NCBI GenBank assembly: GCA_018969975.1
Contig: JAGWXI010000013.1
Span: 1-44,798 of the forward strand
Length of the DNA stretch: 44,798 nt
Direction: 5' to 3'
From: Burkholderiales bacterium
GTDB lineage: Bacteria > Pseudomonadota > Gammaproteobacteria > Burkholderiales > Burkholderiaceae_C
How positions within the stretch are numbered: the stretch's first letter is position 1; the number at the start of each line of letters is the position of its first letter. Position numbers and translations under genes: made by a program. Below are positions 1 to 44,798 of this stretch, piece by piece. The notes below the pieces were generated by a model. It made no database searches. It worked only from the letters and a program-made list of their open reading frames with translations, and was not told the DNA's origin.

Positions 1-620
1 CTCAAGTCGCCGCCAATGGCGCCACTGTCTGCAGCGACCGCGCGGTATTGCAGGCCGAAGCGGTCAAAGATTTTTCGGTAGGCCTCAGCCATGACTTGGT
101 AGCTGGTTTTGGCAGACGTCACGTCGCGGTCAAAGCTGTAGGCGTCTTTCATGGTGAACTCGCGCCCGCGCATCAAACCAAAACGGGGACGGCGTTCGTC
201 GCGAAACTTGGTTTGAATTTGGTAGAAGTTTTTAGGTAACTGCTTGTAGCTGCGAATTTCTTGGCGGGCAATATCTGTAATGACTTCTTCGCTCGTAGGC
301 TGCACCACAAAGTCGCGGCCATGGCGATCTTGGATGCGCAACAACTCTGGACCCATTTTGTCGAATCGCCCAGTCTCTTGCCAAAGCTCAGAGGGCTGCA
401 CGACGGGCATAGTGAGCTCTATTGCGCCAGCTTTGTTCATCTCTTCGCGCACGATAGCTTCGACCTTGCGGATCACACGCAAGCCCATGGGCATGTAGTT
501 GTAAATGCCAGCGCCGAGTTTTTTGATGAGACCGGCACGCATCATGAGTTGGTGGCTCACGATTTCTGCGTCAGCAGGTGCTTCTTTGAGGGTGGAGATG
601 AGGAACTGGGAGGCTTTCAT
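1..620 (-). CDS. proS: prolyl-tRNA synthetase, N-terminal part (runs off the window)
   Basis: ProS charges tRNA-Pro with proline in the cytoplasm. The minus-strand frame opens at the ATG at 620 ([19 protein letters not shown]) and stays open to base 1, giving about 206 codons of the catalytic core. Visible class II landmarks are the motif 1 region ([13 protein letters not shown]), the stretch [15 protein letters not shown] and motif 2-like [26 protein letters not shown], as in the long bacterial-type ProRS that carries an editing insertion further downstream. The rest of the gene, including the editing and anticodon-binding domains, lies outside the window. It is divergent from rppH, with 84 bp between the start codons, so the two probably share a promoter region. 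Confidence 0.95.
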
Positions 621-704
621 GCGCGCGCTATCAGGGTGAATCCGGAGGTCAGCACAGCGTGACTGTGCATAATGGATGCAATTTAAAAAATTTGAGGTTT
701 GATT

Positions 705-1317
705 ATGCTTGACCGAGACGGGTTTAGACCCAACGTCGGCATCATCTTGCTCAACCAGAAAAATCAGGTTTTTTGGGGCAAGCGCATCCGCACCCACAGT
801 TGGCAGTTTCCACAAGGCGGCATCGACCGCGGCGAAACGCCCGAGCAGGCGATGTTTCGCGAACTGCACGAAGAAGTGGGGCTCCAACCGGAGCATGTGC
901 GTATCGTGGCCCGTACCCGCGACTGGTTGCGCTATGAGGTGCCAGATCGGTATGTCCGACGCGATGCGCGAGGCTTCTACAAAGGCCAAAAGCAGATTTG
1001 GTTTTTGTTGCAAATGGTGGTAGCCGATCACCACTTAAATCTACGCGCCACTGACCATCCTGAATTCGATGCATGGCGGTGGAACAACTATTGGGTGCCG
1101 CTCGATGTGGTGGTGGAATTCAAACGCGGGGTTTATGAAATGGCGCTCACTGAGTTGTCACGCTTTTTGCCCCGCTTCGAAATGCGTTCACGCCAAACCC
1201 GTGCTGGTCTGACTGTCACGACTGAATTTATGGTGTCTAAGCAGTTTGGTATGTCGATCTCCATGGAGTTGCCACCTGGGGGCACTTTCGAGCCTGACCC
1301 CAACACAGCGCAAAAGC

Positions 1318-1328
<11 letters not shown>
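705..1328 (+). CDS. rppH: RNA pyrophosphohydrolase (Nudix family)
   Basis: RppH removes pyrophosphate from the 5' end of triphosphorylated mRNAs and so starts RNase E-dependent decay. The Nudix box is complete at about residues 38-60 ([20 protein letters not shown] with following VGL), after the family N-terminus [14 protein letters not shown] prefer the ATG at 705 over the in-frame TTG at 699, because a GAGG element lies at 694-697 and family members start at MLDR. The protein is 207 aa. Compared with the E. coli enzyme it has a C-terminal extension after about residue 160 ([20 protein letters not shown]), a feature I associate with Burkholderiales. The 3' end overlaps the 3' end of proB by 11 bp in convergent orientation. 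Confidence 0.95.
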
Positions 1329-3521
<2,193 letters not shown>

Positions 3522-3550
3522 TTAAGTTTAATAAAGGGCTTTAAATACGA

Positions 3551-3573
3551 AAGCCCCGACAAGTCGGGGCTTT
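3551..3573 (-). terminator. hairpin terminator or attenuator between rpmA and obgE
   Basis: The inverted repeat GCCCCGAC (3553-3560) / GTCGGGGC (3563-3570) forms a GC-rich stem. On the minus strand it is followed by TTTCG and AT-rich sequence, which is a short T tract. It probably reduces read-through from rplU-rpmA into obgE rather than stopping it fully. Confidence 0.6.
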
Positions 3574-3594
3574 GTCGGGGAACGTCCAATCGGA

Positions 3595-3852
3595 TTAGAC
3601 CGGTGTGACGTTGACCATGTGCTTGTTCAAAGCGCCTTTGACGTTGAACGACACGTGGCCGTCCACCAAAGCGAACAAGGTGTGGTCTTTGCCCACACCG
3701 ACATTGGTGCCGGGATGGAACTTGGTGCCACGTTGGCGCACGATGATTGCGCCAGCAGTGATCAACTCACCGCCGAAAGCTTTTACACCGAGCATTTTGG
3801 GGTTGGAATCACGCCCATTGCGCGTAGAGCCGCCGCCTTTTTTCTGTGCCAT
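3595..3852 (-). CDS. rpmA: 50S ribosomal protein L27
   Basis: L27 sits at the peptidyl transferase centre of the large subunit. The 85-aa protein has the hallmark N-terminus [16 protein letters not shown] followed by [11 protein letters not shown] and the conserved [16 protein letters not shown] region. The family's usual length is 85 aa. A strong Shine-Dalgarno sequence (AAGGAG, 7 nt before the ATG) fixes the start. It lies 11 bp downstream of rplU in the same operon. Confidence 0.98.
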
Positions 3853-3863
3853 TTCAGTGCTCC

Positions 3864-4175
3864 TTATCCGTTGATGGAAGCAATCTGCAATTCAGTGAAC
3901 TGCTGACGATGCCCTTGGCGTTTTTGATAGTGCTTGCGACGGCGCATTTTGAAAATGCGCACTTTGTCGTGCTTGCCATGTGCCACTACTGTGGCCTTGA
4001 CTGTTGCGCCGGACACCAAGGGTGTGCCAACCTTGAGATCAGCGCCGTTTCCGACAGCTAACACTTGGTCTAACACGATCTCTTGGCCCACATCCGCAGC
4101 AATCTGTTCTACTTTAATTTTTTCGCCGGCAGCAACACGATACTGTTTGCCACCGGTTTTTATGACCGCGTACAT
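3864..4175 (-). CDS. rplU: 50S ribosomal protein L21
   Basis: L21 binds 23S rRNA in the large subunit. The 103-aa protein starts [20 protein letters not shown] and includes the diagnostic basic segment [21 protein letters not shown] near the C-terminus. Length is normal for the family. An AGAGG element precedes the start by 7 nt. It is the first gene of rplU-rpmA(-obgE-proB), read from a clear sigma70-type promoter at 4232-4261. Confidence 0.98.
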
Positions 4176-4231
4176 ATGAAACCTCTAGACGAGTGAATTG
4201 TCCCTACGGACGAATTTCCGCAGAGCCCAAG

Positions 4232-4261
4232 ATTATAGCAATTCTTCTGTTTTCTTACCAA
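4232..4261 (-). promoter_or_regulatory. sigma70-type promoter of rplU
   Basis: On the minus strand TTGGTA (4256-4261) and a perfect TATAAT (4232-4237) are separated by 18 bp. The predicted transcript start is near 4225, giving a leader of about 50 nt before rplU. Confidence 0.6.
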
Positions 4262-4271
4262 TCCTTATAAT
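4243..4271 (+). promoter_or_regulatory. candidate promoter of ispB
   Basis: A perfect plus-strand TATAAT lies at 4266-4271, with only a weak -35-like TCTTCT at 4243-4248. It is back-to-back with the rplU promoter in the same 155-bp divergent region. The predicted start near 4278 would give a leader of about 50 nt. Confidence 0.4.
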
Positions 4272-4330
4272 CTGTAACTCTTTTACCCATCTAACGCTTT
4301 GATTTGTAAGCTTTTCCGGCCCACTACCAC

Positions 4331-5305
4331 TTGTCTGCCCCCCCTAATACTGCCCATCCCCTCATCACAGCTGACATGGAGGCTGTGGATAGGGTAATTT
4401 CCGAGCGTCTCGAATCTGGCGTCGCTTTGGTAGCTTCCGTATCCCAATACATCATTACTGCGGGTGGCAAACGTATTCGGCCTGCACTATTGCTCCTGAT
4501 GGCTGGCGCCCTTGGTTATAAGGGAACGCAACACCACAATTTGGCAGCAGTCGTTGAATTTATCCACACCGCCACGCTGTTGCATGATGATGTTGTCGAT
4601 GAATCGACCTTGAGGCGGGGATTTCCCACGGCCAACAAGCGTTTTGGCAACCCTGCTAGCGTTTTAGTGGGTGACTTTTTATATTCGCGGGCCTTCCAAA
4701 TGATGGTCGACGCGCACGATATGCGGGTAATGGAAGTTTTAGCTGAAGCGACCAATGTCATTGCCGAGGGCGAAGTGCTGCAATTGATGCAGATGCATGA
4801 TTCAACGCTCGACGAAAACGCTTATTTGCGCGTCATTCGCTCTAAAACCGCCAAATTATTTGAAGCAAGCACCCGACTTGCAGCTATTTTGGCTAAAAGC
4901 CCTCCTGAAGTTGAAGAGGCGTGTGCTGAATATGGACAAGCCTTAGGAACCGCCTTCCAAGTCATTGACGATTTGCTTGATTACGACGGTGAAACCCAAG
5001 AACTTGGTAAAAACTTGGGCGACGATTTGCGTGAGGGCAAAAGTACCCTGCCGCTCATCATTGCGATGCAACGCGGCACCCTTGAAGAACGCAATCTGAT
5101 TCAACAGGCCATAGAAAACGGTTCGGTAGATGGGTTGTCCGATATTGTCCATATCGTCCGTAAAACTGGTGCATTAGAAGCCACCCGCGCAGCCGCTTTG
5201 GCAGAAGCGCAACGTGCGCTATCAACTTTGGCGTATATTCCAAATAGTGTTTATAAAAACGCTCTACACGATTTAGCGTCTCAATTGTTGGTTAGGCGAA
5301 GCTAA
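4331..5305 (+). CDS. ispB: octaprenyl (long-chain) diphosphate synthase
   Basis: A trans-prenyltransferase that elongates farnesyl diphosphate with isopentenyl diphosphate to make the ubiquinone side chain. The 324-aa protein has the first aspartate-rich motif in LLHDDVVDES (about residues 86-95) and the second in QVIDDLLDYDGE (about 213-224), plus the GGKRIRPALLLL substrate-site segment. The chosen start is a TTG, because homologues carry an N-terminal segment similar to HPLITADMEAVDRV. No good Shine-Dalgarno precedes it. The first ATG in frame is at 4376 and would give MEAVDRV. Position next to divergent rplU-rpmA is classical for ispB. Confidence 0.93.
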   Translation: MSAPPNTAHPLITADMEAVDRVISERLESGVALVASVSQYIITAGGKRIRPALLLLMAGALGYKGTQHHNLAAVVEFIHTATLLHDDVVDESTLRRGFPTANKRFGNPASVLVGDFLYSRAFQMMVDAHDMRVMEVLAEATNVIAEGEVLQLMQMHDSTLDENAYLRVIRSKTAKLFEASTRLAAILAKSPPEVEEACAEYGQALGTAFQVIDDLLDYDGETQELGKNLGDDLREGKSTLPLIIAMQRGTLEERNLIQQAIENGSVDGLSDIVHIVRKTGALEATRAAALAEAQRALSTLAYIPNSVYKNALHDLASQLLVRRS

Positions 5306-5317
5306 AAGGGTGCCTCT

Positions 5318-5722
5318 ATGAGCGATACCGATATTGCATATTCAGACAGCTCGCAGCAATGGGATGTAGCCTGCCAGCAATTTCAAAATGAATTCGGTTT
5401 TGATGCACACGAAATAATAACAATTAATACGATTCGAGAAATGTTTTCTGAATTGGTTGAGGAATATAAGCTATCTTTAAATAGTTCGATTTCTCTTATG
5501 TACGGGCTTTATTTTCTGGGCTATATCACTCTTATTGAGATGATGAAAGCCAAAGATGAAGATTACAAAATCGGCGACCTAACCGACTTCTACGCCATAT
5601 TAGATGCGGCTGATGACTGGGCGAGTCGCTCTAAGGACATAGACAATCTTATACAGGCAGCGCAGCCAATTGTTGATACAACCGAACAGGTCATGCAAAA
5701 GCTCAATTTGTCACGTAGTTGA
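5318..5722 (+). CDS. uncharacterised 134-aa protein downstream of ispB
   Basis: I do not recognise this protein. It is acidic and predicted mostly helical, with no signal peptide and no cysteine or histidine cluster. One hydrophobic stretch (about residues 60-75; SLMYGLYFLGYITLIEMM) could be a buried helix or a weak membrane segment. The ATG is preceded by AGGG at a good distance, and the gene begins 12 bp after the ispB stop, so it is probably co-transcribed with ispB. DNA here is strikingly AT-rich (18 of 60 bases G+C in 5401-5460) compared with ispB, suggesting later acquisition. It marks the left edge of a block of small AT-rich genes. Confidence 0.7.
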   Translation: MSDTDIAYSDSSQQWDVACQQFQNEFGFDAHEIITINTIREMFSELVEEYKLSLNSSISLMYGLYFLGYITLIEMMKAKDEDYKIGDLTDFYAILDAADDWASRSKDIDNLIQAAQPIVDTTEQVMQKLNLSRS

Positions 5723-5742
5723 TTGGGATTTCTTTTTTAAAT

Positions 5743-6063
5743 TCAAGGAACTACTAAACGACAAGGGGCTCTTACTTTTTTTTCAGCCCGCTTTTCCTCG
5801 CAATATTGCATGGCGCGCCGTTCACCCTCAGCGGACATTTTGATATAAATAGAGCATTTGAATACCATGCGATCACCATCGTTTTGACTATCCCATGCGG
5901 CGGCGCAATGGCTAAATTCATTCATTTCAGGTTTTAATTGTTGCCAAGTTGAGCGTAGGCCGTCAGGTAGTTCTTTTAATGGAACTGTGGGGTATGGTGA
6001 GGCAGCTAAGGCAGAGCCATAAATTAGGGCCAGGCAAGCGTAGCGCCAAAAATATGTGAACAT
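5743..6063 (-). CDS. small exported protein with four cysteines, function unknown
   Basis: The 106-aa product has a plausible signal peptide (MFTYFWRYACLALIYGSALA, cut near ALAASP). The mature part has four cysteines (in SHCAA, FKCSI, QYCEE, APCRL), consistent with two disulfides in the periplasm. The C-terminal stretch EGERRAMQYCEEKRAEKK is helical and basic. I do not recognise a named family. It lies downstream of the H-NS-like gene on the same strand, but a hairpin terminator at 6087-6115 separates them. It converges with the 5318-5722 gene. Confidence 0.6.
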   Translation of the reverse strand: MFTYFWRYACLALIYGSALAASPYPTVPLKELPDGLRSTWQQLKPEMNEFSHCAAAWDSQNDGDRMVFKCSIYIKMSAEGERRAMQYCEEKRAEKKVRAPCRLVVP

Positions 6064-6086
6064 AAATGCACCCCTTCAAAATAGAT

Positions 6087-6115
6087 AAAGCCACCCGTCT
6101 ATTATGGGTGGCTTT
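6087..6115 (-). terminator. rho-independent terminator after the H-NS family gene
   Basis: Perfect 10-bp stem AAAGCCACCC (6087-6096) / GGGTGGCTTT (6106-6115) with a 9-nt loop. On the minus strand it is followed by ATCTATTTTG. The stem is flanked by A and T runs on both sides, so it may work in both directions. It lies just after the H-NS-like stop codon (6141). Confidence 0.75.
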
Positions 6116-6140
6116 AAGTCAAAGTAAAGCGCACAACAGC

Positions 6141-6524
6141 TTAGTGGGGGGCGGCAATGAGTGCGGAATCTAATTTGCCAGCAGTTTTTAGCTCTTGTAC
6201 CCAAGTTGGCGACACCCCGCGGCCCGTCCAAGTTTGTTCGGCGTTTGCAGGATTGCGGTATTTAGGTGCAATCTTTTTCCCTGATAGCGCCCCCTTGCTA
6301 GCGCTCTTGGGAGATTTTGTACCTTTGGCAACTTTGGCAGCCTTGCCTGAGCCAAAAGCTTTGGAAATATCGCTAGCGGTCAGACCAGCCTCTTTGGCCA
6401 TTTGAACAATCTTTGTTAATACTTTGTCGTGTGATTTGCTCAATAAGGCTTGTTCTTTTTTTGCAATTAATTCGCGTTGTTTTCTTAATGCGGCTAATTG
6501 GCTTGCAACGGTAGTTCTTGCCAC
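6141..6524 (-). CDS. H-NS family nucleoid-associated protein
   Basis: H-NS type proteins bind AT-rich DNA and silence acquired genes. The 127-aa protein has an N-terminal coiled-coil oligomerisation region (LAALRKQRELIAKKEQALL). A Lys/Ala/Ser-rich linker follows (about 60-85). The C-terminal DNA-binding domain is KYRNPANAEQTWTGRGVSPT with WVQELKTAGKLDSALI, the betaproteobacterial (BpH3/Bph-type) form of the H-NS core. The start is GTG at 6524 with GGAGAA 6 nt upstream. A good promoter (6553-6581) and a terminator (6087-6115) make it a single-gene unit. Its neighbourhood is the most AT-rich in the window. Confidence 0.9.
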   Translation of the reverse strand: MARTTVASQLAALRKQRELIAKKEQALLSKSHDKVLTKIVQMAKEAGLTASDISKAFGSGKAAKVAKGTKSPKSASKGALSGKKIAPKYRNPANAEQTWTGRGVSPTWVQELKTAGKLDSALIAAPH

Positions 6525-6552
6525 TGTTTATTCTCCAAATAATTAAAACTCG

Positions 6553-6581
6553 ATTATATGGCAATTCTAAATATTTGTCCC
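6553..6581 (-). promoter_or_regulatory. promoter of the H-NS family gene
   Basis: Minus-strand GGGACA (6576-6581) and perfect TATAAT (6553-6558) are separated by 17 bp. The 60 bases from 6541 contain only 13 G+C, an ideal H-NS binding landscape, so autoregulation is plausible. Confidence 0.55.
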
Positions 6582-6623
6582 AGTTTTATATTTAGTATAA
6601 GTATCAATATTATTAAGAATGAA

Positions 6624-7007
6624 TTAAAAATGCACGCGTTGGGTTAATGAACGAACAAGCTTTTTATACGAATCGCCAGTCACAGGACTGAAATCCATCT
6701 CATTTTCTTTTTTAATATCAACCGCTTTGCTGTGCAATAGCTGGGCGGCCCACATATGGGCAAAAGCGGATTTTGCGTGCTCGGACCAATCTTCCCAGCC
6801 TTTTATTTTTTTAATATGTTTACGCAATTCTTTATCAAAGGCCTGGTCTTCTAAACTTGTAGCCATCGTAGCTTTGACTTTTTCGATCAAAGTTTGTAAG
6901 TCATCGTCAACAGCTTGAGCTGGAGGGGCAGAGGGGGCGGCATCTAGGCCCGAACCAAGCGTTTTATCCACCTCTTGGTTATCTGTTTTTTCTGGGGTTA
7001 GAGCCAT
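6624..7007 (-). CDS. uncharacterised 127-aa cytoplasmic protein
   Basis: I do not recognise this protein. There is no signal peptide. Residues 1-35 are low complexity (Ala/Pro/Asp-rich) and probably disordered. The rest is helical and charged, with a Trp-rich segment (KKIKGWEDWSEHAKSAFAHMW) that could be a binding surface. It lies 100 bp upstream of the H-NS-like gene and 25 bp downstream of the next minus-strand gene, so it may be co-transcribed with the latter. Composition is AT-rich like its neighbours. Confidence 0.6.
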   Translation of the reverse strand: MALTPEKTDNQEVDKTLGSGLDAAPSAPPAQAVDDDLQTLIEKVKATMATSLEDQAFDKELRKHIKKIKGWEDWSEHAKSAFAHMWAAQLLHSKAVDIKKENEMDFSPVTGDSYKKLVRSLTQRVHF

Positions 7008-7032
7008 ATTGCGCCTCGTGAATAAATTGAAA

Positions 7033-7491
7033 TTAAATTTTGCAGGCTATGGAGAGCATTTTGACGGTTCGCGGGAATTCCGGTAATACTTTTGTGACAC
7101 GAAATTGCTGGGCAAACCTTGAATTACTTTCTTGAATAAAAGTGTCTTTATATCCATGCGTCACCATCAGAATTTTGGCATCTTGGTCTAAATAAAAGCT
7201 CCTGCTGGTTAAACGCACGGTTTTTTTCTTGCAATCTACGTCATATACAGACAGCTCTGCGTTGTAGAGTTTGAGCGTCACTTTGGGTTCGGACTTTGGG
7301 TCATATACAGGTACTTGGCCGCGTATAGGTAGCGCCATAAAAGTGCGAATCGTAGACAAACTGCCCCTGCTGGTAATTGCGGGGTCGTAATACTCTTCAG
7401 AATTGCCGTAGTTATCGTCCATCAATACCCAAGCAGCTTGGGCAACGGTGCTCAAGAGGGTACAGGCAATAAAAACAACATATTTATACAT
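7033..7491 (-). CDS. exported protein resembling surface-adhesin E domain proteins
   Basis: The 152-aa product has a signal peptide (MYKYVVFIACTLLSTVAQA, cut before AW). The mature region follows the layout I know from the surface-adhesin E-like family common in Burkholderiales. That layout is AWVLM at the N-terminus, then YYDPAITSRGS with a following hydrophobic strand, a central KLYNAELSVYDVDCKKKTVRL with SRSFY, and a terminal Cys in LSIACKI. The two cysteines may pair. The assignment is by pattern only; sequence identity to characterised members is likely low. Function would be cell-surface or periplasmic and is otherwise unknown. Confidence 0.55.
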   Translation of the reverse strand: MYKYVVFIACTLLSTVAQAAWVLMDDNYGNSEEYYDPAITSRGSLSTIRTFMALPIRGQVPVYDPKSEPKVTLKLYNAELSVYDVDCKKKTVRLTSRSFYLDQDAKILMVTHGYKDTFIQESNSRFAQQFRVTKVLPEFPRTVKMLSIACKI

Positions 7492-7620
7492 ATCCGTCTA
7501 TATCGGTATAGCGCCAGAAAAATTGATTGTATTTGCCGTAAAAAAGTAGCTGTCTATATATTTTTGAGTATGACCACAACCCCTGAGCGATAAAAAGTTC
7601 AACAATTTGGTTTTTTAACC

Positions 7621-8775
7621 ATGCATGTGTCGTCTTCTCATCGCCCCCCTGTTGCGCATTACCAAGGTAGCGCAGTTGAGCAGTTAGACGATTTGCTGCA
7701 ACGCGCGCTTGACTTGGGAGCCTCTGATGTACATGTGGAGTCAGAGGCCTCCTCCTTTCGTATTCGTTTACGCGTTGACGGGCGTCTGCAGACGGTTGCC
7801 AAACCACCCATGGCCCTGCGCGACGCCATGGTGTCACGCATCAAAGTCCTGGCCAGGATGGACATAGCTGAAAAACGCTTGCCTCAAGATGGACGTATGC
7901 ATCACCCCCATAACGGCAGAGTGATTGATGTAAGGGTAAGTTCCCTGCCCACAGTTCACGGCGAGAAAATGGTTTTGCGCTTGCTCAATTTCAAACAAGA
8001 ACGACCTTCTTTAGCCGAGTTGGGCTTGGAGAAGGAGGACGAAGACCTTCTCTTACAAGCCATTACGCGACCGCATGGCATGGTCTTGGTAACAGGGCCT
8101 ACAGGCTCTGGCAAAACCTTATCGCTCTACAGTTGTCTAGAACACATCAACCGCGTCGATGTCAACGTTGCAAGCGTGGAAGACCCTTGTGAAATTTACC
8201 TACCTGGAACCAACCAAGTCAGCATCCACGAGCGTGCGGGACTCACCTTTGCCAGCGCCTTGCGGGCACTTTTAAGACAGGACCCCGACATCATCATGGT
8301 GGGAGAAATAAGAGACTCGGAAACAGCTCAAATCGCTATACAAGCAGCGCACACTGGTCACTTGGTCTTATCAAGTTTGCACACCAACGATGCTCCAAGC
8401 ACGCTTGAGCGTTTAAGGCATATGGGTATAGACGCATTCCAAATTGCCTCAAGCATCCACTTAATAGTTGGCCAACGATTAGTCAGACGCTTGTGTGTCC
8501 ATTGCAAAAAACCAAGACCTAACAAACCGGGGGCATACCAGCCCCAAGGTTGTTCGCATTGTGATGACGGCTACAAAGGTCGTATTGGTATCTACCAAGT
8601 TATGCCCATCTCTTCGACCTTGCAGCAACTGATACTCAAAGGCAGTGACGCCGTCAGCTTATCCGCCCAAGCAAGGCAGGAGGGCATGCTGACTTTGCGT
8701 CAAGCAGGATGGCGCAAAGTTTTACAGGGCATCACATCAGAACAAGAGGTTTTATCGTTGACGCCAGATGCATAG
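7621..8775 (+). CDS. pilB: compact GspE/PilB-type secretion ATPase
   Basis: A hexameric ATPase that powers extension of type IV or related pili from the cytoplasmic face. The 384-aa protein contains the whole motor. Visible are Walker A GPTGSGKT (159-166), the Asp box SVEDPCE (186-191), Walker B DPDIIMVGEIRD (221-232), the His box region HTGHLVLSSLHTNDA and a zinc tetracysteine (C292, C295, C311, C314). It lacks the roughly 180-residue N-terminal domain (MshEN/N1) of ordinary PilB and is close in size to ComGA-type ATPases. The start at 7621 has stops upstream and no obvious Shine-Dalgarno. It overlaps pilC by 8 bp. Confidence 0.88.
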   Translation: MHVSSSHRPPVAHYQGSAVEQLDDLLQRALDLGASDVHVESEASSFRIRLRVDGRLQTVAKPPMALRDAMVSRIKVLARMDIAEKRLPQDGRMHHPHNGRVIDVRVSSLPTVHGEKMVLRLLNFKQERPSLAELGLEKEDEDLLLQAITRPHGMVLVTGPTGSGKTLSLYSCLEHINRVDVNVASVEDPCEIYLPGTNQVSIHERAGLTFASALRALLRQDPDIIMVGEIRDSETAQIAIQAAHTGHLVLSSLHTNDAPSTLERLRHMGIDAFQIASSIHLIVGQRLVRRLCVHCKKPRPNKPGAYQPQGCSHCDDGYKGRIGIYQVMPISSTLQQLILKGSDAVSLSAQARQEGMLTLRQAGWRKVLQGITSEQEVLSLTPDA

Positions 8776-9799
8776 CCAGCAAATTACGCAATTCACCAGG
8801 CAATTAGCAACTTTACTGAACTCTGGTGTTGCATTGCTGCAGGCATTGGACATAGTCATCAAAGGCATGCCCTCAGGTAAGGCTAAGAATAAGGTGCGCA
8901 CCATTCGCAGACGCATTGAGACTGGCTCAGCTTTGCACCTTGCGCTTCGCAGACACCCGGAGTTTGGAGGGGTCTACTGCGATGTAGTCGCAGCTGGCGA
9001 GGCTGCAGGCATGCTCGAGGCCATGCTGGAGCGTTTGTCAGAGCACCGCGAGAAGACTGAAAAGCTGCATCGCAGCGTGCGCGCGGCTCTGTCCTACCCT
9101 ATTGCAGTGCTCGTGATAGCCTTGGTGGTTGTGTTGCTTTTGTTTACCTATGTTGTGCCTGCATTTGAAACCACTTTCGCCGCCTTTCAAGCTGAACTGC
9201 CAGCACTAACCCAAGGTGTAATCGCTGTGAGCCATTTTTGTCTGCGCTATGGCGGTTGGCTATTTTTAGCAACAGTGCTGTGTGCGTGGTTGGGGTGCTA
9301 TCTCGTACACACAAGAACGGGATGGCAAAGATATTGGCATAACTTTGTTTTGGGTATACCTGTGGCCGGGCTTTTAGTGCGCCAAGTTTGTATTGCACGC
9401 TGGTGCCGTGCTTTGGCTACTTTGTTTGCCACGGGTATGCCTTTGACCGAAGCCATGGGCGCTGTCAAGGGTGTGACGGGCAATTACGTATATGCCAAAG
9501 CCAGTGAGTTAATGCGAAGTCATTTAATTCGCGGACGCTCCATGGCAAAAGCTATGGCCAGTGTCGAACATCTTTTCAGCCCTTGGGTAGTGCAGATGTG
9601 TGCTATCGGAGAGGAGTCAGGCACCTTGGAACATATGCTCAGTAAAGCGGCTGAAAATTTTGAATCCGAAGTGGAATCGACGGTGGCCTATTTATCCAGT
9701 CTCATTGAACCCCTATTGATCATCGTGCTCGGGACGATGATTGGCATCATGGTGGTGGCTCTGTACTTACCAGTTTTTGAATTAGGAAATATCGTATGA
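8768..9799 (+). CDS. pilC: type IV pilus / type II secretion inner membrane protein (PilC/GspF family)
   Basis: The polytopic platform protein that couples the ATPase to pilin assembly. The 343-aa protein shows the duplicated T2SSF architecture. The first cytoplasmic helical domain (about 5-125) contains RQLATLLNSGVALLQALD. A membrane segment follows near 115-140 (YPIAVLVIALVVVLLLFTYV). The second copy (about 205-330) has WCRALATLFATGMPLTEAM, and a C-terminal helix is near 315-337. It is about 60 residues shorter than typical PilC and starts almost at the first domain, matching the shortened ATPase. The stop overlaps the pilD start by 4 bp. Confidence 0.9.
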   Translation: MHSQQITQFTRQLATLLNSGVALLQALDIVIKGMPSGKAKNKVRTIRRRIETGSALHLALRRHPEFGGVYCDVVAAGEAAGMLEAMLERLSEHREKTEKLHRSVRAALSYPIAVLVIALVVVLLLFTYVVPAFETTFAAFQAELPALTQGVIAVSHFCLRYGGWLFLATVLCAWLGCYLVHTRTGWQRYWHNFVLGIPVAGLLVRQVCIARWCRALATLFATGMPLTEAMGAVKGVTGNYVYAKASELMRSHLIRGRSMAKAMASVEHLFSPWVVQMCAIGEESGTLEHMLSKAAENFESEVESTVAYLSSLIEPLLIIVLGTMIGIMVVALYLPVFELGNIV

Positions 9800-10593
9800 A
9801 TTCGCTGGAAATTATGCTGGTATTGCTTTTGGGATTAGCAGTGGGAAGTTTTTTAAATGTCGTGATTTGGAGATTGCCACGCATGTTGGATGGAGAGATC
9901 AACCAGACCCTCACCCTCAGCAAGCCTGCCTCCTTTTGCCCAGCTTGTAAGTCCACATTGAAGGTTTGGCACAACATCCCCTTATGGAGTTATGCCTGGC
10001 TCAGAGGCCGATGCGGATTTTGTGCTGCACCTATCCATTGGCAATATCCAGCGGTCGAGTTCGCCAATGCCCTTTTGTGGCTCTTGTGCGCTTTGCATTG
10101 GGGTTTTGTACCCAGCGCCCTAGCATGGTCCATTTTTATGAGCTTCTTACTGACGCTATCGGTAATCGACGGGCAAACCACTTATCTTCCCGATGTATTG
10201 ACGCAGCCCTTGCTGTGGCTTGGTCTTCTGGCTAGCACTCTAGGTTTGACTGAAGCTTCTCCACAACAAGCCATCTGGGGAGTCTTTGCTGGTTATGGGT
10301 CACTGTGGCTGGTCGCATCTACTTTTCAACTTATGACGGGAAAGGAAGGCATGGGCGCGGGTGACTTTAAATTTCTCGCTGCCCTGGGCGCTTGGTTGGG
10401 GCCACTGGCATTGTTGCCTTTGGTGCTGATAGCCAGTATCAGCGGAGCGCTTATCGGTATTTGGATGCAAGCCACCCATCGCATGAAACACGGCGGGTAT
10501 TTGCCTTTTGGGCCCTTTCTAGCAGTGGCTGCTGTATTTCAGGCCTTGTACGGCGAGGCGAGCTTGTTTTTTTACATAAACTGGTTGTCATGA
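9796..10593 (+). CDS. pilD: prepilin peptidase / N-methyltransferase
   Basis: An inner-membrane aspartyl protease that cleaves and N-methylates type IV prepilins. The 265-aa protein has the N-terminal signature GLAVGSFLNVVIWRLPRM. Two zinc CxxC motifs form the methylation domain (CPACKSTL and CGFCAAPI). The catalytic aspartates lie in VIDGQTTYLPD and in GAGDFKFLAALG (GxGD motif). About seven to eight membrane segments are apparent. It overlaps pilC (ATGA-type) upstream and coaE (ATGA) downstream. The order pilB-pilC-pilD-coaE-zapD is standard for this group. Confidence 0.94.
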   Translation: MNSLEIMLVLLLGLAVGSFLNVVIWRLPRMLDGEINQTLTLSKPASFCPACKSTLKVWHNIPLWSYAWLRGRCGFCAAPIHWQYPAVEFANALLWLLCALHWGFVPSALAWSIFMSFLLTLSVIDGQTTYLPDVLTQPLLWLGLLASTLGLTEASPQQAIWGVFAGYGSLWLVASTFQLMTGKEGMGAGDFKFLAALGAWLGPLALLPLVLIASISGALIGIWMQATHRMKHGGYLPFGPFLAVAAVFQALYGEASLFFYINWLS

Positions 10594-11201
10594 CAAAAAT
10601 TTGCACCCCTCTACGACTTGGATTGACTGGCGGCATAGGCAGCGGAAAAAGTACGGTAGCAGGAATGCTGGCAGCACGAGGGGGTGCAGTCATCGACTCA
10701 GACGCCATAGCGCGTAGCGTTACTGCTGCTAACGGCAGTGCCATTGCAGCAATCAGCCAATCCTTTGGCGCTGAATTTCTAACCCCCGATGGCGCATTAG
10801 ACAGAGAACGTATGCGCGCGCTGGTCTTCTCTGATCTCAGCGCCAAGCTAAGACTTGAAGCAATCGTCCACCCCCTTGTTGCCATGGCCACCCAAGCGCA
10901 AGCGCAACAGGCGATCTTGTCTGGCCACACGCTTTTAATATTTGATGTTCCTTTGCTAGTGGAATCCTCTCGTTGGCGCAAATTAGTTGATCAGGTATTG
11001 GTTATCGACTGTCTTGAAAACACACAAATTGATCGAACCATGGTCAGAAGCGGGCTAACCCGCGAGGCCGTTCAAAACATCATCCGCGCACAAGCAACAA
11101 GGACACAAAGATTAGCCGCAGCAGACATTACATTGTTCAATGAAGGGCTTGATTTAGAACAGTTGCGGCTAACTGTGGACGCATTAGCACTGAATGTATG
11201 A
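10590..11201 (+). CDS. coaE: dephospho-CoA kinase
   Basis: CoaE phosphorylates the 3'-hydroxyl of dephospho-CoA, the last step of coenzyme A synthesis. The 203-aa protein has the P-loop GLTGGIGSGKST at its N-terminus, followed by VIDSDAIAR and the family segments FDVPLLVES and VLVIDC. The frame is open upstream inside pilD, but the ATG at 10590 overlaps the pilD stop (ATGA) and gives the normal length, so I take it as the start. Confidence 0.96.
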   Translation: MTKICTPLRLGLTGGIGSGKSTVAGMLAARGGAVIDSDAIARSVTAANGSAIAAISQSFGAEFLTPDGALDRERMRALVFSDLSAKLRLEAIVHPLVAMATQAQAQQAILSGHTLLIFDVPLLVESSRWRKLVDQVLVIDCLENTQIDRTMVRSGLTREAVQNIIRAQATRTQRLAAADITLFNEGLDLEQLRLTVDALALNV

Positions 11202-11243
11202 TGGTGGGAGTCAATTTCGGCGCTGCTATATTCGTTTTTCCAC

Positions 11244-11996
11244 GTGATTCTTTACGAACATCCCTTTAACGAACGCGTTCGCACCTATTTGCGTTTAGAG
11301 CATCTATTCAAGCGTTTTGAATCGCTCAATTTGCGCGACACGCCTATTGATAATCACTTTGCTTTGACTACCTTGTTTGAATTGGTAGAAGCTGGTGGTC
11401 GCACCGATATCAAGTCAGACATTCTTAAAGACCTAGAGCGTCACAAACAACAATTCACCGCTCTAAAAGGCAATCCTTCTGTTTCTGAAGAAGCTCTTAT
11501 CCAATTGCTAGAGCAACTCGAACGTTGCTTTAGCGGATTAAATGCTGCCATCGGAAAAATTGGGCAAAACATTCTTGACAACGAGTGGCTTACGTCTTTG
11601 CGCAACCGCGTCACGATTCCAGGAGGCACTTGCTCTTTTGATTTGCCCGCCTACCATGCGTGGCAGCACCAAGACTCTGGTACCCGCAGAGCGGACATAC
11701 AACGCTGGGCCAATGCGTTTCAACCCATGAACGCTTCCGTCAACTTGCTCCTGTCTTTGATGCGCGATACAGGAACCACCCAAAAAATGATGGCAATGGG
11801 CGGGCAGTTCCAACAATCACTCGCACAAGGAAGGTTTATGTTGATGCGCGTGGCAATTGACCCCAAGCTTGGTTTTATCCCAGAAATAAGCGGCAATCGC
11901 TTGATGATTTGGGTTCGCATGATGCGCCAAGATGGTGATGGTCGCCTGCAACATAGTACCGATGATGTGCCTTTTGAGATGGCGCTCTGCGTTTAG
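11244..11996 (+). CDS. zapD: cell division protein ZapD (FtsZ-bundling)
   Basis: ZapD binds the FtsZ C-terminus and cross-links filaments at the Z ring. The 250-aa protein has the family's opening ILYEHPFNERVRTYLRLEHL, the helical bundle that follows, and the beta domain containing CSFDLPAYHAW. The start is GTG at 11244, 42 nt after the coaE stop, with no clear Shine-Dalgarno. In related genomes zapD is followed by a small yacG gene. Here zapD ends only 2 bp from the convergent mutT stop, so no yacG is present at this spot. Confidence 0.94.
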   Translation: MILYEHPFNERVRTYLRLEHLFKRFESLNLRDTPIDNHFALTTLFELVEAGGRTDIKSDILKDLERHKQQFTALKGNPSVSEEALIQLLEQLERCFSGLNAAIGKIGQNILDNEWLTSLRNRVTIPGGTCSFDLPAYHAWQHQDSGTRRADIQRWANAFQPMNASVNLLLSLMRDTGTTQKMMAMGGQFQQSLAQGRFMLMRVAIDPKLGFIPEISGNRLMIWVRMMRQDGDGRLQHSTDDVPFEMALCV

Positions 11997-11998
11997 CG

Positions 11999-12478
11999 TT
12001 AATTCGCCAGATTACTTCCCACAAAACCTCTCTCGTCAGCAAACCATTCCAGCACCGGCAAGGTACCCGGCAACACTGGTTGAACCGTTACTGGCAATTG
12101 TTGCCACGCATACATTTGCGCTTCACGCATTTGCAACTTACCTGACCAGCGCTTGACCTTGCAAAAATTCAATTGCACCATGGCGTGCGGGTAATCGATC
12201 TGCTCGGTCTTCCAAGCAACGCAGTCTTCGATGGTGATCCCAATTTCTTCTTGCAATTCTCTTTTTAGTGCTTGGGCAACGGTTTCACCTAATTCGAGCT
12301 TGCCGCCAGGAAACTCCCAGTAGCCTGCATAGGCTTTGCCCTCTGGGCGGCTAGTGAGCAAGAATGCGTCGTCACTACGAATCAATACCCCAACAGCAAC
12401 CTGTACCAATTGGCGATCGGCTGAACGCGGAATTTGCGCATCCACTAGGCGAACGGTGGTGGGTTCAGGGAGAGACAC
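11999..12478 (-). CDS. mutT: MutT-type Nudix hydrolase (8-oxo-dGTP diphosphatase)
   Basis: Sanitises the nucleotide pool by hydrolysing oxidised dGTP. The 159-aa protein carries a full Nudix box, GGKLELGETVAQALKRELQE followed by EIGI, preceded by the substrate-site pattern LTSRPEGKAYAGYWEFPGGK typical of MutT proper. An N-terminal extension of about 20 residues precedes the domain. It lies downstream of the AAA-type ATPase gene with a 19-bp gap, probably in one operon. Confidence 0.9.
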   Translation of the reverse strand: MSLPEPTTVRLVDAQIPRSADRQLVQVAVGVLIRSDDAFLLTSRPEGKAYAGYWEFPGGKLELGETVAQALKRELQEEIGITIEDCVAWKTEQIDYPHAMVQLNFCKVKRWSGKLQMREAQMYAWQQLPVTVQPVLPGTLPVLEWFADERGFVGSNLAN

Positions 12479-12497
12479 AACGCAAAGTCAAAGACGA

Positions 12498-13388
12498 CTA
12501 GCGCGTCACAACATGCTTACCCGCATAGTCACGCGCAAACTGGTAGGCCACCCGACCACTGCGTGAACCGCGCTCCAGTGCCCAGACCAAAGCCTCGGGT
12601 TTGGCAGCAGCAATTGCAACAGCGCTCACCCCAAATGAAGACAACCACTGCGCGGTGATCGCTAAGTATTCGTCTTGGCTAAAGGGATAAAAACTCACCC
12701 ACAAACCAAAGCGCTCAGAGAGTGAAATTTTTTCTTCCACACCTTCACCTGGATGCACTTCACCGTCATCGGTATGGGTGTAGGTGAGGTTTTCTTTCAT
12801 GTACTCGGGCAAGAGATGGCGACGGTTACTAGTGGCATAGATCAAAACATTGGCAGAGGATGCAGCCACCGTACCGTCCAAAATAGATTTCAAAGCCTTG
12901 TAGCCCGGTTCGCCATCTTCAAAACTCAGGTCGTCGCAATAGACGATGAATTTTTCTGCGCGCTCTGCAACGACTTCGATGATGTCTGGCAAATCGACCA
13001 AGTCAGCTTTGTCCACTTCGATCAAACGCAATCCGCGGGGCGCATAGGTATTCAAACATGCTTTGATGAGCGAAGACTTGCCCGTACCGCGTGCGCCGGT
13101 CAACAACACATTGTTGGCAGGCAAACCATTGACGAACTGTTCAGTGTTGCGTTGGATTTTTTCTTTTTGCTGATCAATCTCTTTGAGGTCCTGCAAGCCC
13201 AGTTGCGCGACGTGGCGCACAGGCTCCAAGGTGCCGTGACCACTGCTGCGTTTGCGATAACGGTAGGCCACGCTAGCTGACCAATCGGGTGCTTGCAAGG
13301 GTTGCGGTAATACAGACTCGATGCGCTGCATCAAAGCCTCTGCACGTTGGAGCACGCGTTCTAAACTGCTAGACAAATCTGTTTGCAT
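12498..13388 (-). CDS. AAA-type ATPase of the DUF815 family
   Basis: An ATP-binding protein of unknown process found between argJ and mutT in this bacterial group. Residues 86-110 hold the P-loop GARGTGKSSLIK. Walker B-like IVYCDDLSFEDGE lies further on, followed by LIYATSNRRHLLPEYM (sensor 1-like Asn) and an arginine-rich C-terminal region. I chose the ATG at 13388 (MQTDLSSS), 296 aa, because CGGAG lies 7 nt upstream. The open frame extends 60 bp further into argJ. It begins 2 bp from the argJ stop and is likely translated from the same mRNA. Confidence 0.88.
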   Translation of the reverse strand: MQTDLSSSLERVLQRAEALMQRIESVLPQPLQAPDWSASVAYRYRKRSSGHGTLEPVRHVAQLGLQDLKEIDQQKEKIQRNTEQFVNGLPANNVLLTGARGTGKSSLIKACLNTYAPRGLRLIEVDKADLVDLPDIIEVVAERAEKFIVYCDDLSFEDGEPGYKALKSILDGTVAASSANVLIYATSNRRHLLPEYMKENLTYTHTDDGEVHPGEGVEEKISLSERFGLWVSFYPFSQDEYLAITAQWLSSFGVSAVAIAAAKPEALVWALERGSRSGRVAYQFARDYAGKHVVTR

Positions 13389-13390
13389 GA

Positions 13391-14668
13391 TTAACTCCGG
13401 TAGTCTGCGTTGATGCTCACGTACTCGTGGCTCAAATCGCAAGTCCATACCGTCTCGCTGGCAACACCGCGACCTAACACTACACGTACTGTGATTTCAG
13501 ATTGCTGCATCACGCGCTGGCCGTCTTCTTCTTTGTAAGCGGGATTGCGACCGCCATTGACTGCAACATGCACATCGTCTAGGTAGAGATCGATCTTGGT
13601 TTGGTCTAAATCTGTGATGCCGGCATAGCCCACAGCCGCCAAAATGCGACCGAGGTTGGGATCGCTGGCGAAAAAGGCAGTTTTAACCAAGGGCGAGTGA
13701 CTGATGGCATAGGCCACTTGTAAGCATTCAGCACTATTGCGACCGCCTTCAATTTGCACGGTGATGAACTTGGTAGCGCCTTCACCGTCTCGCACAATCG
13801 CTTGTGCGAGTTGACGCGCTACTTGTAGCATCGCTTGGTACAAGGCCTTGCCTTCTGCACTTTCCAAAGTGGTGATGGGCGCGTGGCCTGCTTTGTTGGT
13901 AGCGATGAATACAAATGAATCGTTGGTCGATGTGTCGCCATCGACCGTGATGCGGTTGAACGATCCTTCGGCCAATGCAAAGGTCAAGGCGTGCATCAAT
14001 TCAGGTGCGACGCAGGCATCGGTTGCCATGAAACCCAACATAGTCGCCATATTCGGGTGGATCATGCCCGCGCCTTTGCTGATACCCGTCACGTTGATGG
14101 TCTTGCCAGCAATCATGGTTTGTGTGCTGGCTGCTTTGGGCACTGTATCGGTTGTCATGATGCCCTCTGCGGCGTCCAACCACTGCTGTGAAGAAGGTGC
14201 ATTTCCCGCAGCTGTGATGGCAGCCGGCAATCCCGCCACGATACGTGTGTGGGGCAAGGGCTCCATGATCACGCCGGTAGAAAAAGGTAGCACCTGCCGC
14301 GGTTGAATGGAGATCGCTTGCGCCAAAGCTTCACAAGTAGCATGCGCACGCTTTAAGCCTTCTTCACCCGTACCAGCGTTGGCATTGCCTGTGTTGATCA
14401 ACAAAGCACGAATACCTTGACTGACACCTAAGGGCCTGTCCTCAGGCTTTGCTTGTGTAGCTGCTAAATGCTGACGGCAAATTTGCACTGGTGCTGCACA
14501 GAAACGGTTTTGGGTAAAGACGCCACCTACAGATGCGCCTTCGTCGATCAACACCACCGTTAAATCTTTACGACCTGCTTTTTTGATGCCAGCTTGAGTG
14601 ACGCCGATACGAAGACCTTTGATGGAGTGGAGTTGGGCAGCAATTGGAGTTGCGAGGTGAACGGACAT
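13391..14668 (-). CDS. argJ: bifunctional glutamate N-acetyltransferase / amino-acid acetyltransferase
   Basis: ArgJ transfers the acetyl group from N-acetylornithine to glutamate in the cyclic arginine pathway, and may also use acetyl-CoA. The 425-aa proenzyme cleaves itself before Thr209 in the motif [19 protein letters not shown], giving alpha and beta chains. Other conserved elements are [11 protein letters not shown] and [11 protein letters not shown] take the ATG at 14668 (MSVHLATP), which leaves 44 bp after secA. The frame continues upstream into the secA 3' end but homologues start at MSV/MAV. Confidence 0.95.
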
Positions 14669-14712
14669 AGCAGTTTGGGAAATCGAAGTGTTTTTGAGGA
14701 GCTGTGTGTTTA

Positions 14713-17457
14713 TTAACTCAATTGCCCATGACAAAACTTGAACTTCTTACCGCTGCCACAAGGGCAAGGTTGATTGCGGCCAACGACGGGAAACTTCTCG
14801 GCGAAAGTAGACCTATCCATCGTTGTTTCAGCTTCGCCAGTTTCATTAGGTGCTGAATATGTGACGTTGTGGATTTTCTCTGCACGCTCTTCCAAGTCTT
14901 GCGCGGCTTGTTCGATTTGGGTATTCGATTCAATCTTCACTGTCATCAAAACACGCGTAACTTCGACCTTCACCATGTCGAGCAACTGGCCAAATAATTC
15001 GAACGCTTCACGCTTGTATTCCTGTTTGGGTTGCTTTTGTGCGTAACCTCTCAGGTGAATACCTTGGCGCAAGTAATCTAAGGCCGCCAAATGCTCACGC
15101 CAATGGCTGTCAATGTTTTGCAACAACACCACGCGCATGAAGGGCGTGAATTGGTCTAAGCCGACACGGTCCACTTTGGCTTGGAAGGCTTCGTTAGCTG
15201 CCATGACCACATGGTCAACGATGTCGACATCGGTAATCGCCGAAGCGTCTTTGACCATGTCAACCAAGGGCAACTCGATTTGCCACTCTTGCGCCAAGAC
15301 GCGTTGCAAGGCAGCGATGTCCCATTGTTCTTCTACGGATTCTTCGGGCACATACTGGCGCACCAATTCGACAAAGGTGCCTTCGCGCAAACCTGCGATT
15401 TGTGCGGAAAGATCTGACGCATCCAAGATGTCGTTGCGCTGCTGATAAATCACTCGGCGTTGGTCGTTGGATACGTCGTCGTATTCGAGCAGTTGTTTGC
15501 GTATATCGAAATTACGTGCTTCTACTTTGCGTTGTGCACTCTCGATACTGCGCGTGACCATGCCCGCTTCAATCGCCTCACCCTCGGGCATGTTGAGGCG
15601 GTCCATGATGGCCTTGACACGCTCACCCGCAAAAATGCGCATCAACGCATCATCTAAGCTCAAATAAAAGCGTGAGGAACCTGGGTCACCTTGGCGGCCT
15701 GAGCGTCCGCGCAATTGGTTGTCAATACGGCGCGACTCGTGGCGCTCGGTGGCGATGATGCGCAAGCCACCCAAAGACTTCACATGCTCGTGGTCCTTGG
15801 TCCACTGCACGCGCAAGGCATCTATTTCTTTCTTCTTGGCTTGTGCATCTAGCGACGCATTGGCCTCGACTTCCGTAATGAGTTTCTCGACGTTACCGCC
15901 CAAGACGATGTCGGTACCACGTCCTGCCATGTTGGTCGCGATGGTGATCATCTTGGCACGGCCAGCTTGCGCGACGATATCGGCTTCACGCGCGTGTTGC
16001 TTGGCATTGAGCACTTGGTGCGGCAACTTGGCCTTGTCCAACATTTCTGCAATCAGCTCTGAGTTTTCAATAGACGTGGTACCAACCAGAACAGGTTGTC
16101 CGCGCTGGTAACACTCGCCGATATCATCAATTGCAGCTTTGTATTTTTCTTGCGTTGTCTTGTAAACGCGATCGTGTTGGTCTTCACGACGGCTTGCGCG
16201 GTTAGGTGGCACCACCAAAGTTTCAAGGCCATAAATTTCTTGAAATTCGTAAGCCTCAGTGTCTGCAGTTCCCGTCATGCCGCCGAGCTTTTTGTAGAGG
16301 CGGAAATAATTTTGGAAGGTGATGGAAGCCATGGTCTGGTTTTCCGCCTGGATTTGCACACCCTCTTTGGCTTCTACCGCTTGGTGCAATCCATCGCTCC
16401 AACGACGGCCTGTCATCAAGCGGCCTGTGAATTCGTCGACGATCACAATCTCGCCGTTTTGGTTCACATAGTGTTGGTCGCGGTGGTAGAGATGGTTGGC
16501 GCGCAAAGCCGCATACAGGTGGTGCACCAAGCTGATATTCGCGGGGTCATACAGCGACGCGCCTGAAGGCAAGAGCCCGCGGCTATTGAGCAAGCTCTCG
16601 GCTTTCTCATGGCCTTGCTCTGTCAAGAACACTTGGTGCGATTTTTCGTCGACCGTGAAGTCACCTGGTGTGATGATGCCCTCGCCCGTGCGTGGGTCTT
16701 CCTCGCCGACTTGGCGGGTCAGCATGGGCACAACTTGGTTGATGGCCACATAGAGCTCAGTATGGTCTTCAGCTTGTCCGCTGATGATCAATGGTGTGCG
16801 GGCTTCGTCGATCAGAATCGAATCGACTTCGTCGACGATGGCATAGTGCATGCCACGCTGCACACGGTCTTCCACTTCGTAGACCATGTTGTCTCGCAAA
16901 TAATCAAAGCCAAATTCGTTGTTGGTGCCGTAGGTGATGTCTGCACGGTAGGCGGCTTGTTTGTCAGCGCGCGGCATTTGTGGCAAGTTCACGCCTACAG
17001 ACAAACCTAGGAAGTTATAAAGACGACCCATCCACTGCGCGTCGCGGTTGGCCAAGTAGTCGTTCACTGTGACCACATGCACGCCTTTTCCTGTCAGTGC
17101 ATTGAGGTAAACGGGCAAAGTAGCGGTCAAAGTTTTGCCTTCACCCGTTCGCATCTCTGCCACTTTCCCTTGGTGCAGTGCGATACCGCCGACCAACTGC
17201 ACATCGAAGTGGCGCATTTTCATCACGCGCTTAGATGCTTCACGCACTACAGCAAATGCTTCTGGCAATACGCTATCCATGTCTTCGCCTTGCTGCAGTC
17301 GGGCTTTGAACGCATCGGTTTTAGCGCGCAATGCTTCGTCGCTCAAGGATTCCAATGCACTTTCTAATGCGTTGATCTGCGCGACGGTTTTGCGATAGGT
17401 TTTAAGCATCCGATCGTTACGGCTGCCAAAAATAGAGGTCAGTAATTTAAAAGCCAT
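14713..17457 (-). CDS. secA: preprotein translocase motor SecA
   Basis: SecA is the ATPase that pushes unfolded preproteins through SecYEG. The 914-aa protein has Walker A MRTGEGKT (102-109), DEAD-type motif [19 protein letters not shown], motif VI region [16 protein letters not shown], the helical scaffold and wing domains, and a C-terminal zinc motif [13 protein letters not shown] that binds SecB and phospholipids. Length is normal for betaproteobacteria. It is divergent from the DciA-like gene. Confidence 0.98.
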
Positions 17458-17575
17458 GCGTGCAATGCAGTGTTTTTTTGGATGTGTTGTCGCAAAAAAA
17501 CCGCAATTTCCTTTTTAGAAGGCGTGAAAGGTCAAGCCCTCTATTTTAACCGCCACAAGATCGCATAATGCCTCC

Positions 17576-17971
17576 ATGCGACAGCCGCCTCCAGACACAT
17601 CTTCAAAGCGATCAGACTCACTCGCAGCATTGCGCAATTTGGGATACAACGCTGCGCCCAAGTCCCATCTCGTTCTTCGCGGCAAATCGCAATCGGTCGC
17701 GCAAATCATGGACGGCGCCACGTCTCTCTCGCAGCTCCAAGCGCTTGCGCGCGACGGACAAAACCGCTTGCAAGCCATTCTTCCTCTATTACCCGTTTCA
17801 ATGCGAGGTCTTGTGCAGTCAGGTGGCGTGGAAAGCCAAGCTTGGTGCATCTTGGTTCCCAATAGCGCCGTAGCCGCAAAACTGCGTCAACTTTTACCCT
17901 CGTTGTGCGCGCACTTGAGAACCAAGGGATGGGATGTGCAAACTATCCAGTTAAAAGTGACTAAGGCCTAG
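17576..17971 (+). CDS. DciA-like (DUF721) protein
   Basis: A small basic protein of the DUF721 type, related to DciA, which helps load the replicative helicase in bacteria without DnaC. The 131-aa sequence has LSQLQALARDGQNRLQAILP followed by WCILVPNSAVAAKLRQLLPSL, the core pattern of the family, and a terminal strand QTIQLKVTKA. The N-terminal 20 residues look disordered. The gene beside and divergent from secA is commonly DUF721 in this order. The start ATG at 17576 is the first in frame; a weak Shine-Dalgarno makes it slightly uncertain. Confidence 0.75.
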   Translation: MRQPPPDTSSKRSDSLAALRNLGYNAAPKSHLVLRGKSQSVAQIMDGATSLSQLQALARDGQNRLQAILPLLPVSMRGLVQSGGVESQAWCILVPNSAVAAKLRQLLPSLCAHLRTKGWDVQTIQLKVTKA

Positions 17972-18010
17972 CTTTTGGTTTTTTGTAGTTACAGGTAGAG
18001 CGCAATATTT

Positions 18011-18772
18011 ATGTTTTATCTATCCAAAATTTTGTCTGCTATCACCCAACCTATGTTTTGGCTCGGAGTTTGGTGGTTTGCTGCGCTTTTAATCATCTCT
18101 AAATGGCGGGGCACAGCTTTGCGAATGCTCTGGTTTGGTTGGTTGGTTTTGTTTTTGCTTGGATTCGAAGCATTTCCCAATATGTTGCTGCGTCCATTGG
18201 AGAACCGCTACTCAGCACCTCAGCCAAAAGATATTGTTTCCCATGCGGGCTTTATTGTTCTTGGTGGTGCTACCGGACACCCCAGTAGTTTTTTAGAGCA
18301 CGGACAAGTGCCTTTGGGTAGCGCCGCTGAGCGCATGACTGTTCCTGTGGGTTGGATGCGATCTCACAACCATTTCGAATTGGTTTTCTCTGGAGGGGAA
18401 GGCCGCATGATGGCCACTGGCACAACTGAAGCTAGTTTGGCTTCTGCGTTTTATAAAGAGCAAGGTCTGGATATGCAACGCGTGCGCCTTGAGGACGGAT
18501 CGCGCAACACCAGAGAAAACGCACAAAGTGTTGCCACCTTGCTTGGGGACAGTTGCCAAAAAAAATGGCTACTCGTGACGTCTGCATCACATATGCCAAG
18601 GTCCATGGAAGAGTTCAACGCCGTTGGTTGCCACGTGACGCCTTACCCCGTTGACTTTCAGACTTCAAGCAACACCGCATGGACCGAGTATGCATTGGTC
18701 AGTAGTCTGATGCGCTGGCAAGTAGCTTTGCATGAGTGGTTGGGCTTAACTGTTTACGCCTTGACCCGATGA
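18011..18772 (+). CDS. YdcF/ElyC-family membrane protein (DUF218)
   Basis: The 253-aa protein starts with two hydrophobic segments (about 9-30 and 36-58). These precede a DUF218 domain with FIVLGGATGHPS, the glutamate-containing SGGEGRMMATGTTEA, EDGSRNTRENAQS and WLLVTSASHMPRSMEEF. This is the order of motifs seen in ElyC, implicated in envelope and lipid-carrier homeostasis in E. coli. Catalytic activity is unproven for the family. It follows the DciA-like gene at 39 bp and is followed by a hairpin at 18787-18811, which marks the end of the core block before the accessory island. Confidence 0.88.
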   Translation: MFYLSKILSAITQPMFWLGVWWFAALLIISKWRGTALRMLWFGWLVLFLLGFEAFPNMLLRPLENRYSAPQPKDIVSHAGFIVLGGATGHPSSFLEHGQVPLGSAAERMTVPVGWMRSHNHFELVFSGGEGRMMATGTTEASLASAFYKEQGLDMQRVRLEDGSRNTRENAQSVATLLGDSCQKKWLLVTSASHMPRSMEEFNAVGCHVTPYPVDFQTSSNTAWTEYALVSSLMRWQVALHEWLGLTVYALTR

Positions 18773-18786
18773 GCAAATCAAAAAAA

Positions 18787-18811
18787 CCAGTTCTTCTTGT
18801 GGAAGAACTGG
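18787..18811. terminator. bidirectional hairpin terminator after the ElyC-like gene
   Basis: Perfect 10-bp stem CCAGTTCTTC (18787-18796) / GAAGAACTGG (18802-18811) with a 5-nt loop. On the plus strand only CTTTC follows. On the minus strand a run of seven T follows (A run at 18780-18786). It is therefore a better terminator for something transcribed leftward from the island side than for the upstream gene. Confidence 0.7.
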
Positions 18812-19149
18812 CTTTCAAAGTGTTGCTGTGTAGTTTACTGCTATCTACGTCCAACCTTCCGAGCCCTGAGTAATACCGGGTGCGTGTGCGTAGAGATGGA
18901 GATAGATCGATGAGACCCTTTTGGGTGGCGTCTCAGGCCGCGCCGGGTTGTCTGCCCTTGCCCTGTCTCCGCCATAGAGCAAATGGACACGCGGGTTATT
19001 TGAAAATTTCGAATAAGTGAACTTTCCTGGCGGACGGCTGCCCGTCTCTGAAACCCGAGTTGGGGCTAGATAGCACTGCTGCGGGTTGGTTCGGTAAGGA
19101 GAGTAAATCGCAGATAGATTTTTCGATACGCGCATTACTGCAGGTGCAA
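18812..19149. other. 338-bp intergenic region, structured, no convincing gene
   Basis: No protein I can support lies here. The region has several inverted repeats: TGAGAC/GTCTCA (18911-18916 with 18930-18935), arms TTATTTGAAA/TTTCGAATAA with one mismatch (18996-19016), GACGG/CCGTC (19033-19046) and CGGGTT/AACCCG (18992-18997 with 19052-19057). Leftward transcription would end at the hairpin with a seven-T tail. That arrangement fits a structured non-coding RNA of roughly 300-350 nt on the minus strand, but it does not show the conserved cores I know for tmRNA, RNase P RNA or SRP RNA. A 96-codon open frame (18845-19135, minus) is present but has no recognisable domain. Confidence 0.3.
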
Positions 19150-19503
19150 TCAGGTTTTACGCTTCAGCCGCTCGACTTCGGCGTTGAACGAAGGGGTCAG
19201 TTCTACGATCAGGGTTTCGATGTCGCGCACCTGATGTTGAACCGTCAGCACCGCGATGCCTTGCGGCACGAGGTCGTAGATCACGAAGTGCTGCCGCGCC
19301 GGAACCATCAGAAACGGAGCAGAGCGGTACTGCCGCAAGCGCCCCTTCTTTGGGTCGGCGGTAGCAAGGCCCATGACAGCATACAAGTCGGCAAGATAGC
19401 GGTCGGCAACATCGTCGCCCCATTCCCGGCACGACCGCATATAGATGCGTCGCAAATCCAGCGCCGCATTCCGGGTCAGCAGGAACGTGGCAGGTGATGG
19501 CAT
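19150..19503 (-). CDS. parE: ParE/RelE-superfamily toxin
   Basis: Toxin of a type II toxin-antitoxin pair. ParE proteins inhibit DNA gyrase, but RelE-fold relatives can be mRNA interferases. The 117-aa product from the ATG at 19503 shows the ParE layout: helices with LTRNAALDLRRIYMRSCREW, then KGRLRQYRSAPFLMVPARQHFVIYD and the strand IAVLTVQHQVRDIETLI. The start codon lies 1 bp before the end of the parD stop (19505), so the two are translationally coupled. The frame extends upstream through parD but that part is the shadow of the antitoxin. Confidence 0.85.
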   Translation of the reverse strand: MPSPATFLLTRNAALDLRRIYMRSCREWGDDVADRYLADLYAVMGLATADPKKGRLRQYRSAPFLMVPARQHFVIYDLVPQGIAVLTVQHQVRDIETLIVELTPSFNAEVERLKRKT

Positions 19504-19504
19504 G

Positions 19505-19774
19505 TCACTGCCAGCCATCGACTTCCTTGCGGTCCAGCGTCGCCATGTCGGCCTTGAAGTCGCCGCTGGACGCAAAGACGCGGCCTGCCGCCAGGTCTCG
19601 ATAACCGGCGAGGATGGCGTCCTGCACAAACTGACCGTCACGCCGTTCCATGTCGCGGCGGATCAGGTCGCGCACGTATTCGCTGGGTGTTTCGTAAAGA
19701 CCCGCCTCGCCGACCATTCGATCCACGAATTCAGCCAGGGGTTGCGACAGACGGGCGTTGATGCGTTCAGACAT
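19505..19774 (-). CDS. parD: ParD-like ribbon-helix-helix antitoxin
   Basis: Antitoxin that binds ParE and represses the operon. The 89-aa protein begins with an RHH strand (RINARLSQPLAEFVDRM), followed by ETPSEYVRDLIRRDMERRD, typical of the ParD/CopG class. A C-terminal arm for toxin binding ends in DRKEVDGWQ. A strong Shine-Dalgarno (GAGAGG, 5 nt before ATG) fixes the start. It is the first gene of parDE and sits downstream of two operator-like direct repeats (19805-19834). It is read in the same direction as the primase-helicase, which ends 128 bp upstream. Confidence 0.87.
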   Translation of the reverse strand: MSERINARLSQPLAEFVDRMVGEAGLYETPSEYVRDLIRRDMERRDGQFVQDAILAGYRDLAAGRVFASSGDFKADMATLDRKEVDGWQ

Positions 19775-19804
19775 GGGAACCTCTCGGAGCGATCATATGG
19801 TGGA

Positions 19805-19834
19805 ATTGTCGCACCGATGGCGGCATTTGTCGCA
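19805..19834. repeat. two direct repeats upstream of parD, probable operator
   Basis: ATTGTCGCA at 19805-19813 and TTTGTCGCA at 19826-19834 are in the same orientation, 21 bp apart, two helical turns. They lie 31-60 bp upstream of the parD start, where an RHH antitoxin would bind for autorepression. Confidence 0.5.
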
Positions 19835-19875
19835 ACTATTGCGCACGCAGAAGACGTGAGACTGTACTGGCACCT

Positions 19876-19945
19876 AATTTCGCTCATTTCGCCTCGAGGA
19901 ATCACGGGCAAGCCGTTGTCACGACACAAATTTCGCTGATTTCGC
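19876..19945. repeat. 17-bp direct repeat straddling the 3' end of the primase-helicase gene
   Basis: AATTTCGCTCATTTCGC (19876-19892) and AATTTCGCTGATTTCGC (19929-19945) differ at one base and are 53 bp apart. The right copy encodes part of the protein's C-terminus (FSEISEI); the left copy is just beyond the stop codon. Each copy is itself made of the shorter unit ATTTCGC repeated. Confidence 0.6.
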
Positions 19946-22295
19946 TAAATTCGCGCTGTGCCTCGACGCGATAGCCCATCGCATGGTAGCCCATTTGCCG
20001 CTTGTCCCACATCCGGAGCAAGGCCGGATGGCCGGTGTCCACGAAATCGATGATCCGCACGTCAGTCTTGCTGGCGTGCTCACGGTGCAGGCGCCCGGCG
20101 TACTGCTGAAGGGTACCTTTCCAGGAAACTGGCATGGCCAGGACCAGCGTGTCCAACGGTGGGTGGTCGAAGCCCTCGCCAACCAGCTTCCCAGTCGAAA
20201 GTAAAACGCGCGGTGCGTCGGGCGGCAGTGCATCCAGAGCAGCTACCAGTGCCACTCGCTGCTTCTTGGACATGCGTCCGTGCAAGACAAATGGCGCAGG
20301 CTCCAATCCATCAAGGGCAGCTTTGATCGCATCGAGGTGTTCCGTGCGTTCGGTCAGCACCAGAACCTTGCGTCCCTGTTCGACTGCATCACGCACCTCG
20401 GCGGCGATGGACTCCGTTCTGGGCTGGTCATTGGCGAGATGCCGAAACACGTCCTGGATGCCTGCATCAGCGGGAAGATCGATACGCGTGAAGCGTGAAC
20501 GAGGCAACACCTCCAGATCGTGAGGCGCACCAGCAGGCCTGGCCGCCGTGTATCGGATCGGTCCGCACTGCATGAAGATGATGGGCTGCTGACCATCCCG
20601 GCGTATGGGCGTCGCTGTCAGGCCCAGCACGTACTTGGCCTTGGTCCGCCTCAGAATGGCATCAAACGATACAGCGCCAACGTGGTGGCACTCGTCCACG
20701 ATCACCTGACCGTAGTTTTCTACCAACGGGTTCACCTCGCCCTGTCGGGAAACGGACTGCATCACGGCAATGTCGATCTTGCCCGTAGGTTTGGCTTTGC
20801 CACCGCCGATGGTGCCGACCACACCCTTGCCAACGCCCAGAAAAGCCTGCAGTCGTTCCTGCCATTGTTTGAGCAGTTCCGTTCGATGCACCAGCACCAG
20901 TGTTTTTACACCCCGGCGCGCGATCATTGCGGCGGCAGTGACCGTTTTGCCAAAGGCCGTTGGGGCGCACAGCACGCCGGTGTCGTGATGCAGCATTCCG
21001 GCAACTGCGGCCTCCTGGTCCAGACGCAACGTGCCGACGAAGGAGACGTCGATGGATTCCCCGCCGAAACGCTCATCGCGCAGGTCACAGGCGATGCCGT
21101 TGTCCTGGAGTAAATCCAGCGCGGCATCGAGGCAACCGCGAGGCAAGGCGATGTGCTGCGGGTAGTTCTCCGCATTGCCGATGACACGGGGCTTGTCCCA
21201 GACCGACATGCGCATGGCCTGGGCTTTGTAGAACTCGGGGTTCTGGAAGGCTGCCAGACGGATCAGGCGGTTGGCCAGTGTCTGTGGCAACTGCGCCTTT
21301 TCAAAATAGATGAGATTGGCCAGCGTCACAGTCAACGATTTCGGCATGGGGCCAGCCAGTTTTTTGACCGCAGCGCCGTCACGCTTCCAGGGCGTGGCCA
21401 GATCCTCGTCTTCGATAAAGGTGACATCCAGTGGATGAGTGCCGCCCGTGGCCTGCAGGATGGTCGGCTCGATGTCGTGTGCGGCCATGGGCAGGATGGA
21501 GGCGAGGAACCCCCATTGATCCGGATACGGGCGCAGATCGGCATCGACGAAGACACTGCAACCACTTTCACGAGGCCATTTCTGCAACGGCAAGGCAATC
21601 AGGTTGCCGAAGCCGCCTTTGGGCATCGAGTCCTGGTTCGGGAACAGCCGGTCGTAGGATTCCAGCTTCAGTTGCCGGGTGCGCGAGCAGGTGTGGCTGA
21701 TGATGGCGGTGCCAAGGCGCCGGGCGTCACGTGCAGAAACACGGTTGGCGAAAAACACCCACGCGTGCGCGCCATTCCCAGACCGAGAAATTTCCAGCGA
21801 AGCCTGGACTCCCAGTTCATGGCAGGATTGCATGAAGGCTCGCGCGTCGTCGCGCCAGTCGGCCTCGTCAAAATCGGCCGCCAGAAAATAGCAGGTGTCA
21901 TCCTCCAGCAGTGGGTACACCCCGACCGTATGCTCTCCGGCCAAGTGGTCATAGATCACAGCATCGGACAGGGGGATCAACAGGCGATTGCTGCAGTCCC
22001 CGCACTTGATGCGCGGCTTTTCACAGACACCGGCGCGCCACTCGTTGGCGCAGGCAGGGGCATATCCTGACTTGCCAGAGGTCTTGCCTTCCCAACGAAT
22101 GGGATACACATCGGTGCGCCCACGAAACAGCCGGCGAAACAATATGACCTTTTCTGCGGTGGAAAGCCTGGATGGCTCCGGCTCGCGTGCCAATGCGACG
22201 ACAGGTTGTGGCTGTCGCCATTCGATGCCGTGCGACTCGAGCAGGGTGATTAGGCGGGCGTTTTCGGCTACCAGTGCCTCCAGTTGATTTGTCAT
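19902..22295 (-). CDS. primase-SF2 helicase fusion (TOTE conflict-system type)
   Basis: A 797-aa fusion. A short N-terminal coiled coil (1-22) is followed by a cysteine cluster (C82, C91, C98, C101), probably zinc-binding. Next comes an archaeo-eukaryotic primase domain with the metal motif LAADFDEADW (Asp141, Asp143) and SRSGNGAHAWVFF (172-182). The C-terminal half is an SF2 helicase: Walker A APTAFGKT (444-451), VIVDECHH (532-538), LTATPIRR (559-566) and motif VI QYAGRLHREH (731-740). I match this to proteins annotated as TOTE conflict-system primases, a predicted defence-type family; activity is unproven. I choose the ATG at 22295 (MTNQLEAL); the frame is open further upstream to 22418. 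No Shine-Dalgarno is evident. G+C is higher than in neighbours, suggesting transfer. Confidence 0.85.
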   Translation of the reverse strand: MTNQLEALVAENARLITLLESHGIEWRQPQPVVALAREPEPSRLSTAEKVILFRRLFRGRTDVYPIRWEGKTSGKSGYAPACANEWRAGVCEKPRIKCGDCSNRLLIPLSDAVIYDHLAGEHTVGVYPLLEDDTCYFLAADFDEADWRDDARAFMQSCHELGVQASLEISRSGNGAHAWVFFANRVSARDARRLGTAIISHTCSRTRQLKLESYDRLFPNQDSMPKGGFGNLIALPLQKWPRESGCSVFVDADLRPYPDQWGFLASILPMAAHDIEPTILQATGGTHPLDVTFIEDEDLATPWKRDGAAVKKLAGPMPKSLTVTLANLIYFEKAQLPQTLANRLIRLAAFQNPEFYKAQAMRMSVWDKPRVIGNAENYPQHIALPRGCLDAALDLLQDNGIACDLRDERFGGESIDVSFVGTLRLDQEAAVAGMLHHDTGVLCAPTAFGKTVTAAAMIARRGVKTLVLVHRTELLKQWQERLQAFLGVGKGVVGTIGGGKAKPTGKIDIAVMQSVSRQGEVNPLVENYGQVIVDECHHVGAVSFDAILRRTKAKYVLGLTATPIRRDGQQPIIFMQCGPIRYTAARPAGAPHDLEVLPRSRFTRIDLPADAGIQDVFRHLANDQPRTESIAAEVRDAVEQGRKVLVLTERTEHLDAIKAALDGLEPAPFVLHGRMSKKQRVALVAALDALPPDAPRVLLSTGKLVGEGFDHPPLDTLVLAMPVSWKGTLQQYAGRLHREHASKTDVRIIDFVDTGHPALLRMWDKRQMGYHAMGYRVEAQREFSEISEICVVTTACP

Positions 22296-22486
22296 GTGAT
22301 GGCGACATCTAGAGAGGCTGCTTCGGCTGCGTCGTGTCCATTCCCCACCCACATTGCAGACTGACTGTCCCACGGGCTGTGGGACGAGGTTGGCGGGTTG
22401 AACCTGGACCCAATCCATTTGGGCCCAAGTTGTTAACGATGTGATTGGTACAAACTGTAAATAGTGTCATCAGGTCAAAGAGCCGT
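22296..22486. other. intergenic region between higA and the primase-helicase, with hairpin
   Basis: No gene seen. The perfect 7-bp inverted repeat GTCCCAC (22367-22373) / GTGGGAC (22379-22385) with a 5-nt loop lies about 70-90 bp upstream of the primase-helicase start. A weaker CCCAA/TTGGG repeat lies near 22410-22424. These could be an operator or an attenuator for the primase-helicase. No clear promoter elements were identified. Confidence 0.35.
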
Positions 22487-22801
22487 TCAAACGGTCTCCA
22501 ACCGCTGGGCGGTATCTGGAAATCTTTCCAACATTCTTATTAGTAGGCTAGCCTGCGCATTGGGGCGCGCTCTGCCTTGCTCCCAGTTTTGTAGTGTTTT
22601 TATCTTAGTTCTGAGCTTCAAGGCAAAGACAGGCTGAGAAAGATTGAGTTTTTCTCGCACAGCTTTGACTTCGTCTGCAGAGACTTCGATTGTCGGCATA
22701 GCCTTCACTTTAGTCGAGCGCAAGGTGCGCTTTCCCTCGCGGGCATCTTTCAGCGCGTCAAAACCTTCTGAAATTTCAGCAAACAGATTGCGTTTTTTCA
22801 T
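22487..22801 (-). CDS. higA: XRE-type antitoxin of a HigBA-like pair
   Basis: Helix-turn-helix antitoxin and autorepressor. The 104-aa protein has an N-terminal arm of about 40 residues, then an XRE domain: VSADEVKAVREKLNLSQPVFA with LKLRTKIKTLQNWEQGRARP and a C-terminal LLIRMLERFPD. This is the NadS/HigA style in which the HTH is C-terminal. The start overlaps the higB stop by 4 bp, so toxin and antitoxin are co-translated with the toxin first, as is characteristic of HigBA. Confidence 0.88.
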   Translation of the reverse strand: MKKRNLFAEISEGFDALKDAREGKRTLRSTKVKAMPTIEVSADEVKAVREKLNLSQPVFALKLRTKIKTLQNWEQGRARPNAQASLLIRMLERFPDTAQRLETV

Positions 22802-23136
22802 TTCCGAGCCTCCAACTCTGCCTTCAACATCACTTTCAGAGCCGCCTTTTCTTTAGGCGACAAGTCATCCATTTCGTCTTTACCGTACACCGTGAAAAGC
22901 CAGAACTGACTTTTGCCATCCCAATAAAAGTAAATGACTCTTAGCCCGCCGCGCTTCCCTTTACCCCTTCGCTCATCTGCGAAACGCACTTTGCGTAGGC
23001 CACCCGTACCCTCAATAAGGTCGCCAGCTTGAGGATTCCTCATCAACTCAGCTTGCAGCTGACCAAACGCGTGATCATCAAGATAGTCGGCTCTGTGGCG
23101 CTCAAATGGGGGCAATTCGACGAATAGTGCTTTCAT
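22798..23136 (-). CDS. higB: HigB/RelE-superfamily toxin
   Basis: Toxin, predicted ribosome-dependent mRNA interferase. The 112-aa product from the ATG at 23136 contains [61 protein letters not shown] and [20 protein letters not shown], the order of segments in the RelE/HigB-like family that pairs with an XRE antitoxin. The frame opens 48 bp further upstream, but promoter elements lie inside that extension, so I use 23136. It is divergent from fic. Confidence 0.87.
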
Positions 23137-23168
23137 GAAAGTATACGCAAGTTGGGTATATTTTACAA
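23137..23168 (-). promoter_or_regulatory. higBA promoter with embedded inverted-repeat operator
   Basis: On the minus strand TTGTAA and TATACT are 17 bp apart, with TATACT ending only 3 nt before the higB ATG. An inverted repeat, AAAGTATAC (23138-23146) and GTATATTTT (23156-23164), matches at 8 of 9 positions with a 9-bp spacer and covers the promoter core. HigA binding here would block RNA polymerase. The tight spacing suggests a leaderless or nearly leaderless mRNA if this -10 is used. An alternative -10 (TATACC) further upstream would leave a leader of about 14 nt. Confidence 0.5.
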
Positions 23169-23262
23169 GCAAACCTTTGCCCAAACTAGCCTACTGTTGC
23201 AACATGTCTATGGTGCTGTGTGCCTGATCAGCTCAGTCACTGTGAATTCAACCAGTGTCCCT

Positions 23263-23360
23263 CAGCGACACGTCGCCAGAACGTGTCGCTGGAATTCAAG
23301 AATATCGACACATCATCTGGACATGTCGCCAGAAGCGACATATGATGAGATCGTGTCGAT
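23263..23360. promoter_or_regulatory. two palindromic operator-like elements upstream of fic
   Basis: Element 1: perfect 11-bp inverted repeat CAGCGACACGT (23263-23273) / ACGTGTCGCTG (23281-23291), 7-bp spacer. Element 2: nested dyad ATCGACAC (23304-23311), 12 bp, TGTCGC (23324-23329), 5 bp, GCGACA (23335-23340), 12 bp, GTGTCGAT (23353-23360), with all four arms in exact symmetry about 23332. The two dyad centres are 55 bp apart. The sequence GTCGCCAGAA occurs in both (23272-23281 and 23325-23334). All half-sites share the core CGACA/TGTCG. The second element ends 4 bp before the chosen fic start. Confidence 0.65.
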
Positions 23361-23364
23361 AAAA

Positions 23365-24513
23365 ATGAGTTACGAGAACATGACGAACGCCGAACAAGGT
23401 GCGTGGCGCCCAGACAAGCCCCATAACCAACTCCCACCACTCCCGCCTCCGCAGGAACTGGAAAGTCGTGCCGTACTGAAAGCTTGCATCACAGCTCGCG
23501 CGGCCTTGGCGCAACTCAAGCAAGCGGCAGAACTGATCCCGAATCAGACTATGCTGATCAACACGATCCCATTGTTGGAAGCGAAGGACAGCTCTGAGAT
23601 TGAGAACATTGTCACCACAATAGACAAGTTGTTTCAACACGCCCAGACCGATGGGCACGGTCAAGCTGACACTGCGACCAAAGAAGCGCTTAGATACAGA
23701 TCCGCTCTACACCGAGGGTATCAGTCACTAAAAGAACGCCCACTTTGCACGGCCACGGCTGTCGATATTTGCCGAACCCTCAAAGCTGTGGACATGGATA
23801 TCCGCAAGACTCCAGGCACACAACTTGAAAATGACAAAACGGGCGAAATCATTTACACGTCGCCTGAAGGTGAGACGTTGCTGCGTGACATGCTGGCAAA
23901 TTGGGAACGTTTCATTCATAACGAAGTAGACATTGATCCCCTTATCCGCATGGCCGTAGCGCATTACCAGTTTGAGGCTATTCATCCGTTCAGTGACGGC
24001 AATGGCCGTACAGGGCGCGTGATCAACATACTTTTTTTGATTCAACAGGACCTACTTCAGTTACCCATCCTGTATTTAAGCCGTCACATCATTCAGAACA
24101 AACCTGACTACTACCGTCTGTTGCTCGCTGTCACGAAAGATCACGACTGGGAATCATGGGTCCTCTTCATGCTGAAGGCTGTAGAAGACACATCACGTTG
24201 GACAACTGAAAAAATTGGTGCCATCAGAGATTTAGCAGAACACACCACGGCACATGTTCGCCACAGCTTGCCCAAGATTTACTCAAGAGAGCTTGTCGAT
24301 GTGATTTTTGAGCAGCCTTATTGCCGAATCTCAGACTTGGTGAACAAAGGTGTTGCCAAACGCCAAGCAGCATCGCGCTATCTAAAGGAAATGACAGAAA
24401 AAGGTGTTCTTCGAGAGATGACTCTAGGAAAAGAAAAATTATTCATTCATCCCAAGCTGATGCTACTTCTCAGTCGAGATAGCAATCAATTCGTTAAGTA
24501 CGACATTGCGTAA
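23365..24513 (+). CDS. Fic family protein (adenylyltransferase type) with N-terminal inhibitory helix
   Basis: Fic enzymes transfer AMP or related groups to target-protein hydroxyls. The 382-aa product has the Fic N-terminal domain (about 10-100) with [15 protein letters not shown]. This contains the inhibitory motif (S/T)xxxE(G/N), S76 to N81 with Glu80, which marks a self-inhibited class II Fic. The catalytic motif [12 protein letters not shown] is intact (207-218). The C-terminal part (about 305-365) looks like a winged helix. The start is uncertain: ATG 23365 follows the operator-like dyad, and in-frame ATG 23323 and GTG 23353 are alternatives. None has a good Shine-Dalgarno. The stop is 8 bp from the 3' end of tRNA-Thr. 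Confidence 0.92.
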
Positions 24514-24521
24514 TTTCAAAA

Positions 24522-24597
24522 TGGTGCCGCTTGTCGGATTCGAACTGACGACCTACCGCTTACAAGGCGGGTGCTCTACCAACTGAGCTAAAGCGGC
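24522..24597 (-). tRNA. tRNA-Thr (UGU anticodon)
   Basis: The minus strand folds as a tRNA. The acceptor pair is GCCGCTT/AAGCGGC with discriminator A and an encoded CCA. The D arm is TTAGCTCAGTTGGTAGAGC, the anticodon arm CCGCCTTGTAAGCGG gives anticodon TGT, and the T arm is GTCAGTTCGAATCCGAC. All stems pair. Length is 76 nt including CCA. It lies 31 bp upstream of sspB on the same strand. Its 3' end faces the accessory island. Confidence 0.97.
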
Positions 24598-24628
24598 GAT
24601 TCAAATATTCTACTGTCCTCTTTTGATT

Positions 24629-25120
24629 TTATTTAACGCGCTTTAAAGAAGGGCGCCCATTGGGGGTTGTCGGAGGGGGGGCATCATCCTCAGGTGTCTG
24701 TGTTGATGGTTTTGATGTTGAAACAGCAGTTAAGGATGCGCGCGCCTCTGAAGGAGCGAGTGCAGTAGTTGTAGCGCCTGTTTCGGTTCCATTGGAAGAC
24801 CGCATGGGAAAAGCCATGCCCTGACCATTTTCTCTGGCATAGATAGCTAATACCCGGTCTACTGGCACGATGATTTCGCGTGGAGTTCCAGCAAAACGGG
24901 CTTTGAATTCAATCACATCGTTACCCAGAGACATATTGCTGGTCGCGTCATAACTCACGTTGAGAACAATCTCGCCATTTTTTACATACTCTTGAGGCAC
25001 TTGCACCATTTCATCGACCTGCACAGCGATGTAAGGCGTATACCCATTGTCCGTGCACCATTCGTGCAAGGCGCGCAACAGATAGGGTCTGGTGGACGAT
25101 GCGTCAGGTGCGTTCAGCAT
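24629..25120 (-). CDS. sspB: ClpXP protease specificity-enhancing factor
   Basis: SspB binds ssrA-tagged proteins and delivers them to ClpXP. The 163-aa protein has the substrate-binding domain (about 8-115) with RPYLLRALHEWCTDNGYTPY, VLNVSYDATSNMSLGND and FKARFAGTPREIIVPVDRVL. A disordered tail rich in Thr, Ala and Pro follows, ending in a basic segment (GRPSLKRVK) that resembles the ClpX-binding tip. It lies 5 bp after sspA, the usual pair. Confidence 0.95.
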   Translation of the reverse strand: MLNAPDASSTRPYLLRALHEWCTDNGYTPYIAVQVDEMVQVPQEYVKNGEIVLNVSYDATSNMSLGNDVIEFKARFAGTPREIIVPVDRVLAIYARENGQGMAFPMRSSNGTETGATTTALAPSEARASLTAVSTSKPSTQTPEDDAPPPTTPNGRPSLKRVK

Positions 25121-25125
25121 AGCAA

Positions 25126-25737
25126 TTACTTGCGCATTACCTTTTCAGAAGGTGTTAACGCCTCAATATAGGCTGGACGAGAAAAAATGCGTTCGGCATA
25201 TTTCAACAATGGAGCCGCATTCTTGGAAAGATCAATGCCATAGTGGTCTAAGCGCCAGAGCAAGGGAGCAATAGAGACATCAAGCATAGAAAAGTTGTCA
25301 CCGAGCATGAACTTGTTTTTCAAGAAAACGGGGGCCAACTGGGTCAAGCGGTCACGGATGTGGGCGCGGGCTTTTTCCAAAGCTTTTTCGTTGGCCTTGG
25401 CTGTGCGAGATTCCAAAATCGTGACATTGGTGAACAACTCTTTTTCAAAGTTGAGCAAGAACAAACGCACACGGGCACGGTCGACAGGGTCACCAGGCAT
25501 GAGTTGCGGATGAGGAAAGCGCTCGTCGATGTACTCGTTGATGATGTTGGACTCGTACAAGATCAGATCGCGCTCGACCAAGATCGGCACTTGGCCGTAA
25601 GGGTTCATCACGTTGATGTCTTCTGGCTTGTTGTAGAGGTCGACATCGCGGATTTCGAAGTCCATGCCTTTTTCAAACAAAACGAAACGGCAGCGATGAG
25701 AAAAAGGACACGTAGTTCCCGAATAAAGCACCATCAT
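25126..25737 (-). CDS. sspA: stringent starvation protein A (GST-fold RNA polymerase-associated protein)
   Basis: SspA is a glutathione transferase-fold protein without GST activity that binds RNA polymerase and modulates stress transcription. The 203-aa protein starts MMVLYSGTTCPFSHRCRFVLFEKG, then NPYGQVPILVERDLILYESNIINEYIDERFPHP, which are SspA signatures. The C-terminal all-helical domain has LGDNFSMLDVSIAPLLWRL. AGGAG precedes the ATG by 9 nt. It is separated from petC by a terminator, so sspA-sspB probably has its own promoter or receives partial read-through. Confidence 0.94.
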   Translation of the reverse strand: MMVLYSGTTCPFSHRCRFVLFEKGMDFEIRDVDLYNKPEDINVMNPYGQVPILVERDLILYESNIINEYIDERFPHPQLMPGDPVDRARVRLFLLNFEKELFTNVTILESRTAKANEKALEKARAHIRDRLTQLAPVFLKNKFMLGDNFSMLDVSIAPLLWRLDHYGIDLSKNAAPLLKYAERIFSRPAYIEALTPSEKVMRK

Positions 25738-25758
25738 GATGGGTGTCTCCTAAAAATC

Positions 25759-25787
25759 AAAAAGAGTGACAAACTGGTTTGCCACTC
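25759..25787 (-). terminator. rho-independent terminator after petC
   Basis: On the minus strand GAGTGGCAAAC and GTTTGTCACTC form an 11-bp stem (25764-25787, one G-T pair) followed by TTTTTG. It marks the end of the petABC operon. Confidence 0.75.
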
Positions 25788-25833
25788 CGTGAGGTGATGG
25801 CAAACACAAGGTCTGCCATCGAATGAACAGTAA

Positions 25834-26595
25834 TTATTTGATATCTTTCCAGTACGACGCATTCAAGCGCCAAGCAATCACCATAAAGCAACCAAGGAAG
25901 AGTAAAACCCAAACGCCTAAACGAACGCGGGTGTTTTGGGCTGGTTCACCCATCCATTGCAAGTAACCCACCAAATCACCAATAGCTTGGTCGTATTCCA
26001 AGGGGCTGATAGTGCCTGGAGTCACTATTTCCCAAGATTTGAAAACTTTGGCGGCATGGCCACCATGGCCTTCGTGTTCTTCGAAGATAGGCTTGCGAAC
26101 ACCTTGCATTTCCCACAACACGTGTGGCATACCGACATTCGGGAAAGCCAAGTTATTCCATCCCGTGGCTTTGGTCTCGTCTCGGTAGAAGGTGCGCATG
26201 TAGGTGTAGAGATAGTCGGCACCTGTTCCACCAGAGCCTGAGCGAGAGCGCGCAATCAGGGTGAGATCCGGAGGCGTTGCACCAAACCATTCTTTGGCAA
26301 GCTTTGGATCTATGTTGGACTTCATGGTGTCACCGACTTTTTCAGTGGTGAACAACAGGTTGTCTTTGATTTGCTGTTCGGTTAAACCAATATCCGTCAA
26401 ACGGTTGTAACGCATGAAAGCAGCAGAGTGGCAATTCAAACAGTGGTTGACAAACAATTTGGCACCGTGCTGCAAGGCAGCAAGGTCGTTGGTTTTATTG
26501 GGCGCTTTGTCCCAGGCGATGCTATCGCCTCCTGAGGCTTGTACACCTGCCACTACACCGAATGCCAAGACGAGGCTGAGGAGAATTTTTTTCAT
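25834..26595 (-). CDS. petC: cytochrome c1 of the bc1 complex
   Basis: Periplasm-facing c-type haem subunit that passes electrons from the Rieske protein to cytochrome c. The 253-aa precursor has a signal peptide (MKKILLSLVLAFGVVAGVQA). The haem-binding CLNCH lies in LFVNHCLNCHSAAFMRYNRL, a distal Met in NVGMPHVLWEMQG may be the sixth ligand, and a C-terminal membrane anchor is LGVWVLLFLGCFMVIAWRL. It is the last gene of petABC, 23 bp after petB, and is followed by a clear terminator. Confidence 0.96.
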   Translation of the reverse strand: MKKILLSLVLAFGVVAGVQASGGDSIAWDKAPNKTNDLAALQHGAKLFVNHCLNCHSAAFMRYNRLTDIGLTEQQIKDNLLFTTEKVGDTMKSNIDPKLAKEWFGATPPDLTLIARSRSGSGGTGADYLYTYMRTFYRDETKATGWNNLAFPNVGMPHVLWEMQGVRKPIFEEHEGHGGHAAKVFKSWEIVTPGTISPLEYDQAIGDLVGYLQWMGEPAQNTRVRLGVWVLLFLGCFMVIAWRLNASYWKDIK

Positions 26596-26618
26596 AGTAA
26601 GTCTGCTCCGTCCATTCT

Positions 26619-28028
26619 TCAGTGAGGCGTGAAAGTTACGCGATCAGGCACTGGCTTGGTGTCACCCATCGTGCTCCACCAAGGCATCAACAGAAAGAAG
26701 CCGAAATAGAACAAAGTACCCACTTGGGACACACGCTCGCCAATGGGTGAGGGCGGTTGCGTTCCAAGGTACGCCAAAACTACAAAGTTAATCACGAAGA
26801 TGCCGTAGAGGTATTTATGCCAATCAGGACGGTAACGAATAGATTTCACTGCGCAGTTGTCTAACCAAGGCAAGAAGAAAAGAATGATGACCGCGCCACC
26901 CATTACCAATACGCCCCAAAATTTTGCGTCGATGGAAAGCATCAAGACAGAAAGAACAACAGATGCTCCCACTACCGCACCTTTGGCCATTTGAGGTAGT
27001 TGGGTACGCACCGCGCCAAAGTACGCGCCAGCCAATACGCATGCGATCAAGGCGTACATCATTTCGCTGGTGATAGCACGCAACATCGAATAGAAAGGTG
27101 TGAAGTACCAAACAGGTGCAATGTGCAAAGGCGTCTTCAACGGGTCGGCTGGAATGAAGTTGTTGTACTCCAAGAAGTAACCACCAAACTCGGGCGCAAA
27201 GAAAATAATCGCGCTAAACACCAATAAGAAACCCGTCACGCCCATGATGTCGTGCACAGAATAGTAGGGGTGGAAGGGAATGCCGTCGAGTGGATGACCG
27301 TTGGCGTCTTTGGGCGCATGAGGGCCTTTGATTTCCACTCCGTCGGGGTTGTTAGATCCGACTTCATGCAAAGCAATGATATGCGCAACAACCAAACCGA
27401 GCAGAACCAAAGGCACTGCTATGACGTGAAAACTGAAGAAGCGGTTAAGGGTTGCGTCGCTCACCACATAGTCACCGCGGATCAACAACGCCAAATCAGG
27501 GCCGATGAAAGGAATGGCAGCAAACAGGTTCACGATAACCTGCGCGCCCCAATAAGACATTTGGCCCCAAGGTAATAAGTACCCCATGAAGGCTTCAGCC
27601 ATCAAGCACAAGAAAATAGCGCAACCGAAGATCCAAACCAATTCGCGGGGTTTACGGTAAGAGCCATAAATTAGGCCGCGGAACATGTGTAGATAGACGA
27701 CGATAAAAAACGCTGAAGCGCCTGTGGAGTGCATGTAGCGGATCAACCACCCCCAAGGCACATCACGCATGATGTATTCGACAGACGCAAAGGCTAGCGC
27801 AGCATCAGGCTTGTAATGCATTACCAAGAAGATGCCGGTGACGATTTGGATGACCAAAACTAATAAAGCCAGGGAACCAAAGAAATACCAAAAATTGAAA
27901 TTTTTGGGTGCGTAGTACTCAGACAAGTGCTCTTTGTAGAGCTTGGAAGCAGGGAATCGGTTGTCTACCCAATTGAGCAGTTTGTCTGCCACGGGTGCGT
28001 CAGAAGAGATTTCTTTGAAGTTAGCCAT
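26619..28028 (-). CDS. petB: cytochrome b of the bc1 complex
   Basis: The membrane subunit carrying haems bL and bH and both quinone sites. The 469-aa protein has haem-ligand histidines H100 and H114 in helix B and H201 and H216 in helix D. The Qo-site motif reads PVWY (305-308), the variant found in many beta- and gammaproteobacteria in place of PEWY. Eight or more membrane helices are apparent, and the C-terminal extension contains extra hydrophobic segments. It lies 14 bp after petA. Confidence 0.97.
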   Translation of the reverse strand: MANFKEISSDAPVADKLLNWVDNRFPASKLYKEHLSEYYAPKNFNFWYFFGSLALLVLVIQIVTGIFLVMHYKPDAALAFASVEYIMRDVPWGWLIRYMHSTGASAFFIVVYLHMFRGLIYGSYRKPRELVWIFGCAIFLCLMAEAFMGYLLPWGQMSYWGAQVIVNLFAAIPFIGPDLALLIRGDYVVSDATLNRFFSFHVIAVPLVLLGLVVAHIIALHEVGSNNPDGVEIKGPHAPKDANGHPLDGIPFHPYYSVHDIMGVTGFLLVFSAIIFFAPEFGGYFLEYNNFIPADPLKTPLHIAPVWYFTPFYSMLRAITSEMMYALIACVLAGAYFGAVRTQLPQMAKGAVVGASVVLSVLMLSIDAKFWGVLVMGGAVIILFFLPWLDNCAVKSIRYRPDWHKYLYGIFVINFVVLAYLGTQPPSPIGERVSQVGTLFYFGFFLLMPWWSTMGDTKPVPDRVTFTPH

Positions 28029-28042
28029 GGTGTTTGGTCCGA

Positions 28043-28642
28043 TCAGGCTTTTTTGTCTTCACCAATCAACAACTTGGTGTCTGAGAGGTACATGTGGGGA
28101 GGAATTTCTAAGTTGTCGGGTGCGGGCTTGTTTTTGTAGACACGTCCGGCCATGTCGAAGGTGGAGCCATGGCAAGGGCACAAAAAACCGCCATTCCAGT
28201 CGTCAGGCAGAGAGGGTTGCGCGCCAGTTTGGAATTTATCGGAAGGCGAGCAACCCAAGTGCGTACAAATACCGACCGCAACAAATATTTCAGGCTTGAT
28301 GGAACGCGCTTGGTTCAGGGCGTAAGCGGGGGTGAGTTCGCTGGGTTTGCGTTCGGAGTTGGGGTCGGCAAGTTGGGGTTCGATTTTTTTCAAGGAATCC
28401 AGTTGATCTGGAGTGCGCTTGACGATCCACACCGGCTTGCCACGCCATTCAACGGTCATTTTTTCACCGGGGGCCAGAGCGGAGATATCCACCTCAACCG
28501 CTGCGCCAGCAGCTTTGGCTTTTTCAGAAGGCTGGAAAGTACTCACAAAAGGAACTGCGACGGCTACGCCGCCCACAGCGCCAGCACAAGTGGAAGCGAT
28601 CAGCCACGTGCGTTTACTGCTATCTACTGGGGTGTCACTCAT
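28043..28642 (-). CDS. petA: ubiquinol-cytochrome c reductase Rieske iron-sulfur subunit
   Basis: The 2Fe-2S protein that takes the first electron from ubiquinol. The 199-aa product from the ATG at 28642 has an N-terminal membrane segment (STCAGAVGGVAVAVPFV) preceded by KRTW, a Tat-like signal. The cluster motifs are CTHLGC and CPCHGS. The start is fixed by GAGGAATTTC directly upstream; the frame is open 72 bp further but the promoter lies there. It is the first gene of petABC. Confidence 0.97.
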   Translation of the reverse strand: MSDTPVDSSKRTWLIASTCAGAVGGVAVAVPFVSTFQPSEKAKAAGAAVEVDISALAPGEKMTVEWRGKPVWIVKRTPDQLDSLKKIEPQLADPNSERKPSELTPAYALNQARSIKPEIFVAVGICTHLGCSPSDKFQTGAQPSLPDDWNGGFLCPCHGSTFDMAGRVYKNKPAPDNLEIPPHMYLSDTKLLIGEDKKA

Positions 28643-28684
28643 GAAATTCCTCGTGGAATGGGCCACTAATTGGGTAAGCCCACT

Positions 28685-28714
28685 ATTGTATCCGAGCGGG
28701 AAAACCCGTATCAA
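28685..28714 (-). promoter_or_regulatory. sigma70-type promoter of petABC
   Basis: Minus-strand TTGATA (28709-28714) and TACAAT (28685-28690) are separated by 18 bp, each with one mismatch to consensus. The -35 box overlaps the pdxA stop codon. The predicted leader is about 36 nt. This uncouples petABC from the upstream genes. Confidence 0.65.
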
Positions 28715-29721
28715 GCCCCAAGGCCAAGGCCAGATAGCTTTTGAGCTTGTGCAATTGCTTGTAGCAAACTCGATGGGTCTGCCGCTGCCTTGCCCGCTAA
28801 GTCAAAGGCGGTGCCGTGGTCTGGGCTAGTGCGCACAAAGGGTAGGCCGAGGGTAATGTTGACCCCCTGCTCCACGCCTAAATATTTAACAGGAATCAGC
28901 CCTTGGTCGTGGTACATGGCCACCACCACATCAAAAGCACCGGGTTGTCCGCGCTCGGCACGCGCGCGCATAAAAACGGTATCGGGCGACCAAGGCCCGC
29001 TGACTGTCATTCCCTCAGATCGTGCAAGTTCAATTGCCGGAGCAATGATGTCGATCTCTTCGCGCCCCATCAATCCACCCTCCCCTGCATGGGGATTTAG
29101 TCCAGCTACCGCCAGATGGGGCGCGCGCCCTGTTGAGGCCAATTCGGCGCGATGGGTAACCCGCAATGTCTCCACAATGTTGGTTGTGGTGATGGACTCA
29201 ATTGCTTGGCGCAAAGCTTGGTGGATAGTGACCAAAACGGTTTTTAGCTCTGAATTGGCCAGCATCATGCGCACAGGTAATTCATGGGTTGGAATACGGA
29301 GATGTTTCGCCGCTAAGGCCTGCAACATTTCGGTATGCCCAGGGAACTCGACTCCCGCCCGCGATAAAGCCTCTTTGTGCAAGGGCGCTGTCACGATGGC
29401 ACAGACGTGGCCTTGCAACGCCGCTTGGGCCGCCCATGTAATGCAGTCGGCTGCCAGCCTTCCCGCGACAGAGCTGATCTGTCCAAACTCGGGAAGTTCT
29501 TCGGGTTCTAGTGGGTGTCCTACTTGATGCAACGCAAACTCTGCTGGCAGGGGTTTGGAAACCACCACTTGCCACGCCCTTTGCATGACGGCTTTATCCC
29601 CTACCACGATGCAGTTACGAAACATCTCGGGCGCTTGGCAAAAAGCCCTGACGATAATTTCAGGGCCTATACCCGCCGCGTCTCCAATGGTGATGGCGAT
29701 GGGATTGTTCTCAGCAGTCAT
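28711..29721 (-). CDS. pdxA: 4-hydroxythreonine-4-phosphate dehydrogenase
   Basis: PdxA oxidises 4-phosphohydroxy-threonine in the deoxyxylulose 5-phosphate-dependent vitamin B6 route. The 336-aa protein opens with PIAITIGDAAGIGPEIIVRAF and has the metal ligands in HTEMLQALA, GLNPHAGEGG and VVAMYHDQGLIPVKYL. Other family segments are GLPFVRTSPDHGTAFD. Length is normal. It lies 21 bp after the NIF3-like gene in the same direction. Confidence 0.95.
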   Translation of the reverse strand: MTAENNPIAITIGDAAGIGPEIIVRAFCQAPEMFRNCIVVGDKAVMQRAWQVVVSKPLPAEFALHQVGHPLEPEELPEFGQISSVAGRLAADCITWAAQAALQGHVCAIVTAPLHKEALSRAGVEFPGHTEMLQALAAKHLRIPTHELPVRMMLANSELKTVLVTIHQALRQAIESITTTNIVETLRVTHRAELASTGRAPHLAVAGLNPHAGEGGLMGREEIDIIAPAIELARSEGMTVSGPWSPDTVFMRARAERGQPGAFDVVVAMYHDQGLIPVKYLGVEQGVNITLGLPFVRTSPDHGTAFDLAGKAAADPSSLLQAIAQAQKLSGLGLGA

Positions 29722-29742
29722 AGTCAGGTCGCCTGCAAGGAT

Positions 29743-30513
29743 TTAAGCAGGGTTGTCAATATCTATGAACTGGTGCGTCAAGCCCAGCTTTTCAGCCACA
29801 TGGGCCGCAACCGCTGGCGCCCCGTAACGCTCGGTTGCATGGTGTCCACAGGCCAAAAAGGCAACGCCTGTTTCACGTGCCAAATGCGCCTGGGGTTCTG
29901 AGATTTCACCCGTGATGAAAGCATCAGCCCCAGCTGCGATGGCATCTTCAAAATACCCTTGTGCGCCACCTGAGCACCAGGCAATTTTTTGCAGAGGCTG
30001 TGCTTTAGAGCTCACTACAGTTGGTTCCCGTCCCAGAGTTTGACGAATGAGGCTTGCCAAAACTTCCGCGCTTTGAAAAACTTGGCCGTCTTTGCGTTGG
30101 CCCATATGGCCTAGCTTTTGATCGCCAAAGTGGCTCTGCACATCCAAGCCCCACAGCTTGGCGAGCTGGGCGTTGTTGCCCAACTCGGGATGGGCGTCTA
30201 GTGGTAGGTGGTAAGCAATCAAATTGATGTTGTGCTGCAACAAACGTTGTAGCCGCTGTTTCATCCAACCCGTTATCGTGGCGCTTTGACCGCGCCAAAA
30301 TAACCCATGATGCACAACAATTGCGTCGGCGTTGGCTTCAATTGCCGCGTCAATGAGGGCAAGACTCGCTGTTACGCCCGAGACGATATGGCCTATGCGC
30401 TCGCGGCCTTCAACTTGCAAACCATTGGGGCCATAGTCTTTAAAGTTCTCAGGCAGAAGCAATCCATCCAAGGTACTGACCAATTCAACACGGCTAATCT
30501 TGGTGCTGGTCAC
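29743..30513 (-). CDS. NIF3-like dinuclear metal centre protein
   Basis: A member of the NIF3/YbgI/DUF34 family, hexameric proteins with two metal ions per subunit and no settled enzyme activity. The 256-aa protein has the metal-binding VVHHGLFWRG and HATERYGAPAVAAHVAEKLG, and the ITGEISEPQAHLARETGVAFLACGHH segment, in the usual order. Length matches the short bacterial form. It lies 2 bp from the DegS-like protease gene, indicating an operon. Confidence 0.92.
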   Translation of the reverse strand: MTSTKISRVELVSTLDGLLLPENFKDYGPNGLQVEGRERIGHIVSGVTASLALIDAAIEANADAIVVHHGLFWRGQSATITGWMKQRLQRLLQHNINLIAYHLPLDAHPELGNNAQLAKLWGLDVQSHFGDQKLGHMGQRKDGQVFQSAEVLASLIRQTLGREPTVVSSKAQPLQKIAWCSGGAQGYFEDAIAAGADAFITGEISEPQAHLARETGVAFLACGHHATERYGAPAVAAHVAEKLGLTHQFIDIDNPA

Positions 30514-30515
30514 GG

Positions 30516-31658
30516 CTAGGGCTTGATTAATTTCGGCGCAGGCCGCTGGGCTGGCGTGACTTCCAATGACATATCACTATTGCGCCGCTTGATTCGCATC
30601 TTGACAGAAGTGCCGGGCGTTTGGGCAGCGATTAGCGTTAGTAGCTCACTCACGTTTCGAACATCTTTCTCGCCTACCGCCAACAAGACATCGCCAGGCT
30701 TCAAACCCGCCTTGTAAGCTGGACCATTTTGCAAAACCCCCGTGATGATGACGCCTTCTGTTTGTTTGATTCCAAAAGTCTCGGCCAAGTCAGCATTCAA
30801 CTCGACGGGTTCCACCCCAATCCATCCGCGCGTGACTTGACCGTCTCGCACAAGTCCCTCAAGCACCTGACGCGCAGTGTTGACAGGTATAGCGAATCCA
30901 ATTCCCATATTGCCACCTGAGCGTGAATAAATTGCTGTGTTGATGCCCAATAAACTTCCGTTCACATCGACCAAAGCGCCTCCTGAATTGCCGGGGTTGA
31001 TAGCTGCATCGGTCTGGATAAAGTTCTCAAACGTGTTGATGCCCAGTTGGTTACGCCCCAAGGCTGAAATAATGCCCCCCGTTACTGTTTGCCCCACTCC
31101 AAACGGGTTTCCAATTGCCAAAACTTTGTCCCCAACTTGCACTGTGTCGGAATTACCCATCGCAATGACGGGTAAACGGTCTAAAGTTATTCGTAAAACA
31201 GCCAGGTCTGTGTCTGGGTCCGTACCAATGACTTTGGCGCTTGCTCGGCGGCTATCGCTCAAAGTCACTTCTATTTCTTGTGCACCCTCCACCACATGGT
31301 TGTTGGTCAATATGTAGCCCTCTGGACTAACAATCACGCCACTGCCCAAACCCATTTGGGGATTGTTATCTTGACGATCCCCATAAAAAAACCTGAACCA
31401 GGGGTCGTTAGCCAGTGGATGCGCAGTTCGTGCTTGGGTTGTGGCGATACTGACCACTGCTGGGGCTGCACTTTTGGCAGCGGGGCTCATGCTCCCAGGC
31501 ATAACAGCGCCAACCGTGGTCGATGGCGCCTCTAACAATGTCATGGCACCGGTTGCAGGACGTCGGTTTAACCATTCAGGTTTTAAAGTGGTGATCACAA
31601 ACCATACCGCCAACAATACGGTGACGATCTGAGAAAAAAGCAACCAATATCGTTTCAT
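30516..31658 (-). CDS. DegS/DegQ-like periplasmic serine protease
   Basis: An S1C (HtrA-type) protease with a single PDZ domain and an N-terminal membrane anchor, as in DegS and AlgW, which sense envelope stress. The 380-aa product has the anchor at about 5-25 (WLLFSQIVTVLLAVWFV), catalytic His121 (TNNHVVEG), Asp151 (DTDLAVLRI) and Ser225 (GNSGGALV), and a PDZ domain near 285-370 (YKAGLKPGDVLLAV). I prefer ATG 31658, which has AGAGG upstream, over TTG 31679. It lies just downstream of tatC. Confidence 0.92.
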   Translation of the reverse strand: MKRYWLLFSQIVTVLLAVWFVITTLKPEWLNRRPATGAMTLLEAPSTTVGAVMPGSMSPAAKSAAPAVVSIATTQARTAHPLANDPWFRFFYGDRQDNNPQMGLGSGVIVSPEGYILTNNHVVEGAQEIEVTLSDSRRASAKVIGTDPDTDLAVLRITLDRLPVIAMGNSDTVQVGDKVLAIGNPFGVGQTVTGGIISALGRNQLGINTFENFIQTDAAINPGNSGGALVDVNGSLLGINTAIYSRSGGNMGIGFAIPVNTARQVLEGLVRDGQVTRGWIGVEPVELNADLAETFGIKQTEGVIITGVLQNGPAYKAGLKPGDVLLAVGEKDVRNVSELLTLIAAQTPGTSVKMRIKRRNSDMSLEVTPAQRPAPKLIKP

Positions 31659-31684
31659 AGAAATTTGCCTCTGGCGCAAAACGA

Positions 31685-32479
31685 CTATGGCGTTTTGCCT
31701 GGCGTTTCGGGTTGCGCATCAGGCGCTTGGGTATGTTTGATAAACAATTGCGCGGCCCAAATACCCACTTCATAAAGAATACACATAGGAATCGCTAGCG
31801 CCAACTGCGACACCACATCCGGCGGCGTTATGACCGCTGCTATGACAAAAGCCACCACAATGAAATAAGAGCGAAATTCTCTGAGCTTTTGAATAGAGAC
31901 CATATTCAACCGCGCCAGCACAATCACCACAATTGGAACTTCAAAAGCCATGCCAAACGCGATAAACATCGTGATGACAAACCCCAAATAGGCTTCAATA
32001 TCTGGTGCGGCCGTAATGCTCTTGGGCGCAAAGCTTTGAATAAAGCTAAACACTTGCCCAAAAACAAAGAAATAACAAAACGCGACACCAATAAAAAATA
32101 ACAAGGTGCTTGACACCACCAAAGGCAAGACCAGTTTTTTTTCATGCGAATACAAACCGGGGGCAACAAATGCCCACATTTGGTAGAGCACCACTGGCAA
32201 GGCCAACAGAAAAGACGTCATCAATAAAATTTTGAGCGGCACCAAAAAGGGAGAAATAACCGAGGTGGCAATCAGGGTCGCACCCGAGGGCAATTGCGCT
32301 ACCAAAGGTGCAGCCAAAATGTCATAGAGCGCAGCAGGTCCGGGATAAACAGACAAAGCCACAGCCGCAACTCCAATGGCTATACAAGCCCTGACCAAAC
32401 GGTCGCGCAGTTCAACCAGGTGTTGGACGAAGGGTTGCTCGCTTCCAGCGAGCTCGTCTTTGGGGGTGCTATCAGACAT
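31685..32479 (-). CDS. tatC: Sec-independent translocase subunit TatC
   Basis: TatC recognises twin-arginine signal peptides in the inner membrane. The 264-aa protein begins with a cytoplasmic segment containing [20 protein letters not shown] and has six membrane segments, with the conserved [11 protein letters not shown] loop and the helix [11 protein letters not shown] region. The start overlaps tatB by 8 bp. A likely client in this window is the Rieske protein PetA. Confidence 0.97.
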
Positions 32480-32945
32480 TGGGTTTTACGCCGGGCCGAA
32501 ACCTTGCAACGCGAGCAGCGCCAGACAAAGCTTTGGTACGCACACCCATACGGGCCTTGTACCAATGGGGCGTTGTTCCGCGTTTAAGGCGCCATTTTTT
32601 TTGAGGGTTTTGGTACTGTGGAACCGGTGTCGTCACATTGGCAGCCCAACTATCACCAGTTAGTTGGGCGGTTGTATCAGCCCATTCTTTTTCAAATTCA
32701 TTGCTAGAGGTTTGCACCGAGTTTTGAACTTCTTGGGCAGCACTCTCGACGCTGTCCTTCATTTTTTTAAGCTCTTCCAAATCCATGGAGCGATTGACTT
32801 CCGCTTTGACATCAGAGACGTAACGTTGGGCTTTGCCAATAAAGGCCCCCAACATGCGGGCCAAGCCTGGCAATTTTTCGGGCCCTATGACGACCAATGC
32901 CACGGCACCAATCAGTGCCATTTTGGAAATACCAAGATCAATCAC
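32472..32945 (-). CDS. tatB: Sec-independent translocase subunit TatB
   Basis: TatB forms the twin-arginine signal receptor with TatC. The 157-aa protein has the N-terminal membrane helix and amphipathic hinge [20 protein letters not shown] followed by [13 protein letters not shown], then a long amphipathic helix and a charged, variable C-terminus with many Lys/Arg. Length is normal for TatB. It lies 20 bp after tatA. Confidence 0.96.
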
Positions 32946-32965
32946 AGTGTGCGATCACACAGGTC

Positions 32966-33211
32966 TTAAGACTTGTGTTTGACTTCTACGTCAATGGTGT
33001 TTTTTTCAGATGCCGTTGCGGTGCCACCTACAGCGGGAGCAGGTGCGGCTGGTTTTTCTTCAGCAGTTGCGCTGCCATCTTTCATGCCGTCTTTAAAACC
33101 TTTGACGGCACCTCCAAGGTCTGAACCCAAGTTACGCAACTTCTTGGTACCAAAAACCAACAGCACGATCACAAGCACAATTAACCAGTGCCAAAGAGAA
33201 AACGAACCCAT
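32966..33211 (-). CDS. tatA: Sec-independent translocase subunit TatA
   Basis: TatA oligomerises to form the passage for folded Tat substrates. The 81-aa protein has [20 protein letters not shown] followed by the [21 protein letters not shown] hinge and amphipathic helix, both diagnostic. A polar tail follows. AGGAGTTTCTT precedes the ATG. It follows hinT by 31 bp, in the order hisI-hisE-hinT-tatABC that is standard for this group. Confidence 0.97.
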
Positions 33212-33242
33212 AAGAAACTCCTAACAATTGGGCAGATTCTAA

Positions 33243-33599
33243 TCAGCCACGCAACCAAGGCCGCGGACCACCCATAACATGCCAATGTAAGTGGTGCACC
33301 TCTTGCCCACCTTCCTTGCCAGTATTGGTCACAATCCGAAACCCGCCCTCTGGGTAAGGTCTTGCGCCTTCTTGCAAGGCTAACTTGGGCGCCAAACCCA
33401 TCATGCGACCGATAAGCGCTTCATGCTCAGCTCCAATGTGCGCCAGTGAGGGGATATGTATTTTGGGGATCATCAAAAAATGCACGGGCGCCCATGGGTT
33501 GATATCGTGGAAGGCGAAGATCTCATCGTCTTCGTACACCTTGCGCGAGGGTATCTGCCCCGCAATGATTTTGCAAAAAATGCAGTTCGCGTCTTGCAT
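33243..33599 (-). CDS. histidine triad (HinT-like) nucleotide-binding protein
   Basis: A small purine nucleotide phosphoramidase of the HIT family. The 118-aa product has the N-terminal CIFCKIIAGQIPSRKVYEDDE, the HFLMIPKIHI segment and the C-terminal triad HHLHWHVMGG (His103, His105, His107). The ATG at 33599 gives the usual length; an upstream ATG at 33614 would add MLRIS and overlap hisE. The hisE stop ends at 33601. Confidence 0.93.
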   Translation of the reverse strand: MQDANCIFCKIIAGQIPSRKVYEDDEIFAFHDINPWAPVHFLMIPKIHIPSLAHIGAEHEALIGRMMGLAPKLALQEGARPYPEGGFRIVTNTGKEGGQEVHHLHWHVMGGPRPWLRG

Positions 33600-33600
33600 A

Positions 33601-33984
33601 CTAATCCTCAGCATCCTCTCTTTGTTGCGCTTTGCGCAGGGCTTTTTCTTCTAATCCGCTCAAGCCCTCGCGGCGGGCGAGTTCGTTCACCACGTCAGCT
33701 GGCGTCATACCGTAGTGTGCCAATGCAATCATGCTGTGGAACCACAGGTCTGCCACCTCATTGACCAGCTTGGCACGGTGGCCACCGTTGTCGATATCTT
33801 TAGCGGCCATCACCGTTTCTGTGGCCTCTTCGCCAATTTTTTTCAAAAACGCGTTGGGGCCTTTGTGCAGCAAACGGGCGACATAACTTTTTTCAGGGTC
33901 ACCTCCGTTGGCAGGCTTGCGGGTCTCAATGACGTCGGCAAGACGCATCAAGGTGTCTGAAGTATTGGTTAGGTTCGAACGCAT
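33601..33984 (-). CDS. hisE: phosphoribosyl-ATP pyrophosphatase
   Basis: HisE hydrolyses phosphoribosyl-ATP to phosphoribosyl-AMP, the second step of histidine synthesis. The 127-aa product from the ATG at 33984 has the all-helical MazG-like core: [31 protein letters not shown] and [20 protein letters not shown] with the acidic metal-binding residues (EEATE, EVADLW). The frame extends far upstream as the shadow of hisI. It is a separate gene, not a HisIE fusion, and starts 5 bp after hisI. Confidence 0.95.
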
Positions 33985-33989
33985 GGTGT

Positions 33990-34379
33990 TCACTTGTAAA
34001 TGGATTCGGGGTCTTTCAGCACGGGCTCGCATGCTTGCCAGGTATCGCCTTCTAGACGTTGGTAAAAGCAACTGTGGCGGCCAGTATGGCAGGCAATGCC
34101 TGGGTCGTGCCCCTCTTGCGTCACCTTGAGCAAAACCACATCGCTGTCGCAGTCGATACGAATGTCGTGCACGGTTTGCATGTGGCCCGACTCTTCGCCC
34201 TTGAACCACAGTTTGTTACGTGAGCGGCTGAAGTAGACCGCCCGCTTTAATTCAGCGGTGAGTTCAAGCGCCTCGCGGTTCATCCACGCAAACATCAGCA
34301 CGTCGCCGGTGGATTGTTCTTGCGCGATAACGGGGACGAGGCCTTTGTCGTCGTATTTGATTTTGTCTAGCCAGTGCAT
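33990..34379 (-). CDS. hisI: phosphoribosyl-AMP cyclohydrolase
   Basis: HisI opens the purine ring of phosphoribosyl-AMP, third step of histidine synthesis. The 129-aa zinc enzyme has [35 protein letters not shown], the [11 protein letters not shown] metal site and [11 protein letters not shown] zinc ligands. The start at 34379 (MHWLDKIKY) has no Shine-Dalgarno; the bases just before it are GATCCCCCC. It is the first his gene after the accessory insertion that separates it from hisF, so its expression needs either read-through or a new promoter. Confidence 0.96.
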
Positions 34380-34453
34380 GGGGGGATCTTAATGGCTAGG
34401 AAACCTGAGCCTACGTAATCCTCTCAAGCTTTCAAAGCAAATTGCACTTTTGC

Positions 34454-34699
34454 TTAATTAACGCACTTCAAACGTTTACCTGTTTTGAGTTGCGCAACAG
34501 AGGACAGCAAGCGTCTAGAGTTTGCAGGTGTGCGCAAAAGGTAAGCAGTTTCTTCCAATGATTTGAAGTCTTCGAGAGAAAGTACCACGACCGACGGATC
34601 GCCGTTACGGGTAATGATTATGGGTTCATGGTCTTCGCATACGCGTTTCATAACATTCGCAAGATTGGCTCGGGCTTTACAGTAAGTTAATACGTTCAT
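34454..34699 (-). CDS. orphan YefM/Phd-family antitoxin
   Basis: The 81-aa protein closely follows E. coli YefM in outline: N-terminal DNA-binding part LTYCKARANLANVMKRVCEDHEPIIIT, then VVVLSLEDFKSLEETAYLL and RTPANSRRLLSSVAQLKTGK. It normally pairs with the toxin YoeB encoded immediately downstream. The 74 bp between this gene and hisI cannot encode YoeB and I see no remnant. The last residues (RLKCVN) differ from the usual acidic toxin-binding tail. It lies 15 bp after brnA, so it may be co-expressed with the BrnTA module. Confidence 0.88.
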   Translation of the reverse strand: MNVLTYCKARANLANVMKRVCEDHEPIIITRNGDPSVVVLSLEDFKSLEETAYLLRTPANSRRLLSSVAQLKTGKRLKCVN

Positions 34700-34714
34700 G
34701 TTCGGCAGTCCAAT

Positions 34715-35014
34715 TCAAGCGACAACGCGCTTTCGTATTGTCGGGTTGTGAAGCACCGTTAGATGACGCTTCACTTCCTTTCGAAGCGCCGCATTGATTC
34801 TTGACTGATAACCTGCACCTTGCGCTTTGAAGAACTCCAAGATATCTGCATCTAAACGGATAGAGGTAAGAACTTTTGTTGGTGCAGTCTGCGGCCCTCG
34901 TCCACGCTTGAAAACCGGCGCACCCAACATGTCCTCTGTCCATGCTGGATTATCTTGGTCTTCAACCTTAGCCGAGGTTTTCTTTGGCAACTTGGCGGTA
35001 GTAACTGGCTTCAT
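34715..35014 (-). CDS. brnA: BrnA antitoxin
   Basis: Ribbon-helix-helix antitoxin that neutralises BrnT and represses the operon. The 99-aa protein has the family pattern DNPAWTEDMLGAPVFKRGRG followed by PTKVLTSIRLDADILEFFKAQG and YQSRINAALRKEV. It overlaps the brnT 3' end by 47 bp, somewhat longer than usual. AAAGG lies a short distance upstream of the ATG. Confidence 0.88.
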   Translation of the reverse strand: MKPVTTAKLPKKTSAKVEDQDNPAWTEDMLGAPVFKRGRGPQTAPTKVLTSIRLDADILEFFKAQGAGYQSRINAALRKEVKRHLTVLHNPTIRKRVVA

Positions 35015-35249
35015 ATTTTTCTGCCTTTCTCAAAGAGATTACATGTGGGCCTTGCGTTCGCTCTGTGTAAACCAATACAACCACTTCAGCCTGAAGAAGT
35101 CCAAAGCAAACCAAGCGTTCTTCGCCATAGTTTTGCCGTCTGTCCTCACGAGTGACCGTAAAATGGTCCCAGATTGCATCGCATCCAACGAAGTTTAGGC
35201 CGTGCTTCTTGAGGTTTAGTTTTCGCTTCGATTCGTTCCATGTAATCAT
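34968..35249 (-). CDS. brnT: BrnT-type ribonuclease toxin
   Basis: Type II toxin, RelE-like fold, RNase activity shown for Brucella BrnT. The 93-aa protein has the DUF497 pattern ITWNESKRKLNLKKHGLNFVG, a central EDRRQNYGEERLVCFGLL, VVLVYTER and HVISLRKAEKYEASYY near the C-terminus. It is the first gene of brnTA, with a palindrome overlapping a candidate promoter directly upstream. Confidence 0.88.
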   Translation of the reverse strand: MITWNESKRKLNLKKHGLNFVGCDAIWDHFTVTREDRRQNYGEERLVCFGLLQAEVVVLVYTERTQGPHVISLRKAEKYEASYYRQVAKENLG

Positions 35250-35253
35250 TTTA

Positions 35254-35280
35254 ATTGTACATACAAAATAATTGTGTCAA
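35254..35280 (-). promoter_or_regulatory. brnTA promoter with palindrome
   Basis: Minus-strand perfect TTGACA (35275-35280) and TACAAT (35254-35259) with a 15-bp spacer, shorter than ideal. The palindrome TTGTA-2 bp-TACAA (35255-35266) covers the -10 region and suits BrnA binding. The -10 ends 4 nt before the brnT ATG, so the mRNA may be leaderless. Confidence 0.45.
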
Positions 35281-35349
35281 TATGGGATTAAGTGTTCAAC
35301 GTAAGAGTCGCTGTCCTGCTGATTCGCTCAACACTCGAAAATACCCAAA

Positions 35350-36255
35350 CTACGCTTTGATCTGTATATCTAGAACATTCTCAAGCGTAAGTGAAAGTTC
35401 TTTCTCCAACGCCTGCGCACCGGGAACTGTGTTCTCGTACTCAATACGGCGAATGTGTGATAGGTCAAATGGAAACTTTATTTCTTTCTCAGAACGTTGG
35501 TAAAGCAAGATCGTTTCTTTACCAAGTGTGTGGGCTATACCAAGCTCATACATGACATTGGCATTGAGGTCTGTCAAGTCTGCTATGACTATTCTCGCTT
35601 CACATATTGATTTCCAAATATCTTGAATGATTGCTTGATTTGACTTGATGTCATCTGCTCTTTTACAAACAAGACCGAATTGGGAGTTTTCAACGGTTGG
35701 TTTTATCAACGTCTGATAAATTTTCGTTAGCAAATCAGTGAATGGCATAAGGACAAATGCAAGCCTTCTATCTATTTTGTACTGAGCAGGTCCAAAGATT
35801 GGGTTTATCTGAATGGTATTCATTTCTGCGTTAACTCTTTGAAATTCTGATTCGACATGGCTCTTAGCGATCGCCTCTAGCGCGAGCTTGCGTTGTGCTG
35901 TAGATTGGTCAAGTAAGACAACAGGAAAGCCGATGACAAAAGGATCGTCATATCCGAACTCCCATTTCGCCGCTGTAAATATTTCATCTGAAGGAAATTG
36001 TTGTTGACGAAAATCAAAAGTGATAGTCGAGGGCATGCCTGCTTGCTTCTGTGCTGCGACCCAAAGCGTTGCTTTATCAAGTATGACTATTAAGTTACAT
36101 GAAAGCATCGAGCGGACGATTGCATTTCTTAGCTTCCTTGAACGAACTTCTAAAACAGTGCATTCAATAAACTCGTCCAGTAGTAAGTTGGCCTTTTCTG
36201 TTAAATCGAATGGCAGATTACCTCCCTGTGTCCTAGCGTCGCTCTTATGAAACAT
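35350..36255 (-). CDS. protein with nucleoside-deoxyribosyltransferase/TIR-like C-terminal domain
   Basis: The 301-aa protein has an N-terminal part of about 160 residues that I do not recognise. Its C-terminal domain (about 165-275) has FVLMPF (167-172), CKRADD (197-202), VIADLTDLNANVMYELGIAH (223-242) and VPGAQALEKEL. This is the pattern of NDT-like and related TIR-like NAD- or nucleotide-cleaving domains, in which the Glu in the YELG motif (Glu237 here) is the catalytic residue. Several such proteins are linked to anti-phage defence; that role here is inference. The ATG has AGGGA about 8 nt upstream. It shares the accessory insertion with BrnTA and the orphan YefM. Confidence 0.75.
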   Translation of the reverse strand: MFHKSDARTQGGNLPFDLTEKANLLLDEFIECTVLEVRSRKLRNAIVRSMLSCNLIVILDKATLWVAAQKQAGMPSTITFDFRQQQFPSDEIFTAAKWEFGYDDPFVIGFPVVLLDQSTAQRKLALEAIAKSHVESEFQRVNAEMNTIQINPIFGPAQYKIDRRLAFVLMPFTDLLTKIYQTLIKPTVENSQFGLVCKRADDIKSNQAIIQDIWKSICEARIVIADLTDLNANVMYELGIAHTLGKETILLYQRSEKEIKFPFDLSHIRRIEYENTVPGAQALEKELSLTLENVLDIQIKA

Positions 36256-36336
36256 AGGAATTCCCTAATGCACACCGTGAAGTTGACAGATGAACAGCTT
36301 TTGGTACAACCCTACCTGATATCTTTTTTTCATTGC

Positions 36337-36957
36337 TCATAGCTTTGGTCTTTCCTGATCGACCCATAACCGCACAGACGCCCTCTCCCACTGGCGCGAA
36401 GCGAAGTTAACCAAGTGCTCTGGAACTACATCGCCGTTTAGCACCAAACGATTCAACATGATGGCCAAATCGACATCTGCGATGCACCACTCTTTCCCGC
36501 ATACATAGGGACCGCCATGCGACAGCAGCTCAGATGCTCCTGCAAATAATTTTTGCGCTGCACTTTGAGCTTTAGCAGAAAGTGGGATTGCAGAAGGCCC
36601 ATAAAACAACACCAAGGTAGATCGCTCAGAACGAATGGGCATGAAATCACTTCGTAACCACGCCTGAACTTGGCGGGCGCGGGCGCGATTTTTACTTTCT
36701 ACAGGGTACAACGCCTGTCCAGGATAGGTCTCGTCTAAATACTCAGTAATTGCCGACGACTCAGATAGGGAAAAGTCACCATCTACCAGTGCGGGTACTC
36801 GATGGGTAATCGACAGCTTAGCAAATAGAGGTGCGCTAGCCGCACCGCTTGCTAAGTCAAGAAGAATGGTTTTAAAAGGCAATTTCTTTTCGTATAGAGC
36901 CACAAAAACAGACATGGCGTAAGGTGAGACATAGTTTGAATCGACGTACAACTCCAT
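36337..36957 (-). CDS. yfcF: glutathione S-transferase, YfcF type
   Basis: A GST with the typical N-terminal thioredoxin fold and C-terminal helices. The 206-aa product from the ATG at 36957 follows E. coli YfcF closely: SPYAMSVFVALYEKKLPF, HRVPALVDGDFSLSESSAITEYLDE, RARARQVQAWLRSDFMPIRSERS, CIADVDLAIMLNRLVLNGD and RQWERASVRLWV. YfcF has GSH peroxidase/transferase activity and aids oxidative-stress resistance. AAGGA precedes the ATG. The frame extends upstream for 66 bp, which I reject. Upstream DNA is very AT-rich with a direct repeat. Confidence 0.88.
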   Translation of the reverse strand: MELYVDSNYVSPYAMSVFVALYEKKLPFKTILLDLASGAASAPLFAKLSITHRVPALVDGDFSLSESSAITEYLDETYPGQALYPVESKNRARARQVQAWLRSDFMPIRSERSTLVLFYGPSAIPLSAKAQSAAQKLFAGASELLSHGGPYVCGKEWCIADVDLAIMLNRLVLNGDVVPEHLVNFASRQWERASVRLWVDQERPKL

Positions 36958-37034
36958 CACAAATCCTTGAACAGTGGAAAGATAACTAAAGGAAAGCAAA
37001 CAACAGAACGCTGTTGCACACAAAAACGAAATAG

Positions 37035-37086
37035 TAACTTATTTGAATACTATTTATTAAAAATATTTACTTATATTAATACTATT
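37035..37086. repeat. direct repeat in an AT-rich region between yfcF and hisF
   Basis: Two 20-bp copies (37035-37054 and 37067-37086) match at 17 of 20 positions, share AATACTATT, and are 32 bp apart, about three helical turns. The intervening and flanking bases are almost all A/T. They sit 78-130 bp upstream of yfcF, a plausible activator or repressor site. Confidence 0.4.
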
Positions 37087-37145
37087 AAATAAATTTAATA
37101 ACAGGGTGGCTTCTTCGACATAACAAAAATGCTCTAACCTGTACC

Positions 37146-37946
37146 TCACACCCTAACCGCAATCCCCCGCTCCCGCATCCGCTCTTTCGCCTGCCCCACA
37201 GTGAACTCACCATAATGAAAAATGCTAGCAGCGAGCACCGCATCTGCCCCACCTATTTGAATCCCATCCGCCAAGTGGTCGAGGTTGCCCACCCCACCCG
37301 AAGCAATCACAGGTACGCTCACTGCGTCACTCACCGCACGCGTAAGTTCCAAATCAAATCCAGCCTTCGTACCATCGCGGTCCATGCTGGTGAGCAAAAT
37401 TTCTCCAGCACCGAACTCCGCCATTTGCACTGCCCATGCCACGGCATCAAGACCCACGTTTTGACGTCCGCCGTGGCTAAATACATCCCATCCTGGGCCC
37501 ATAGACACGCCGTTGTTACCGATACGTTGTTCGTCTTTCACGCTGCGACGCTTGGCATCAATAGCCACCACGATGCACTGGGCTCCGTATTTGGAAGAGG
37601 CGTCGCGAATGACTTGCGGATTGGCGATGGCCGCTGAATTGAAACTGGTTTTGTCGGCCCCCGCATTGAGAAGACGGCGTACATCCTCGACAGTTCGCAC
37701 ACCCCCACCCACCGTTAGCGGAATAAAAACTTGCGAAGCCACAGCCTCGATGATGTGCAAGATGACATCGCGCGCATCGCTGGTAGCAGTGATGTCCAGA
37801 AAAGTAAGTTCGTCGGCGCCTTGCTCGTTGTAGCGCGCTGCAATCTCAACGGGGTCACCGGCATCGCGCAACTCTACGAAGTTCACACCTTTGACAACGC
37901 GGCCTCCAGTGACATCCAAGCAAGGGATGATGCGCTTAGCCAGCAT
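37146..37946 (-). CDS. hisF: imidazole glycerol phosphate synthase, cyclase subunit
   Basis: HisF uses ammonia from HisH to form imidazole glycerol phosphate and AICAR. The 266-aa (beta/alpha)8 barrel has the start [20 protein letters not shown] (catalytic Asp in CLDV), [34 protein letters not shown] (catalytic Asp) and [12 protein letters not shown]. It ends the main his block. The mutarotase-like gene ends 3 bp upstream. Confidence 0.97.
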
Positions 37947-37949
37947 GAA

Positions 37950-38780
37950 CTAACTGACCACCCGTAAGCGCTGCCAACCTTCCCATTCTTCTTGCGGTTC
38001 GAGGTGCACGGTCTCAAATACTTGAGCAGCCTCAACGCAAAGCATGTGGGCAAATCCATCGTCGGGTAAGTCAGGCAGTTGCGCAGATTTCTCTGGGCCT
38101 GGGTTCCACACCACGGTGTGCGCCCAACTTGGGCTTTGTGCAATTTGCAACAGGCTGCTGCCATCTTGCAGGTGCAAGGCGTTATCGCCAGCGTAGTAAA
38201 CACGGTCAAATTCACCGTCAAAATGCAAACTCTCAGGCGCTATGGAATGCACATCCTCCACTGCGTCCCATTCGGGCAATCCTTCCAATCCGTGTAATTG
38301 GGTTAGGGCAATATCGTCCACCGCTAGATAGGTATGTAATGCGCCCGAGAATTGAAACATGTTTGCATCATTGTTGACAACACGCAAAGTGAGATTGAGT
38401 TGCCCTGGTTCAATTTCGACACGGAATTGGGCTTCAAAGTGGTATTCCCAGTGGACTAAGGTATGGGTTTGCGTGACACACGAAAAATCTTGGAAAGCAA
38501 TGTTGGGTGATTCAACGCGGTCTTGTGCTTCCCAATCCATGGTGCGTACAAAGCCATGCCGAGGCAGCGGGCCGCGCTGGTTAAATTGGGGAAAGCAAAT
38601 TGGCACGCCCCCACGAATGGGAGTGTGTCCGTCAAACTTGTTGTTAGGGCTGAGAAATAAACGCTCTCGGCCTTGCGAAACCCAGGACAACACCTGCGCT
38701 CCTTGAAGAGCAATCAAAACGCTGTCGCCACAAGCCAAGGTCAAACGGTAGCAGGGAAGATCACGAAAATACTCAACCAT
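37950..38780 (-). CDS. D-hexose-6-phosphate mutarotase-like protein (aldose 1-epimerase family)
   Basis: A beta-sandwich epimerase of the YeaD group. The 276-aa product from the ATG at 38780 has [41 protein letters not shown] (conserved RGG and FPQF), [15 protein letters not shown] (catalytic His) and [20 protein letters not shown] with the C-terminal MLCVEAAQV (conserved Glu). It sits between hisA and hisF, overlapping hisA by 8 bp, so it is embedded in the his operon. A role in histidine synthesis is not known. I prefer this start; an upstream ATG would add a basic tail. Confidence 0.88.
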
Positions 38781-39513
38781 TGATCTCATCCGCGCGTGCT
38801 TGGGCTTTTTCAAAGTCGAGATCGCCGCTGTAAATAGCTCTTCCGCAAATCACGCCTTCGACACCCTCGTCTTCGACTTCGCAGAGTTTCTCGATATCGG
38901 CCATATTGGACAAACCGCCCGAGGCAATAACAGGAATGGTGAGCGCTTGCGCGAGTTTGACAGTAGCGTCGATGTTGATGCCGCTCAACATCCCGTCACG
39001 GCCAATGTCGGTGTAGATGATGGATTCCACCCCGTAGTCTTCAAATTTTTTGCCCAAGTCAATCACTTCATGACCGGTCAATTTGCTCCAACCGTCGGTA
39101 GCCACTTTGCCGTCTTTGGCATCTAAGCCGACGATGATGTGGCCACCAAAAGCCGAGCAAGCGTCTTGCAAAAAGCCAGGGCTCTTCACCGCTGCAGTGC
39201 CAATGATGACGTAACGCATCCCCGCGTCGATGTATTTTTCGATGGCGTCCAAATCGCGGATACCGCCACCAAGTTGCACCGGAATATCGTCACCCACGGC
39301 CCGCAAAATCGCTTTGATGGCCGCATTGTTTTGCGGCTTGCCCGCAAACGCGCCATTCAAATCCACCAAGTGCAAACGGCGTGCGCCTTTGGCAACCCAA
39401 TCGAGCGCCATTTGCGCAGGGTCTTCGCTGAAGGTGGTAGCCTGGTTCATGTCGCCTTGGATGAGGCGCACGCAATGTCCGTCTTTGAGGTCAATGGCTG
39501 GGATGAGAAGCAT
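38773..39513 (-). CDS. hisA: phosphoribosylformimino-AICAR ribotide isomerase
   Basis: HisA is the sugar isomerase of histidine synthesis, fourth step. The 246-aa barrel starts [20 protein letters not shown] (catalytic Asp in AIDLKDG), has [19 protein letters not shown] and the second catalytic Asp in [14 protein letters not shown], and ends [14 protein letters not shown] with [11 protein letters not shown]. Length is typical. Its stop overlaps the mutarotase start. Confidence 0.97.
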
Positions 39514-39528
39514 GATGGCGGGTGGAGT

Positions 39529-40176
39529 TCAAGGGTTCCAGTGGATGAAATTGCGGTACAAGGCCAGGCCATGCGCCGCGCTCTTTTCGGGGTGAAATTG
39601 TGTCGCAAAAATGTTGTCCCGAGCAATGGCGCACGCAAAAAGTCCGCCATAGTCGGTTTCAGCGGCAATATGCGCTGCATTTTTAGGTTTGGCGTAGAAG
39701 CTATGCACAAAATAAAAGTAACTGTTGCTAGGCACCCCTTCCCATAAAGGATGGGGTTGGGTTGGAACCACCTGGTTCCAACCCATTTGTGGCACTTTGA
39801 AGCGACTGCCATCGGCTTGGGTTCTTCCTGCCAAATCGAATTTGATGACTTCACCAGAAATCAAACCTAAGCCTGGGGTATCGCCCTCGGCGCTGTGGTC
39901 TAGCAAGATCTGCATGCCTACGCAAACGCCAAACAGGGGTTTTTTAGCTGCTGCGTCCAACACCGCTTCGAGCAATCCAGAGGCCTTGAGTTCCGACATG
40001 CAATCGGGCATTGCGCCTTGTCCTGGCAACACCACGCGGTGGGCATCTCGCACCACCTGCGGGTTGGATGTGACGACCACCTCAGCTTGGTCCACCACGG
40101 ATGCCGCATGGATCACCGCTTGCGCCACCGAGCGCAAATTGCCCATGCCGTAATCAACCACCGCAATGGTGTTCAA
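39529..40176 (-). CDS. hisH: imidazole glycerol phosphate synthase, glutamine amidotransferase subunit
   Basis: HisH supplies ammonia from glutamine to HisF. The 215-aa class I amidotransferase has [14 protein letters not shown], oxyanion-hole PGQGA, nucleophile elbow [13 protein letters not shown] (Cys) and the catalytic His-Glu pair in [10 protein letters not shown]. The start overlaps the hisB stop by 4 bp. Confidence 0.97.
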
Positions 40177-40766
40177 AGAGATCCTTTGGTCGAAGGAATA
40201 ACGCCCGCCGAACGGGGGTCCGGTGTCAGCGCAGCACGCAAGGCGCGGGCAAAGGCTTTGAAAACCGTTTCGGCTTGGTGGTGTGCGTTTTCACCGCGCA
40301 AGTTGTCGATGTGCAAAGTGACCAAGGCGTGGTTCACAAAGCCTTGGAAAAACTCGTAGGCCAATTGGCTATCGAACTCTCCGATCATGCCGGCCTTGAA
40401 CGGCACATGCATCACCAAGCCAGGACGGCCTGAGAAGTCGACCACGACACGGCTTAAGGCTTCGTCCAAAGGCACATAGGCGTGACCATAACGGGTGATG
40501 CCTTTTTTATCGCCAATGGCTTTGGCCACGGCTTGGCCCAAGGTGATACCAACGTCTTCCACCGTGTGGTGTCCGTCGATGTGTAAATCGCCATCGGCTT
40601 GGATTTCCAGATCGATCAAACCATGGCGTGCGATCTGATCGAGCATGTGGTCAAAAAAGCCAATGCCGGTGGACAGTTTGGACACACCCGTGCCGTCCAG
40701 ATTGACCTTGACGGTAATTTGGGTCTCGGCCGTTTTACGGCTGACTTCGGCAATGCGAGCGGTCAT
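40173..40766 (-). CDS. hisB: imidazoleglycerol-phosphate dehydratase
   Basis: HisB removes water from imidazole glycerol phosphate, sixth step. The 197-aa monofunctional enzyme has the two metal-binding motifs typical of the family, [13 protein letters not shown] with [11 protein letters not shown] and the later [21 protein letters not shown]. It lacks the N-terminal histidinol-phosphate phosphatase domain of enteric HisB, so that activity must come from another gene outside the window. Confidence 0.97.
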
Positions 40767-40784
40767 ATGGGGGCTTTCGACGTT

Positions 40785-41885
40785 TTATTTCAGTGCGACT
40801 GCTAATGCAGCAAGTAATTGTTGGTTTTCTTGTGGTGTACCAATGGTCAAACGCAAACAATTAGTCAGCAAAGGATGCATTTTAGAAACGTTTTTGACCA
40901 AGACTTTTTGCGCCTTGAGTGACTCAAACACACGGGTGGCTGTGTCTGGTCCACCCTCAAAACGCGCCAGCATCATATTGGCGTCGCTGGGGAAAGGAGT
41001 CACGCCTGGCATGGCTTGCAGGGCTTGGGTCAGGGCTGTGCGCTCATCGCAGACAGTTTTGGCTTGCGCAGCAAAAACATCGGCATGCTCTAGGGCGAAC
41101 AAGGCGCACTCGGCATTGAGGACGCTGACGTTGTAAGGTGGGCGCAGTTTGTCGACTTCATTTAACAATGCGATCGGCGCCAACATATAGCCCAAACGTG
41201 CGCCAGCCAAACCAAATTTAGAAAGTGTGCGCATGAGCAGCACATGCGAATTGCTTGCGGGATCGCGGCGAATTTCATCTAACCAACTCAAGCTAGAGAA
41301 CGGCTGATAGGCCTCGTCCATCACCACCAAACCACCATAGACGCTGACTTGGGCAATCAAACGGCGGATGACTTGGGTGTCCCACAAATTCGCTGTCGGG
41401 TTGTTGGGATAGGCGATGTAAACGATGGCGGGTTCGTGTTGCGCAATCGCAGCAGACATGGCGTGCTCGTCCAACGCAAAGTCTGCCGTCAAGGGCACGC
41501 CGACAAAAGGCAGGCCTTGTAACTTGGCGCTCATCGCATACATCACAAAACCGGGTTCTGGCGACAAAACTTTGGCGCTAGGCACGGCGCACACCATGGC
41601 CAACAGAGAAATCAACTCGTCAGAACCATTACCCAACATCAAGCCATAGCCTTGGGGTAAATCTACGTAACGCGACAAAGCCGCACGCAAATCGTCAATG
41701 CGCGATCCGGGGTAACGGTTAATCGCCAGTGCGCCTAAGCGTTGGCCTAATTCGGCTTGCAACTCTGGGCTTAAAGAAAACGGGTTTTCCATCGCATCGA
41801 GCTTGACCATGCCATCGGAATGTTGGATGGCATAAGCGTGCATCGATTGCACATCTTGGCGGATAAAACGCATAGGCGTGGTCAT
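40785..41885 (-). CDS. hisC: histidinol-phosphate aminotransferase
   Basis: A PLP-dependent class I/II aminotransferase. The 366-aa protein has [25 protein letters not shown] (Asn ligand), [10 protein letters not shown] (Asp partner of PLP) and [15 protein letters not shown] with the Schiff-base Lys, plus a C-terminal [14 protein letters not shown] Arg. Its start overlaps the hisD stop (4 bp). Another histidinol-P-type paralogue may exist elsewhere; this one is in the his operon. Confidence 0.95.
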
Positions 41886-43201
41886 GGTGCGTCTTTCTGC
41901 ATGCGCATTTCTGCTGCCATCGCGTGGGCTTGCAGGCCTTCGCCATGCGCCAGCACAGATGCAATTTGGCCGAGGGTTTGTGCGCCCTTGCTACTGACTT
42001 CAATCAGGCTGCTGCGTTTTTGAAAGTCATACACACCCAAAGGCGAACTGAAACGCGCGGTGCCGCTCGTTGGCAACACATGGTTGGGGCCTGCGCAATA
42101 GTCGCCCAAACTCTCGCTCGTATAGGCTCCTAAGAAAATCGCACCCGCATGGCGCAACAAAGGCTCCCAACGGTGCGGGTCTTGGCTAGACACTTCTAAA
42201 TGTTCAGGCGCAATGCGGTTGCTGATCTCGCAAGCCTCTTCCATGCTGCGGGTGTGGATCAACACGCCACGGCCATGGAGCGACTTGGCAATGATCTCGC
42301 GGCGCGGCATTTGGGGCAGAAGTTTTTCCATCGCCGCTTGCACTTCGGTGATGAAGCCAGCATCGGGGCAGAGCAACACGCTTTGCGCGAGTTCATCGTG
42401 TTCGGCTTGGCTGAACAAATCCATGGCCACCCAATCGGGGGGTGTTGTGCCATCGGCCAACACCAAAATTTCGCTAGGGCCGGCAATCATGTCGATGCCC
42501 ACCGTGCCAAACACGCGGCGCTTGGCGGCAGCAACATAAGCGTTGCCAGGGCCGGTGATTTTGTCAACGGCTGGAATGGTTTGCGTGCCGTAGGCCAAGG
42601 CGGCCACAGCTTGCGCGCCGCCGATGGTAAATGCGCGACTGACGCCTGCAACATAAGCTGCAGCCAACACCAATGCGTTTCTTTCGCTATGCGGCGTTGG
42701 CACGACCATGATGATGTCTTGCACGCCCGCCACATGCGCAGGAATGGCATTCATCAATACGCTGGAGGGGTAAGCGGCCTTGCCACCAGGCACATAAATA
42801 CCCACGCGGTCGAGTGGTGTAACTTTTTGTCCCAACAAAGTGCCGTCCGCATCGCGGTAGGTCCAACTCTCGCCACTGGCTTTTTTCTGTGCCTCGTGGT
42901 AGCTGCGCACACGCGCGGCTGCAGCTTCTAAGGCAGTGCGTTGCACAGCGGGCAGGCCGTCGAACGCGGTTTTGAGTTCGGCTTGGGTCAATTCCAAAGC
43001 AGCCATGCTGGTGGCTTTCAAGCCATCAAAGCGCTCGGTGTATTCCATGACGGCAGCGTCGCCACGTTGTTTTACATCCGCCAAGATGTCAGCTACGCGT
43101 TGCTCGATCGCCGCATCGGTATCGGCCGACCAATGCAAACGCGCTTTGAAGTCGGCTTCAAAGTTGGGGCTTGCAGTAGACAGTCGAAGCGGCTTGGGCA
43201 T
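41882..43201 (-). CDS. hisD: histidinol dehydrogenase
   Basis: HisD oxidises histidinol to histidine in two NAD-dependent steps. The 439-aa zinc enzyme has [52 protein letters not shown], the zinc/catalytic [10 protein letters not shown] and APEHLEV, and the C-terminal [17 protein letters not shown]. Length is normal. Confidence 0.97.
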
Positions 43202-43203
43202 AT

Positions 43204-43866
43204 TCAGGCCAGTGCCTTTGCAAAGGCGTCAATGATGGGGCGAATCTGCGCTTGCTTCATTTTGAGCGAGGCTTGATTCACCACCAAACGCGAGCTGATG
43301 TCCATGATGCGCTCTACCTCGACCAAGTGGTTGGCTTTGAGCGTATTGCCCGTCGAGACCAAGTCGACGATGGCATCGGCTAAGCCGGTTAAAGGCGCCA
43401 ATTCCATCGAACCGTACAACTTCACCATATCCACATGCACGCCTTTGCTGGCGAAGAAGTTGCGTGCAATCGTGGTGTATTTGGTGGCTACTTTTAATCG
43501 CGCGCCTTGCTTGACTTTGCCCACATAGTCAAAGTCTGCGCGCACAGCCACACTCATGCGGCATTTGGCGATTTTTAAATCGAGGGGTTGGTAGAGGCCG
43601 GTGCCACTTCCTGCCCAATCGCCACCGTGCTCAATCAAGGTATCGAGCCCAGTCACTCCTAAATCGGCACCACCGTATTGCACATAGGTGGGCACATCGG
43701 AGGCACGCACCAAGACCACGCGCAGAAGCGCCTGGTTGGTAGGCAAAATTAATTTGCGCGATGTTTCTGGGTCCTCGAGTACTTCAATGCCCGCTGCTTT
43801 CAAGAGCGGCAGGGTTTCGTCAAAGATGCGTCCTTTAGAGAGCGCCAAGGTCAAGGTGGCCGTCAT
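43204..43866 (-). CDS. hisG: ATP phosphoribosyltransferase, short form
   Basis: HisG couples ATP and PRPP, the first and feedback-controlled step. The 220-aa protein is the short form (HisGS), which lacks the C-terminal regulatory domain and needs HisZ as partner. Visible are [40 protein letters not shown] and the PRPP loop [15 protein letters not shown]. hisZ is not in the window. It overlaps the murA stop by 4 bp. Confidence 0.96.
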
Positions 43867-44798
43867 TTCACTCTTTCAATGTCTGCGCCGATCGCGCGCA
43901 GTTTGGCTTCCATTTTGTCGTAGCCGCGGTCTAGGTGGTAGATGCGATCGACCACGGTTTCGCCTTGTGCTACCAAGCCCGCCATCACCAGCGAAGCCGA
44001 CGCACGCAAGTCGGTTGCCATCACCGTCGCGCCTGAGAGTTGTTGCACGCCTTCGACCATGGCAACTTTGCCTTCGATTTGGATTTTGGCGCCCAAGCGC
44101 ACCAACTCGTTGACGTGCATGAATCGGTTTTCAAAAATTGTCTCGGTCACCTTGCACGCGCCTTTGGAAATCGCATTGAGCGTCATGAACTGCGCTTGCA
44201 TATCGGTGGGGAAGCCTGGGTATTCGGTGGTGCGAAAGTTCTGCGCTTTCAAGTGGCCATAGGCTGGCGCCTTGCTATGGACTCGGATTCCATCAGCTTG
44301 CACATCGACCGTCGCACCTGCATCGCGTAATTTGTCGATCACTGCGTCCAAATGGTCACCACGGGCGTGGCGCAAAAATACCTCGCCACCCGTTGCAGCC
44401 ACGGCACATAAAAATGTGCCCGCCTCGATGCGGTCAGCCACTACGCGGTGGTTACAGCCATGCAGTTTTTCCACACCTTGGATGCGAATGCGGCTGGTGC
44501 CGTGTCCTTCGATCTTGGCGCCCATGGCGATCAGCATTTCGGCCAAGTCAGGGATTTCCGGTTCTTGGGCGGCGTTTTCCAAAATGGTTTCGCCTTCTGC
44601 CAAAGCAGCAGCCATCAAAAAGTTCTCGGTGCCAGTGACCGTCACCATGTCGGTGGCGATACGCGCACCATGCAAACGCTTGCGCCCGTCTTTCAAACGC
44701 GCCAGCATGTAGCCGTGTTCGACGTCAATCACCGCGCCCATGGCTTGCAAGCCTTTGATGTGTTGGTCCACAGGACGTGACCCAATCGCACACCCGCC
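43863..44798 (-). CDS. murA: UDP-N-acetylglucosamine 1-carboxyvinyltransferase, C-terminal part (runs off the window)
   Basis: MurA adds enolpyruvate to UDP-GlcNAc, the first committed step of peptidoglycan synthesis, and is the target of fosfomycin. The frame is open to the window edge; 311 codons are present. The first residues read [17 protein letters not shown], so the catalytic, fosfomycin-binding Cys is the third codon from the edge. Also visible are [40 protein letters not shown] and the final strand [10 protein letters not shown]. The N-terminal domain start lies outside the window. Confidence 0.96.

What the first reader, a model, noticed from the sequence alone, without database searches (positions are those of the whole stretch)
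18812..24521. Composite accessory island: ParDE, primase-helicase, HigBA and Fic packed between a core gene and tRNA-Thr
Within 5.7 kb, four unrelated conflict-type modules lie side by side: ParDE, a primase-SF2 helicase fusion of the TOTE conflict type, HigBA and a self-inhibited Fic protein. The flanks are ordinary core genes (ElyC-like gene on one side, tRNA-Thr/sspB on the other). The order and composition suggest stacked, independent arrivals at a hotspot. A defence role for the primase-helicase is inferred from family naming, not shown.
Basis: partly seen in the sequence, partly recalled or inferred. Interest (0 to 1): 0.7.

Follow-up and report, generated by a model that had tools for sequence, protein, structure and literature searches.

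The report
Defence-gene island beside a tRNA gene
Four toxin- and defence-type gene sets sit next to a threonine tRNA gene because at least two separate pieces of DNA were inserted at the end of that tRNA; one piece, a growth-blocking enzyme gene, carries a strikingly conserved row of control sites that suggests the enzyme switches off its own gene.

Summary
In detail: ParDE, an AEP primase-SF2 helicase, HigBA and a SoFic-type Fic gene lie between an ElyC-like gene and tRNA-Thr/sspB. None of 25 comparable same-genus intervals has this set. Homology breakpoints revise the history. Block 18821-22350 (leader, ParDE, primase-helicase) recurs as one piece, apparently at the same tRNA-Thr, in a second genus. 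SoFic recurs at that tRNA in a congener without the other three modules, homology starting at 23212. An IS481-like remnant lies between helicase and HigBA. So ParDE and helicase travelled together, SoFic separately; HigBA is unresolved. The insertion split the tRNA from its terminator. A related genome has an integrase-bearing 12.6-kb element there, bounded by 55-bp repeats of the tRNA end. The helicase is not a complete TOTE system. New: SoFic's promoter carries three CGACA-N13-TGTCG sites; 22 of 24 SoFic genes (at least 60% identity) in the order and 7 of 7 fetched alpha- and gammaproteobacterial plasmid copies have at least one, predicting autorepression. No function was tested.

The parts
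18782..18816 (-). Terminator of tRNA-Thr, now about 5.7 kb from the tRNA
   Evidence: Hairpin with T run on the minus strand; the same hairpin is a few bases from the tRNA 3' end in G001 and G004
18821..18832 (+). Left boundary, degenerate copy of the tRNA-Thr 3' end (TGTTGCTGTGTA)
   Evidence: Homology to L067 starts here; 85% over 40 bases inside, 40% over 40 bases outside
18833..19149 (.). Noncoding leader of the ParDE/helicase unit
   Evidence: Within the 86% block shared with L067; no match in the plasmid collection; besides the own genome, 1 of 299 family genomes, over 35 bases only
19150..19503 (-). ParE-family toxin
   Evidence: PF05016; dN/dS 0.127 against L067
19505..19774 (-). ParD-family antitoxin
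   Evidence: TIGR02606 below cut-off; dN/dS 0.327 against L067
19902..22295 (-). AEP primase fused to SF2 helicase
   Evidence: PF22548, PF04851, PF00271; 91.7% aa identity and dN/dS 0.098 against L067; start codon is a judgement
22389..22476 (.). Terminal fragment of an IS481-like insertion sequence, between helicase and HigBA
   Evidence: Copies elsewhere in own genome and relatives; full-length copy L268 encodes a transposase with rve and LZ_Tnp_IS481 matches
22487..22801 (-). HigA-like antitoxin
   Evidence: HTH_3 at cut-off, MqsA-type models below cut-off
22798..23136 (-). HigB-2-like toxin
   Evidence: PF06296 (on the longer ORF 22798-23184); Toxin HigB-2 structures, E about 1e-31
23211..23222 (+). 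Internal boundary, tRNA-Thr-end-like (TGGTGCTGTGTG), start of the SoFic unit
   Evidence: Homology to G065 starts at 23212; 85% over 40 bases inside, 22.5% outside
23266..23288 (+). Predicted SoFic operator O1
   Evidence: CGACA-N13-TGTCG
23306..23328 (+). Predicted SoFic operator O2, overlaps the -35-like hexamer
   Evidence: CGACA-N13-TGTCG; promoter-like TGGACA-17-TATGAT at 23318-23346
23336..23358 (+). Predicted SoFic operator O3, overlaps the -10-like hexamer
   Evidence: CGACA-N13-TGTCG
23365..24513 (+). SoFic-type Fic protein (382 aa) with SSEIEN (inhibitory-helix-type motif) and [12 protein letters not shown] (Fic motif)
   Evidence: NF046030, PF13784, PF02661, PF21248; motifs read from the translation, their definitions recalled
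24522..24597 (-). tRNA-Thr(TGT), the insertion target
   Evidence: ARAGORN, Rfam RF00005

Best explanation
The stretch is a tRNA-end accretion island. Shown by comparison: DNA was inserted between the 3' end of tRNA-Thr(TGT) and its terminator, and at least two units with different histories are stacked there: A (leader, ParDE, primase-helicase; 18821-22350) and B (SoFic with its promoter; 23211-24521). HigBA and an IS481-like remnant fill the space between. Inferred: the units arrived by tyrosine-recombinase-mediated insertion, as in the integrase-bearing element of G231 at the same site; no integrase is detectable in the window island, so it was lost or acted in trans. Inferred function: SoFic is an abortive-infection AMPylase held down by its inhibitory helix and by self-repression through the operator array; ParDE and HigBA are ordinary toxin-antitoxin pairs that may stabilise the island; the primase-helicase is an accessory of defence-type neighbourhoods that here stands without a restriction partner.
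For: Empty site in two close relatives. Unit A with the same distal end, followed by GGCACCA, a terminator and an FMO gene, in G403; its congener G428 has sspB, tRNA-Thr, terminator and FMO in a row, and a G403 contig begins exactly at the tRNA-Thr 3' end. Unit B at the same tRNA in G065, following the old terminator and a tRNA-end-like sequence. Homology breakpoints fall on the tRNA-end-like sequences. 55-bp exact direct repeat, integrase and type I restriction genes in G231. Purifying selection: dN/dS 0.098 helicase, 0.094 SoFic. Operator array. SoFic is in PADLOC and reported as an anti-phage toxin (PMC12249575, part 1 of 4 read).
Against: The window's left repeat is degenerate (6 of 8 bases), and a boundary motif built only from L067 and G065 is not enriched in the window (3 hits, 1.74 expected). 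No integrase relative was found with two integrase queries. The tRNA side of the G403 insertion is on a separate contig, so continuity is inferred. G065 has about 440 bases between SoFic and the tRNA, with its own terminator, that the window lacks. In the three other genus genomes with the primase family, it lies on other contigs than sspB, so this site is not its usual home there. No read data exist to exclude misassembly.
Confidence: 0.78

Rival explanations
1. Four independent arrivals of four unrelated modules.
For: G+C step near 22300-22500; IS481-like remnant between helicase and HigBA. ParDE-like genes accompany the helicase in few relatives: a ParD and ParE pair in L067, a lone distant ParD match in L077, of 80 loci.
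Against: Leader, ParDE and helicase form one continuous 86% identical block with L067, ending at the same kind of boundary, so the pairing predates this insertion.
Confidence: 0.12
2. One co-transferred defence element carrying all four modules.
For: The modules are contiguous and lie between one native terminator and the tRNA.
Against: SoFic without the other three at the same site in G065; unit A without SoFic or HigBA in L067; different G+C.
Confidence: 0.06
3. Insertion by IS activity or homologous recombination, the tRNA-end likeness of the boundaries being chance.
For: IS481-like fragment inside the island; weak motif statistics; no integrase.
Against: Breakpoints coincide with tRNA-end-like sequence against two different relatives, and an exact 55-bp repeat of the tRNA end bounds an element at this tRNA in G231.
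Confidence: 0.12
4. The CGACA-N13-TGTCG array is bound by another regulator, not by SoFic.
For: No binding was tested; HigA, a predicted DNA-binding antitoxin, is encoded next door.
Against: The array accompanies SoFic in the window's order and on alpha- and gammaproteobacterial plasmids with varied annotated neighbours. SoFic structures have a C-terminal winged HTH (PMC10628234, passage). The related CccR represses its own gene (PMC9755527, passages).
Confidence: 0.15

Closest known systems
tRNA-targeted genomic islands and defence islands (for example PMC4891358 on asparagine-tDNA islands and PMC10121019 on E. coli defence islands; both seen only as a search listing with abstract openings)
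   Same: Variable cargo at a tRNA 3' end; defence and toxin-antitoxin genes; repeat of the tRNA end in a relative
   Different: No integrase here; degenerate repeat; tRNA-Thr separated from its terminator
SoFic anti-phage protein (PADLOC SoFic; PDB 3eqx, 3zcn, 9tch)
   Same: Near full-length match with Fic_N, Fic and SoFic-like_C domains and both motifs
   Different: No room for the downstream AS1 antitoxin described for E. coli H397 (PMC12249575): 8 bases lie between the stop and the tRNA
CccR, Fic-HTH toxin and autorepressor (PMC9755527, passages)
   Same: Class II Fic with C-terminal HTH; inverted repeats near the -35 and -10 of its own gene
   Different: CccR uses AGATAATCAT half-sites with a 26-bp spacer, one pair; here CGACA with a 13-bp spacer, one to four copies per promoter in the 22 that have it
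AEP-TOTE family primase-helicases (PF22548)
   Same: AEP domain 332 bits, SF2 helicase domains
   Different: No TPR, OB or TBP partner; 28 of 56 relatives' neighbourhoods hold Hsd, RhuM, DUF1016, AbiE or a 181-aa gene instead
HigB-2/HigA-2 toxin-antitoxin pair (PDB 5ja8, 5ja9; V. cholerae origin recalled)
   Same: Toxin-first pair, HigB-2 match E about 1e-31
   Different: Antitoxin only weakly matches curated models

Membership tests
tRNA-site integrative island | Empty site in close relatives with clean junctions | tested here: met
   G001 and G004
tRNA-site integrative island | Direct repeat of the tRNA 3' end at the far border | tested here: inconclusive
   Degenerate in window, 6 of 8 bases; exact 55 bp in the G231 element
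tRNA-site integrative island | Integrase gene inside | tested here: not met
   Best tblastn E-values 2.7 and 1.2 with two integrases, none of the matches inside the island
SoFic anti-phage protein | Curated SoFic model above cut-off, Fic and SoFic C-terminal domains | tested here: met
   NF046030 642 bits, cut-off 550; PF21248
SoFic anti-phage protein | Class II inhibitory helix motif and Fic catalytic motif | tested here: met
   SSEIEN and [12 protein letters not shown] read in the translation; motif definitions recalled
SoFic anti-phage protein | Protects against phage | not testable with these tools
   Needs experiment
TOTE conflict system | AEP effector domain | tested here: met
   PF22548
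TOTE conflict system | TPR, OB and TBP partner genes | tested here: not met
   No such family among the 8 proteins scanned; definition from PMC12458937 passages; the original 2022 paper was not seen
HigBA type II toxin-antitoxin | RelE/HigB-family toxin followed by HTH antitoxin | tested here: met
   gene order
ParDE type II toxin-antitoxin | ParE above cut-off | tested here: met
   PF05016
ParDE type II toxin-antitoxin | ParD-family antitoxin above cut-off | tested here: inconclusive
   TIGR02606 34.6 bits, cut-off 46.2
Fic-HTH autorepressor (CccR-like) | Inverted-repeat operator at own promoter | tested here: met
Fic-HTH autorepressor (CccR-like) | Protein binds it and represses | not testable with these tools
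   Needs EMSA and reporter

The most novel reading that the evidence does not exclude
SoFic across Proteobacteria is a DNA-binding autorepressor with a strict 23-bp operator, CGACA-N13-TGTCG, and operator occupancy is coupled to AMPylation toxicity: phage interference with the repressor-operator complex both derepresses the gene and frees active enzyme. This would explain how a toxic Fic protein can be kept without a separate antitoxin, as in this island.
Probability: 0.35. Interest if true: 0.7.

Novelty: new variant of a known kind. Interest (0 to 1): 0.5.

Why it matters
It shows with near base-level boundaries how a multi-gene defence-type island was built at one tRNA end, and replaces four arrivals by at least two units bounded by homology breakpoints. 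It also gives a directly testable regulatory hypothesis for SoFic, whose DNA binding was said in 2023 not to have been demonstrated (PMC10628234, passage) and whose control was called elusive in 2025 (PMC12249575 abstract). If the array is the SoFic operator, it is a sequence signature for the family and a lead to how the toxin is held and released.

Tried and rejected
Integron attC for the inverted repeat 18839-18855/19059-19075: spacing and boxes do not fit (judged by eye; rules recalled). Integron or MITE for the 87-bp repeat 22389-22476: dropped when a full-length copy gave an IS481-type transposase. Leader as a widespread element signature: no plasmid match, and in the family only a 35-base match. 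A boundary-motif test built without the window sites was not significant; the significant version used the window sites and is not counted as evidence. The insert of G203 at this site (L206) holds DegT-type aminotransferase and formyltransferase/epimerase genes, not defence. Covariation of recognition helix and operator: one suggestive exception (L290), left as a lead. The neighbourhood count used families first seen as recurrent in the same 80 loci, and the 40 sspB loci used as a control differ in length and kind, so both are rough. An early label of a G403 island gene as DUF3987-like found no Pfam match and was dropped. Structure prediction was not used.
Full report
What is there. Searches confirm, from left to right: ElyC-like (DUF218) gene, ParE/ParD, an AEP primase-SF2 helicase, HigA/HigB, a SoFic-type Fic gene, tRNA-Thr(TGT) and sspB. 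Likely starts differ from the longest ORFs: the helicase at 22295, HigB at 23136, SoFic at 23365. These starts are judgements from family models and relatives, not shown.

The site. In the same genus 31 stretches beside sspB were fetched. In 25 of 31 both DciA and tRNA-Thr are in the piece. In 11 of 25 they are at most 100 bases apart; one (G004) has only the ElyC-like gene between them; 13 have 0.57-3.57 kb of other sequence. None of the 31 pieces has a match (E up to 1e-4) to ParD, ParE, the helicase, HigB or Fic. One (G028, L058, DciA side missing) has a HigA-like gene, and also BrnA, Gp49 and HTH genes, on the contig beside the tRNA. From a family search in which 158 of 160 genomes had sspB I chose 40 with long contigs, one of them (G073) of the window's genus; DciA lies within 150 bases of the tRNA in 27 of 40. 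So SecA-DciA-tRNA-Thr-sspB is a conserved frame and the slot at the tRNA 3' end is variable.

Exact insertion point. In G001 and G004 a terminator hairpin stands a few bases from the tRNA 3' end. In the window the same hairpin is at 18782-18816 and the tRNA 3' end at 24522. The insertion therefore separated tRNA-Thr from its terminator; the scan found no terminator-like site between SoFic and the tRNA.

In L067 the block ends at GGCACCA followed by a terminator and an FMO-like gene. In its congener G428 that gene and a terminator directly follow tRNA-Thr and sspB, and a G403 contig starts exactly at the tRNA-Thr 3' end. Unit A thus very probably occupies the same tRNA in a second genus; the tRNA-side junction is not on one contig. 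Next to unit A, G403 carries type I restriction genes hsdM, hsdS and hsdR and a PIN-domain gene.

Unit B. Fic matches at E <= 1e-30 were found in 17 of 84 genus genomes; 8 of these (window included) are full-length at 65% identity or more. In one, G065, SoFic (93% aa) lies at the same tRNA-Thr without matches to the other three modules; homology with the window begins at 23212, right after the old terminator and GGGTGCTGTGTGG. Identity over 40 bases is 85% inside and 22.5% outside this point; for unit A it is 85% and 40%. The window carries TGGTGCTGTGTG at 23211, between HigBA and SoFic. Against this: motif statistics made without the window's own sites are not significant (3 hits, 1.74 expected), and G065 has about 440 extra bases between SoFic and tRNA.

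Between A and B. Bases 22389-22476 are the end of an insertion sequence. One search found 48-56-base matches on four other contigs of the own genome, a 29-base match on a fifth, and matches in several congeners. A full-length copy (L268) encodes a transposase with integrase-core and LZ_Tnp_IS481 matches. Parts of HigBA have 65-70% identical DNA in six congeners, but its arrival route is unresolved.

An autonomous relative. G231, one of the 40 family genomes, has a 12.6-kb element at the same tRNA-Thr, bounded by a 55-bp exact direct repeat of the tRNA 3' part. Inside are hsdM, hsdS and hsdR, a D5-like gene, a Replic_Relax gene and a tyrosine integrase beside the far repeat. The window island has no detectable match to this integrase or to one other. 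I infer integrase-mediated insertion, with the integrase lost or supplied in trans.

The helicase. TOTE means TPR, OB, TBP, Effector (PMC12458937, four passages). No such partner was found among the proteins scanned, so the system is not met although the AEP domain is. In 28 of 56 helicase loci with at least 4 kb upstream, Hsd (11), RhuM (9), DUF1016, AbiE or a recurrent 181-aa gene occurs in the locus; the same queries hit 1 of 40 sspB loci, and that one is the G231 island. Those families were picked because they recur in these loci, so the contrast is partly built in. Relatives are on plasmids: 311 of 72,556 records match, 91 over at least 80% of the protein. Of 1076 phage records with a match none covers 80%; the 20 listed cover 46-55%. 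Closest solved sequences are XPBII and RadD helicases and a TPR_REGION protein matched over the AEP part, which I recall to be a CRISPR-associated primase-polymerase. A defence role is an inference from neighbourhood.

Selection. dN/dS (NG86) is 0.098 for the helicase, 0.127 for ParE and 0.327 for ParD against L067, and 0.094 for SoFic against G065. The genes were under purifying selection for much of their separation.

SoFic control. The promoter carries CGACA-N13-TGTCG three times, at 23266, 23306 and 23336 (0.06 expected in the window), 40 and 30 bases apart, overlapping a promoter-like pair at 23318-23346. The word was first noticed in the window, so the test is in relatives. Of 24 SoFic genes of at least 60% identity with an aligned start (the window, 7 congeners, 16 from elsewhere in the order), 22 have the N13 pair, including 14 of the 16; of 46 CGACA/TGTCG pairs with spacing 0-30, 41 have exactly 13; none of the 24 has GACA-N13-TGTC in the 190 bases downstream. 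Three of the 24 frames contain stops (L280, L288, L289). Five partial matches were dropped before that count. The earlier word count kept them: 22 of 28 (window not counted) had three or more words upstream and 1 of 28 downstream, but in two of the partial ones (L295, L299) shuffles gave similar numbers. I fetched 7 plasmid SoFic genes of the 40 listed (245 records matched) from five alphaproteobacteria and two enterobacteria before seeing their upstream DNA; all 7 carry at least one N13 pair. Of 17 Fic genes below 60% identity 2 had three or more words. CccR, another Fic-HTH protein, binds inverted repeats near its own -35 and -10 and represses itself (PMC9755527, passages). PMC10628234 (passage) says DNA binding by SoFic had not been demonstrated. 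The listings (titles and abstract openings, open-access papers only) showed no SoFic operator; the passages on operators seen in PMC12249575 concern lac operators. In that paper (part 1 of 4 and passages) SoFic of E. coli H397 is neutralised by a downstream 47-aa protein, AS1; here 8 bases separate SoFic from the tRNA, so no AS1 gene can follow directly. Autorepression plus the inhibitory helix is therefore my proposed control.

Verdict. An ordinary kind of island with an unusually clear building history, and a conserved operator array that deserves a test.

Noticed in passing
window 23266-23358; L235-L305; L306-L312: CGACA-N13-TGTCG sites at SoFic promoters in the window's order and on alpha- and gammaproteobacterial plasmids.
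   Followed up: yes
L267, L268, L269, L276 and window 22389-22476: In 4 of 11 loci scanned for tRNAs around the IS481-like end or other HigBA-region matches, the IS end lies within about 20 bases of the 3' end of an intact tRNA-Met (two), tRNA-Arg or tRNA-Asn, as if this insertion sequence prefers tRNA ends.
   Followed up: partly
L102:5454-5999 and 18 of 80 helicase loci: An uncharacterised protein of about 181 aa (weak DUF6155, below cut-off) recurs near, in several loci directly upstream of, the primase-helicase.
   Followed up: partly
L231:552-13187 (G231): Compact integrase-bearing element at tRNA-Thr with type I restriction genes, a D5-like gene and a 55-bp repeat.
   Followed up: partly
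L306, L308, L309, L310: Four of seven fetched plasmid SoFic genes are annotated beside a site-specific recombinase or integrase gene.
   Followed up: no
L290, L294 upstream of SoFic: Two SoFic genes lack the CGACA word; L290 has a different inverted half-site at about the same place and a changed residue in the presumed recognition helix.
   Followed up: partly
L058 (G028): HigA-like, BrnA, Gp49 and HTH genes beside the same tRNA-Thr in another congener.
   Followed up: partly
window 24513-24522: SoFic and tRNA-Thr converge with 8 bases between them and no terminator-like site, so antisense read-through into SoFic is possible.
   Followed up: no
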